Assembly (NCBI GenBank): GCA_001816475.1 | Contig: MHCC01000027.1 | Coordinates: forward strand, 75,312-116,549 | DNA length: 41,238 bases | DNA from: Candidatus Blackburnbacteria bacterium RIFCSPLOWO2_01_FULL_40_20 | Lineage (GTDB): Bacteria > Patescibacteriota > Microgenomatia > UBA8517 > UBA10165 | Direction of reading: 5' to 3' | In this document: positions 1 to 41,238 of the stretch, piece by piece | How positions within the stretch are numbered: position 1 is the stretch's first letter | Layout of the letters: the number at the start of each line of letters is the position of its first letter | The notes under the pieces: generated by a model | What the model saw: only the letters and a program-made list of their open reading frames with translations | What the model was told of the DNA's origin: nothing | Database searches by the model: none | Program-made: the position numbers and the translations under genes

Positions 1-314
1 GTTTTTTTAGGAGTTATTTTATTAGTTATATATGCCAGTGCTCCTATCGTTTCGATACAAGACCGAACGATACTTGCTACCTCTGGATTTTCAGAGTTTA
101 TGCCTAAAATCAGCAGCTGCAACTGATGAATAAGTTTTAAATGAATAATATTTATGTAGTGAGCAAGTGTGGAGTACAAATCTTTCTTCTTGTTACCGGT
201 AGATCGTGGAAGAGTTTTAATAACCCTCCTCTTTTTTAATTGAGCATAAAGATTATCGAAATCAATAAGTTGTTTCTTAAAATTTGGGAAATCTTGAAAT
301 ACCTTTGTTACCAT
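1..314 (-). CDS. Partial hypothetical protein, runs off the left edge
   Basis: This reading frame is not in the ORF track because it has no stop inside the window. Reading leftward from an ATG at 312-314, 104 codons are open to base 1. The protein begins MVTKVFQDF, has a basic stretch (KKRRVIKTLPRSTGNKKK), and continues into a helical, hydrophobic region (LAHYINIIHLKLIHQLQLLI, then IVRSCIETIGALAYI). The last part resembles the helical cores of several unrelated uncharacterised bacterial families, so I assign no function. It diverges from the terminase-like gene at 377, and the 62 bp between them must hold both promoters. It is probably cargo of the mobile element that ends at 7391. Confidence 0.6.
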   Translation of the reverse strand, partial: MVTKVFQDFPNFKKQLIDFDNLYAQLKKRRVIKTLPRSTGNKKKDLYSTLAHYINIIHLKLIHQLQLLILGINSENPEVASIVRSCIETIGALAYITNKITPKK

Positions 315-376
315 CCCGCACGATTATAATCCTATATCTCTTACAAGACTATCTTTAAAGTGAGATAATATCTGAA

Positions 377-721
377 ATGCCGACCATAAAACAAAACTTG
401 GTAGCTTCAAAATTAGTGGAAAATGGTGGAAATTTGGGTAAAGCGATGATTGCTGCCGGATATTCTCCTGCAACTGCAAAAACCCCTCAAAAGTTGACAA
501 AGAGTAAGGGTTGGAAAGATCTGATGGACACTATATTCCCTGACGAAGTATTACTCAACACACATAGGCAGTTGTTAGACGTTAGTGACGCGAATGTTGT
601 AATAAGAGTATTGGACTTGGCATACAAACTAAAAGGTAGGTATAAAGATGGAACAACACTTTATCAACAAATTAACCTGCCAACCCCAATCTACTCTGGG
701 AAAGCAAAGGATAGTATTTAA
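377..721 (+). CDS. Terminase small-subunit-like / phage-type HTH protein
   Basis: This is a 114-aa protein. The N-terminal half (KLVENGGNLGKAMIAAGYSP, then a run of Lys and Thr) matches the pattern of phage terminase small subunits, where a helix-turn-helix of the type 'xxAAxxAGYSxxTA' binds DNA before packaging. The C-terminal half is helical (ANVVIRVLDLAYKLKGRYKD), also as in that family. No large terminase subunit lies next to it, so it may act as a DNA-binding protein of an integrative element rather than in packaging. The start ATG has no strong ribosome-binding site. Its stop overlaps the convergent small ORF at 718-867 by four bases. I am fairly sure of the fold class and unsure of the role. 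Confidence 0.6.
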   Translation: MPTIKQNLVASKLVENGGNLGKAMIAAGYSPATAKTPQKLTKSKGWKDLMDTIFPDEVLLNTHRQLLDVSDANVVIRVLDLAYKLKGRYKDGTTLYQQINLPTPIYSGKAKDSI

Positions 722-867
722 TGAAAAAGATTATGGCTTCGTGCTAGCTCGATAGTTTCTTTTGACTTCGCAATTTCCATATATAGCATTTTAGGATTAG
801 GCTTGATACCAAGCCTCCATAAATCTAGCCGCGGAGCTTTTCTTTGGTCATCAAGGTAAATGTTCAT
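718..867 (-). pseudogene. 49-aa ORF like a truncated cyclic-phosphate-processing receiver protein
   Basis: A 49-codon ORF, too short for the track, starts at ATG 865-867 and stops at 718-720. It opens with MNIYLDDQRKAP, close to the 'M-x-(I/L)-x-LDD-x-R-x-(A/P)-P' opening of small receiver-like (cREC) proteins. It then has a helix (SKETIELARSHNLF) where that family has one. It stops just before the expected 'SxDHDLG' strand. The simplest reading is the first half of such a gene, cut short. A real micro-protein cannot be excluded. It converges on the terminase-like gene and overlaps its stop codon. Confidence 0.4.
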
Positions 868-870
868 ATT

Positions 871-2460
871 TTATTGATAAGCAGTAAGTTTAGATATTTC
901 TTCATGTAAGGAGCCATTATGTTTGTAGCCTTCCTCAACAATGCCTACTCCATAACAAAATATCCTATACTCCTTACCTGTAAGCATTTTTAGCGCTATC
1001 CTGAAGCATTCATCATATTTTTTACCTAATACCTCTTGGGAAAACTTTTCTTCCACTTCCCATACATAATATCCATCAGTCCTATTTTTTAATTGATCCT
1101 CATCTCCCCATTTTTGTCCGACTGAAAGTGGAAGGGTTAAGGTAAACTTATCTGATTGTTCGCTCTGTGGCTCAAAATCGATTGTGGAGCCTCGAATAAG
1201 ATAGTTTGAGTCGTCACCTAGTTTAATATCAATACTTCCGTCTACCATGTATTGGTAATTAACTACTTCAACATACTTCTTACTCTCAGTTGTCTCCATT
1301 ATCCCTTCAACCAACTCTTTTTTTACTCCATCGTATGCCCAAAAGCTGTTGTATTTAATAGGAAAATAAAACTGAACATCCGAGCTAGTGATTTCATCAT
1401 CAGGCGAGAACTCTTGATTGTTGTCATATTGTTTTTTAAGAACAGAGCGCACTCGCGTAATAGAATCCCATTCTTCTCCCACGTACTTCTTTTTGAAAAA
1501 TTCAGGGTTTGTATTGTTCCAAAAGAACTTCCAACCAACACCTCTCATACCCAAAGCGTCATATTCTAAAAGAACGTCTATTACCCTTTGTAGACATTCA
1601 CTGGGCATACCTCCGTTCGGTGTCGAATTATCGCATCCATCATCTTTCCATGCGACAAGCGAGCTTTCCAGCCATTTTTTGTGAAAAGAGATATAGGCAT
1701 CTGATTTTTTGTCTTCTTCATAGCTTGTACCAGACCACTTATATACTTTCTGTATGCCTGGCGAGCAGGCATGACAAAAATCAAAAGCCATTTCCCAAAC
1801 TGAGGTTGAAACGATCAATTCTTTAACTCCATCTCCGTCTAGATCTTCAACTTTAAAAACTGCTTGCCCATAATCCCTTGAGTCGCCGTTACTAGGCCAC
1901 TGGGGAATATTTATATTTTTTGTTAGCAGGGCTACTTTATCGTCTTTAGCCTCGAAAATTTCTTTCCATTCACACGACCAGCAATTACCACCTGTTGCCA
2001 TTTGTATTACGACATCTTCTATGTTGTTATCATTAACATCACCTGTACTTACAAAATTTATATATTCATCCATTAAAGAGAAATCCAGAATAGATTTAGA
2101 TACACTTGAATACACAAGTACTGCTTGGGTTTGTGAAGTCCACTCGTCATCTTTGTTTAATCTTTCATTACAAGTAACTATATAAACTGTATGGTCGATT
2201 CCTAAGGGATTTATACTTTCTATTAAGTACCCGTCTGTTCCATATGGTTTTGGAATTAAAGTATCTTTATTTGTGGATAGCCAGTTTTTGTAACCCTCAA
2301 TGTTGCTACAGTCTATCTTTGTATGAACAATAGAGATCGGAAATGTGTCTTTGGTGATTATAGAGGTGTTACTAGTGATTAAGGGTATGCAAACAAGAAC
2401 TAGTGTGAATACCAACAATGCTTCCAGTCTGTTAGCAAAGAAGTGTTTTAGTGTTTTCAT
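871..2460 (-). CDS. Membrane-anchored protein with FG-GAP/VCBS-like calcium motifs
   Basis: I start this 529-aa protein at the ATG at 2458-2460, because a signal-anchor begins right after it (LEALLVFTLVLVCIPLITS). The track uses a TTG twelve codons upstream that overlaps the stop of the preceding gene; neither start has a Shine-Dalgarno site. The rest should be extracytoplasmic. Two short segments, GDVNDNNIEDVVIQ and DLDGDGVKELIV, look like FG-GAP/VCBS calcium-binding blades. The protein has several cysteines (TGGNCWSCEW, FCHACS) that could form disulfides. The C-terminal half is rich in beta strand and has no recognised domain. It is last in a leftward group of four membrane or secreted proteins (3743 to 871), probably cargo of the mobile element. 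Function unknown. Confidence 0.6.
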   Translation of the reverse strand: MKTLKHFFANRLEALLVFTLVLVCIPLITSNTSIITKDTFPISIVHTKIDCSNIEGYKNWLSTNKDTLIPKPYGTDGYLIESINPLGIDHTVYIVTCNERLNKDDEWTSQTQAVLVYSSVSKSILDFSLMDEYINFVSTGDVNDNNIEDVVIQMATGGNCWSCEWKEIFEAKDDKVALLTKNINIPQWPSNGDSRDYGQAVFKVEDLDGDGVKELIVSTSVWEMAFDFCHACSPGIQKVYKWSGTSYEEDKKSDAYISFHKKWLESSLVAWKDDGCDNSTPNGGMPSECLQRVIDVLLEYDALGMRGVGWKFFWNNTNPEFFKKKYVGEEWDSITRVRSVLKKQYDNNQEFSPDDEITSSDVQFYFPIKYNSFWAYDGVKKELVEGIMETTESKKYVEVVNYQYMVDGSIDIKLGDDSNYLIRGSTIDFEPQSEQSDKFTLTLPLSVGQKWGDEDQLKNRTDGYYVWEVEEKFSQEVLGKKYDECFRIALKMLTGKEYRIFCYGVGIVEEGYKHNGSLHEEISKLTAYQ

Positions 2461-2492
2461 ATTGAGTATAAGTGTAATACGAAAAGTTACTC

Positions 2493-3023
2493 TCAAAAAG
2501 GAGGTTTGTCAGGAAGTTGCTCTCCTCCCACAAGGACAAATTTTTCATCTTGGTATTTATACTCTGCGCTAGCCACAACCGGATTTTTTATATCAGACCA
2601 GTCTTTCCAATATGAAATAGTGAAGCCGTTACCACCTTCGTTTTCTTTAATACCTATCTGGGCAAGAGCAGCAGTTTCGAATATAACTTTACCTTCTCTA
2701 ATAATCCACACCTTTCCCGCGCCTTTAGTCATGCTAATTGGGATGACAACGATGCTTTCGAATGTATTTGGATCTCCATCGACTTCCATACTAAAGTATT
2801 GGGGGCAACGACCAAGAAAACACTCTGGTAGTTCACGCCTGTCGTTTATGTTCTCCACGGCCTCTGTAGTGACTTCCGGGGCGTAAGGTTTTGCAGATTG
2901 GTCAACTATCCTTTCTTCGGCGAACTTCCATAAAATTCCAACAATTAAGGCTAAGATTAAAATTAAATTTATTGCTAGTGAGGTATATAAAGTTTTTCTT
3001 GAGATGAAGTTACTATAACTCAT
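2493..3023 (-). CDS. Single-pass membrane protein, unknown function
   Basis: This is a 176-aa protein with one N-terminal membrane segment (LAINLILILALIVGILW, about residues 17-33) and an exported domain of about 140 residues. That domain contains a cysteine pair (ECFLGRCPQYF) and alternating strands (ESIVVIPISM, KVWIIREGKVIF, KFVLVGGEQL). I recognise no named family. It sits directly upstream of the FG-GAP-like protein and its stop overlaps that gene's alternative TTG start, so the two are probably co-transcribed. The shared topology (anchor plus outside domain) suggests the two products may work together at the cell surface; that is inference only. Confidence 0.6.
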   Translation of the reverse strand: MSYSNFISRKTLYTSLAINLILILALIVGILWKFAEERIVDQSAKPYAPEVTTEAVENINDRRELPECFLGRCPQYFSMEVDGDPNTFESIVVIPISMTKGAGKVWIIREGKVIFETAALAQIGIKENEGGNGFTISYWKDWSDIKNPVVASAEYKYQDEKFVLVGGEQLPDKPPF

Positions 3024-3043
3024 TTTGCTACCTTCGCTTTAAT

Positions 3044-3262
3044 TTATTTTAACCCGTGCTGAAGATCGCTCTCTAGTGCCAGTATCGCTGACCTCACGCT
3101 CCCCTGATGCCACTTCTCTGCTACCGACTTCAATTGCCTCTTTAGCTCCGGCTTGTTCGTCTTTGCTTTCTGGTACAATATCGGCTCGCTCTCCTGGTTT
3201 AGTATCTCTCCTAGAATCTTTATTGATTGCTTCTTCTCAAAAAAAGAGCTTAATTTTTTCAT
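3044..3262 (-). CDS. Small basic hypothetical protein
   Basis: This 72-aa protein starts MKKLSSFFEKKQSIKILGEI and is mostly helical and charged, with no membrane segment. Its ATG overlaps the stop of the upstream 63-aa gene (ATGA), the arrangement expected of translationally coupled genes, which is the main reason to believe it is real. The N-terminal part (SFFEKKQSIKILGEILNQES) could be an amphipathic helix. I do not recognise the family. Confidence 0.5.
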   Translation of the reverse strand: MKKLSSFFEKKQSIKILGEILNQESEPILYQKAKTNKPELKRQLKSVAEKWHQGSVRSAILALESDLQHGLK

Positions 3263-3450
3263 TTAAGACCTTTTTCGTGCAAGCAAGAGTTGTAATTCGC
3301 ATCATAATTTTTTGTTACTCTCCATGAACTCTTACTTTTGGTTTCCCAATCACAATAACTTCTAATTTCAGCTGGTCTAATTTGAAACCAATAAAAAAGG
3401 AAGATTAATAGGAGAAACAGAGGAGACGTGATAAGTATTTTCTTTTTCAT
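3259..3450 (-). CDS. Small membrane-anchored hypothetical protein
   Basis: This 63-aa protein has a positively charged start (MKKK), a hydrophobic segment (LITSPLFLLLIFLFYWF) and a short exported tail with two cysteines (SYCDWETK and NSCLHEKG). The layout fits a small signal-anchored protein with one disulfide. It is coupled by a four-base overlap to the 72-aa gene downstream, and 8 bp separate it from the membrane protein upstream. Function unknown. Confidence 0.5.
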   Translation of the reverse strand: MKKKILITSPLFLLLIFLFYWFQIRPAEIRSYCDWETKSKSSWRVTKNYDANYNSCLHEKGLK

Positions 3451-3458
3451 CTTAGCTG

Positions 3459-3743
3459 TTAGTTATTGGTTTGTAATTTATTTTTCTTACGCAAAATGAA
3501 GAAAGACGCAAGCGCAACTAAAACAAGTGCAGAACTTAGCCGCCATTCTACTTCTGCAGCATCGCTAATGAGGAACGAGATGTAAGATTGAGCAAGCCAA
3601 AGCATTATAACAAGCGGTATTACAAACCTCTTTCTTAGAGGGCGCTTCAAAAACACAAACCTGATAAGAATAGCCGGTGATAGTCCAACAACCCAAGTCC
3701 AAAGAAAAGAAGCTAATAAATCAAATGTGGTTATGTTTTCCAT
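3459..3743 (-). CDS. Small polytopic membrane protein
   Basis: I take the ATG at 3741-3743 (MENITTFDLLASFLWTW) as the start, not the upstream start in the track, because the 26 extra residues look like untranslated leader. The resulting 94-aa protein has about three membrane segments (LLASFLWTWVVGLSPAILI, FVIPLVIMLWLAQSYISFLI, LSSALVLVALASFFIL) and a basic cytoplasmic end (RKKNKL). It is first in the leftward membrane-protein group and diverges from the XRE regulator at 3848. Function unknown. Confidence 0.5.
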   Translation of the reverse strand: MENITTFDLLASFLWTWVVGLSPAILIRFVFLKRPLRKRFVIPLVIMLWLAQSYISFLISDAAEVEWRLSSALVLVALASFFILRKKNKLQTNN

Positions 3744-3847
3744 TTTAGAACCACAACAAATAGTTGTGTAAAAATTCCCTTTAATATTAGCATAAAGTCT
3801 AACAAATAGTTGGAGCGCCAAGGTGTTTGTTTAGGAATAATTGTTTT

Positions 3848-4054
3848 ATGGTCAAACGTATTCCTAAAGCCTTTGGAGAAAAGCTCAAGTATTACAGAAA
3901 ACAACGGGGTCTTTTGCAAGTAGAATTAGCAGATATTATAGGTGTTAGTACCGGTTATATTGGCGCTATTGAACAAGGAGTAAGGCTTCCTTCATTAAGA
4001 CTTCTAAAAAAGATCGCAAAAGCTCTCAAAGTGTCCCCTAGAGACCTTCTGTAA
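3848..4054 (+). CDS. XRE/Cro-type transcriptional regulator
   Basis: This 68-aa protein is a single helix-turn-helix domain. The core is FGEKLKYYRKQRGLLQVELA followed by DIIGVSTGYIGAIEQGVRLP, which matches the HTH_3 pattern with its conserved Gln, Ser and Glu. I use the ATG at 3848, preceded by an AGGA-like site, rather than the TTG seven codons upstream. It is divergent from the membrane-protein group, so it may control that group and itself. It could be the immunity or lysogeny-type regulator of the element. Confidence 0.8.
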   Translation: MVKRIPKAFGEKLKYYRKQRGLLQVELADIIGVSTGYIGAIEQGVRLPSLRLLKKIAKALKVSPRDLL

Positions 4055-4154
4055 TAAAAGTTCTACATTTTAGCCTCGTTTTGCATTTGCCTTCCGATAA
4101 ATTTGCTTGTCACACTTCTAATTAGACCAATATAAATTCTTTTATTGGTAAAAA

Positions 4155-4204
4155 TCGGGTGGCTAATAAAGACTCCTGTGTGGGTGCCACCCGAAGCAGG
4201 AGTT
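4155..4204 (+). promoter_or_regulatory. Leader with two interleaved inverted repeats hiding the AGGAG site
   Basis: Arm A (TCGGGTGGC, 4155-4163) is perfectly complementary to A' (GCCACCCGA, 4186-4194). Arm B (ACTCCTG, 4172-4178) is complementary to B' (CAGGAGT, 4197-4203), which is followed by TTTTTATTT. The order A-B-A'-B' means the two stems compete or form a pseudoknot. B' contains the AGGAG ribosome-binding site of the gene at 4212 (nine-base spacing), and B-B' plus the T run also looks like an intrinsic terminator. Whichever stem forms could switch expression of the ATPase. A second leader of the same order lies at 5562-5642. Confidence 0.5.
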
Positions 4205-4211
4205 TTTATTT

Positions 4212-5381
4212 ATGATAAATAACAAATTTGAACTAGAAATAGAAGATTCACTTAAACCAATTGATATTAAAGTTCTTACATGGTCAGAGTTTAAAGCTCA
4301 AACGTACGAGGAGCCTAAATGGATAGTCGAGGGTCTAGTACCAGAGAAAGGTTTGGTTGCAATTGCAGGTTCACCAGAGTCTTGTAAATCTTTATTTTCA
4401 AATTACCTTGCAGCAACAGTGGCGAGAGGAAATACATTATTTGACCTTTATAAAACCATTCAGGTTCCTGTTCTTCTAATCGATCAAGAAAATCTTGAAC
4501 CTTGGCTTCAAAAACGTCTTTCTGATTTTATAGAGCAGGATGATATACCATTACACATTTATCCTAAGCAGGAATGGGTATTTAACGTAGATGATCAATG
4601 TGTATTTGATGAAGTCCTTAAATATATCGATAAGCATAAAATTGGTTTAGTAATTATTGACACTCTCCGTTTCATCCATAACAAGGATGAAAACTCTTCA
4701 ACTGAGATGAAACCAGTTTTTGACAGACTTCGCCAATTAACCGAAGAGACAGCAGTAATTTTTATACATCACAACAAGAAAACTGATAAGTTCAGCAGAC
4801 GTAGGGTTGATGGCGAAGACATGATGGGAAGCATAATTATCAGAGGGTGTGTGGATTCTCAACTTACTCTTACTAAGCTTAGCGATGTTGCCGAAAGCGT
4901 TACAAAGATAAAAGTAACCCAGACTAAATCTAGATATACAAGGCCAATTCCTTCATTTGCTCTAACTTTAGAAGAGACTGACACAGGACTCGGATTTGTT
5001 TATCAAGGAGTCGTGGAAGAAGATAAATTAAAGAAAGATGAAGCAAAAGAGGCTGTTTTATCTCTTTTAGAGCAAACGCTAACACGACAAGAAATTATAG
5101 ACCAGGTCATTCAAGCTAAAACATGTTCCAAAAGAACAGTAGAATCTGCATTAAGCGAGCTTATAAAAGAGAAGAAAGTAACTCGCTCAACTACTAAGCC
5201 TTTCTATTATTCGCTTCTTAAAGAAGAGCAACTAAGTGTTCCGCAATTCGCAGATACACATATAGATTACGGAGTTGCGGAGAGCTTAAGTCAGGCAAAT
5301 AAAACCTCAGATCAGTTAACGGATGGAGAACTACTAGATATTTTTCCAGGAGCGACCATTGAAGGAGTACCTCGTGCTTAG
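4212..5381 (+). CDS. RecA-fold ATPase, AAA_25/RepA-like, with C-terminal winged helix
   Basis: This 389-aa protein has a RecA-type ATPase core. The P-loop is GSPESCKS, in which the usual glycine before Lys is Cys; a relaxed P-loop of this sort is not rare in RepA-like helicase relatives. Walker B is LVIIDTLRF, followed by the sensor-like segment VIFIHHNKK. About residues 285-340 look like a winged helix (TRQEIIDQVIQ, then KRTVESALSELIKEKKV). Proteins of this build act in replication or partition of plasmids and integrated elements. The start is fixed by AGGAG nine bases upstream, which lies in a hairpin arm. The next gene overlaps its end by eight bases, so translation is probably coupled. 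Confidence 0.75.
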   Translation: MINNKFELEIEDSLKPIDIKVLTWSEFKAQTYEEPKWIVEGLVPEKGLVAIAGSPESCKSLFSNYLAATVARGNTLFDLYKTIQVPVLLIDQENLEPWLQKRLSDFIEQDDIPLHIYPKQEWVFNVDDQCVFDEVLKYIDKHKIGLVIIDTLRFIHNKDENSSTEMKPVFDRLRQLTEETAVIFIHHNKKTDKFSRRRVDGEDMMGSIIIRGCVDSQLTLTKLSDVAESVTKIKVTQTKSRYTRPIPSFALTLEETDTGLGFVYQGVVEEDKLKKDEAKEAVLSLLEQTLTRQEIIDQVIQAKTCSKRTVESALSELIKEKKVTRSTTKPFYYSLLKEEQLSVPQFADTHIDYGVAESLSQANKTSDQLTDGELLDIFPGATIEGVPRA

Positions 5382-5559
5382 CCAAGAAGCAATTATTGAG
5401 TTTAAAGAATTATACTTACAAGAGTACGGGGTTAAACTTACTGATGAGCAAGCCCTCGATTACGACACAAGACTTGTAGGACTAGTTAAGGCGGTTTATG
5501 GCAAGAATCTACCTAAATCTAGTGATATTGACAAGGATAAATGCAAGGAGCATGATTAA
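5374..5559 (+). CDS. Small accessory protein of the mobile element
   Basis: I start this 61-aa protein at GTG 5374, giving VLSQEAIIEFKELY..., because GAAGGAG lies six bases upstream; the TTG used in the track sits on that ribosome-binding site itself. It is a short acidic and helical protein (IEFKELYLQEYGVKLTDEQA). Similar small ORFs commonly lie just before recombinases in CPR mobile elements, though I cannot name a family. It overlaps the end of the ATPase gene and lies 95 bp before the recombinase. Function unknown. Confidence 0.6.
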   Translation: MLSQEAIIEFKELYLQEYGVKLTDEQALDYDTRLVGLVKAVYGKNLPKSSDIDKDKCKEHD

Positions 5560-5561
5560 AC

Positions 5562-5642
5562 TGTACTCAAACGACTGATTGCTTTTTTTGATGGCCGTCT
5601 TGGACAACCTGAGCAATCAGTTTGAGTACAACCAGGGCGGCC
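5562..5642 (+). promoter_or_regulatory. Recombinase leader with two interleaved inverted repeats
   Basis: Arm A (5562-5583, beginning TGTACTCAAA) pairs with A' (5612-5630, ending TTTGAGTACA) over about 19 bp with one three-base bulge. Arm B (GGCCGTCTTGG, 5593-5603) pairs with B' (CCAGGGCGGCC, 5632-5642) over 11 positions, counting two G-U pairs. The order is A-B-A'-B', as at 4155-4204, with similar gaps (about 9, 7 and 1 bases). One base between A' and B' is too short for both full stems at once, so they are probably alternative folds. The recombinase ribosome-binding site (AAAGG) follows directly. It could also be a DNA site for the recombinase. Confidence 0.5.
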
Positions 5643-5654
5643 TTTAAAGGTTTT

Positions 5655-7391
5655 ATGGAAGAAAAACAAATCTATCTTCGCTATTTAGGATATGCGCGCA
5701 AGAGTTCTGAGGATAACAAGGAGCGGCAAGCGGCTTCTCTTCCAGAGCAACTATATGTGCTCGAAGGAATAAAAGCAAAACACACCCTAAATGTTGTTGA
5801 AGTTCTCCAAGAATCAAAATCTGCACATAAACCCGGGCGAGAAATCTTTAACAATATGCTTGCCCGAATAGAGAGTGGTGAAGCAAATGCAATTTTAACT
5901 TGGCACCCAAACAGACTTTGCCGTAATGCACTTGACGCAGGCCAGCTTCTTTATCTCATGGATGAAGACAAATTAGTCGAAATTCGCACACCTTCGCGGA
6001 CGTATCGAAATACCCCGGAAGATAAGTTTATGTTGACCCTTGAATTTGGTATCTCTAAAAAAGACTCAGACGATAAAAGCATTGTTGTTGAAAGAGGCCT
6101 AGAGAAGAAAGCAAGAGATGGTTGGAGACCAGGCGTTGCTCCTCAAGGGTATCTGAACGATAAAACAACCGAAAGTGGATTTAGGAAGGTACTTACCGAT
6201 TCAGAACGCTTCCCTTTTATCCAGAAAATTTTTGTGTTGTTTCACCAAGGTACAGCAGTCGTAGAAATACATAGATTAGCAAAAGATATATGGCATTATC
6301 GCTCAAGACAGAAGAAAAGAAGTGGAGGCAAACCACTTTCTTTGAGCATGATTTATAAGATTTTGACTAACCCTTTTTATTGTAAAAAGTTTGAATACCC
6401 AGAAGGAAGTGGAAAATGGTATGAAGGCGCACACGAACCAGCAGTAGACCAAAAGATATTTGACGAAATACAGGTTAAATTAGGCCGTAGAAGCCAATAC
6501 AAACTCCAACACCACAACTTTGCCTATACAGGCAGTATGGTTCGCTGTGGCTCGTGTAGCTCAAGCGTAGTAGCAGAACAAAAGTGGCAATGTATTTGCA
6601 CCAAATGCAAGCTTAAATTCTCGCTTACCAAGAAAAATAAGGAAAAATGCACTGGTTGTGGAACTCTTATTAAAAATATGGACGACCCAACCATTCTCCA
6701 CTACATTTATTACCGTTGCGGGAGAAAAAGGAATCCAAGTTGTAGAGAAAAGGCAGTACGAGTAGATAGGCTCGAGAAACAAATTGACGAAACACTATCT
6801 CAAATTGAAATCTCACCCTTGTTTATGGACTGGGCAGTACGCCAGATTATTAAAGACAATAAACAAGAGAAAACCTTCCAAGATGACACCACAGAAAACA
6901 TTAAACGAGGCCATAGCGATTGCCGGATTAAGCTCAACAACCTATTGCAACTCAAAATTTCACCAGCTAATCAAGACGGCAGCTTATTGAGCGACGAGCA
7001 ATACAAAGTTCAAAAAGAAACCTTGGAAGCAGAACTAAAGGGGCTGGGGAAACAGCTTATGGGTATGGACGAACGCTTAATTCGAGCAAACGACCAAACC
7101 GAGAAAGCGTTTACCTTTGCCACAAGAGCTAAAGAGCGGTTTGCAAATGGAGATATTAAAATAAAGCGAGATATTTTTATGGGACTTGGGTCGCACCTAA
7201 CCCTAAAGGATAAAATTGTGGGTTTTGACGCACCAGAATACATTTATACACTTAAAAAGATGAAAGAAGCGGAGCCAATTATCGCAGAACGGGTCGCACC
7301 TGAAAATCAGCCTGAATATACGCACCAAATGGAAACATATTTTGCCTCCAGTTCTACCTTGTTGCGGGGCCGGGAGTCGCGCCCGGCCTAG
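5655..7391 (+). CDS. Large serine recombinase (site-specific integrase)
   Basis: This 578-aa protein starts at ATG 5655, preceded by AAAGG; the TTG in the track lies inside the leader hairpin. The N-terminal resolvase domain carries the nucleophile in YARKSSEDN (Ser17) and conserved arginines (LTWHPNRLCRN). It is followed by a Recombinase domain (KARDGWRPGVAPQGYL...) and a zinc ribbon with extra cysteine pairs (VRCGSCSSS, CICTKCKLKF, KCTGCG, RCGRKRNPSC). A helical region follows, as in large serine integrases. The last ten or so codons and the stop are read antisense through the 3' exon of a tRNA gene (7362-7400), a strong hint that this enzyme integrated its element there. It is the rightmost gene of the element. 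Confidence 0.93.
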   Translation: MEEKQIYLRYLGYARKSSEDNKERQAASLPEQLYVLEGIKAKHTLNVVEVLQESKSAHKPGREIFNNMLARIESGEANAILTWHPNRLCRNALDAGQLLYLMDEDKLVEIRTPSRTYRNTPEDKFMLTLEFGISKKDSDDKSIVVERGLEKKARDGWRPGVAPQGYLNDKTTESGFRKVLTDSERFPFIQKIFVLFHQGTAVVEIHRLAKDIWHYRSRQKKRSGGKPLSLSMIYKILTNPFYCKKFEYPEGSGKWYEGAHEPAVDQKIFDEIQVKLGRRSQYKLQHHNFAYTGSMVRCGSCSSSVVAEQKWQCICTKCKLKFSLTKKNKEKCTGCGTLIKNMDDPTILHYIYYRCGRKRNPSCREKAVRVDRLEKQIDETLSQIEISPLFMDWAVRQIIKDNKQEKTFQDDTTENIKRGHSDCRIKLNNLLQLKISPANQDGSLLSDEQYKVQKETLEAELKGLGKQLMGMDERLIRANDQTEKAFTFATRAKERFANGDIKIKRDIFMGLGSHLTLKDKIVGFDAPEYIYTLKKMKEAEPIIAERVAPENQPEYTHQMETYFASSSTLLRGRESRPA

Positions 7392-7637
7392 GAGATTATG
7401 CTTGCTGTTTCTCCAATTACTTGGAGTGTCGGACTATCTCATCTCCGATATATATCGGAGTTTGGCGTATAGTCTCTACGGAGTCCTAGATCATTATCTT
7501 GCGATAATATTAAGGTTCCCTCGGGATTGCCCTTCGACTTCGATTAGGGTTTCCCCGATATAGCCAAATTATCATTTCAATGTTACCATCGAATGAGCCC
7601 ATTTTGAGCCTCCTGTGCAACTCTACACTACCCCGCA
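7362..7637 (-). tRNA. tRNA with CAU anticodon (Met or Ile2), split by a group I intron
   Basis: The 5' exon is 7607-7637 and the 3' exon 7362-7400, joined as 70 nt. The acceptor stem TGCGGGG/CCCCGCA is a perfect 7 bp. The anticodon arm after splicing is GGAGG-CTCATAA-TCTCC with anticodon CAT. The T stem CCGGG/CCCGG is perfect, the discriminator is A, and CCA is not encoded. The D stem is GTGT/GCAC with a six-base loop AGAGTT lacking the usual GG, and the T loop is CGCGACT instead of TTCGANN, so the normal D-loop/T-loop contact is lost. The anticodon stem lacks the three G-C pairs of initiator tRNA, so I favour elongator Met or Ile2. It overlaps the recombinase 3' end. It could be a pseudogene. 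Confidence 0.75.
7401..7606 (-). ncRNA. Group I intron (206 nt, compact IC3-like) in the tRNA anticodon loop
   Basis: Read on the minus strand, the intron shows the expected helices in order. P2 is CGATG-GTAA-CATTG with a GNRA loop. P3 is TTTGGC pairing with GCCAAA. P4 is CGGG/CCCG, with GAAA and CAAT joining segments around P5 (CCC/GGG). P7 is GACTAT/ATAGTC, P8 is CTCCGAT-ATAT-ATCGGAG, and P9 is CTCCAA-GTAA-TTGGAG. The intron ends in G and the 5' exon ends in T, as self-splicing group I introns require. It splits the anticodon loop between T33 and C34. There is no ORF inside. Its size is close to the well-known bacterial tRNA-Ile intron of about 205 nt. Confidence 0.9.
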
Positions 7638-7653
7638 TGTAAACTTACACCGT

Positions 7654-7682
7654 ATTATATCAACTTACGCTCGAATAAACAA
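7654..7682 (-). promoter_or_regulatory. Promoter of the intron-containing tRNA
   Basis: On the minus strand a perfect -10 TATAAT (7654-7659) lies 17 bp from a -35-like TTGTTT (7677-7682). The predicted transcript would begin about ten bases before the tRNA 5' end at 7637. This argues that the tRNA is still transcribed. Confidence 0.6.
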
Positions 7683-7735
7683 TCAGTAACTGGCATTATC
7701 TTGCCGCGCGCAGGCTGAGTTTTGAATTTTGAGGA

Positions 7736-7774
7736 TTGACAAATGGTATACTACTGTATATACTTTGGTATACC
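7736..7774 (+). promoter_or_regulatory. Promoter and operator of the RelBE-type pair
   Basis: A consensus -35 TTGACA (7736-7741) and -10 TATACT (7759-7764) are 17 bp apart. The sequence GGTATAC occurs at 7745-7751 and as the full palindrome GGTATACC at 7767-7774, flanking the -10 box; this is a likely operator for the antitoxin. Transcription should start only about five bases before the ATG at 7776, so the message is nearly leaderless. Confidence 0.7.
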
Positions 7775-7775
7775 T

Positions 7776-8060
7776 ATGAATTATGCAATCGTTACTGCAA
7801 AAGTAGATCCTCAAACTAAAAAGGAGGCACAAAAAGTGGCCAAGAAATTGGGTATTCCCCTCAGCGTAGTAATAAAAGCTTTTTTAAAGCAATTTGCAAG
7901 AAGTAAAGCAATTGAATTTTCAGCACGAGACGAAGAGCCCAATAAATACCTAAAATCCGTAATGATGAAAGCAGAAGAAAGCTATAAAAAAGGTAAGACT
8001 TCACCTGCTTTCACAACTGCTGACGATGCTGTAAAGTATCTTGAAGACCGCGGAATATGA
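7776..8060 (+). CDS. RelB/DinJ-family antitoxin
   Basis: This 94-aa protein starts at ATG 7776; the upstream ATG in the track lies in the promoter. It opens with a ribbon-helix-helix domain (IVTAKVDPQTKKEAQKVAKK then LGIPLSVVIKAFLKQF) as in DinJ/RelB antitoxins. The C-terminal half is charged and probably disordered until bound to toxin (KAEESYKKGKTSPAFTTADDAV). Its stop overlaps the toxin start in ATGA. It should bind its own promoter, where a GGTATACC palindrome lies, and neutralise the downstream RelE-type protein. Confidence 0.88.
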   Translation: MNYAIVTAKVDPQTKKEAQKVAKKLGIPLSVVIKAFLKQFARSKAIEFSARDEEPNKYLKSVMMKAEESYKKGKTSPAFTTADDAVKYLEDRGI

Positions 8061-8338
8061 CCATCAGATATAGTTCTGATTTTTTAAGACAATTAAAAAA
8101 ACTAAATGTCAGAGTCCGCAAAAGTTTTAAAGAAAAAATTACAACTTTTATTAAAAATCCCTTCAGCCCAGAACTTGACAACCACTCGCTCAAAAGGGAA
8201 TACCAAGGATATAGGAGTATTGATATTACAAACGATTACCGAGCCATATACCAAGAAAAGGTTGAAGGAGATGAGCTTGTTGCCTACTTTATTTCGATAG
8301 GAACACATAAAGAGTTATACGAGAAATCAACCTCGTAA
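8057..8338 (+). CDS. RelE/YafQ-family toxin (mRNA interferase type)
   Basis: This 93-aa protein has the RelE/ParE fold pattern: an N-terminal strand and helix pair (IRYSSDFLRQLKKLNVRVRK), the segment NPFSPELDNHSLKREYQGYR, then the strands SIDITNDYRAIYQ and AYFISIGTHKELY. The ending GTHKELY with His and Tyr is typical of YafQ/RelE toxins that cut mRNA on the ribosome. It overlaps the antitoxin by four bases. It lies just outside the integrated element, downstream of the tRNA. Confidence 0.88.
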   Translation: MTIRYSSDFLRQLKKLNVRVRKSFKEKITTFIKNPFSPELDNHSLKREYQGYRSIDITNDYRAIYQEKVEGDELVAYFISIGTHKELYEKSTS

Positions 8339-8340
8339 GT

Positions 8341-8700
8341 TCATAGACCAAGGAACATCTTTGACCACCGCTCCCAGATCGGCTTTTCCTCAATAAAGGT
8401 TTGCTTGTCTAGGGATGGAGCAAGCTTGATTAATATTTCCTCAGGAGGCAAGACAACAACCACATCCCCAGGCTTTACCAGCCCTAGTTTTTCTCGAGCT
8501 TCTTTTTCCACAAACTCGCTTGATTCTGCCCTTTCTTTGAGCTCAATCAGGCTTACTTGTTCCTTTTCAAGCTTTTTAACATCAGCTTCCACTTCATCTA
8601 TTGAATTGCCCTTCCCAAGCAAGCTAAACGTGTTCCGACCCATAGATAGGACCATAGCCACGCTTATAGCAAGTAGTAACCAGCGGACGTGTTTTTTCAT
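8341..8700 (-). CDS. FtsB/DivIC-like septum formation initiator
   Basis: This 119-aa protein has a short cytoplasmic start (MKKHVR), one membrane segment (WLLLAISVAMVLSM), then a coiled coil (IDEVEADVKKLEKEQVSLIELKERAES, quoted in part) and the segment FVEKEAREKLGLVKPGDVVVVLP. The 'EKxAREKLGxxxPGE' motif with the following strand is diagnostic for the FtsB/DivIC family that joins FtsL and FtsQ in the divisome. It converges on the toxin gene with only two bases between them and diverges from the Xer-like gene. Length is normal for the family. Confidence 0.85.
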   Translation of the reverse strand: MKKHVRWLLLAISVAMVLSMGRNTFSLLGKGNSIDEVEADVKKLEKEQVSLIELKERAESSEFVEKEAREKLGLVKPGDVVVVLPPEEILIKLAPSLDKQTFIEEKPIWERWSKMFLGL

Positions 8701-8718
8701 GTGTTTACATTTTCACTC

Positions 8719-8747
8719 TTGCAATTATTAAAAGTGTGTGATAATAT
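8719..8747 (+). promoter_or_regulatory. Possible promoter of the Xer-like gene
   Basis: A -35-like TTGCAA (8719-8724) and a -10-like TAATAT (8742-8747) lie 17 bp apart, about 76 bp before the ATG at 8824. An alternative -10 GATAAT overlaps it. Each box matches consensus at four of six positions. Confidence 0.4.
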
Positions 8748-8823
8748 AGGATAGTAATCAAGCTCAAATTGCTTATTTACTAATACAGTCCTGAATTGTA
8801 AAATTAAGTGTTATTTATTATAT

Positions 8824-9687
8824 ATGGCAACCGAAAAGAACGTTTCTGAACTCATTAAAGACTTTATAACAATCCTCCAATCCCGAGGACGGGCATCAGC
8901 TACCATTTTAGCTTATCGAAAAGACTTAGAGCAACTTGCAAGCTCCTTGAGCGAAAAGGGTAAAACCACACCTGACTCTGTCCGTTCCTCAGATATTGAA
9001 GATTTCAAGACTACAATGCAAAAAGGCGGTTATACCGACAAATCGGTTTCTCGAAAGCTAAATGCAATCAAAACCTTCTTTACCTGGCTTGTTTCACAAA
9101 AATTAATTGAAAACGATCCTGCAGCCCCAGTTGCCCATCCAAAATACCAAAATCCTCCACCACGAATCTTGTCTCGTATGGAGTATAGAGCACTTAGAGA
9201 CGCCGCACGAAGCGATCTTAGAATTAGGGCAATTATTGAGTTAATGCTTCAAACTGGAGTCAGAATTGGAGAAGTTGCAAATTTGAGACTTGAAGACATC
9301 AGTGATAAAATTTTCATTCGAGCCTATGAGTCCCAACCACAGAGAGAAGTTCCGTTAAACGAAACAGCCCGGGACGCCTTAAATCAATATATTGCAATTC
9401 GTCCAAAGACGACAAGCGATCACATTTTTGTTACAAAGACGGGCAAGCCTCTCTTGGTTAGAAACATCAGAAGCGCAATTGATCGTTACTTTAGAGAAGC
9501 AGGGATTGAAAAGGCTAAGGTGAACGATCTTCGTAATACCTTTATTGTCCACCAATTGAAGTCTGGAGTTGACATCGTTACTGTTTCTAAGATTGCTGGC
9601 CACAAGAGACTTTCAACAACAGAACATTATCTTCAATTTATTGATAAAAGAGAAGGTAAAAAAGGGACAAAACTAGAGGAACTCTAA
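8824..9687 (+). CDS. Xer-like tyrosine recombinase with altered catalytic residues
   Basis: This 287-aa protein has the length and two-domain layout of XerC/XerD: a SAM-like N-terminal core-binding domain (about 1-100) and a catalytic domain. The first Arg (TGVRIGEV, R147), the second Arg (NDLRNTF, R237), His260 (AGHKRLSTTEHY) and Tyr269 are present. The first His of the HxxR box is Asn (N234), and the beta-hairpin Lys is missing (SQPQREVPL). So two of the six classic catalytic residues differ. It may still be the chromosome-dimer resolvase of this lineage with a shifted active site, or a different recombinase. It is preceded by a plausible promoter and followed by an AT-rich foldback. Confidence 0.85.
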   Translation: MATEKNVSELIKDFITILQSRGRASATILAYRKDLEQLASSLSEKGKTTPDSVRSSDIEDFKTTMQKGGYTDKSVSRKLNAIKTFFTWLVSQKLIENDPAAPVAHPKYQNPPPRILSRMEYRALRDAARSDLRIRAIIELMLQTGVRIGEVANLRLEDISDKIFIRAYESQPQREVPLNETARDALNQYIAIRPKTTSDHIFVTKTGKPLLVRNIRSAIDRYFREAGIEKAKVNDLRNTFIVHQLKSGVDIVTVSKIAGHKRLSTTEHYLQFIDKREGKKGTKLEEL

Positions 9688-9699
9688 ATTACAAATCTC

Positions 9700-9816
9700 A
9701 AATTCCAAATTCCAAATAATTTTTAAATTTTTAATTACCAAAATTCAAAACTGTTTGTAATTTGACATTTTTAACTTAGAATTTGTTTGGGATTTGTAAT
9801 TTTGAATTTGGAATTT
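9700..9816. repeat. AT-rich foldback element between convergent genes
   Basis: AAATTCCAAATTC (9700-9712) and GAATTTGGAATTT (9804-9816) form a 13-bp perfect inverted repeat. It separates two convergent genes and may act as a two-way terminator. The right arm lies inside the 3' end of the dehydrogenase gene and encodes its last residues. Related AT-rich foldbacks occur at 15563-15650 and 26250-26352. Confidence 0.65.
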
Positions 9817-10658
9817 ATTCTAATTACTTTAACAGCACCTGGTATTTCTTCCCAATTATAGTTTTTCCTAACCTGAAGGTTTTTTGCCCAAACAGCCTCC
9901 AAAACTGATAAATCAATTTTCAGCTTTCTGCCCAAATCCAAAAGTGCAACTAGATCTTTGGGGAAACATTTTCCACCAAAACCAAAATCCCCGTCGGGTC
10001 CAGGAACTTTCAAGTGTCCACCCATTCTTGGATCGGCAGCCATCATGTCTTTTATGTTGTCGTATGACACTCCAAGAGCTTGAGCAACAGCATGAATCTC
10101 GTTGCAAATTATTATCTTTGCTGAAAGCATCGCGTTTGCAGCATACTTAACAAGCTCAGCAGAGATCGGGTCAGTCAAAAATATTTTTGACCTCATTGGC
10201 AAAATAGTCCTATAAAGCGTTGCAAGTCTGGCCGAAACTGCTTCAGAAAAGGTCCCGATTATTGTTCTATCAGGGTGTAAAAAATCCCAAGGAGCATTAG
10301 CTTCGGTTAAAAATTCTGGATTCATTGCAAAATTAACGTTAGGATACTTCTCTTGAAGCCTGGCGGTTGTTCTGGGCATGACAGTGGACTTAATTATTAT
10401 AATTTTCGAAGTGTTTCTAATTTTTGAAGCAATATTGCCAACAACGCCGTCAATTATGCTCAGGTCGGTTCCGGAAAAATCATGGTACATTGGAGTTGGT
10501 ACGCAAATGAAGAAGAACTCTGACTTTTCAATAACGTCGCCCAAAGTCCAAGGACCTTCCTTGTACTTATCGTACCAAAACACGGAGTGCTTTTTCGCAA
10601 ATCCTTGCCCTACAGCTTGACCTACTACTCCCCAACCAATAATGCCAACCTTGGCCAT
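9771..10658 (-). CDS. UDP-glucose/GDP-mannose dehydrogenase family protein, short form
   Basis: This protein of about 295 aa starts at ATG 10658, two codons inside the track's TTG. It opens with a Rossmann motif (KVGIIGWGVVGQAVGQGF). It has the family's CVPTP motif and the catalytic-loop cysteine GFGGKCFPKDL. These enzymes oxidise the C6 hydroxyl of a nucleotide sugar to a uronic acid with NAD. The C-terminal UDP-binding domain of about 100 residues or more is missing; family members are usually 400-450 aa. The last 13 or so residues (SKFKITNPKQILS) are encoded by an AT-rich foldback repeat, so the original C-terminus may have been replaced. Substrate and activity are therefore uncertain. Confidence 0.75.
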   Translation of the reverse strand: MAKVGIIGWGVVGQAVGQGFAKKHSVFWYDKYKEGPWTLGDVIEKSEFFFICVPTPMYHDFSGTDLSIIDGVVGNIASKIRNTSKIIIIKSTVMPRTTARLQEKYPNVNFAMNPEFLTEANAPWDFLHPDRTIIGTFSEAVSARLATLYRTILPMRSKIFLTDPISAELVKYAANAMLSAKIIICNEIHAVAQALGVSYDNIKDMMAADPRMGGHLKVPGPDGDFGFGGKCFPKDLVALLDLGRKLKIDLSVLEAVWAKNLQVRKNYNWEEIPGAVKVIRINSKFKITNPKQILS

Positions 10659-10682
10659 TGCCAAAATGCTACCAAAAAAAAA

Positions 10683-10957
10683 TTAACTATACAAGTCTAT
10701 TTTCTTTTTTAACTCAAGTAGTTGCTTGTTAATATCTTCAAGATATGCAGTCCACAGGTTAAACTCTGACTCTGCTAGATCATGGGCGGACATAAGAGCT
10801 TCTTACTTCGCTGCGACTACTCTTGCTTTATGCCTTCGCTGCACTACGCAAAAGTGAAGTCCAAATGGGGATGTCCGAGTCTTTGTTTTGCGTCTGCCAG
10901 CTTTGCTTCAGCTTTTTTCTTTTTCTCAAGAAGATTGTTGTATTTTCAGAATCCATA
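10683..10957 (-). pseudogene. Small coiled-coil gene split by a 91-bp foldback element
   Basis: Two short minus-strand pieces look like halves of one gene. The first starts at ATG 10955-10957 (MDSENTTIFLRKKKKAEAK, then LADAKQRL). It runs into foreign sequence and stops at 10844. The second (10683-10793) reads SAHDLAESEFNLWTAYLEDI then NKQLLELKKKIDLYS and stops at 10683. Joined without the middle they give a roughly 60-aa heptad-type coiled coil. The intervening DNA is bounded by inverted CGGACAT/ATGTCCG. The second half begins with its own ATG, so a 36-aa peptide could still be made. It lies just downstream of tRNA-Ile. Confidence 0.45.
10787..10877. mobile_element. 91-bp MITE-like element with short terminal inverted repeats
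   Basis: CGGACAT (10787-10793) and ATGTCCG (10871-10877) are a perfect 7-bp inverted pair. Inside, CTTCGCTGC occurs twice (10806-10814 and 10834-10842), each followed by ACTAC or GACTAC. The segment is richer in GC than its surroundings and interrupts the coiled-coil ORF. No target duplication is clear. Confidence 0.4.
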
Positions 10958-10971
10958 CAGTTTCAAAAAGT

Positions 10972-11043
10972 GGGCCTGGTAGGATTCGAACCTACGACAG
11001 AACGTGTATAAGACGTTTGCTCTACCACTGAGCTACAGGCCCG
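10972..11043 (-). tRNA. tRNA-Ile(UAU)
   Basis: A complete 72-nt cloverleaf. The acceptor is GGGCCTG/CAGGCCC, the D arm GCTC-AGTGGTA-GAGC, the anticodon arm AACGT-CTTATAC-ACGTT, and the T arm GTAGG-TTCGAAT-CCTAC; the discriminator is A. The anticodon is TAT, reading the isoleucine codon AUA. Most bacteria read AUA with a CAU tRNA modified to lysidine by TilS; a UAU tRNA is less common. CCA is not encoded. Confidence 0.93.
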
Positions 11044-11056
11044 CTTAATATGTCTA

Positions 11057-11085
11057 TTATACTAAATAAGGCTGAGGTAGTAAAT
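11057..11085 (-). promoter_or_regulatory. Promoter of tRNA-Ile(UAU)
   Basis: On the minus strand a perfect -10 TATAAT (11057-11062) lies 17 bp downstream of a -35-like TTTACT (11080-11085). Transcription should start about seven bases before the tRNA. Confidence 0.6.
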
Positions 11086-11091
11086 CTGTGG

Positions 11092-11412
11092 CTAAAGGGG
11101 TTGGGTTATTGCAGATATTACTTCTTGAACCAAAAGTGCTGTTCTTTTTGCTCTTAATTGGCCAACTGTGTTTGATTCAAGTCCCAACCTTTGTGCAATT
11201 TGGTCAGCTGAGGTGCTTTCAGGTATTTGGTCAAGTATTGAAAGCTGATCGTGCGTCATGTTTTGGATTATCTCCTCAACAACTTCCATTTCAGCTTGTG
11301 CTGTAAATTGAATAAAAAGCTCCTCTGTTTCTTGATCGGAAAAACCTCTTTCTCTCAACGTTTGCATCAAGCTGTCGTAAAGCGCAATAATTGTTAAATC
11401 GTTTGAATTCAT
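11092..11412 (-). CDS. Small helical hypothetical protein
   Basis: This 106-aa protein starts at ATG 11412, five bases after GGAGGT; the track's TTG lies in that ribosome-binding site. It is nearly all helix and acidic (RGFSDQETEELFIQFTAQAE), with repeated Gln-Glu-Leu patterns. I recognise no catalytic motif; it may be related to uncharacterised CPR families of this size. Its ribosome-binding site overlaps the stop codon of the 567-aa gene upstream (two bases apart), so the two are tightly coupled and may form a complex. Confidence 0.65.
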   Translation of the reverse strand: MNSNDLTIIALYDSLMQTLRERGFSDQETEELFIQFTAQAEMEVVEEIIQNMTHDQLSILDQIPESTSADQIAQRLGLESNTVGQLRAKRTALLVQEVISAITQPL

Positions 11413-11414
11413 AA

Positions 11415-13118
11415 TTACCTCCAATAACGCATTGCCTTCATAAGTGTGTCGAAGCCAACCTTGCTACTGGGGTCTACGTCCCCTTGTTTTAATTTGGCTA
11501 TTGCATCAAGTTGATCTTTCGCAGCTTGGATATGAGTCTGATCTAAACTTGAAGCGTTGGTCATTGCTCTAGCTGTTGTTTCAAATTTGTCTGAAAATTG
11601 GTTAAATGAGTCGACAAGAAGTCTATAATAGTTATTATTAAAATCGCCTGGAAGTTTTTCGGCTAGTGCACGAACCTGGGGCTCGATTGGCATACCAGAT
11701 TGGATTCCTGACAATAGCGGCTTTTGAACAACTTCCTGAATTGCAGCAGGAATGGACGTTTCAGTAGGTGAGTCGTGTAAACCAATTGCAGGGCTGTCCA
11801 TGCTATCAAGCGGCAAGTCTGTATAAACTGGAGCATTTGTTGTAGCTACTGAAGAAGAAATATGTTGCGCGTCGTCAGTTGAAAACAACACATGTGGTTG
11901 GTCATTTAAGTTAATACTTTCTGCATTTGAAAAAGTATGGGCCTGGGGCACACTTAAATCAATACCGCCTGCATCTGGAAATGCATGAGCAACCGGAAAA
12001 GATTGCCCTAAATCAATATTACCCAATCCTCCAGATAGAGAATAGGCTTGATTTAACAAAGTGTCCTGATTGTTGACAAGAAACATAAAAAATGCCAGTC
12101 CTGCAAGTACAAGTCTCCCTCGTCTATCGCGCACAAGAAAAGTTGCTGCGTCAACTCCAGATACCGCAGCAACACTAAAAGCAACCTTTGCATGCCTTGC
12201 AGAAACTGCCCCTAGTGCTTTTAAGACCTTAATCCGACGTTCAACATCGATCTTCCTTAGCCCTTCTTTCTTCCATCGTCCAACAGCGTTGCTTTCCCAA
12301 TACTTCTGAATAAGTTTTGTCCCAGGTAGAGTTCTAGATTCAACCATACTTTCTGTCACCTCAGTTTTTTTCGGAGCTCCAAGCTCTTCTTTCTCAAACT
12401 GTTCCCTTTCGTCGTCTGTAATAGCATGTCCCCACAGCCAATTTCGCAATCTTTCCTTTCTTTCTTTTTCAGATAAAATGACTATCCAGATTAGTCCTCT
12501 CTTTTTTTCTTGAGTCTCTACTTGTTCTTCTTTCCTCACATTTTCAGTTTCATTGTTTTTTCTTTTAACTGTTAGGGTAGAAACTATATCCTTTGCCCCT
12601 TGGCCAATGTTGCCAATTATTTGTCGAACCATCTCCTTTTTATTCCTCAGTCTCTCTGTGATTGTGGATCGTGGCTCAGAAACTGTTTTCGGAGTTGAAA
12701 TCTTTTTCTTTGTAGTCAATATTCCAACTTCCGTGGATAAATCCACAAAAATAGTCAACTCTGCATCAATTCTTCTTTTGTTAGAAACTGCAGCAATCCA
12801 ATTTTCGTTTTTTCCGGAAAACTCAGAACCTGATGCCTGCACAATTTCAAACATAGCCTTGTCAAATTCTCTGTCTGCGTTTATCTTATCCTCACAAACA
12901 CGTAAAAACTTACCTCGGGTTAAAGTTGCAGCCTCACAAAATGGCGCACCTTCGTTGTACCCCATTTGATATCCCACAACCCCCAGTTTTTGAAATTGTT
13001 CATCTGTTAGCGTAATAACAATTTCCTTAATTCTTTTGAGTTTTTCGTCAAGACTTTCAGGATGCTGTTTTTCCTCTTTACCCGAAAAAATTCTTCTTCC
13101 GCTTTCAAGGCTAATCAT
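11415..13118 (-). CDS. Large hypothetical protein with one membrane segment
   Basis: This 567-aa protein has no family I can name. Residues 1-290 are charged and helical, with Lys/Glu-rich stretches and a short hydrophobic patch (GLIWIVILS). A membrane segment follows at about residues 343-356 (LVLAGLAFFMFLV). After it come three degenerate copies of a motif of about 17 residues, with the pattern 'IDLxxxxPxAHxFxxA' (IDLGQSFPVAHAFPDA, IDLSVPQAHTFSNA, INLNDQPHVLFS), then a Ser/Thr/Pro-rich linker and a helical C-terminus. It is encoded between the VirD4-like ATPase and the 106-aa protein in the same direction, so it may be a structural part of a transfer or secretion machine; that is inference. 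Confidence 0.6.
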   Translation of the reverse strand: MISLESGRRIFSGKEEKQHPESLDEKLKRIKEIVITLTDEQFQKLGVVGYQMGYNEGAPFCEAATLTRGKFLRVCEDKINADREFDKAMFEIVQASGSEFSGKNENWIAAVSNKRRIDAELTIFVDLSTEVGILTTKKKISTPKTVSEPRSTITERLRNKKEMVRQIIGNIGQGAKDIVSTLTVKRKNNETENVRKEEQVETQEKKRGLIWIVILSEKERKERLRNWLWGHAITDDEREQFEKEELGAPKKTEVTESMVESRTLPGTKLIQKYWESNAVGRWKKEGLRKIDVERRIKVLKALGAVSARHAKVAFSVAAVSGVDAATFLVRDRRGRLVLAGLAFFMFLVNNQDTLLNQAYSLSGGLGNIDLGQSFPVAHAFPDAGGIDLSVPQAHTFSNAESINLNDQPHVLFSTDDAQHISSSVATTNAPVYTDLPLDSMDSPAIGLHDSPTETSIPAAIQEVVQKPLLSGIQSGMPIEPQVRALAEKLPGDFNNNYYRLLVDSFNQFSDKFETTARAMTNASSLDQTHIQAAKDQLDAIAKLKQGDVDPSSKVGFDTLMKAMRYWR

Positions 13119-13189
13119 CTATTGCAATATTAAATGGAAAACTCGAAAGAAGCATTATAGGAGTGTAAGAAGTCGAAGAGAAACTTTAA

Positions 13190-15532
13190 TTACAGTTTTG
13201 CTCTTCTAGTAATTTCGGCTTCAACCAAAGCTCTGTCTCGTCCAAACTTAAGTCTGGACATTTCTTTGATTATTTCACCCACCCTACCGTTTTCCAAATC
13301 TTTTAGCTTGGACATATCTTTTTTCAAATTTACAGAAAACGGCGGAACAGGCTCGTTGTTGACTGTAGTTTTCATATAAATATTGTATGCTTCTATGTTT
13401 AAGAGGTCATCCTCGCCAAACACAGGCTGGTAAACGCGAGACATGTGGTTTGCGTCTCCTACTCCAACTCGGAAAGACATAATTGTTCCCACATTCCCAA
13501 AAATGGCATTTTTGACCTCTTCTTCGACCTGGCCGATAAACTGATTTGCAACACAAAGGTCTAACTTAAACTTACGTGCCTCAGACATGATTTGGGCAAA
13601 ATCCGGAGTTGCAAAGTTTTGAAACTCGTCAACATAAAAATAAAAATCTTTACGTTCCGCAGTCGGAATATCTGCACGACTTAGTGCGGCCATTAATATA
13701 CGGGGTACAAGTAGAAGCCCCAAGAAACTTGAGTTTTCCTCGCCTAATTTACCCTTTGATAGATTGACCAAAAGAATTTTGCCCTCATCCATGATTTTGC
13801 GCAAATCTAGCGTTGAGTTGCTTTGTCCGACTATGTTTCTAATTAAGGTGTTTGTAACAAAGCGCCCAAATTTGGACAAAACATAATCTAAGATTTCAGA
13901 TTTATGAAACTCAGCGGTTTGGGCAATTTGGTCTGTCCAGTACCGCCTAACCATTGGATCTTTGATCTTTGGAATAAGCTCTTGTACAAAAGACGGGTCA
14001 GATAATATTCTAAAAACCTCAACAATTGTTGCACCCTCTACCTCATAGGCGGTTAACATTGCATTTCTAACGTTGTGTTCAAAGCGAGGACCAATAATTC
14101 CAGTTCTGTAGGGATCATAAAGCTTGTACATTAGGTTGATAATTGCAGTTGCAATAAAATGCATTTGTTGCTCGTCGAGCGCTTGAAGTAGGTTTAATCC
14201 AATTGGCCGCTCTGTGTCACTTGGATCAAAATAAATTACGTCTTCTGCGCGTTCAGGTGGAATCATTTTCAAAATTTCCTCAACTGGATCTCCGTGAGGA
14301 TCCATGAAGCAAACACCCCTACCCGCTCTTATGTCCTGCATTATCAAATCTTTCAAAAGCTCTGACTTTCCAGTACCTGTTTGCCCAATGATATAAATGT
14401 GGCGGCGCCTGTCGTCGTCTTGAATGTAAACTGGCCGAGAAATTCCCCTGTAAGAACTCATACCAATATAAACCCCCGAGGTAGGTATCTCAGATGGCGC
14501 AGGGGCACGTTTTGCGTTTAACCAGTGAATGTGGGGCGTGGTAATCTGCTTGTTAGGGAAATGGAAGATCGTTGCCAGCTCTTCGGAGTTAAGAACCATT
14601 TCTTCGTTTCCGAAAACATTAAACATCGGGTGGTACCGATATATAAAATCGGTAACAAAGCTTCCTTTGTTGCGAATTTTTCTACTCTTAAAGCCGTTTA
14701 GCTCGCCCGCAAACTGTTCAAATGATGACTTTAAGTTTGCCAGATGAGCTTTTGCGGCCTCATCTGACGAGGACACTGCAACAACCCTAATTGTTGTTAC
14801 AAATCCCTGCTTTGAAAGCTTGCTGTTGATTGCATCCATTGATTTTGCGTCAACTTTATAAGATGCTTTATCAGGGTCTGATTCAGACTTTTTAAGTTTG
14901 GACAAGTATCCCTTACCCAGTCCTTTCCAATTACTATCGGTCGGCGATACAAGAAGTTGAATACTAACGCTTTCTCCTTCCTGCATCTTAGCCAAAGTGC
15001 TAGTTAAAGAAGACAGTGTGTCTGTTGGCAAATCTTTAAAAACCTTAATAGGGTTGTAAGACGGGTTGCGAAGTTGAAAAGAAGAATAGGCAACTGAGGC
15101 GTCGGGCGTAAACAAGTTATATTCCGGAACTTCGGTAATCTCTGCGTCAGAGTATGCACCATTTATTTGTTTTTCTATCAAGTCTCTCAATTTCCTTGGG
15201 CACCAAACATAAAACCTTATGTCTTCTTTTCGTCCGACAATTTCAAAAGAAATTGTTTCTTGTGAATCAAACCTTTGCTTCCATCCACCCTTTTTAACAG
15301 AGTATAGCGAGGCAAACATTTGCTCAGCAGCATCAATTTTTACCTCGTTGTTTCTAGGTACTGCAATTTGTAAAAGCACCGAGTCTAACGACCTTGCTTC
15401 CCTTTTCCGATTTTTAAAAAGTGTCAAAAACCAAATTGCGAGGACTGCAATAACTGAGGCAAAAAGACCTAAGACAAGCAATATCGTGCCAGCACTTATT
15501 AATGTTTGAATAATTGTGTCTAAAAAATCCAT
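13190..15532 (-). CDS. VirD4/TraD-like type IV secretion or DNA-transfer ATPase
   Basis: This 780-aa protein starts at ATG 15532; the track's longer start reads into an AT-rich repeat. One or two membrane segments lie at residues 12-38 (LISAGTILLVLGLF...). A long domain of about 320 residues follows. The P-loop GQTGTGKS is at 383-390, after the typical RHIYIIGQTG strand. MDPHGDPVEEIL follows it, and Walker B is FYVDEFQNFAT. These are the marks of the TraG/VirD4/TraD and DUF87 DNA-pumping ATPases of conjugation and type IV secretion. CPR genomes often carry one next to uncharacterised membrane proteins. No relaxase is visible nearby, so whether it moves DNA or protein is unknown. Confidence 0.85.
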   Translation of the reverse strand: MDFLDTIIQTLISAGTILLVLGLFASVIAVLAIWFLTLFKNRKREARSLDSVLLQIAVPRNNEVKIDAAEQMFASLYSVKKGGWKQRFDSQETISFEIVGRKEDIRFYVWCPRKLRDLIEKQINGAYSDAEITEVPEYNLFTPDASVAYSSFQLRNPSYNPIKVFKDLPTDTLSSLTSTLAKMQEGESVSIQLLVSPTDSNWKGLGKGYLSKLKKSESDPDKASYKVDAKSMDAINSKLSKQGFVTTIRVVAVSSSDEAAKAHLANLKSSFEQFAGELNGFKSRKIRNKGSFVTDFIYRYHPMFNVFGNEEMVLNSEELATIFHFPNKQITTPHIHWLNAKRAPAPSEIPTSGVYIGMSSYRGISRPVYIQDDDRRRHIYIIGQTGTGKSELLKDLIMQDIRAGRGVCFMDPHGDPVEEILKMIPPERAEDVIYFDPSDTERPIGLNLLQALDEQQMHFIATAIINLMYKLYDPYRTGIIGPRFEHNVRNAMLTAYEVEGATIVEVFRILSDPSFVQELIPKIKDPMVRRYWTDQIAQTAEFHKSEILDYVLSKFGRFVTNTLIRNIVGQSNSTLDLRKIMDEGKILLVNLSKGKLGEENSSFLGLLLVPRILMAALSRADIPTAERKDFYFYVDEFQNFATPDFAQIMSEARKFKLDLCVANQFIGQVEEEVKNAIFGNVGTIMSFRVGVGDANHMSRVYQPVFGEDDLLNIEAYNIYMKTTVNNEPVPPFSVNLKKDMSKLKDLENGRVGEIIKEMSRLKFGRDRALVEAEITRRAKL

Positions 15533-15562
15533 ATCTTCAATAATTATTAATTTGAAATTTGA

Positions 15563-15650
15563 AATTTTCAATCAAATAATTAATGTTTGAATTTTTAAAA
15601 TTTAAGCATTGAAAATTGATTGAAAATTGAAAATTGTAAATTGAAAATTA
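15563..15650. repeat. AT-rich foldback repeat (copy 1 of a 33-nt identical core)
   Basis: AATTTTCAATCAA (15563-15575) and TTGATTGAAAATT (15616-15628) form a perfect 13-bp inverted repeat. The 33 bases at 15618-15650 are identical to 26320-26352. The element lies between two leftward genes and its outer part reads into the track's extended start of the ATPase gene. Confidence 0.7.
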
Positions 15651-15653
15651 AAT

Positions 15654-16025
15654 TCATTGCTTGGGGTTTTGATCTTTGTAAACCACCTTTGTTCTTCCAA
15701 TTGCTGCCATTTTTGCCATTCTTGCACACCACTCCCAAATCCACCTTGCAGTACTTGCTGCTTTTGCATGCAAACCTTTCTTTTGAACTACCTCAACTTC
15801 TGTTAATGGCAATTCAATTGAAATGGCTTGCTGAGTTTGTGTTGGAGTAAGTACAACTTGGCCAGTCTGATCATCTTGAACTGGCATTGGAGCAGGGTGT
15901 TGCTCGATCGTTTCCAAAACATGCTCAACTTCTTGCAACCTTTGCTGGTCCGTTGGCTTTTCTAATTGAGGATTCTCAACACTCGCGCTGATAGGAGATC
16001 TTTCCTGGGCTTCAAGAGTCGTCAT
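15654..16025 (-). CDS. Hypothetical protein beside the secretion ATPase
   Basis: I start this 123-aa protein at ATG 16025 (MTTLEAQERSPISASVENPQ); the longer frame in the track reads Cys- and Met-rich leader with no coding character. The first 80 residues are Gln/Glu/Pro-rich and probably disordered. The last 45 are compact (VEVVQKKGLHAKAASTARWI then WEWCARMAKMAAIGRTKVVY). No family is recognised. It lies upstream of the VirD4-like ATPase in the same direction, with an AT-rich foldback between them. Confidence 0.5.
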   Translation of the reverse strand: MTTLEAQERSPISASVENPQLEKPTDQQRLQEVEHVLETIEQHPAPMPVQDDQTGQVVLTPTQTQQAISIELPLTEVEVVQKKGLHAKAASTARWIWEWCARMAKMAAIGRTKVVYKDQNPKQ

Positions 16026-16171
16026 AGAAAAATTATGGCCGACTAAATAGTGCATAGCACAAGGGGCCATACGAAATCTTGCGCCAGCAAGATTGATTAT
16101 ACCACGACAAAAAAGAACATGGAGCAACCCCGCGAATAATTAGAGATTAGAGACAAAAGAATTTAACACAA

Positions 16172-16188
16172 ACCAGGTACCGCCTGGT
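16172..16188 (-). terminator. Probable terminator of nrdJ
   Basis: ACCAGG/CCTGGT form a 6-bp stem with a five-base loop. On the minus strand it is followed by TTTGTGTT. It lies within a wider inverted pair, TAGAGATT (16141-16148) and AATCTCTA (16221-16228), the second of which contains the nrdJ stop codon. Confidence 0.45.
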
Positions 16189-16225
16189 ACTTGGCAGGAC
16201 AGGCTAACTCTTTAACCCCCAATCT

Positions 16226-19200
16226 CTAGCACTCCGCATGGCCACAGGAGTAGCATTTACTGCATCCTTCCTCGTGTACCAGGGCTAATGCACCGCATTG
16301 TGGGCAAATGTCAGCTGATGCCCTGTCATACGGGGCTATCTCAGCTGTCGCACCGCGAAGTTTGTCAAATTCAGCTGATGCCCTGTCATACGGGGCTATC
16401 TCAGCTGTCGCACCGCGAAGTTTGTCAAATTCAGCTGAGGCCGGCGTGGGGTCAGGGTTGTGCGCCGCCATGACAGCCTCAGCTTGCAATTGGGAAGGTG
16501 TTTCGCCCAAGGCCTGGCCGTTGGGCAAATCTGTTGTAATAAAACTATCTCCATTTAAAGTTGCACCACTACCGTTGAGTAGATTTATTCCATTTGTTTT
16601 TTTCTCTACTCCAAAGTGGCGTGCAAGAGCAATTGCTATCGCGTCAGGCAAAGAGCGAATTTTGTTTGGTCCAAAACCAACCGTTCTCCGACCTCCAATT
16701 CCTGACAATTGATCAACAATTTCCCACACTCTATCTTTTGAGCCTGTGTTTCCTTTAATTCTAAACATTGCCGATATCAAACGCCCCAAAGCCTCAGCCA
16801 TCCCAGCAACATCAGATCCGGCCCTACCAATATTAATAAACACTTCAAGCGGGTTGTCGGCCTCGTCGCGATTAATTGTAATGAACGCAGTGCCTGTTGG
16901 AGTAACTACTCTGTAGGTTACCCCTTCTGCTTTCTCTGGCCTTGACACTAACAAGTTTTGAGTAGTTTTTACAAAAGCCACTGGAACTTCTTTCTTGGGC
17001 GTGGCCTCTTCTCTTGACAAAACTCCAGGACGAGAACCTTCTCTCATATATGTAATTCCCTTGCACCCTAGTTCATAAGCCAACGAGTAGAGCCTTTTAA
17101 CATCTTCTATTGTGTGTACGTTTGGAGCATTAACAGTCTTTGAAATTGATGCGTCAACATATTTTTGAACTGCTGCTTGTACCTTAATATGTTCTTCTGG
17201 AATAAGATCGTTTGCAGATACAAAATATGAAGGGATCGGTTCGTCTGGATGCATTTCCTTCCATGTTTGGTAAAGTGGGTGGTAAATCTTATGCTCCCCA
17301 ATTCTGTCTCGCCTGGTGAATGAAAATTCGTATACCGGCTCAATTCCCGACGTAACTCCAGCCATCAAAGAAGTTGAACCTGTTGGAGCCTGCATTAAGA
17401 TAACAGCGTTTCTAACTCCTTGTTTTTTGATCTTTGTGCGAATATCTTCCGGTAGTTGCTTAATAAATTCACCTTCAAGATATTTTTCTTTATCAAATTT
17501 CGGAAAAGCGCCTTTTTCGCGAGACGTGTCAACTGATGCATCAAACGCCGCATCTCTTATTGTCTTATAAATTTTCTCAACAACTGGAATTGACTCGTCC
17601 GAACCATACCGAATCTTCATTTTAATCAACGCATCTCCCAACCCCATTGTTCCAACACCAATTCTTCGCTCCCCATTAAGTTGCGCTTCTCTAATTCCTT
17701 CAAAGATGTAGATGTCTCCATCAACTACATTATCCAAAAACCTTACTGCCACTCTTGTGTGATCTGCCAAGGATTCATAATCCATTTCCCCTTGATCATT
17801 AACAAATGCTGCAAGATTTAACGAACCAAGGTTGCAAACACCGTATGGTGGAAGCGGTTCTTCGCCACAATTTGAAACAACTATGCCATTTGCTGTAAAT
17901 CTATGAACATTGCTTACCGTGATATCAAAAACATCTTCAATCCCGTCTTCTTCTAAGCGGTCGAATGTCGCCAAAAAGGAAGCTTTATATGGTCCCCTTT
18001 CGTAAATTGCAAGACTGGAACGAAGCTTTTCTTGTTTTTCTTCTTGCAAAAATCCGATCAGCGCAGCAAATTTTGAAATTCCGTCTTTTGAAATAATTAA
18101 GTCGTGATAGGCCTTTGTGTTATATAACTTTTTGCCTCCTTTCCCATCAGGGAGGAGTCTTTTTTGATCAGTCCTTCTGTTGTAATATATTTTACTTATA
18201 ATTCCAAAGTTAGTAAGCAGTCTTTGCACATTTACTAATAATTCTATGCTTATTGAAGTCAGCCTTACACTTACTCCCTTGTCTGGTGTTCCACAAACAC
18301 AACCGTCACTTGAAAAAAGTCCTTGTAAGAATCCTCTTTGCAAAGTCTCAGAACCCATAAAAATCGATTCAGGAACAATGTGTTTTTTGCCGTAAGCAAA
18401 CCCCAGTCTTGTTGCTATACGGTGAAGTCTTTCTGACTTAACAACAGCCTTGTTTTCTTTCTGAACAAATACTGGGCTAACCGAATAGTTTCTTGTTGTT
18501 AAGCCTTCAGCGCTGACCAGCGCTGATACTGCTGAGGCGAACATTGGTGCAAGTTCTTGTTTTTCATTTTGATAAAAGAAGAGTTCTGCTCTATCTTTCT
18601 TCATTGATCCGTCTCCAACCAACCATCCCCAAACCCGACCTTCTTCTAGTGTTCCCCTCGTGCCAAATGCGCCACGATTGGACAAAAGCAATTTATCTCC
18701 CTTTATTAATTTTCCAGCTTCAACCATCCCTTTTGATGTGTAAACTTTATGGTCCTCCGTCAGGCGAAGTTCATAACCTTCTAGTGTATGCAGCTTATAA
18801 ACCCTTTTTATTCCAGTTAAAACAGGAGGCGAAGCCAAATACCCCTTACCGTCAACCACAGCCATAAACGGTCTACCGGCGCTATACAAATCTCCCATTC
18901 TCGCCATACCCATATTTGTTGTCACTAAGGTATCTCCAGTAACACAAGGATTGGTACAAATAAGGCGATTAAAATACCAAGTACTTGAAAGTTTATTTGT
19001 TCGCTCCATAAAATGAAGCCCAGGTTCGGCCGAAGTCCACGCAGCTTCACAAATTAAATCCCAAAGATAACGGGCTCTAATTGTCTTATGAATTTTTACT
19101 TTTTTACCAGCAGCTATCCAATTTTCCAAAACTCCATCCCAAACAGCATCGTATTCAGGATCATCCAAGTCAGGAAAAAGAAGTGGCCAATCCTCATCGC

Positions 19201-19978
19201 GTTTAACTGCTTCCATCAAACGATCCGAAACGCAAACAGATAAATTTGCTCCAGGAATCCGTGTCAAATCTTTCTTGATAGTTATGAACTCCTCAATGTC
19301 AGGATGCCAATCCCAAAGCATCAACATTAATGCGCCACGTCGAGTTCCGCCCTGTTGAATAACATCATGTGTTGCTACCGAGTACAATTCAGCCCAATTC
19401 ATTGGACCTGAAGAAAAACCGTTTACTTTTTTAACACGTGCACCTCGGGGCCTTAAACTTGATAAGTTAATCCCCGCCCCCCCACCTCTGGCCATAATAT
19501 CAATCATTTGGGCCAAGTTTTCCATTATCCCGTGGCGTGAATCTTTCGGCGAGGGCAAAACATAACAGTTGTAGTAAGTAACATCAAACCCCGTTCCAGC
19601 CCCTGCCAAGATTCTTCCACCAGGAACAAATTTGAAGTCTTGCATCGCTTGACAAAATTTCCCTTCCCATTCTTTTTGCTTGTCATTAGTTTTTTCAATT
19701 CTTGAAACAGCTTTAGCGATTCTTCTCCACATTTGCTCCGGGTATTTCTCAAGAGGAGCACCCGCATCGTCTTTTAGGGAATATCGGTCAAGGAAAACTT
19801 TTTGAGCAATGCCTTCCATTTGTGTTCCATGCTCTAGGGGGTCAGGATTGACTCGAACTAACGTAGGATTTTTTTGTATTATTGGCGGAAAGTAAACTCC
19901 ATTTCCGTTTCCATCTTTTCTCTTGTTTTCTTTTTTCTGGCCTTCTGCTTGGGAAGTTATTGCTATTTGTTTTTGCAT
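16226..19978 (-). CDS. nrdJ: Class II (B12-dependent) ribonucleotide reductase with intein
   Basis: This 1250-aa precursor reduces ribonucleotides to deoxyribonucleotides using adenosylcobalamin. After removal of a 359-aa intein (residues 345-703) the enzyme is 891 aa. N138-C139-Y gives the first redox cysteine. The NPCGEE motif holds the thiyl-radical Cys (residue 704 of the precursor, first residue after the intein), and GVCNLGSLNL holds the second redox Cys. The loop MQAPTGSTSLMAG is typical. The C-terminus is a zinc-ribbon-like tail (CPQCG, then GCSKCYSCGHAEC) as in NrdJ. A 20-residue linker unit before that tail (SAEFDKLRGATAEIAPYDRA) is duplicated exactly. No ATP-cone is visible at the N-terminus. 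No nrdA/nrdB lies nearby. Confidence 0.95.
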   Translation of the reverse strand: MQKQIAITSQAEGQKKENKRKDGNGNGVYFPPIIQKNPTLVRVNPDPLEHGTQMEGIAQKVFLDRYSLKDDAGAPLEKYPEQMWRRIAKAVSRIEKTNDKQKEWEGKFCQAMQDFKFVPGGRILAGAGTGFDVTYYNCYVLPSPKDSRHGIMENLAQMIDIMARGGGAGINLSSLRPRGARVKKVNGFSSGPMNWAELYSVATHDVIQQGGTRRGALMLMLWDWHPDIEEFITIKKDLTRIPGANLSVCVSDRLMEAVKRDEDWPLLFPDLDDPEYDAVWDGVLENWIAAGKKVKIHKTIRARYLWDLICEAAWTSAEPGLHFMERTNKLSSTWYFNRLICTNPCVTGDTLVTTNMGMARMGDLYSAGRPFMAVVDGKGYLASPPVLTGIKRVYKLHTLEGYELRLTEDHKVYTSKGMVEAGKLIKGDKLLLSNRGAFGTRGTLEEGRVWGWLVGDGSMKKDRAELFFYQNEKQELAPMFASAVSALVSAEGLTTRNYSVSPVFVQKENKAVVKSERLHRIATRLGFAYGKKHIVPESIFMGSETLQRGFLQGLFSSDGCVCGTPDKGVSVRLTSISIELLVNVQRLLTNFGIISKIYYNRRTDQKRLLPDGKGGKKLYNTKAYHDLIISKDGISKFAALIGFLQEEKQEKLRSSLAIYERGPYKASFLATFDRLEEDGIEDVFDITVSNVHRFTANGIVVSNCGEEPLPPYGVCNLGSLNLAAFVNDQGEMDYESLADHTRVAVRFLDNVVDGDIYIFEGIREAQLNGERRIGVGTMGLGDALIKMKIRYGSDESIPVVEKIYKTIRDAAFDASVDTSREKGAFPKFDKEKYLEGEFIKQLPEDIRTKIKKQGVRNAVILMQAPTGSTSLMAGVTSGIEPVYEFSFTRRDRIGEHKIYHPLYQTWKEMHPDEPIPSYFVSANDLIPEEHIKVQAAVQKYVDASISKTVNAPNVHTIEDVKRLYSLAYELGCKGITYMREGSRPGVLSREEATPKKEVPVAFVKTTQNLLVSRPEKAEGVTYRVVTPTGTAFITINRDEADNPLEVFINIGRAGSDVAGMAEALGRLISAMFRIKGNTGSKDRVWEIVDQLSGIGGRRTVGFGPNKIRSLPDAIAIALARHFGVEKKTNGINLLNGSGATLNGDSFITTDLPNGQALGETPSQLQAEAVMAAHNPDPTPASAEFDKLRGATAEIAPYDRASAEFDKLRGATAEIAPYDRASADICPQCGALALVHEEGCSKCYSCGHAEC
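16311..16438 (-). repeat. Exact 60-bp tandem duplication in the nrdJ linker
   Basis: A 60-bp unit is repeated in tandem, with the copies starting at 16321 and 16381 identical over 58 bases and a partial copy at 16311-16320. It encodes the 20-residue linker unit twice. The identity at silent sites implies a very recent duplication or an assembly artefact. Confidence 0.9.
17870..18946 (-). other. Intein with LAGLIDADG homing endonuclease, within nrdJ
   Basis: This 359-residue intein begins CVTGDTLV (block A) and has LTEDHKVYT (block B, with the Thr and His). It has the two endonuclease motifs WGWLVGDGS and LQGLFSSDG, and ends HRFTANGIVVSN followed by Cys. Both LAGLIDADG motifs keep an acidic residue, so the endonuclease may be active. 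The penultimate residue is Ser rather than the usual His; some splicing inteins share this. It interrupts the reductase exactly before its catalytic thiyl-radical cysteine, so that cysteine is also the +1 splicing nucleophile. Confidence 0.95.
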
Positions 19979-20037
19979 ATTTTGTTACTAGTGTGCGAAA
20001 AATTTGTTAAACTTTTTAAAGAAAGTTTCACGTCTGC

Positions 20038-20066
20038 ATAATCCAATAATAAATCCTTGCTGTCAA
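20038..20066 (-). promoter_or_regulatory. Promoter of nrdJ
   Basis: On the minus strand a consensus -35 TTGACA (20061-20066) and a -10 GATTAT (20038-20043) are 17 bp apart. The leader of about 50 nt contains a small hairpin AAACTTT/AAAGTTT. I see no cobalamin riboswitch and no clear NrdR box pair. Confidence 0.6.
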
Positions 20067-20143
20067 CTGCAAACTTCTATATCACACCAAATCACTTCAC
20101 GCACTGCCCAAGGCTGTAAAATTTTGTAACAATAATGGAGAAC

Positions 20144-20755
20144 TCAAGGCTGGTTTTTGGGTGCTGGTCTTTGTTTTTCGTTTAACCCATGAACAGATTT
20201 TTCATAAATGCTTTTTGGCACATCCATTATTTGGTTTAAGCCGGGTTTTGCGTCCTCCGGAGAATTATCCATTGACTGCCTGATAATTTCCATGTGTTTT
20301 AATGAAGCACTTGCTAGTTTTTCCAAAAAATCCCCTGTGTTTACTCCTTTTTTACTGGCTGCCTCTTGCTCTTTATACGCACTTTCCAAATACTGTTCGG
20401 CCTTCAATGCCGTTGGAACCCCCAAGTTTGCATTTCCGTTTTTTATCAACCTTTGGGCCATCAAAATCCTTTTGTCTGCAAATAATAAATATAACTCTGC
20501 TCGTCGGACCGGATCTCGGTTTACAAATATCCAAGCCCAGTCTCTTAATGCTTTGGTAGGCCATAAAATGTGGTCAGGTAAAACACTTCCCGGATACGGG
20601 AGTGGATATTCAATTTCTTCAGTTAAGTCTTTGTTTATGACAACACTGGCAGGTTGAGTAAAATTATATGTTGGAGTTGCTGATTTGAATATAGAAACAA
20701 GAAGTACAAAACAGGCAATGAATAAAACTGTAATTCTCCCAGCCAAACGAGCCAT
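20144..20755 (-). CDS. DUF5667-like exported protein
   Basis: This 203-aa protein has a signal-anchor (ITVLFIACFVLLVSIFK, about residues 8-24). The exported part opens with EEIEYPLPYPGSVLPDHILW and PTKALRDWAWIFVNRDPVRR, which match the 'LPYPGxLPDHPLYxLKxLRD' pattern of DUF5667 proteins. It goes on as long helices (ELYLLFADKRILMAQRLIK). Such proteins are frequent in CPR and related groups and have no known function. The gene lies upstream of nrdJ and reads in the same direction. Confidence 0.75.
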   Translation of the reverse strand: MARLAGRITVLFIACFVLLVSIFKSATPTYNFTQPASVVINKDLTEEIEYPLPYPGSVLPDHILWPTKALRDWAWIFVNRDPVRRAELYLLFADKRILMAQRLIKNGNANLGVPTALKAEQYLESAYKEQEAASKKGVNTGDFLEKLASASLKHMEIIRQSMDNSPEDAKPGLNQIMDVPKSIYEKSVHGLNEKQRPAPKNQP

Positions 20756-20797
20756 ATTCCAAGGTAAACACCATCTTAGTTGAAGGCACTCTTCGTG

Positions 20798-21310
20798 TCA
20801 AGAAAATCTGTGTTCTCGAGGCAAAATATTACACTCTAGAAGAGACATCTCTATTGCCTCAATAACAAGCTCCACACGTTTTCTTGCTTGGGCAAGATCT
20901 ATAAAATTTTTTTCTTTTGGGAACCAGTGAAAAATAATGTTTCTGGATTCTTTCCACACATTCCAAAGAAATTGGGGAAGTTGTGCGGATTGGCACAACT
21001 TTGTTAAATCATCATATACCCAGGAATCGTTTCTAAACCTTTTTGGCAAACCCGGATTTAATGATTTACCAATTCTGAAGTGGTCACTTTCATATTGAAA
21101 CTTATTAATCAAGCCAAGGTCTAAAAACAACTTTTTTAAAAATCCTTCGTATGCTTTGGCAATAGGAAATGCTATAAATGCATAGTCGTGAAAATTATCC
21201 ACACCATTTTCTTCGCGTGCTAAAAGCAGCAAAGATTCCTCAATCAAGCACCTTTGCCCCTCCTCAAGGTAACTCCACCAAACTTTTTGTTTAATCTCCT
21301 GAATGTCCAT
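20798..21310 (-). CDS. HEPN-domain protein, RnlA-like candidate RNase
   Basis: This 170-aa protein is all-helical. It carries an R-x4-H motif (SRNIIFHWF, R123 and H128), the signature of HEPN ribonucleases. The segment DYAFIAFPIAKAYEGFLKKL, followed by SDHFRIGKSLNP, resembles the HEPN part of RnlA-type (RNase LS) toxins. Such domains often act in toxin-antitoxin or phage-defence systems. No obvious antitoxin is encoded next to it. Its start lies close to the divergent PBP promoter. Confidence 0.6.
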   Translation of the reverse strand: MDIQEIKQKVWWSYLEEGQRCLIEESLLLLAREENGVDNFHDYAFIAFPIAKAYEGFLKKLFLDLGLINKFQYESDHFRIGKSLNPGLPKRFRNDSWVYDDLTKLCQSAQLPQFLWNVWKESRNIIFHWFPKEKNFIDLAQARKRVELVIEAIEMSLLECNILPREHRFS

Positions 21311-21368
21311 TTTTAATACTAGTAATTACATTATAATACTTCACCAACTATCAAACAAAAGCATTTTT

Positions 21369-21397
21369 TTGTACGAACAGTTTAAATTTCGTATAAT
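21369..21397 (+). promoter_or_regulatory. Promoter of the first PBP gene (leaderless)
   Basis: A perfect -10 TATAAT (21392-21397) lies 17 bp from TTGTAC (21369-21374). The ATG at 21405 is only seven bases past the -10, so the message should begin at or next to its start codon. This rules out the track's upstream start at 21303. Confidence 0.65.
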
Positions 21398-21404
21398 GGA
21401 TACC

Positions 21405-23738
21405 ATGTCCAAATTTACCCACCTTAAAACATTGCCTCCAGTAAAGACTCTTTGGAGATTTGCAAAAAAGAAGAAAGTTTCACTCCCTTTCTTTATTTTC
21501 TCTTTTTCATTTTTTGTTTTAATTTACATATACTGGGGACTTCCCTTCCCAACACAACTTACCTCTGAGGCACGCAACCCAGTTTCTACTCAACTTCTGG
21601 ACAGAAACGGAAGGCTAATCTACGAGATATTTGAAGAAAAGCGAAGAACGCCAATTAATATTCAAGAGCTTCCTCCTTACGTTGCCCAAGCAACGATTGC
21701 AATAGAAGACAAGGATTTCTACAAACACCATGGTTTGTCGCTAACCGGCATTGGGCGAGCGTTCTTAAAAACCACCACTCAAGGCGAGCTGCAAGGTGGG
21801 TCAACAATTACTCAACAGTTAGTCAAAACCACTCTATTATCGCCCGAGCGCACAGTTAAAAGAAAAATCAGGGAACTAACATTAACTCTAATTATTGAAA
21901 CGCTTTATCCTAAAGACAAGATACTTGAAATGTATTTAAATAATGTCCCCTATGGAGGAACAGCCTGGGGTATTGAGTCGGCTGCTCATACCTATTTTGG
22001 CAAAAATGCAAAAGACTTAAGTTTGCCTGAGGCCGCAATAATTGCCGGTTTGCCTGCTGCACCAACTCGTTTTTCTCCGCTTGGAGCCCACCCTGAACTT
22101 GCATTAGACCGTCAAAAATTAGTTCTTAAGAGAATGGTTGAAGACGGGTACATTTCTCAAGAAGAAGCTGAGCGAGCTGAGAATAAACAACTTAGTTTTA
22201 TAAAACAAGATAATATTAAAGCTCCACATTTTGCACTTTGGGTAAAAGAACAATTAGTAGAAAAGTATGGAGAACATCAAGTTGAGCGAGGAGGTTTAAG
22301 GGTTAAAACAACGCTGGACTTGGAGCTTCAGGATTTTGCCCAACAAACAATCGCTACAGAAGTTGGAAAACTTAAAAAAGAGAACGTTGGTAATGGCGCC
22401 GCAATCATTACAAATCCAAAAACTGGAGAAATATATGCAATGATTGGCTCAAAAGATTATTTTGCGCAAGATGAGGACGGGAAGGTAAATATTGTCTTGA
22501 GCAAACGTCAGCCCGGATCTTCAATCAAGCCACTAAATTATGCGCTTGCCCTGTCAAATGGGAATATAACACCTGCCACCCCACTGGCCGACGTGCCTTC
22601 TTGTTTTACTAATCCTGGCCAACCTTTGTATTGTCCAGTCAACTATAACCATTCATTTAACGGCGCCGTCCAAGCACGGTTTGCTCTTGGAAACTCTCTA
22701 AATATCCCAGCAGTTCGAGTCCTAGCGTTAAATGGCGTCTCTGAATTTGTCGACTTTGCAAGAAAAATGGGGATCTCAACATTTGAGGACCCTTCAAAAT
22801 ATGGTTTGTCACTGACCTTGGGAGGAGGAGAAGTAAAAATGATAGATATGGCCAAAGCATTTGGTGCATTTGCCAACGGCGGCTTGCGACAAGAACCAGT
22901 TTCAATACTTGAAGTTAAAGATTGGCAAGGGAGTGTGTTTGAAGAAAATCAAATAAAAGAAGGAGACCGCGTATTGCCCATGGAAGTTTCCTATTTAATC
23001 TCACATGTGCTGCTTGATAACAACGCACGATCCGCAACTTTTGGAACAACATCATACCTTATTGTTGGAAACCACCCTGAGGTCTCTGTTAAAACCGGAA
23101 CTACACAAAATTTACGCGACAACTGGACAATTGGATATAGTCCGGAAGTGGTTGTTGCAACATGGGTTGGAAACAATGATAACGAGGAAATGTCGCGTAT
23201 CGCCTCGGGTGTAACAGGCGCTGCTCCAATTTGGAATAAGCTTATAAAACGAGCGCTTGACCGGATTGAGGCAGGAGAACTGGGAGGTACTGGGGAACAG
23301 CTTAACAAACATGCCCACATTTGGCCAAACAAACCCGGAAGTGTTATTGGAACAAACGTTTGCGCAACAACAGGATCCCTTCCACCCGGAGGATCCCTTA
23401 ATCCCGAAGACCCAAACCAACCAACGGATCCCGGATGCCCTATTCGATTTGAATTTTTCTTGCAAGATTTTCCACCCAAAACCTCTGAACCATTAACTCG
23501 CCAAGTTTCAGTTTTTAAGGACTCCCAAATGCTGTCGCCCGAAAATGCTGCGCCTGAGGAAATAGAAATTAAAGACCATCAGGTATTTTTAGATCCCTTG
23601 GGTACCCCAGTTTGCCTTGACTGCCCAACTCCTAACTGGCCAGTAACAATAAACCCAGCAAACGTCATTCAACAAACAACCACATTCGTTTCAACCCCAT
23701 CACCCACATCGTTCCAACAAGGAAAAATCGAAGAATAA
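21405..23738 (+). CDS. Class A penicillin-binding protein 1 (glycosyltransferase + transpeptidase)
   Basis: This 777-aa protein builds and cross-links peptidoglycan outside the membrane. It has one membrane segment (about 25-45). The GT51 glycosyltransferase domain has catalytic Glu101 in IAIEDKDFYKH, then GGSTITQQLVK and KILEMYLNNVPYGG. The transpeptidase domain has the SSIK motif (Ser372 to Lys375), SLN (431-433) and KTGTT (Lys563). The C-terminal tail is Pro-rich with cysteines (CATTGSLPPGG, CLDCPTPNWP), perhaps redox-active or wall-linked. A similar but not identical paralogue follows in tandem 50 bp downstream, in the same direction. Confidence 0.94.
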   Translation: MSKFTHLKTLPPVKTLWRFAKKKKVSLPFFIFSFSFFVLIYIYWGLPFPTQLTSEARNPVSTQLLDRNGRLIYEIFEEKRRTPINIQELPPYVAQATIAIEDKDFYKHHGLSLTGIGRAFLKTTTQGELQGGSTITQQLVKTTLLSPERTVKRKIRELTLTLIIETLYPKDKILEMYLNNVPYGGTAWGIESAAHTYFGKNAKDLSLPEAAIIAGLPAAPTRFSPLGAHPELALDRQKLVLKRMVEDGYISQEEAERAENKQLSFIKQDNIKAPHFALWVKEQLVEKYGEHQVERGGLRVKTTLDLELQDFAQQTIATEVGKLKKENVGNGAAIITNPKTGEIYAMIGSKDYFAQDEDGKVNIVLSKRQPGSSIKPLNYALALSNGNITPATPLADVPSCFTNPGQPLYCPVNYNHSFNGAVQARFALGNSLNIPAVRVLALNGVSEFVDFARKMGISTFEDPSKYGLSLTLGGGEVKMIDMAKAFGAFANGGLRQEPVSILEVKDWQGSVFEENQIKEGDRVLPMEVSYLISHVLLDNNARSATFGTTSYLIVGNHPEVSVKTGTTQNLRDNWTIGYSPEVVVATWVGNNDNEEMSRIASGVTGAAPIWNKLIKRALDRIEAGELGGTGEQLNKHAHIWPNKPGSVIGTNVCATTGSLPPGGSLNPEDPNQPTDPGCPIRFEFFLQDFPPKTSEPLTRQVSVFKDSQMLSPENAAPEEIEIKDHQVFLDPLGTPVCLDCPTPNWPVTINPANVIQQTTTFVSTPSPTSFQQGKIEE

Positions 23739-23776
23739 TTTTTCCCCCTACCCAATCTTAAGTCTGACCTGTAAAA

Positions 23777-23831
23777 TCAAGCCGAATTATGCCGGGAGAC
23801 AAGTTCTCTTTCAGGGTGAAATCCGGCTTGA
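23777..23831. repeat. Inverted repeat around the start codon of the second PBP gene
   Basis: TCAAGCCG (23777-23784) and CGGCTTGA (23824-23831) form an 8-bp inverted pair that encloses the ATG at 23789. It may be a hairpin that limits translation, or the edge of another foldback element; the first 20 or so codons then come from this sequence. Confidence 0.4.
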
Positions 23832-26248
23832 CAAAAGTCGAATCGGGTAGCCGGCTATCTGCCGAGACAAAAAGGGCAGTTAAAAAACTGCTCTTTGTTT
23901 TTGTTGCCTTCTTGAATCTGCTGGGGAAACCTTTATTCCTATTGTTGTCAGGTATCTTAATAGTCCTTGTTAGGATAATATACAAAATTAGTCAACTAAA
24001 AATTTCTCCATACCCTGTCATCCTGAGCAAAGCGAATGACCTCTTGCGTATGCAAGGCATTCTGGAACTAATCCAGAGGTTGTTCGTCGCCTACAGCAAA
24101 CTCAGAATGAAAGCTCCAAAATTTATAATCCCACTTCCTCGTTTGCACTTTCTTCCTGTTCTTCCAAGAAAAAAAATTATATTAGTTTTGAGTTTGATCA
24201 TTACTATAACCATAATCGCAAATGGATGGCTTCTTGCTTTAAAAGATCTTCCCCAACCCGGCCAGTTGATCACCAGAAACCAAATTCTTTCAACAAAAAT
24301 ATATGACCGCAATGGCAATTTATTATTTAAGTTTTTTAAAAACCAAAACAGAACCCTGGTAAAACTTGAAGAAGTGCCTGTTTTTGCACGCCTTGCAACA
24401 ATTGCGATTGAGGACTCTGATTTTTATTCACATCCTGGATTCTCAATAAAAGGAATGACTCGGGCAATTTTCAAAAACATTACACGGGGTGAGCTGACAG
24501 GAGGGTCAACAATAACCCAACAAGTTGTTAAAAACACCTTACTTTCGCCTAAAAAAACCTTCAACAGAAAAATAAAAGAGCTTATCTTAGCAATCCAAGT
24601 TGAGATGGCATTCTCAAAAGACCAAATACTCGAGATGTATTTAAACGAGGTATCATACGGTGGTTCTTCATACGGGATCGAAGAAGCTTCCCAGTATTAT
24701 TTTGGAAAACACGTACAAAGCTTAACACTTGCTGAAAGCGCACTGCTGGCTGGCCTTCCAAAAGCTCCAACCACATATTCGCCCTTCGGAGTAAATCCTC
24801 AAATGGCCAAAAACAGACAAAAAGAAGTTTTGCAAAGAATGGTTGAAGATAAATACATAAGCCAGCAAGAAGCAGACCAGGATTTCCAAGAAAACATAGA
24901 ATTCATACCTCACAAAATCGGTATCGAAGCCCCACACTTTGTAATGTATGTCAAGCAACTTTTAGCACAAAAGTATGGGGAGGACGCAGTTGAAAAGGGG
25001 GGTCTTGAAGTAATCACAAGCCTAGACCTTAGTACGCAAAAAATGGCAGAGGGTGTTGTAGCCTTGGAAATGGAAAAAATAAAGAAATTGGGAATTTCAA
25101 ATGGAGCTGCACTCATTACTCGGGCAGGAACTGGGGAAATTTTAGCAATGGTCGGATCAAAAGATTATTTTGATACAAAAAACGACGGCAATTATAATGT
25201 CGCAACGGCGCTAAGACAACCCGGTTCGTCAATTAAACCTGTCAACTATTCATATGCCATCGAGAGCCAACGCTTTACAGCAGCTTCGATCATTTCAGAT
25301 ACACCCATCACCTACCACATTCCCGGTTCTGAGTCCTACACCCCCCACAACTACGACAGCACATATCGTGGAAATGTGACACTCCGCATGGCTCTCGCGT
25401 CATCACTAAACGTTCCTGCAGTTAAAATCTTGGCATCATATGGCGTACGCAAGATGATAGAACAAGCCCAAAATCTGGGGATAACAACCTGGGAAGACCA
25501 GTCAAGATTTGGGTTGTCACTCACCCTGGGCGGCGGAGAAGTAAAAATGATTGACATGAACACAGCTTACGGAACTTTTGCTAATTATGGACGAAGGGTT
25601 GACTCAAACCCGATTGTAAAAATTACGGACTATCGCGGACAGGTCATTGAAGAAAATACGTGTATTCCACGTTTTGAAGGAACATTTCAGCAGTCTAATT
25701 CAATTACCAGATTTCTTGTCCCTCCGGCCTTTGCTGCTGAGGCAAACGAAAATTGCGGAACACCAGCAATTGATCCAAGAGCTGCGTTTATAATCACTGA
25801 TATCTTAAAAGACAACCGTGCACGCAGTCCGGTGTTCGGACCAAATTCTCAACTTGTTATAAAAGATCACCCAGAGGTTGCTGTAAAAACCGGAACAACT
25901 CAAAACCTCCGCGACAACTGGACAATTGGATACACAAAAGATTTTGTTGTCTCAACATGGGTTGGAAACAACAACAACACTCCAATGTCTTACGTTGCCT
26001 CAGGTGTAACGGGAGCCTCCCCAATTTGGCACAACATAATGACCAACCTTTTGGAGTACCTGCCACCCTACGAATGGGAAATCCCTGAAGGCATTGTCCA
26101 AGAAAATATTTGCCTCTCCACTGGAACTTTAGCTTGCGAAGGCTGTCAATCGCGCACGGAATACTTTATTGAAGGAACCCAACCCAAACAACACTGCGCG
26201 ATTAAAAAAGAAGAAGAACCTCTGCCTTCGGGTGGACAAATACTCTAA
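23789..26248 (+). CDS. Class A penicillin-binding protein 2 (tandem paralogue)
   Basis: This 819-aa protein has the same domains as its neighbour. The GT51 domain has Glu208 in IAIEDSDFYSH and the GGSTITQQVVKN motif; the transpeptidase domain has SSIK (Ser480 to Lys483), SLN in ASSLNVPAVKIL and KTGTT (Lys700). It differs by a longer N-terminus with two membrane segments (LLFVFVAFLNLLGKPLFLLL and IILVLSLIITITIIANGWLL). Between them lies a 31-codon stretch encoded by a foldback repeat. The start is uncertain, since the first codons lie in an inverted repeat without a ribosome-binding site. The C-terminal tail has four cysteines (ICLSTGTLACEGC plus one). Both copies look active. Confidence 0.92.
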   Translation: MPGDKFSFRVKSGLTKVESGSRLSAETKRAVKKLLFVFVAFLNLLGKPLFLLLSGILIVLVRIIYKISQLKISPYPVILSKANDLLRMQGILELIQRLFVAYSKLRMKAPKFIIPLPRLHFLPVLPRKKIILVLSLIITITIIANGWLLALKDLPQPGQLITRNQILSTKIYDRNGNLLFKFFKNQNRTLVKLEEVPVFARLATIAIEDSDFYSHPGFSIKGMTRAIFKNITRGELTGGSTITQQVVKNTLLSPKKTFNRKIKELILAIQVEMAFSKDQILEMYLNEVSYGGSSYGIEEASQYYFGKHVQSLTLAESALLAGLPKAPTTYSPFGVNPQMAKNRQKEVLQRMVEDKYISQQEADQDFQENIEFIPHKIGIEAPHFVMYVKQLLAQKYGEDAVEKGGLEVITSLDLSTQKMAEGVVALEMEKIKKLGISNGAALITRAGTGEILAMVGSKDYFDTKNDGNYNVATALRQPGSSIKPVNYSYAIESQRFTAASIISDTPITYHIPGSESYTPHNYDSTYRGNVTLRMALASSLNVPAVKILASYGVRKMIEQAQNLGITTWEDQSRFGLSLTLGGGEVKMIDMNTAYGTFANYGRRVDSNPIVKITDYRGQVIEENTCIPRFEGTFQQSNSITRFLVPPAFAAEANENCGTPAIDPRAAFIITDILKDNRARSPVFGPNSQLVIKDHPEVAVKTGTTQNLRDNWTIGYTKDFVVSTWVGNNNNTPMSYVASGVTGASPIWHNIMTNLLEYLPPYEWEIPEGIVQENICLSTGTLACEGCQSRTEYFIEGTQPKQHCAIKKEEEPLPSGGQIL
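24018..24110. repeat. 93-bp foldback repeat inside the PBP coding sequence
   Basis: TCATCCTGAG (24018-24027) and CTCAGAATGA (24101-24110) are inverted with one mismatch. An inner hairpin TCTGG/CCAGA lies near the middle. The opening resembles the common intergenic repeat with 'TCATCCTGAGCGAAGCGAA'. Its length is 31 codons exactly, so it leaves the PBP frame open. Confidence 0.55.
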
Positions 26249-26249
26249 G

Positions 26250-26352
26250 AATTTTCAATTTTCAAGCTCCAATTTTCAATGAATTTTCAAACTGTTTAGA
26301 ATTTTGCAAATTGAGATTTGATTGAAAATTGAAAATTGTAAATTGAAAATTA
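26250..26352. repeat. AT-rich foldback repeat (copy 2), between convergent genes
   Basis: AATTTTCAATTTTCAA (26250-26265) and its reverse complement (26322-26337) form a perfect 16-bp inverted repeat. The 33 bases 26320-26352 are identical to 15618-15650. It probably terminates transcription from both sides. Confidence 0.75.
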
Positions 26353-26357
26353 GTCAC

Positions 26358-26621
26358 TTATTTGTCTAGCATCACTTTTTGTCCAAACCCAAAATCCCCA
26401 ATTCCACCCACAGAAAACGACGGCAATCTACCTTGCCCTTTGTACCAAAAGTAAGCGCTAAAAAGAAGTGTTGCAGCTAAAATTAGACCAACCAAAACTC
26501 TTTCTTTGTGAGTCCAAAGTTTTAGCTGCTGATCTTTTTTAACCCGCTCTTTTTTTTTGAAAAGATTCTTGACCTCCTGGCTTACTCCAAACTTCGGTGC
26601 TTCAAAACTAACCTTAAGCAT
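26358..26621 (-). CDS. Small single-pass membrane protein
   Basis: This 87-aa protein has a basic cytoplasmic half (VKNLFKKKERVKKDQQLKLW) and one membrane segment (VLVGLILAATLLFSAYFW), then a Gly-rich outside tail (GQGRLPSFSVGGIGDFGFG). I recognise no family. It converges on the second PBP gene, with the AT-rich foldback between them. The charge and layout fit a small wall- or division-associated anchor, but nothing proves that. Confidence 0.55.
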   Translation of the reverse strand: MLKVSFEAPKFGVSQEVKNLFKKKERVKKDQQLKLWTHKERVLVGLILAATLLFSAYFWYKGQGRLPSFSVGGIGDFGFGQKVMLDK

Positions 26622-26676
26622 TCTTCTATTTTACCACTTGATCGTAAACAAAGGGAGTTGTATATTCTTCAATTAA

Positions 26677-27147
26677 ATGTCAAAAGAACAAAAGAGAAAA
26701 GAAAATTTACCCTATACTGATAAAACCCTTGCTCCTTTGAGAAGTGTTCTGGGAAATTCAGATTATTTAATCACAGCTACTCGCTCGCACCAAGTTGTCC
26801 TTTGTAAATCCACATACTTCCGAAACGACTACCAATTACCCGATAATGCAATTTGTGTTGTTATCGGAAAACCAGGCACAAGTCCGTCGGGACAGAACGA
26901 TGAATACGACGAAGCAATAGTAATACTGTTTTCAGAAAACCCAGTCACAAAAATTTATGTTAAAACTAAAGAACCTCAGGTAACAAAACCTGATAAGAAA
27001 CATCTCGTAAACAGAAAAAACAATACAGGAAGGCCAAAGTATGATTTTTATGCGGTACCCCCGGGGGAAGACGCAATAAAAATAATTGAACAAGTCACAA
27101 ACTTTGTCCAAAAACACTCTTTTACTTCACCTTCTTTTCCTCATTGA
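26677..27147 (+). CDS. Hypothetical protein
   Basis: This 156-aa basic protein has no membrane segment. It has a compact first part (LRSVLGNSDYLITATRSHQV, then NAICVVIGKPGTSPSGQNDE), an acidic run (DEYDEAIVILF), and a Lys-rich middle (TKPDKKHLVNRKNNTGRPKY). I recognise no family. It diverges from the 87-aa gene and its end overlaps the convergent hydroxyacid dehydrogenase gene by seven bases. Confidence 0.5.
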   Translation: MSKEQKRKENLPYTDKTLAPLRSVLGNSDYLITATRSHQVVLCKSTYFRNDYQLPDNAICVVIGKPGTSPSGQNDEYDEAIVILFSENPVTKIYVKTKEPQVTKPDKKHLVNRKNNTGRPKYDFYAVPPGEDAIKIIEQVTNFVQKHSFTSPSFPH

Positions 27148-28172
27148 GCCTGAGCAACTGCAATCCTAGAACTGGAGTCAGTAGCCTGAATTCTCTTGGA
27201 GAGCCAGGCTTCAGGATTAACTAAATCATTTGGTTTTTCGCCAGACAAAACTTTCACTATTGCGTCAACTGCCTGTTGAGTCATTTTTTCTCGAGCTTCA
27301 ACTGTTGCTGAGGCGATGTGTGGAGTTAGTATCGCATTTTCCATTTGCATCATCTCAGGGTTTGTTGCCGGTTCGTTTTCATGTACATCTAAGCCTACTC
27401 CTCCCAATTTTCCAGAACGCAGGGCGTCCACTACTGCATGCTCGTCAATAATTGGCCCACGAGAAGTGTTAATTAGATACGCTCCATTTTTCATTTTTGC
27501 AATCGAATCTTTGTTGATTAAATGCCTGGTTTCGGAAGTTAATGGAACATGTAAAGACACAATGTCCGATTGTCCAAGTAAAGAATCTAAGTCTAAATAT
27601 TCTACCCCCAATTCTTTCTCTTCATCTGTATCTTTATCTCTGTTATAGTAGACAACTCTCATGTTAAATCCCTTAGCGCGTCGGGCAACCATACTCCCTA
27701 TTCTTCCCAAACCAATAATTCCCAATGTTTTGCTATAAACATCCCGCCCTAAGAAAATATGTGGTTCCCAACCTCTGTACGCCCCCTTATCTGCAAATTC
27801 ACTCGACTCAACAACACGTCTCGACAAAGACAAAATTAAAGCCCAGGTAAACTCGGCAACCGCCTCATTAACCTCGTCCGACGGAGTATTACAAACCAAA
27901 ATTCCGCGCTCCGTTGCCGCCTTAACATCAATATTGTCAAACCCCACGGCGTAGTTTGAAATTATTTTTAAGTTTGGACCCATTTGGTCCATCAATTCAC
28001 CTGTCCAGCGCTCGGTTAAAAGCGTCAGTGCTGCCTCCGCCCCCTTGCCCATTTCAACAATTTCGTCAGCTGCCAATGGTCGGTCAAAAGGCGAGACAAC
28101 CACTTCGTGGGTCTTTGCCAACTCTTCTAGCGCCTTCCCTGGAATTTGTCTTGTTACAAAAATTTTTGCCAT
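27141..28172 (-). CDS. D-2-hydroxyacid dehydrogenase (glyoxylate/hydroxypyruvate reductase type)
   Basis: This 343-aa enzyme should interconvert a 2-hydroxy acid and a 2-keto acid, for instance glycerate and hydroxypyruvate or glycolate and glyoxylate. The Rossmann motif GIIGLGRIGSMVARR is at 151-165. An Arg after the second strand (YYNRD) suggests NADPH use. The catalytic residues are Arg238 (NTSRG), Glu265 or Glu267 (DVHENEP) and His285 (TPHIASAT). A hexamer array in the DNA encodes RDKDTDEE (about 178-185) in a surface loop. It is last in the leftward carbon-metabolism run, 11 bp downstream of the PfkB kinase gene. The exact substrate cannot be read from sequence. Confidence 0.88.
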   Translation of the reverse strand: MAKIFVTRQIPGKALEELAKTHEVVVSPFDRPLAADEIVEMGKGAEAALTLLTERWTGELMDQMGPNLKIISNYAVGFDNIDVKAATERGILVCNTPSDEVNEAVAEFTWALILSLSRRVVESSEFADKGAYRGWEPHIFLGRDVYSKTLGIIGLGRIGSMVARRAKGFNMRVVYYNRDKDTDEEKELGVEYLDLDSLLGQSDIVSLHVPLTSETRHLINKDSIAKMKNGAYLINTSRGPIIDEHAVVDALRSGKLGGVGLDVHENEPATNPEMMQMENAILTPHIASATVEAREKMTQQAVDAIVKVLSGEKPNDLVNPEAWLSKRIQATDSSSRIAVAQAQ

Positions 28173-28183
28173 ATTTAAAATAT

Positions 28184-29164
28184 TTAAATTAACTTTGGTT
28201 TTAACTCTATCCCGTACTTTCTACTAAACTCCTCCAAACCCGCTTTTGTCAACAACCCCGCGCGTGATCCAATCTGCCCAATTACAGAAGTAGCATTCAG
28301 TGTTCCCCAAACCATTGCTTCAGCTATTGGTTTTCCATAAATAGTTGCTGCCAAAAATCCTGTTGAGTAAGCATCGCCCGCCCCAGTAGACTCAACAACT
28401 GGCGCGTTTTGAGGCACGCCAACACGCCAAAACTCTTTCCCGTCAAACGATCCAACAGAGCCTTCCGCTCCGTCAGTAATAACAATTGTTTTTGCACCCG
28501 TCTCCCTTAGTTTTACAATTGATTCTTTTAAATCTTCCCCACCAACTAGCAACATCGCCTCCTGTTTGTTGAGTATCAGTAAGTCTGCTGCGGCGAGTAT
28601 TGGCTTTAAATTTTCCAAACCTTCCCGAATTTGAAAAGAACCAGGACTAAAGGCAAGGCTAATATCGTACTTTTTCATATATTCAGGAATTTGTGTGTGA
28701 AAAATTTCGTGATTTTTGCCAACTGATGTGTAGTACGCCCACTTTACAGGTGGCAGCGGAGGAAAGCTATATTTTCTTGGCTCGTGATAGGCAAAAATTG
28801 TCCGCTCCTCTCCATAATCGATTATTGTTGAATAATTTGAGCGTCCACCCGATTCCATGACAACAAATTCAGTTGACACATCTTCATCTTCAAAAACTTT
28901 TTTTGTGTCTTGGGAATCTTGGTCGCTTCCCAATACCGTATAAATTGCAGTTTTTAAACCCAAACGCGCCGAGCCGATTGCATTATTCGCGGCATTCCCT
29001 GAAGCCAAAACCCGGGTCATCTTTGAAACCGGGATTTTGCTACCGTATTCAAAACAGATCAAACATTTCTCTTGATCTACCCGGCACATTGACTCCGTGT
29101 CGGTTGTATCAACTTCCAAGAGAACATCAGTTATGGAATCCCCAATGGAAATTAGATCGTACAT
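28184..29164 (-). CDS. PfkB-family sugar or nucleoside kinase
   Basis: This 326-aa kinase starts at ATG 29164, four bases after the aldolase stop region; the track's longer start overlaps the aldolase gene. PfkB marks are SGNAANNAIGSARLG (N-terminal signature) and STGAGDAYSTGF with catalytic Asp264. Family members phosphorylate sugars, nucleosides or sugar phosphates. A cysteine-rich segment (SMCRVDQEKCLICFEYG) is unusual. Its place among aldolase, deoC and triose enzymes suggests a sugar or ribose-type substrate; fructose-1-phosphate or ribose are candidates, but the sequence does not decide. Confidence 0.85.
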   Translation of the reverse strand: MYDLISIGDSITDVLLEVDTTDTESMCRVDQEKCLICFEYGSKIPVSKMTRVLASGNAANNAIGSARLGLKTAIYTVLGSDQDSQDTKKVFEDEDVSTEFVVMESGGRSNYSTIIDYGEERTIFAYHEPRKYSFPPLPPVKWAYYTSVGKNHEIFHTQIPEYMKKYDISLAFSPGSFQIREGLENLKPILAAADLLILNKQEAMLLVGGEDLKESIVKLRETGAKTIVITDGAEGSVGSFDGKEFWRVGVPQNAPVVESTGAGDAYSTGFLAATIYGKPIAEAMVWGTLNATSVIGQIGSRAGLLTKAGLEEFSRKYGIELKPKLI

Positions 29165-29168
29165 AAAC

Positions 29169-29951
29169 TTATGTGTATATGATTTCTGCCAACTTTTTTG
29201 CAACCTCTATTGGCTCTTTTGCTTGCCAAATGTTGCGCCCCACTGCCAAGCCTGCCGCACCTGCTTCAATAACTTCTTTTGCCATCTGATAAATTCCTGT
29301 TTCTGTATCTGTATCTTTATCGATGTCGAGTTTGGGTCCACCAGCAACAAATACCTTTGTTTTTCCTGCTGCGGCAACTACTTTTTTAAAAGACTCAACA
29401 TCTCCAGTATATTTAACTTTCACGCCGTCACAATTTAACTCCAAACCCAATCTTGCCGCATATGCCTCTTTATCTGTATCTTTATCAACACATTCTCCTC
29501 TAAGGTACATCCAACCAATTACAGCCAAACCCTTTTTGTGTGCTTCTTCCTCAATCTTGCTAAATTCCTGGATCATTTGCTCTTCGTGCTTTGACCCAAC
29601 ATAAATTGTGTAGCCAACTCCAACTGCGCCCAATTCAATCGCTTCATCAACTGAACAGTTTTGCAGTGAAATAGGCTCCTTGTCCTCCTGAAACGCCGTC
29701 TTGCCATTCAGTTTTACAATCAGTGGAGCTTTCTTATTCTCTTTATCTTTATCTGTATTGTAATACTTCGCCGCTATCCCTTTTTGGCAAATTACTCCAG
29801 TAAAAAATCCCGAGTTTGCAATTTCCATAACCCATGCAGGGTCAACTGACCGTTCGTCAAAATCCGTCGGTCCATGTTCAAACCCATGGTCGTATGCCAA
29901 CAGCAAACCTTTTCCGTTTTTTAATATTTGATCTAGAATTTGTAGGCTCAT
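29169..29951 (-). CDS. Class I fructose-bisphosphate aldolase, archaeal (DhnA/FbaB) type
   Basis: This 260-aa enzyme should interconvert fructose-1,6-bisphosphate with dihydroxyacetone phosphate and glyceraldehyde-3-phosphate through a Schiff base. The likely Schiff-base Lys is in DGVKVKYTGD (K178), with an active-site Tyr in WMYLRG. The start LAYDHGFEHGP and the phosphate loop (GAAGLAVGRNIWQ) fit the DhnA family. Hexamer arrays in the DNA have added acidic insertions in three places (NTDKDKENK, VDKDTDKEA, LDIDKDTDTET). It lies at the end of a coupled pair with the zinc-ribbon gene (ATGA overlap). Confidence 0.9.
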   Translation of the reverse strand: MSLQILDQILKNGKGLLLAYDHGFEHGPTDFDERSVDPAWVMEIANSGFFTGVICQKGIAAKYYNTDKDKENKKAPLIVKLNGKTAFQEDKEPISLQNCSVDEAIELGAVGVGYTIYVGSKHEEQMIQEFSKIEEEAHKKGLAVIGWMYLRGECVDKDTDKEAYAARLGLELNCDGVKVKYTGDVESFKKVVAAAGKTKVFVAGGPKLDIDKDTDTETGIYQMAKEVIEAGAAGLAVGRNIWQAKEPIEVAKKLAEIIYT

Positions 29952-30142
29952 TTTTCTAATTCTCCATAAAGTTCGATTTTCCCGCAGCTATTACAAAAAT
30001 AAGCTACTACTGGTTTTACTTTAATAAGACCAAATTTTTTGCCCAGTTTTTGAGCTGCCTTGAAAATTCCTGTACGTTTTGTCCAAAAACCTTCATCAAT
30101 TACACCCTCCTCCATATTTATTTTACAATTCGGACACTTCAT
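29948..30142 (-). CDS. Small zinc-ribbon protein
   Basis: This 64-aa protein starts at ATG 30142, preceded by AGGAGG nine bases upstream. It has two CxxC pairs (KCPNCK and YFCNSCGK) that would hold one zinc, separated by a basic helix (FKAAQKLGKKFGLIKVK). Its stop overlaps the aldolase start (ATGA), so it is coupled to that gene. Partner and role are unknown. Confidence 0.7.
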   Translation of the reverse strand: MKCPNCKINMEEGVIDEGFWTKRTGIFKAAQKLGKKFGLIKVKPVVAYFCNSCGKIELYGELEK

Positions 30143-30148
30143 CAAACT

Positions 30149-30427
30149 TCACCTCCTCTTAGCAATAATTGCCAACACTTTTATTAGAATTATAAACCAC
30201 CCGAAGGTTATAACTGCAGTTAATGCAGTTCCTGAATAAAATCCTGGTAGTAATTCGCAATATGGAGATTGGCCGAAGGTTTTGTTTTCAAGATAAAACT
30301 TTGCAATGCAATAAACTTTGGCAAGAATTAATTTGCTCCAGGTTGCAAAAATCCAAGCAACAATCAATGTCATTATTGCCTTTAATACCTTGTCGGATCT
30401 TTCAAGCGCTTGTTGCTTTTTAGCCAT
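30149..30427 (-). CDS. Small two-pass membrane protein
   Basis: This 92-aa protein has two membrane segments (AIMTLIVAWIFATWSKLIL and ALTAVITFGWFIILIKVLAI), with basic ends (MAKKQQALER, IAKRR). A cysteine occurs in each of the segments KVYCIAKFY and SPYCELLPG between them. It lies between deoC and the zinc-ribbon gene in the same direction. No family recognised. Confidence 0.55.
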   Translation of the reverse strand: MAKKQQALERSDKVLKAIMTLIVAWIFATWSKLILAKVYCIAKFYLENKTFGQSPYCELLPGFYSGTALTAVITFGWFIILIKVLAIIAKRR

Positions 30428-30448
30428 AAATAATAAGTTATTCTTCCT

Positions 30449-31126
30449 CTATCCCGGCTCTATCTCATTATCATTTCCCGATATTATCTCAATTGCATGC
30501 GAAGTTCCAATGCGGTCAGCACCAGCTCGAATTAGTGCAATTGCTTTTTCGTACGTATCAATCCCCCCTGCCACTTTTATTTTTGCTCTACCCCCAACAA
30601 CTTTGTTTATAAGCTCAACCTCATCAACCGTTGGCCCCCTTTTACCCATTCCCGAATTTGTTTTAACAAAGTCGGCGCCAGATTCAACTACCAACTCAGA
30701 TGCTTTCTTAATTTGCTCTGTTGTTAGCAACTCTGTTTCAATTATAAATTTAACGATTGCTTTTGAGCTTAATTCTTTTACGCGCGAAACTATTTCTTTC
30801 ATCTCGACCAAAACTTCATCTTCTTTTCCACTTTTGAAAAGTCCCACATTCATGCAAAGATCCAATTCGTCTGCCCCATCTTGCACTGCTTCAACACACG
30901 AAGCAATTTTTGTATCTTTTGTGTCTTGCCCTAAGGGAAAAGAAACTGCAGTCCCAACAACTCCTATTGGTCCTAACTCTTCGCGAGCAAGCTTTACGTA
31001 ACACGGGTTAACAAAAGCTGCATGGAAGCCATATTCAACGACTTTTTGACACAGTTCTTTGATTTGGCCAATTGTTGCGTCTTGATGGTGGTTTGCAAAA
31101 TCTAAATAGTGGGTAACGTTTTCCAT
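30449..31126 (-). CDS. deoC: Deoxyribose-phosphate aldolase
   Basis: This 225-aa enzyme splits 2-deoxyribose-5-phosphate to glyceraldehyde-3-phosphate and acetaldehyde, a step in recycling deoxynucleosides. The Schiff-base Lys is in FVKTNSGMG (K155), a second Lys is in KVAGGI (K184), and the acid residue lies in ELDLCMN (D89). It starts at ATG 31126, one base after the upstream stop; the track's longer start overlaps the LOG gene. In CPR cells that cannot make nucleotides, this enzyme feeds salvaged deoxyribose into the triose pathway whose enzymes lie upstream and downstream. Confidence 0.92.
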   Translation of the reverse strand: MENVTHYLDFANHHQDATIGQIKELCQKVVEYGFHAAFVNPCYVKLAREELGPIGVVGTAVSFPLGQDTKDTKIASCVEAVQDGADELDLCMNVGLFKSGKEDEVLVEMKEIVSRVKELSSKAIVKFIIETELLTTEQIKKASELVVESGADFVKTNSGMGKRGPTVDEVELINKVVGGRAKIKVAGGIDTYEKAIALIRAGADRIGTSHAIEIISGNDNEIEPG

Positions 31127-31127
31127 G

Positions 31128-31730
31128 TTATATTCTAAAAGGACTTTTCTTCTCGTGGTCGTGGTCTCCATTTTTTTCCATCATTTCTTCAAATTCTTTT
31201 ATTGCAGGAACCACGTCTTGCGGCTCAACAACTATTTTGTAAACCTCCAGCTCTTGTTTCCTTATCTTCATCAGCCGAGTGATTTCTTCCATGATTGGGT
31301 ACCAAAATCCGCCATACAAAATAAAGGGTTTGTGATGACCAAAGTAAAGACGCGCTAAAGCCCAAGCCATTGCAAATTCCGAAAGAGTTCCTGTTCCGCC
31401 ATTAAAGATAATATACATGTCTCCCGCCTCAAGCATCCTTAGAGTCCGCTGGACATAATCAGGCAACTCATATAGCTCATCAACCTTGTTTTGCGGATCA
31501 CGTCCTTCAAAAAAGGTCATGTCTCGGGGATAAAAAGTAATGCCAGTTACCTTTCCGCCGGAAGAATGGGCACCTTCAGTCGAGGCGCGCATAACACCAG
31601 GCCCCGCACCGTTTACAATCGTATATCCAGCCTTGGCAATTTCTGCCGACACATCATATGCATCTTTGTAAAGCGGGTCTTTGGGGTCTGACTCAGAAAA
31701 CCCAAAAATGGCAATGTTTTTTATTGGCAT
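31128..31730 (-). CDS. LOG-family protein (TIGR00730-type)
   Basis: This 200-aa protein has a Rossmann-like fold with the LOG motifs NGAGPGVM (nucleotide-binding) and NGGTGTLSE, a variant of 'PGGxGTxxE'. Family members release nucleobase and ribose-5-phosphate from nucleoside monophosphates. Such an activity would fit a salvage pathway next to deoC. The end of the gene is acidic and His-rich (NGDHDHEKKS). One base separates it from the deoC start. Confidence 0.82.
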   Translation of the reverse strand: MPIKNIAIFGFSESDPKDPLYKDAYDVSAEIAKAGYTIVNGAGPGVMRASTEGAHSSGGKVTGITFYPRDMTFFEGRDPQNKVDELYELPDYVQRTLRMLEAGDMYIIFNGGTGTLSEFAMAWALARLYFGHHKPFILYGGFWYPIMEEITRLMKIRKQELEVYKIVVEPQDVVPAIKEFEEMMEKNGDHDHEKKSPFRI

Positions 31731-31761
31731 AACTAAAGAATTTTTAATTTAAAATTGAAAA

Positions 31762-32808
31762 TTAAACTTGCTCTCCAACTTTTATTGTCTGTTCCACCAA
31801 ACGCGTTGTGTATCCCCACTCATTGTCATACCACGCCATCACCTTGACTAAATCTCCATCAATCACTCGAGTCAAGTTAAGGTCGACTATTGCCGATTCT
31901 GTTCGGCCCAGGATATCACTTGATACTAATTGCTCATCAGTTACAGCAACTATTCCTTTCCACCTTGGGTCGTCTGCAGCTTCTTTGAAAATATTGTTAA
32001 TCTCCTCAACTGTTGTTGGTCGCGCGGTAACAAAAGTAAAATCTGTTATTGATCCACAAATTACAGGCACTCGAAGTGAGATGCCGTCAAAAAGCCCTTC
32101 CAGTTCTTTTACTGCTTTTGCTGCAGCGTGGGCTGCGCCGGTTGTTGTTGGAATAATGTTGTTGTAGGCTCTGGCGCGTCCCAAATCACTTGAATGTCCG
32201 CCAGGCGGCGATCCGTCAACTATATTTTGTTCTGCAGTTAAGGCATGGACCGTTGAAAGCGCAGCTTTTTTAATTCCAATTTTGGAAACCATGATCGCCG
32301 CAATTGGAGCAACACAATTTGTTGTGCAGGAGGCGTTTGAAATTATATTTTGCTCACCTTTGTATTCGTTTGCACCAAGAACATATGTACCGATAGAGTC
32401 GTCTTTGGCAGGTGCGGAGATTACAACTTTTTTAGCCCCACCAACAAAATGTTGTTTTGCGCCTTCACTTGACGTAAACACGCCAGTCGATTCAATAACA
32501 ACATCGGCCTGGTATTTACTCCAAGGAATTCGCGATGGTTCGCGTTGTGCAAGCATTGGATACCGCTTGCCGTCAATTACCAGTGCTCCAATTTCAGGAT
32601 CCACACTTCCCGAGTTTTCGATTTGTATTTGTTTCTCAAACTTTCCATAAACCGAGTCGTATCGAAGAAGATGCGCCCATCCGGCAACGTCTAGCGATCC
32701 CGAAGTATTAATTGCAACAATTTCTATTTGGTCAGAATAGTTTTGAAGTGCAACTCGAAACGTGAGTCGTCCAATTCTTCCAAAACCATTAATGGCAGCA
32801 CAAACCAT
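31762..32808 (-). CDS. gap: Glyceraldehyde-3-phosphate dehydrogenase, type I
   Basis: This 348-aa enzyme oxidises glyceraldehyde-3-phosphate to 1,3-bisphosphoglycerate. The N-terminal motif INGFGRIGRLTFR binds the cofactor, and the active site is SNASCTTNC with Cys161. The usual Asp of NAD-specific forms after strand two is replaced (VAINTSGSLD), so it may accept NADP too; this is inference. Other motifs are intact (AWYDNEWGYTTR). It is upstream of the LOG gene and downstream of pgk. The intergenic gap to pgk carries inverted hexamer arrays. Confidence 0.95.
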   Translation of the reverse strand: MVCAAINGFGRIGRLTFRVALQNYSDQIEIVAINTSGSLDVAGWAHLLRYDSVYGKFEKQIQIENSGSVDPEIGALVIDGKRYPMLAQREPSRIPWSKYQADVVIESTGVFTSSEGAKQHFVGGAKKVVISAPAKDDSIGTYVLGANEYKGEQNIISNASCTTNCVAPIAAIMVSKIGIKKAALSTVHALTAEQNIVDGSPPGGHSSDLGRARAYNNIIPTTTGAAHAAAKAVKELEGLFDGISLRVPVICGSITDFTFVTARPTTVEEINNIFKEAADDPRWKGIVAVTDEQLVSSDILGRTESAIVDLNLTRVIDGDLVKVMAWYDNEWGYTTRLVEQTIKVGEQV

Positions 32809-32812
32809 ATAA

Positions 32813-32927
32813 GATAAAGATACAGAAACAGATAAAGATTAACAAGCCTATTTATTAATCAAGCCTGTTAGCATTTTACAAACCTCTAATTTTCGAAATT
32901 GAAAAGCCATTTTTCTGTATCTTTATC
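32813..32927. repeat. Inverted hexamer arrays flanking the pgk-gap gap
   Basis: GATAAAGATACAGA (from 32813) and its exact reverse complement TCTGTATCTTTATC (32914-32927) enclose about 85 bp. The right arm supplies the stop codon of pgk. Between them is an imperfect hairpin (TAACAAGCCT, then AAGCCTGTTA). Confidence 0.6.
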
Positions 32928-33951
32928 TTAACGCTTTCAGCCCCGGCAAATCGCCTTTTGCAATAAATTGAAGCATTGCACCACCTCCCGTTGAAACGTA
33001 ATCCATTCTTTCAACTAAATTTAATTCTTTTAATGCCTTAATCGTATCTCCACCGCCCACTACCTTGTACCCTTTGGAATTTGCAATACTTTCGGCAATA
33101 ATTTGCGTTCCATCCCAATATCCACGATCAACATCTCCCATCGGTCCGTTCCAAACTATTGTCCCCGCTCTTTTTATAACTTCAGTAAAGTTTTTTGCTG
33201 AGTCGGGCGTAATATCTTCTTTGTTGCTACCAAGAAGTGCGGCAACAACACAAGCTTTTCCATCTTTTTCCCGGCAATAGGACTTAGTCTTTTGCGGAAG
33301 AACGCCACCAACCAAAACCCAATCCGCGCGATCAAGTAATTTATCAATCAAAAACGCCTTATCCATTTTCCCACCACCAATTACAAAAACTACTGGCTCT
33401 TTTGGATTTGTTAACACCTTACTTAGCGCGCGAACTTCTTCCACTAGATGAAACCCCGCTGCCACATTCTTAGACTTAGACTTGGACTGCATTACTTCGG
33501 GCAGCGCAACTATTGAGGCTTGTTCTCTGTGGGAGGAGCCAAATGCATCGTTTATATAAACGTCACCTTGTTTTGCCAATTCCTTTGCAAAATTAATATC
33601 GTTTTTTTCTTCACCCTCATCAAACCTTAAATTTTCTCTAACAAAAATATGTCCTTTGTTGACTGTTTCTTCTCCCAACTCTTCTTTCAAAATTTCCATC
33701 AGTGCATCTCCAACCGGTCTTAGGCTTAAACTTGCGCTTAAACCATTCGGCCTCCCTTTGTGACCCAAAACAACTATTTGTTTACACTCATGCTCTATTA
33801 AATACTTAATGGTAGTAACAGAAGCCCTTAATCTAAAATCGTCTCCGGTGCTGTCCTTATCCGTATCTTTATCTATTGTTACATCCAAATCCAATCTTAA
33901 AAGAACTCTTTTGTTTTTGACGTCTAGATATTGAAGTGGGGGTAAATTCAT
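32923..33951 (-). CDS. pgk: Phosphoglycerate kinase, short and divergent
   Basis: This 342-aa enzyme should make ATP from 1,3-bisphosphoglycerate. It is clearly PGK: GRPNG, ENLRFDEGEE, INDAFGSSHREQAS, GPMGDVD, VVGGGDTIKAL and STGGGAMLQF are all present. It is about 50 residues shorter than most bacterial forms. The substrate-binding segment reads LRLDLDVTI where most have 'RVDFNVP', and GGGKMDKA replaces the usual GGAKVSDK. An insert (DKDTDKDST) comes from a hexamer array, and a second simple repeat encodes SKSKSK. The stop codon lies in a further array. It lies between tpiA and gap in the same direction. Confidence 0.9.
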   Translation of the reverse strand: MNLPPLQYLDVKNKRVLLRLDLDVTIDKDTDKDSTGDDFRLRASVTTIKYLIEHECKQIVVLGHKGRPNGLSASLSLRPVGDALMEILKEELGEETVNKGHIFVRENLRFDEGEEKNDINFAKELAKQGDVYINDAFGSSHREQASIVALPEVMQSKSKSKNVAAGFHLVEEVRALSKVLTNPKEPVVFVIGGGKMDKAFLIDKLLDRADWVLVGGVLPQKTKSYCREKDGKACVVAALLGSNKEDITPDSAKNFTEVIKRAGTIVWNGPMGDVDRGYWDGTQIIAESIANSKGYKVVGGGDTIKALKELNLVERMDYVSTGGGAMLQFIAKGDLPGLKALR

Positions 33952-33998
33952 ACAACTAATATTAACACTACTTGGACGTTGGTACGGAATTGTGGTTG

Positions 33999-34655
33999 TT
34001 AATCAAACCCCTCCGCCAGTGCCAAAACAACCTTTTTGGGATTTTCTGATAAAACTATTGCCGAAGAAACTGCAACACCTTGAGCTCCCAACTCTAAACT
34101 TTTTGCCACATCTTCCTTGTCTTGTATTCCTGCTCCAACAACCAATGGGATTCTTGCTTCTTTTGCTATTTCAACAGCTTTTACAATCTCATCAGACTTC
34201 GCTTTTGCAACTGAAGTTTCTTTTGATGCAATAAGCTCTGGCGGTTCAAACGCAACGTACGTTGGCTTAAGCTTTGCTACTTTTTCCAACTCTTCAAGGT
34301 TTGACGCAAATACCAAAGTTCCAAGACCTGCTTTTTGACAACGTTTTATAACTTCTTTTAGTTGTCCACCTTCTAGTTTGTGTTCAGAATGGTTTAATAA
34401 AGTGCCAGTGGCACCTGCCTCACTCACAGCCTCTGGTGTAACCCACCCAGTAAATTGACCCTGTTCGGCGCTATCCACATGTTGTGCCCAGATGGTATAA
34501 AGTGTGGCAATTGTTGAAGACCTGATGTCTGTTGCTTGAACAACCGGAACAATAGGTATTTTTGTTGTTGCTTGACAGTTTGATAATATGCGCACCAACT
34601 CTACAGCCTTTACACCAGTTGCTTCTTTGTAAGTTTTGAAGTTAACGAAGATCAT
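33999..34655 (-). CDS. tpiA: Triosephosphate isomerase, short archaeal-like form
   Basis: This 218-aa enzyme interconverts dihydroxyacetone phosphate and glyceraldehyde-3-phosphate. Lys7 (NFKTY), His89 (LLNHSEHK) and Glu137 (YVAFEPPELI) form the catalytic set. The phosphate loop is VVGAGI, then GVAVSSAIV. At 218 aa it is shorter than the usual bacterial 250 and resembles archaeal TIMs. It lies 47 bp upstream of pgk and 16 bp downstream of the ZIP transporter gene. Confidence 0.93.
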   Translation of the reverse strand: MIFVNFKTYKEATGVKAVELVRILSNCQATTKIPIVPVVQATDIRSSTIATLYTIWAQHVDSAEQGQFTGWVTPEAVSEAGATGTLLNHSEHKLEGGQLKEVIKRCQKAGLGTLVFASNLEELEKVAKLKPTYVAFEPPELIASKETSVAKAKSDEIVKAVEIAKEARIPLVVGAGIQDKEDVAKSLELGAQGVAVSSAIVLSENPKKVVLALAEGFD

Positions 34656-34671
34656 AAATTAAGAATACCAC

Positions 34672-35415
34672 TTAAACAGGCAATATTGTAGTCATCAACC
34701 AAACCAAAACGACTCCCCCAATAAATAAGCTGGACTGGTGCCAAGGAATATCCTTTTGTTCTTCCTGAACCTCCGGAAGAAGGTCGGATAGCGAGATATA
34801 AAGAAATAACCCACCAGCGATTGCCAAGAGCGAGACCAAGCTGTTTTCAAAATTGGCAGAAAACAAAAGAGCCACGCCTGCACCCAAAAATGTAGACATT
34901 GCTGAAAGTAAATTAACTAGGATTATTTTTGGTTTTTTCCATCCAGCGGCAAGCATCAAACCAAAGTCTCCCATCTCGTGGGGCAGCTCGTGCAAAAAAG
35001 TAGCAACGGCGACCACAAAGCCCAATTTCGGGTCGACTAAAAATGCCGTAGCGATTGCTAGCCCATCTATAAAATTGTGGATTGTGTCACCTGAGATAAC
35101 CAAAGGAAGAGAAGTTTTAAGAGTCTTTACGTGGCCTTCATGGTGGTGCAAATGCAGCAAGAACTGTTCAAACAAGAAAGCTACAACCACTACCAACAAG
35201 ACAAGTTGTAATACCACTCTTACATTCGACCCCTCAATTGCCTCAGGTAAGATATCAAGCAACGACACTGCAAGCATCACACCAGCTGCAAAAGGTATTG
35301 CATGGATTGATAATACTTTTGCAAGTTTCTCCTGAGACAAAAGAAAAATACCACCAATTAATCCTGCCACACTCCCCAATGTTGTTAGCCCTATTACTGA
35401 AAGAATAGTTTCCAC
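34672..35415 (-). CDS. ZIP-family metal transporter
   Basis: This 247-aa protein has about eight membrane segments. It has the metal-binding HNFIDG and HELPHEMGD motifs in consecutive helices, as in ZIP transporters that take up zinc, iron or manganese. A His-rich loop (LHLHHHEGHVK) lies between segments three and four. It is placed between the response regulator and tpiA in the same direction, 37 bp after the former. It could supply metal to enzymes of this run, but the specificity is not readable. Confidence 0.92.
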   Translation of the reverse strand: METILSVIGLTTLGSVAGLIGGIFLLSQEKLAKVLSIHAIPFAAGVMLAVSLLDILPEAIEGSNVRVVLQLVLLVVVVAFLFEQFLLHLHHHEGHVKTLKTSLPLVISGDTIHNFIDGLAIATAFLVDPKLGFVVAVATFLHELPHEMGDFGLMLAAGWKKPKIILVNLLSAMSTFLGAGVALLFSANFENSLVSLLAIAGGLFLYISLSDLLPEVQEEQKDIPWHQSSLFIGGVVLVWLMTTILPV

Positions 35416-35452
35416 ACAATGAGGATATCACAGTCGAATAACCATTTTCACA

Positions 35453-36127
35453 CTATGTCTCTTTAAGAACATAACCGAACCCGCGAATAGAGTGGAGTAA
35501 TTTTTTGGTACGATTACTGTCAATCTTTTTACGAAGATATCCCATGTAAACATCAACAACCCGAGTGTCGACGTCCTCTGAGTAATACCATACTTTGTTT
35601 AAGATAGCGTCACGAGTTAAGACACGGCCCTTGTTAGTCATTAAATATTGGAGTAGTTTAAATTCCTGGGGAGTCAACTTAATTTGTCTGCCTCTTCTGT
35701 GCACTTCAAAAGTAGTGTTATCAAGCTCTAAGTCTGCCACCTTCAATTTTTCATCTATGTTATTTCTAAACCTCAATCTTGCTCTAACCCTTGCCAAAAG
35801 CTCATCGACGACAAATGGTTTAGTTATGTAGTCGTCAGCCCCAAGATTAAGTCCTTTGATAACATCGGGTGTGGTATCTCGCGCGGTTAAGATAATTATG
35901 CGCATTTCTGGGTGTTTTTTCCTTATTTCAAGGCAAACACTTTCGCCGCTCATTACAGGAAGTCCAAGGTCCAGTACTACCAAATCAAAATCGTTTGAAT
36001 TAACAAGCTTTAAGACTTCTACCCCGTCTGAGGCAGTCTTCACAAAGTAGCCTGCTTCAACAAAGAGTTCTTTAAGAGAGTCTCTCAAATCTTTGTCGTC
36101 TTCAACAATTAAAATTTTGTATACCAT
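35453..36127 (-). CDS. OmpR/PhoB-family response regulator
   Basis: This 224-aa protein has a receiver domain with acidic pocket (VEDDKD), phospho-acceptor Asp53 (VVLDLGLP), then LTARD and ITKPF. The C-terminal winged helix (about 130-224) is of the Trans_reg_C kind (LTPQEFKLLQYLMTNKGRVL and VDVYMGYLRKKID, then GFGYVL). No histidine kinase gene lies next to it. Direct repeats of the type CTTAC at 11-bp spacing upstream are probably its own binding sites. It is first in the leftward run that goes on to the ZIP gene and tpiA. Confidence 0.94.
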   Translation of the reverse strand: MVYKILIVEDDKDLRDSLKELFVEAGYFVKTASDGVEVLKLVNSNDFDLVVLDLGLPVMSGESVCLEIRKKHPEMRIIILTARDTTPDVIKGLNLGADDYITKPFVVDELLARVRARLRFRNNIDEKLKVADLELDNTTFEVHRRGRQIKLTPQEFKLLQYLMTNKGRVLTRDAILNKVWYYSEDVDTRVVDVYMGYLRKKIDSNRTKKLLHSIRGFGYVLKET

Positions 36128-36159
36128 TATTGCTTCCTATTTCGCCAGCTTCCTTACAC

Positions 36160-36165
36160 ATTATA
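36160..36165 (-). promoter_or_regulatory. -10 box of the response-regulator promoter
   Basis: On the minus strand TATAAT (36160-36165) lies 33 bases before the start codon. The -35 position (CTAGAT) is poor, as expected of a promoter that needs an activator. Confidence 0.55.
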
Positions 36166-36203
36166 CACAAAATTCTTAAAAAATCTAGCGGCAATTTTTG
36201 ATT

Positions 36204-36249
36204 TTCTTACACAATTTTAACACTTACTGCTTTCTTACTTTCTTCTTAC
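36204..36249 (-). promoter_or_regulatory. Direct repeats, likely response-regulator binding sites
   Basis: On the plus strand TTCTTAC (36204-36210), CACTTAC (36221-36227), TTCTTAC (36232-36238) and TTCTTAC (36243-36249). The last three are spaced exactly 11 bp, the spacing of PhoB/OmpR-type half-sites. They lie about 50-95 bp upstream of the predicted transcription start. Confidence 0.55.
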
Positions 36250-36460
36250 CGGCTGCTCACTTGCAAGCAATAATATGTAACTCAAATCATGTTTGCCCTC
36301 TTGAAAAATTTAGCTCTTCAACACGAACGCTCTACTTTTTTTGCCAACCCACCAGGACGCGGACGAACAGGTCGAGGAGGTGGGTAGGAAAAACCAAACT
36401 CATATAATCCTAGCAGCGAAACATACGGTCTAAGTGCCGCATGTTTTGTATTGGAAGAGC
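36250..36460. other. Intergenic stretch between the regulator and rpoD, with a short ORF and a hairpin
   Basis: The whole gap is 36128-36460. It contains a 32-codon plus-strand ORF (36289-36387) that ends in a Gly/Arg-rich tail (ANPPGRGRTGRGGG). Overlapping this, CCAACCCACC (36344-36353) pairs with GGTGGGTAGG (36379-36388) with one mismatch and a 25-base loop. The local GC is higher than nearby. There is no T run after the stem on either strand, so it is not a plain terminator. I cannot say whether it is a small RNA, a peptide gene or a relic. Confidence 0.35.
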
Positions 36461-37546
36461 CTAATCTAAATAATCCTGAAGTTTTTTGCGGCGTGATGGG
36501 TGCTTTAACTTACGAAGAGCCTTTGCTTCAATTTGACGAATTCTCTCACGGGTAACACCAAACTCTCGTCCAACTTCCTCCAAAGTCATTGGCTTGCTAC
36601 CGTTTATTCCAAATCTTAATTTCAACACCCTCGACTCTCTATCTGTTAAAGTTGAAAAAACTTCTTCCAAGCTTTCTTTTAACAATTCTCGCGATGCTTG
36701 GTCAACTGGAGAAGGTTGAGTTGTATCTTCGATAAAGTCTCCAAGTAAACTGTCTTCTTCTTCTCCGACCTTTGCATCAATTGAAGTAACCTCCTGGGCA
36801 ATTTTGAAAATTTCTCGAACTCTGTCTGAGGACATCCCCATCTCGTCAGCTATCTCCTCAGGAGTAGGCTCCCGACCTAATTCTTGCATCAGCTTTCGAG
36901 AAACCCGGAAAAGTTTATTGATTGTCTCCACCATATGAACTGGGATTCTAATAGTTCGAGCTTGGTCTGCAATTGCACGTGTTATTGCCTGTCTAATCCA
37001 CCAAGTTGCATAGGTTGAAAATTTATAACCCTTGCGCCAATCGTATTTTTCAACAGCTCGAATCAACCCTTGATTACCTTCTTGAATTAAATCAAGGAGT
37101 GTTAATCCTCGCCCTACATATTTTTTTGCAATTGAAACAACCAAACGAAGGTTGGCCTGAGTCAAACGCTCTTTTGCCTTCTTGTCATTTTTCTCAATCT
37201 TTTTTGCTAAATCCACCTCTTCTTCTGAAGAAATAAGCCTGAATCTTCCTATTTCCCGAAGATATTGACGTACGGGGTCAGTGGACGTACCTTCCTCAAG
37301 CCGGGTTAGCACCTCTATCTCGCGCTCCAAAACATCCAAAGACTTTGAATCTTCTGTTAGATCACCCTCTGTAACTGATTCAAAAACGTCAACGCCCTCC
37401 CCTAAAAGCTTAAAATAAAGCTCTTCCAACTCCTCAAGCCTGTCTTCTGCGTCAGGAAAAGCCTCGAGTATTTCCTCTTGAGTCAAAAAGCCCTGAGACT
37501 TCCCTTTTTCAAAAAGCGCTAGTGTTTGCTTCCTAAGTTTTGCCAT
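36461..37546 (-). CDS. rpoD: Primary RNA polymerase sigma factor
   Basis: This 361-aa sigma-70 starts at ATG 37546 ([11 protein letters not shown]). It has a short region 1.1, region 1.2 ([20 protein letters not shown]), region 2 ([20 protein letters not shown] with [19 protein letters not shown] and [13 protein letters not shown]), region 3, and region 4 with the helix-turn-helix [20 protein letters not shown]. The strong -10 TATAAT boxes found through the window fit this protein. It follows dnaG by 41 bp, the usual macromolecular-synthesis order. A hairpin (AAGGGC/GCCCTT) lies seven bases before its start. Confidence 0.95.
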
Positions 37547-37553
37547 ACACGAA

Positions 37554-37571
37554 AAGGGCAACAAAGCCCTT
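37554..37571 (-). promoter_or_regulatory. Hairpin between dnaG and rpoD
   Basis: AAGGGC and GCCCTT form a perfect 6-bp stem with a six-base loop, followed on the minus strand by TTCG and then the rpoD ATG. It may be a weak terminator or attenuator that sets the dnaG to rpoD ratio, or an RNA-processing site. Confidence 0.45.
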
Positions 37572-37587
37572 CTTTCCTATTATACCC

Positions 37588-39330
37588 CTAGTTTTCAAGC
37601 TCAGTCAACTTTTTACTAAGCTCGGTTAAGTTCTCTTCCAGCACACCTACTTCTTCTTCAGTTCCACCCTTTTCAGTTTTTTTAATCCTCTCAGCTATAT
37701 CAGAAATTTTTTCGCGCGTATCTAATACTTCTAAGGATTTAAGGGTGTTTGTAATTTCTTCATTAATTGAGCTTATATCTTGCAAATCTATTCCTAAATC
37801 AACCAAATAAGTATCTGCAAATATATTTCTTAATTCATCAGGTATTGATTCGGAAAAGTGGGCCAAATCACTACTTTTAGCCAATTCGGAAACCAACCTT
37901 ATTAATCCTGGGGTTGCTATTAGACTTATAAACTTTGAATCCATCAACAATTTAGAATTAGTTTGAACAACCAAACCTATAAGACGCTCTTCAAGTAACT
38001 GTCTTCTTTGTTTAGTTTCAACAACAGGAGTTGGGTGCTCCCACTTTAAAAACGGTTGGACTGACAACTTTGAAATTTGCGCAATAACCGAATTTTCTGG
38101 AACGTCTAACTTTTCTGCAACAATCCTTGCGTAATGTGCCTTAACTATCTCGTCTGTAATGTTTGACAAAATTGGGACCAGTTGCCTGCTTATTCCTGCT
38201 TTGCCTTCTGCAGTTTTTGGATCAAAGCGCGAAAACACCGATTCTACAAAAAAATCATAAACCCCAACAGACTCCAAAATTGCTTTTTTCCATCCATCGG
38301 GATCTTTTTGGGCATACTCGTCTGGATCTTTAAAATTTCCTAAACTTGCAACCCTGACTTCAAGCCCCCTCACTTCCGCAGTTTGAATTCCACGACGAGC
38401 AGCTTGGTCGCCTGCCAAATCGGAATCTAAAGCTAAAACAACCTTCGAGCAAAATCGGGAAAGAAGCATTACCTGTTCATCAGTCAAAGCTGATCCTTTT
38501 ATCGCAACTACATTTTTAACACCTGCTTGCCATGAAGAAATACAATCAAACTCACCTTCAACAACGATTGTAAGCCCTGCTTTTTTTATCTCTTGTTTGG
38601 CAAGGTCTAAGCCAAACAACAGATTGCCTTTCTTGTAAACTTTCGTCTCGGAGGTGTTGATATATTTTGCAACTTCATTTTTGTTTTCAATAATTCTTCC
38701 AGCAAACCCTAAAACATTGCCAAAATGATCTTTTAGTGGAAACATCAACCGATCTCTAAAACGATCGAAATACCGTCCATCTTTTTTGTAAACAATGCCA
38801 GCCTTTTCCAATAATTCAAGTTTGTACCCTTTTTTCTTATTCAAAAAGTTGAGGGTTACGTCAGGGGTAGAAGGCGCAAAACCGAGTTTAAACGCTTTTG
38901 CCGTTTCATTATTAATTCCTCGCTTGTTAAGATACGCCAGGGCTTTCTTCCCAAGTTGGTGCGAAAACAGCAAATAATGATAAAACTCAGAAACATAATA
39001 ATTTAGTTTATAAAGCTCTTCTTTTTCCTCAGAGCCAGAAAACCCTTTCAGCTGTTTCAGTTTTATTCCCACCCTGTCTGCTAAAATTTTTAACGCTTGA
39101 GAAAAATCTACTTTTTCATACTCCATCAAAAAGCGATATGAGTCTCCCCCAGCTGAACAGCCAAAACATTTATAAATTTGAAGCTCCGGGGAAACAACAA
39201 AAGAAGGAGTTTTTTCTTGGTGGAAAGGACAGTTCCCTTTATAGTGCCTTCCTGCCTTTTTTAAAGTCACATATTCGCCAACAAGCTCTACTATGTCAAC
39301 CTTGCTTTTTATCTCCTCAATCTGGTCCAT
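37588..39330 (-). CDS. dnaG: DNA primase
   Basis: This 580-aa primase starts at ATG 39330. The CHC2 zinc finger is Cys34, His37, Cys55, Cys58 (CPFH and CFGC). The Toprim core has VVEGEFDC (Glu258 and neighbours) and ALDSDLAGDQAA (Asp302, Asp304), which bind magnesium and make RNA primers. The C-terminal region (DnaB-binding in other species) is helical and divergent. It precedes rpoD by 41 bp. The track's longer start adds a leader that does not look coding. Confidence 0.95.
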   Translation of the reverse strand: MDQIEEIKSKVDIVELVGEYVTLKKAGRHYKGNCPFHQEKTPSFVVSPELQIYKCFGCSAGGDSYRFLMEYEKVDFSQALKILADRVGIKLKQLKGFSGSEEKEELYKLNYYVSEFYHYLLFSHQLGKKALAYLNKRGINNETAKAFKLGFAPSTPDVTLNFLNKKKGYKLELLEKAGIVYKKDGRYFDRFRDRLMFPLKDHFGNVLGFAGRIIENKNEVAKYINTSETKVYKKGNLLFGLDLAKQEIKKAGLTIVVEGEFDCISSWQAGVKNVVAIKGSALTDEQVMLLSRFCSKVVLALDSDLAGDQAARRGIQTAEVRGLEVRVASLGNFKDPDEYAQKDPDGWKKAILESVGVYDFFVESVFSRFDPKTAEGKAGISRQLVPILSNITDEIVKAHYARIVAEKLDVPENSVIAQISKLSVQPFLKWEHPTPVVETKQRRQLLEERLIGLVVQTNSKLLMDSKFISLIATPGLIRLVSELAKSSDLAHFSESIPDELRNIFADTYLVDLGIDLQDISSINEEITNTLKSLEVLDTREKISDIAERIKKTEKGGTEEEVGVLEENLTELSKKLTELEN

Positions 39331-39422
39331 CTTGTTACATAATACCCTAGTAAAGCAACTAAAGATTGATGACAGCCATTCGGGACCAGGTTGAAACAGG
39401 CTGAGGGTCAAATTAATAGGTT

Positions 39423-39689
39423 TTAATCCGAGCTTACAAAATACAACGGCAGCCGATACTTTCTTGCAAAGAAAATTAATATATCTTTCTCGCTCACTCC
39501 CCTCGCGGGCTTTCCTACTATTTTTTCCAATTCTGCACTTGCTATCCGTTCCATCCTATCTGCTCTCTCTTGTTCTAAAACTCTAGCCTCTTCCCTAACT
39601 GATTTCGACCACTCTTCTCTATTAACTCGTCCCCTTTCCTCATCTGCCGCCTTGATTTTATCTAATTCAAACCCAAAGTAACTACTCAA
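39423..39689 (-). CDS. Charged helical hypothetical protein, start uncertain
   Basis: This 88-aa frame begins at a TTG with no ribosome-binding site, and the open frame goes on about 18 codons upstream of it (SLPNSYNFAVHLLSSYFGFE), so the true start is not clear and the gene may be truncated. The middle is a long charged helix (SVREEARVLEQERADRMERI), followed by KPARGVSEKDILIFFARKY. No family recognised. It ends 93 bp before dnaG, in the same direction. Confidence 0.4.
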   Translation of the reverse strand: MSSYFGFELDKIKAADEERGRVNREEWSKSVREEARVLEQERADRMERIASAELEKIVGKPARGVSEKDILIFFARKYRLPLYFVSSD

Positions 39690-40530
39690 TAAATGGACTG
39701 CAAAATTATAGCTGTTGGGAAGTGAGTCGGGGTGTTTTTTCTAACTAGCCCACCTGCGAACTTCGATTGTTTTAAATATTTCTTCTCTTTCGGCAACAAA
39801 ATACCCTTAATTTTTTCTGTTTTGATTCTAATCGGAGACAATGATTCATTTGTTACAATACAACCGTTCCTTGCACCCAGGTTTTCACTCAGCTTTTATC
39901 TGCGAACCACCAATCTCTTTGAATTTTTCTATCGTGGCTTTTTTAAGATACTGATAACTAAAATCTTCCATCAGCCGATCAAACCTTGTGGTGTTAAAAT
40001 TTCCCGACCGAGTTTGAAACAAGCGGTTTCTATCGAGAAAAAGCACATCATTTTCACTAAATCTCTTGCCCTTGAACGGATTATTTACACTTACTCTCAA
40101 ATCAGGACTGTTATCCTTGGGCTTTAATGGGTCAACTCTTATAAATTTTGGTCATTAACGATAATGGATGATAAATAGGTTTTACTTTCTTTCGATCTAA
40201 CGCCAGCTTCAAATGAAAAGCCATTGGCCTTAAACGAACCCTTGGGCATTGTTCCGTCAACTTCAAATTCTTCATCGGAATAAATGTTTATCTCAATTTT
40301 CTTGCTTGTGTCGTTAAAATTATCTACTCCAAAATTCTCTGTTTTGTATTCAAGAATCGGGAGGGCAAAAGCGTCTAAAAGAGCGGTTTTACCACTTCCA
40401 TCTTCACCTACAAATACATTAAGCCCCGAACCTCATTTGTGCCGTCGGGTGTATTTATGTTGTCAATTTCAAAATCCTTGTCCGACGGGAAAAGTCTGAA
40501 ATTCTTGATTGTAATTTTTTTGATAAACAT
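39690..40530 (-). pseudogene. Decayed AAA/SMC-like ATPase gene with several frameshifts
   Basis: The frame begins at ATG 40528-40530 (MFIKKITIKNFRLFPSDKDF), the usual start of RecF/SMC-like ATPases. A one-base loss near 40430 shifts the frame; the Walker A (VGEDGSGKTALLDAF) and FALPILEYKTENF follow in another frame. A second shift at about 40150 leads into VDPLKPKDNSPDLRVSVNNP, then FKGKRFSENDVLFLDRNRLF. A third near 39890 leads to LSENLGARNGCIVTNESLSP. No intact ABC signature or Walker B is seen. Ten bases separate it from the methyltransferase gene, so the two may once have formed one defence operon. Sequencing indels are an alternative to true decay. Confidence 0.7.
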
Positions 40531-40539
40531 AATATCCCA

Positions 40540-41238
40540 TTAAATAGATTTAGTGATTTTGTAATTTTTTTTATCAAGTAATTTCAAATCGCCTTTACTT
40601 TTCCAAATTTCCTTAAAATCTTTGTTTCTCATTGTTCTAATATGTCCGAGATAAACGGAAACAAAATGACCGTTAATTTTAGTTTCCTTTGCTGCCTTTG
40701 TATTTTTTTCAGCAATTTTTACATAGTCGGAATCCAGCTCAATACCAATATATTTTCTGCCCAATTTTTTTGCGGCAACCGCAGTTGTACCCGTTCCCAT
40801 AAAGGGATCAAGTACAATGTCGCCCTCGTCCGTGGTCATTAGAATTAACCTTTCGAGTAGCGGAATAGGAAGCTGGCAAGGGTGCTCAGCTCTTCGTTTT
40901 TTGTGTCGTATTCTGTGAATGTCATTCCAAACATCAGAAAGAAGCGGCCCAAATCCATGCGCTTGATCTTTTTTTCCGCCATAATCTTTTAGAAATTCAT
41001 CACAAGCCCTGCACCTCGGGTGCGGATATCTAATATCAAAAAATTTAAAATCTTTGTGAGATTTTGATTTTGTGTAATACGAAATTCCATAATGATTCGG
41101 CAATAAGGTTTTTCCCATTGGCGCGCCGCCCGAATTCCAAGCGATCCAATGTCTAAAATAGGCAATTTTATTCAAATGCTCTGCGTAATGAGAAAGCCAG
41201 CGAGGAATATTGTGAACAAAAATTGCCCCTGTTGGTTT
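40540..41238 (-). CDS. DNA methyltransferase (N4/N6 type), partial at the right edge
   Basis: The frame stays open to the last base, 21 codons beyond the track's start, so the true start lies outside the window. The SAM-binding motif DPFMGTGTTAVAAKKLGRKY, followed by IGIEL, is at the C-terminal side, which puts the catalytic 'DPPY' motif upstream, as in beta-class enzymes. The segment RHWIAWNSGGAPMGKTLLPN and a Cys-pair region (HPRCRACDEFL) precede it. These enzymes methylate adenine or cytosine in DNA for restriction-modification or regulation. It lies next to the decayed ATPase; no restriction endonuclease is visible. Confidence 0.9.
   Translation of the reverse strand, partial: KPTGAIFVHNIPRWLSHYAEHLNKIAYFRHWIAWNSGGAPMGKTLLPNHYGISYYTKSKSHKDFKFFDIRYPHPRCRACDEFLKDYGGKKDQAHGFGPLLSDVWNDIHRIRHKKRRAEHPCQLPIPLLERLILMTTDEGDIVLDPFMGTGTTAVAAKKLGRKYIGIELDSDYVKIAEKNTKAAKETKINGHFVSVYLGHIRTMRNKDFKEIWKSKGDLKLLDKKNYKITKSI

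What the first reader, a model, noticed from the sequence alone, without database searches (positions are those of the whole stretch)
7362..7637. tRNA(CAU) gene split by a compact group I intron, antisense to a recombinase end
The helices P2, P3, P4, P5, P7, P8 and P9, a terminal G and a T before the 5' splice site can all be read from the minus strand. The flanks join to a 70-nt cloverleaf with a perfect acceptor stem. A -10 TATAAT sits in front of it. At 206 nt without an ORF it is among the small self-splicing introns. The split lies between positions 33 and 34 of the anticodon loop.
Basis: partly seen in the sequence, partly recalled or inferred. Interest (0 to 1): 0.85.

Follow-up and report, generated by a model that had tools for sequence, protein, structure and literature searches.

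The report
Self-splicing intron in start tRNA gene
In this tiny uncultured bacterium the apparently only gene for the tRNA that starts every protein is cut in two by a small self-splicing RNA intron, so all protein synthesis should depend on that RNA cutting itself out; its relative in a sister genome has the exact three base changes that, in the laboratory, switch such introns from using G to using A.

Summary
On the minus strand, 7637-7362 is a tRNA(CAU) gene split by a 206-nt ORF-less group I intron (7606-7401) between U33 and C34; RF00028 scores 76.8 bits, E 6e-18. In the same order, 18 genomes carry an intron at exactly this junction and 36 carry the same tRNA uninterrupted. A class-wide scan found about 79 such introns in Microgenomatia. 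Helices covary; P7, the U.G at the 5' splice site and P10 are conserved.

The host gene is the initiator tRNA, by orthology and elimination: it is the only CAU tRNA besides elongator Met, no uninterrupted copy exists, and TilS is absent.

The antisense recombinase belongs to a probable 12.7-kb element integrated at the tRNA 3' end.

Group I introns in tRNA-fMet are known from cyanobacteria, and tRNA introns have been mentioned for CPR bacteria: a new member of a known kind.

The surprise is in a sister genome (Ca. Blackburnbacteria, L046/L170): its orthologous intron has C264-G311 instead of the G-C guanosine site, and a terminal A instead of G. That is the engineered adenosine-specific combination, said not to occur in nature.

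The parts
7607..7637 (-). 5' exon of initiator tRNA(CAU), ends in U33
7401..7606 (-). group I intron, 206 nt, no ORF, terminal G at 7401
   Evidence: RF00028 76.8 bits; empty sites in 36 relatives; covarying helices in 72 introns
7362..7400 (-). 3' exon of the tRNA, begins with anticodon C34-A35-U36
7596..7602 (-). internal guide AUGGGCU: GGCU pairs with the 5' exon (P1, U.G at splice site), AUG with the anticodon CAU (P10)
   Evidence: P1 U.G in 72/72; P10 positions paired in 93% of cells
7470..7476 (-). P7 5' strand; G7474 corresponds to Tetrahymena G264 of the guanosine site
7431..7436 (-). P7 3' strand; C7432 corresponds to Tetrahymena C311
7654..7659 (-). TATAAT, probable -10 box of the tRNA gene
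   Evidence: exact in 55/110 orthologues vs about 5 in shuffles; the generic promoter scan did not list it
7329..7349 (-). hairpin after the tRNA, possible weak terminator
   Evidence: RNA fold; not found by the terminator scan
5622..7391 (+). large serine recombinase whose last codons are the antisense of the tRNA 3' half
   Evidence: Resolvase 4e-15 and Recombinase 1e-5; homologues in seven other genomes end in the same tRNA
7360..7370 (-). GCCCCGCAACA, candidate attachment core, repeated at G000:C27:69974-69984 outside the window

Best explanation
This is the initiator tRNA gene of a Microgenomatia (CPR) bacterium, interrupted between U33 and C34 by a compact group I intron. The precursor is transcribed from its own promoter. 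The 5' exon end GGCU pairs with the intron guide to make P1, with a U.G at the splice site. Exogenous guanosine held by the P7 G-C pair attacks after U33. The terminal G then takes the same site, the anticodon CAU pairs with AUG of the guide (P10), and the exons join to a 70-nt tRNA. Shown: gene, boundaries, empty sites, conserved and covarying helices, conserved splice-site bases, absence of another initiator gene in the assembly. Inferred: transcription, guanosine-dependent self-splicing, initiator function. The recombinase on the other strand belongs to a mobile element that uses the tRNA 3' end as attachment site (inferred) and is not part of the intron.
For: CM hit; spliced tRNA recognised; 18 intron-bearing and 36 empty sites at the same junction; 72 introns with P7 100% paired, P3 98%, P9 99.7%, many two-sided changes, U before the splice site in 72/72, final G in 71/72; no other CAU tRNA but elongator Met; no uninterrupted AGGCTCATAAYCY in G000 while intronless G002 has one; TilS absent; orthologues of sister orders have C1xA72; D-loop 18 and T-loop 55 covary, A18 with G55 in 44 and G18 with U55/C55 in 58 of 105 tRNAs; -10 conserved.
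Against: No RNA data and no splicing assay. Two classical initiator marks are not met in the window tRNA (three G-C pairs in the anticodon stem, purine 11 - pyrimidine 24). Rfam's tRNA model does not report even the intronless orthologues L064/L065 at its cut-off. The genome is 98% complete in 27 contigs, so a missing second gene is not excluded.
Confidence: 0.93

Rival explanations
1. Same intron, but the host tRNA is a tRNA-Ile2 (CAU, read as AUA after lysidine modification) or a spare elongator, not the initiator.
For: Lacks the G-C triplet and the R11-Y24 pair of classical initiators (sequence).
Against: TilS absent and tRNA-Ile(UAU) present; elongator Met is another gene; orthologues carry C1xA72; there is no other initiator candidate.
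Confidence: 0.05
2. The tRNA is a decayed copy and the intron a dead relic, kept as attachment site of the mobile element.
For: T loop without UUC, recombinase overlap, poor tRNA model score.
Against: The odd T loop coevolves with the D loop in many genomes; single copy of an essential gene; helices and splice-site bases conserved; present without the element in most relatives.
Confidence: 0.02
3. The intron is carried and spread by the recombinase element rather than by its own reverse splicing or by recombination.
For: The recombinase gene ends in the tRNA in 8 genomes. The intron tree does not follow host families: f1 introns fall in four places.
Against: An intronless genome (L062, G022) has the recombinase, and most intron-bearing loci do not. 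The candidate att core lies at the acceptor end, downstream of the intron.
Confidence: 0.05

Closest known systems
[quoted passage not shown] Biniszkiewicz 1994, Paquin 1997, as cited in PMC8450103 and PMC5733544)
   Same: Group I intron in the anticodon loop of the initiator tRNA gene
   Different: Some cyanobacterial ones carry an ORF (PMC5733544); here none does among 72 of 175-266 nt. Exact cyanobacterial junction not checked here.
Azoarcus tRNA-Ile(CAU) group I intron
   Same: Compact (about 205 nt from own knowledge), CAU tRNA, short P1
   Different: From own knowledge it interrupts after U36 with guide GUG; here after U33 with guide AUGGGCU; host here is the initiator
tRNA group I introns of CPR genomes mentioned by Lui et al. 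2021 (PMC8172020)
   Same: Same phylum; tRNAs hard to detect because of group I introns
   Different: That paper gives no tRNA identity, junction or structure in its main text; here initiator, 33/34, empty sites and covariation
Engineered adenosine-using Tetrahymena intron (Been and Perrotta 1991, cited in PMC5192423 and PMC9971707)
   Same: L046/L170, the window intron's orthologue in Ca. Blackburnbacteria, has the same three bases naturally
   Different: The window intron itself keeps G-C and final G; adenosine use by L046 is untested

Membership tests
Group I self-splicing introns (RF00028) | Covariance model score over the curated cut-off | tested here: met
   76.8 bits vs 50
Group I self-splicing introns (RF00028) | Core helices P3-P9 with P3/P7 pseudoknot, conserved and covarying | tested here: met
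   P7 100%, P3 98% canonical. P6a was weak in the alignment (54%, shuffled 49%)
Group I self-splicing introns (RF00028) | U before the 5' splice site in a U.G pair; final G | tested here: met
   window yes; 72/72 and 71/72
Group I self-splicing introns (RF00028) | G-C guanosine-binding pair in P7 | tested here: met
   G7474-C7432 in the window; 71/72, the exception is L046
Group I self-splicing introns (RF00028) | Protein-independent splicing with guanosine | not testable with these tools
   needs an in vitro assay
Group I self-splicing introns (RF00028) | Subgroup (such as IC3 of other tRNA introns) | not tested
   no subgroup models at hand
Bacterial initiator tRNA | CAU anticodon, not elongator, not lysidine Ile2 | tested here: met
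Bacterial initiator tRNA | C1xA72 mismatch (weak first pair) | tested here: inconclusive
   U1-A72 in the window; C1xA72 in orthologues of sister orders
Bacterial initiator tRNA | Three G-C pairs 29-41, 30-40, 31-39 | tested here: not met
   A29-U41, G30-C40, G31.U39 read from the sequence
Bacterial initiator tRNA | Purine 11 - pyrimidine 24 | tested here: not met
   U11-A24 read from the sequence; initiator status therefore rests on orthology and elimination
Adenosine-specific group I intron (for L046 only) | C264-G311 in P7 together with final A | tested here: met
Adenosine-specific group I intron (for L046 only) | Splices with adenosine or ATP, not with guanosine | not testable with these tools
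   needs an in vitro assay

The most novel reading that the evidence does not exclude
The window intron's orthologue in Ca. Blackburnbacteria NC_groundwater_332 (L046 = G001:C2, L170 = JACPEJ010000004.1) is a natural group I intron that splices with adenosine/ATP instead of guanosine. P7 G264-C311 is C-G, the terminal G is A, a second P7 pair changed in a compensated way (U267-A308 to C-G), and it sits in what is apparently that genome's only initiator tRNA gene. A group I ribozyme has thus changed cofactor in nature, by the route engineered in 1991.
Probability: 0.6. Interest if true: 0.9.

Novelty: new member of a known kind. Interest (0 to 1): 0.58.

Why it matters
The apparently sole initiator tRNA gene depends on a ribozyme, and ARAGORN and the Rfam tRNA model miss it; such genomes seem to lack a start tRNA unless the intron is recognised. 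The family (72 distinct full-length introns, one insertion site, ORF-less, patchy) is a clean natural data set for intron gain, loss and spread without a homing endonuclease. If the Blackburnbacteria orthologue splices with ATP, the statement that adenosine-using group I ribozymes are not observed in nature (PMC9971707) falls, and a cofactor switch in an RNA enzyme could be studied between near relatives.

Tried and rejected
Intron boundary one base later (C|A...GC|A): gives the same product for the window but fails for relatives whose intron starts with A or U. Pseudogene: rejected because of elbow covariation and single copy. tRNA-Ile2: rejected because TilS is absent. Further adenosine-type introns: a family-specific pattern found only G001 in 373 genomes of the class and none in viral contigs. 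A looser pattern in 239 genomes of the phylum gave four hits. One of them (L228) looked like P7 but has no Rfam match and lies within a 318-codon open frame, antisense to it; the other three were judged by eye from the printed match only. Six of the 85 stretches are chance matches outside the tRNA. The generic promoter scan did not support the -10 box; the comparison of relatives did.

Full report
OBSERVATION. On the minus strand, 7637-7607 and 7400-7362 are two halves of a tRNA with anticodon CAU; 7606-7401 is a 206-nt insert. cmscan gives RF00028 at 7605-7410, 76.8 bits, E 6e-18. ARAGORN sees nothing unspliced and tRNA-Met(cat) after splicing.

COMPARATIVE PROOF. The window lies in a 958-kb genome (98.3% complete). 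A DNA search over 57 genomes of the order found the tRNA in 54. Reading each one gave 18 with an intron and 36 with none, always at exactly the same junction. A pattern scan of genome contigs returned 85 stretches: 6 are chance, and 79 are the same intron in initiator tRNAs of Microgenomatia, mostly named Levy-, Gottesman-, Roizman-, Woese-, Davies-, Ames-, Shapiro-, Collier-, Chisholm- and Blackburnbacteria. In an alignment of 72 distinct introns (175-266 nt), P1 has U.G in 72/72, P7 is 100% paired, and P2, P3, P8 and P9 exceed column-shuffled pairing with many two-sided changes. The guide AUGGGC(C/U) pairs with the exon GGCU (P1) and with the anticodon CAU (P10).

WHICH tRNA. G000 has 42 tRNAs over the Rfam cut-off. 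Among those read, one has CAU, an elongator Met. The split gene is the only other CAU tRNA found. TilS is absent in G000 and G001, and tRNA-Ile(UAU) is present, so Ile2 is not needed. tRNAscan-SE 2.0 authors report the same UAU-for-CAU replacement in other bacteria (PMC8450103). No uninterrupted anticodon loop AGGCTCATAAYCY exists in G000, G001 or G005, while intronless G002 shows one. Orthologues in sister orders begin CGCGGGG and end CCCGCA, the C1xA72 mismatch of initiators; the window's order changed to U1-A72. Two other initiator marks are not met (G-C triplet, 11-24), so initiator identity rests on orthology and elimination. The T loop CGCGACU looks defective, but across 105 tRNAs base 18 and base 55 change together: A18 with G55 in 44, G18 with U55 or C55 in 58; the remaining 3 look misread by the script. 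The elbow is remodelled, not lost.

MECHANISM. The best reading is ordinary two-step group I splicing: guanosine bound at P7 G-C attacks after U33, then the terminal G occupies the same site and the exons join, guided by P10. The cryo-EM base triple of the guanosine site (PMC10020454) maps onto G7474-C7432 here. Steps not shown: transcription, splicing, use of the tRNA.

THE SISTER INTRON. In G001 (L046; same sequence as L170, JACPEJ010000004.1, Ca. Blackburnbacteria) P7 reads GACACCA/AUGGUGC, so G264-C311 is C-G, and the intron ends in A. Of 82 distinct 3' ends, 78 are G/C/G, 3 have a 5' P7 strand that was not read (with C and final G), and one is C/G/A. All other scored helices of L046 pair, bar one P2 mismatch. 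In the intron tree it is the sister of the window intron (support 0.86), so the change seems to lie on its branch; by identity alone its nearest is L157. PMC5192423 states that the G-C pair is completely conserved in group I introns and that C-G abolishes guanosine recognition, citing Been and Perrotta 1991. From memory of that abstract, their double mutant preferred adenosine and ligated exons once the terminal G was changed to A. [quoted passage not shown] That three co-adapted bases arise as error or decay in an apparently single-copy essential gene seems unlikely, but only an assay can settle it. Rfam scores L046 at 44.9 bits, below its cut-off, so such introns may be overlooked. Searches for more found none.

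CONTEXT. The ORF 5622-7391 is a large serine recombinase. Its last codons are the antisense of the tRNA T arm. Homologues in seven other genomes end in the same tRNA half, one of them intronless. GCCCCGCAACA at the tRNA end recurs at C27:69974, followed by CTTCGACTCGCTTCGCTCGCTCAGTG, much like the natural flank after the tRNA in L059. I infer a 12.7-kb integrated element using the initiator tRNA 3' end as its site.

DISTRIBUTION. Presence is patchy even within genera: g7 has one of three with the intron, g10 and g36 one of two. Introns of family f1 fall in four places of the intron tree while their exons stay alike. This points to horizontal movement of an ORF-less intron, but the tree is built on 189 columns and weakly supported.

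VERDICT. Real and correctly read; a new member of a known kind. The natural adenosine-type candidate next door is the part worth an experiment.

Noticed in passing
L046:1541-1759 (minus), = L170; G001:C2:38596-38888: Orthologous intron with P7 C264-G311 and terminal A, the engineered adenosine-specific combination, in the apparently only initiator tRNA gene of that genome.
   Followed up: partly
window 5622-7391 and G000:C27:69974-82681: Probable 12.7-kb element with a large serine recombinase whose 3' end is encoded by the antisense of the initiator tRNA; 11-bp repeat GCCCCGCAACA at both ends. Seven other genomes have the same overlap.
   Followed up: partly
L002:1501-1807 (G000:C1:57139-57445): A second group I intron in this genome, 62 bits, splits what reads as tRNA-Asn(GUU); no other tRNA-Asn was seen among the tRNAs read.
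   Followed up: partly
window 7362-7637 and orthologues: G18-U55 of the tRNA elbow is replaced by A18-G55 in 44 of 105 orthologues, with or without intron.
   Followed up: partly
L163, L172, L185: Collierbacteria-type initiator tRNAs with the same intron have a very different T arm (GGGAGCGUAACCCC-like).
   Followed up: no
L040 (G000:C1:4000-19500): 23S and 16S rRNA genes lie here with weak group I intron matches in or next to them, as common in CPR; tRNA-Ile(GAU) between them.
   Followed up: no
window 7743-8338: RelB/YafQ-type toxin-antitoxin pair directly upstream of the tRNA, followed by a DivIC-like gene and a tyrosine recombinase at 8824-9687.
   Followed up: no
L175: Amesbacteria contig where the 3' exon breaks off after CATAATCTTCC; assembly break or a disrupted initiator gene.
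   Followed up: no
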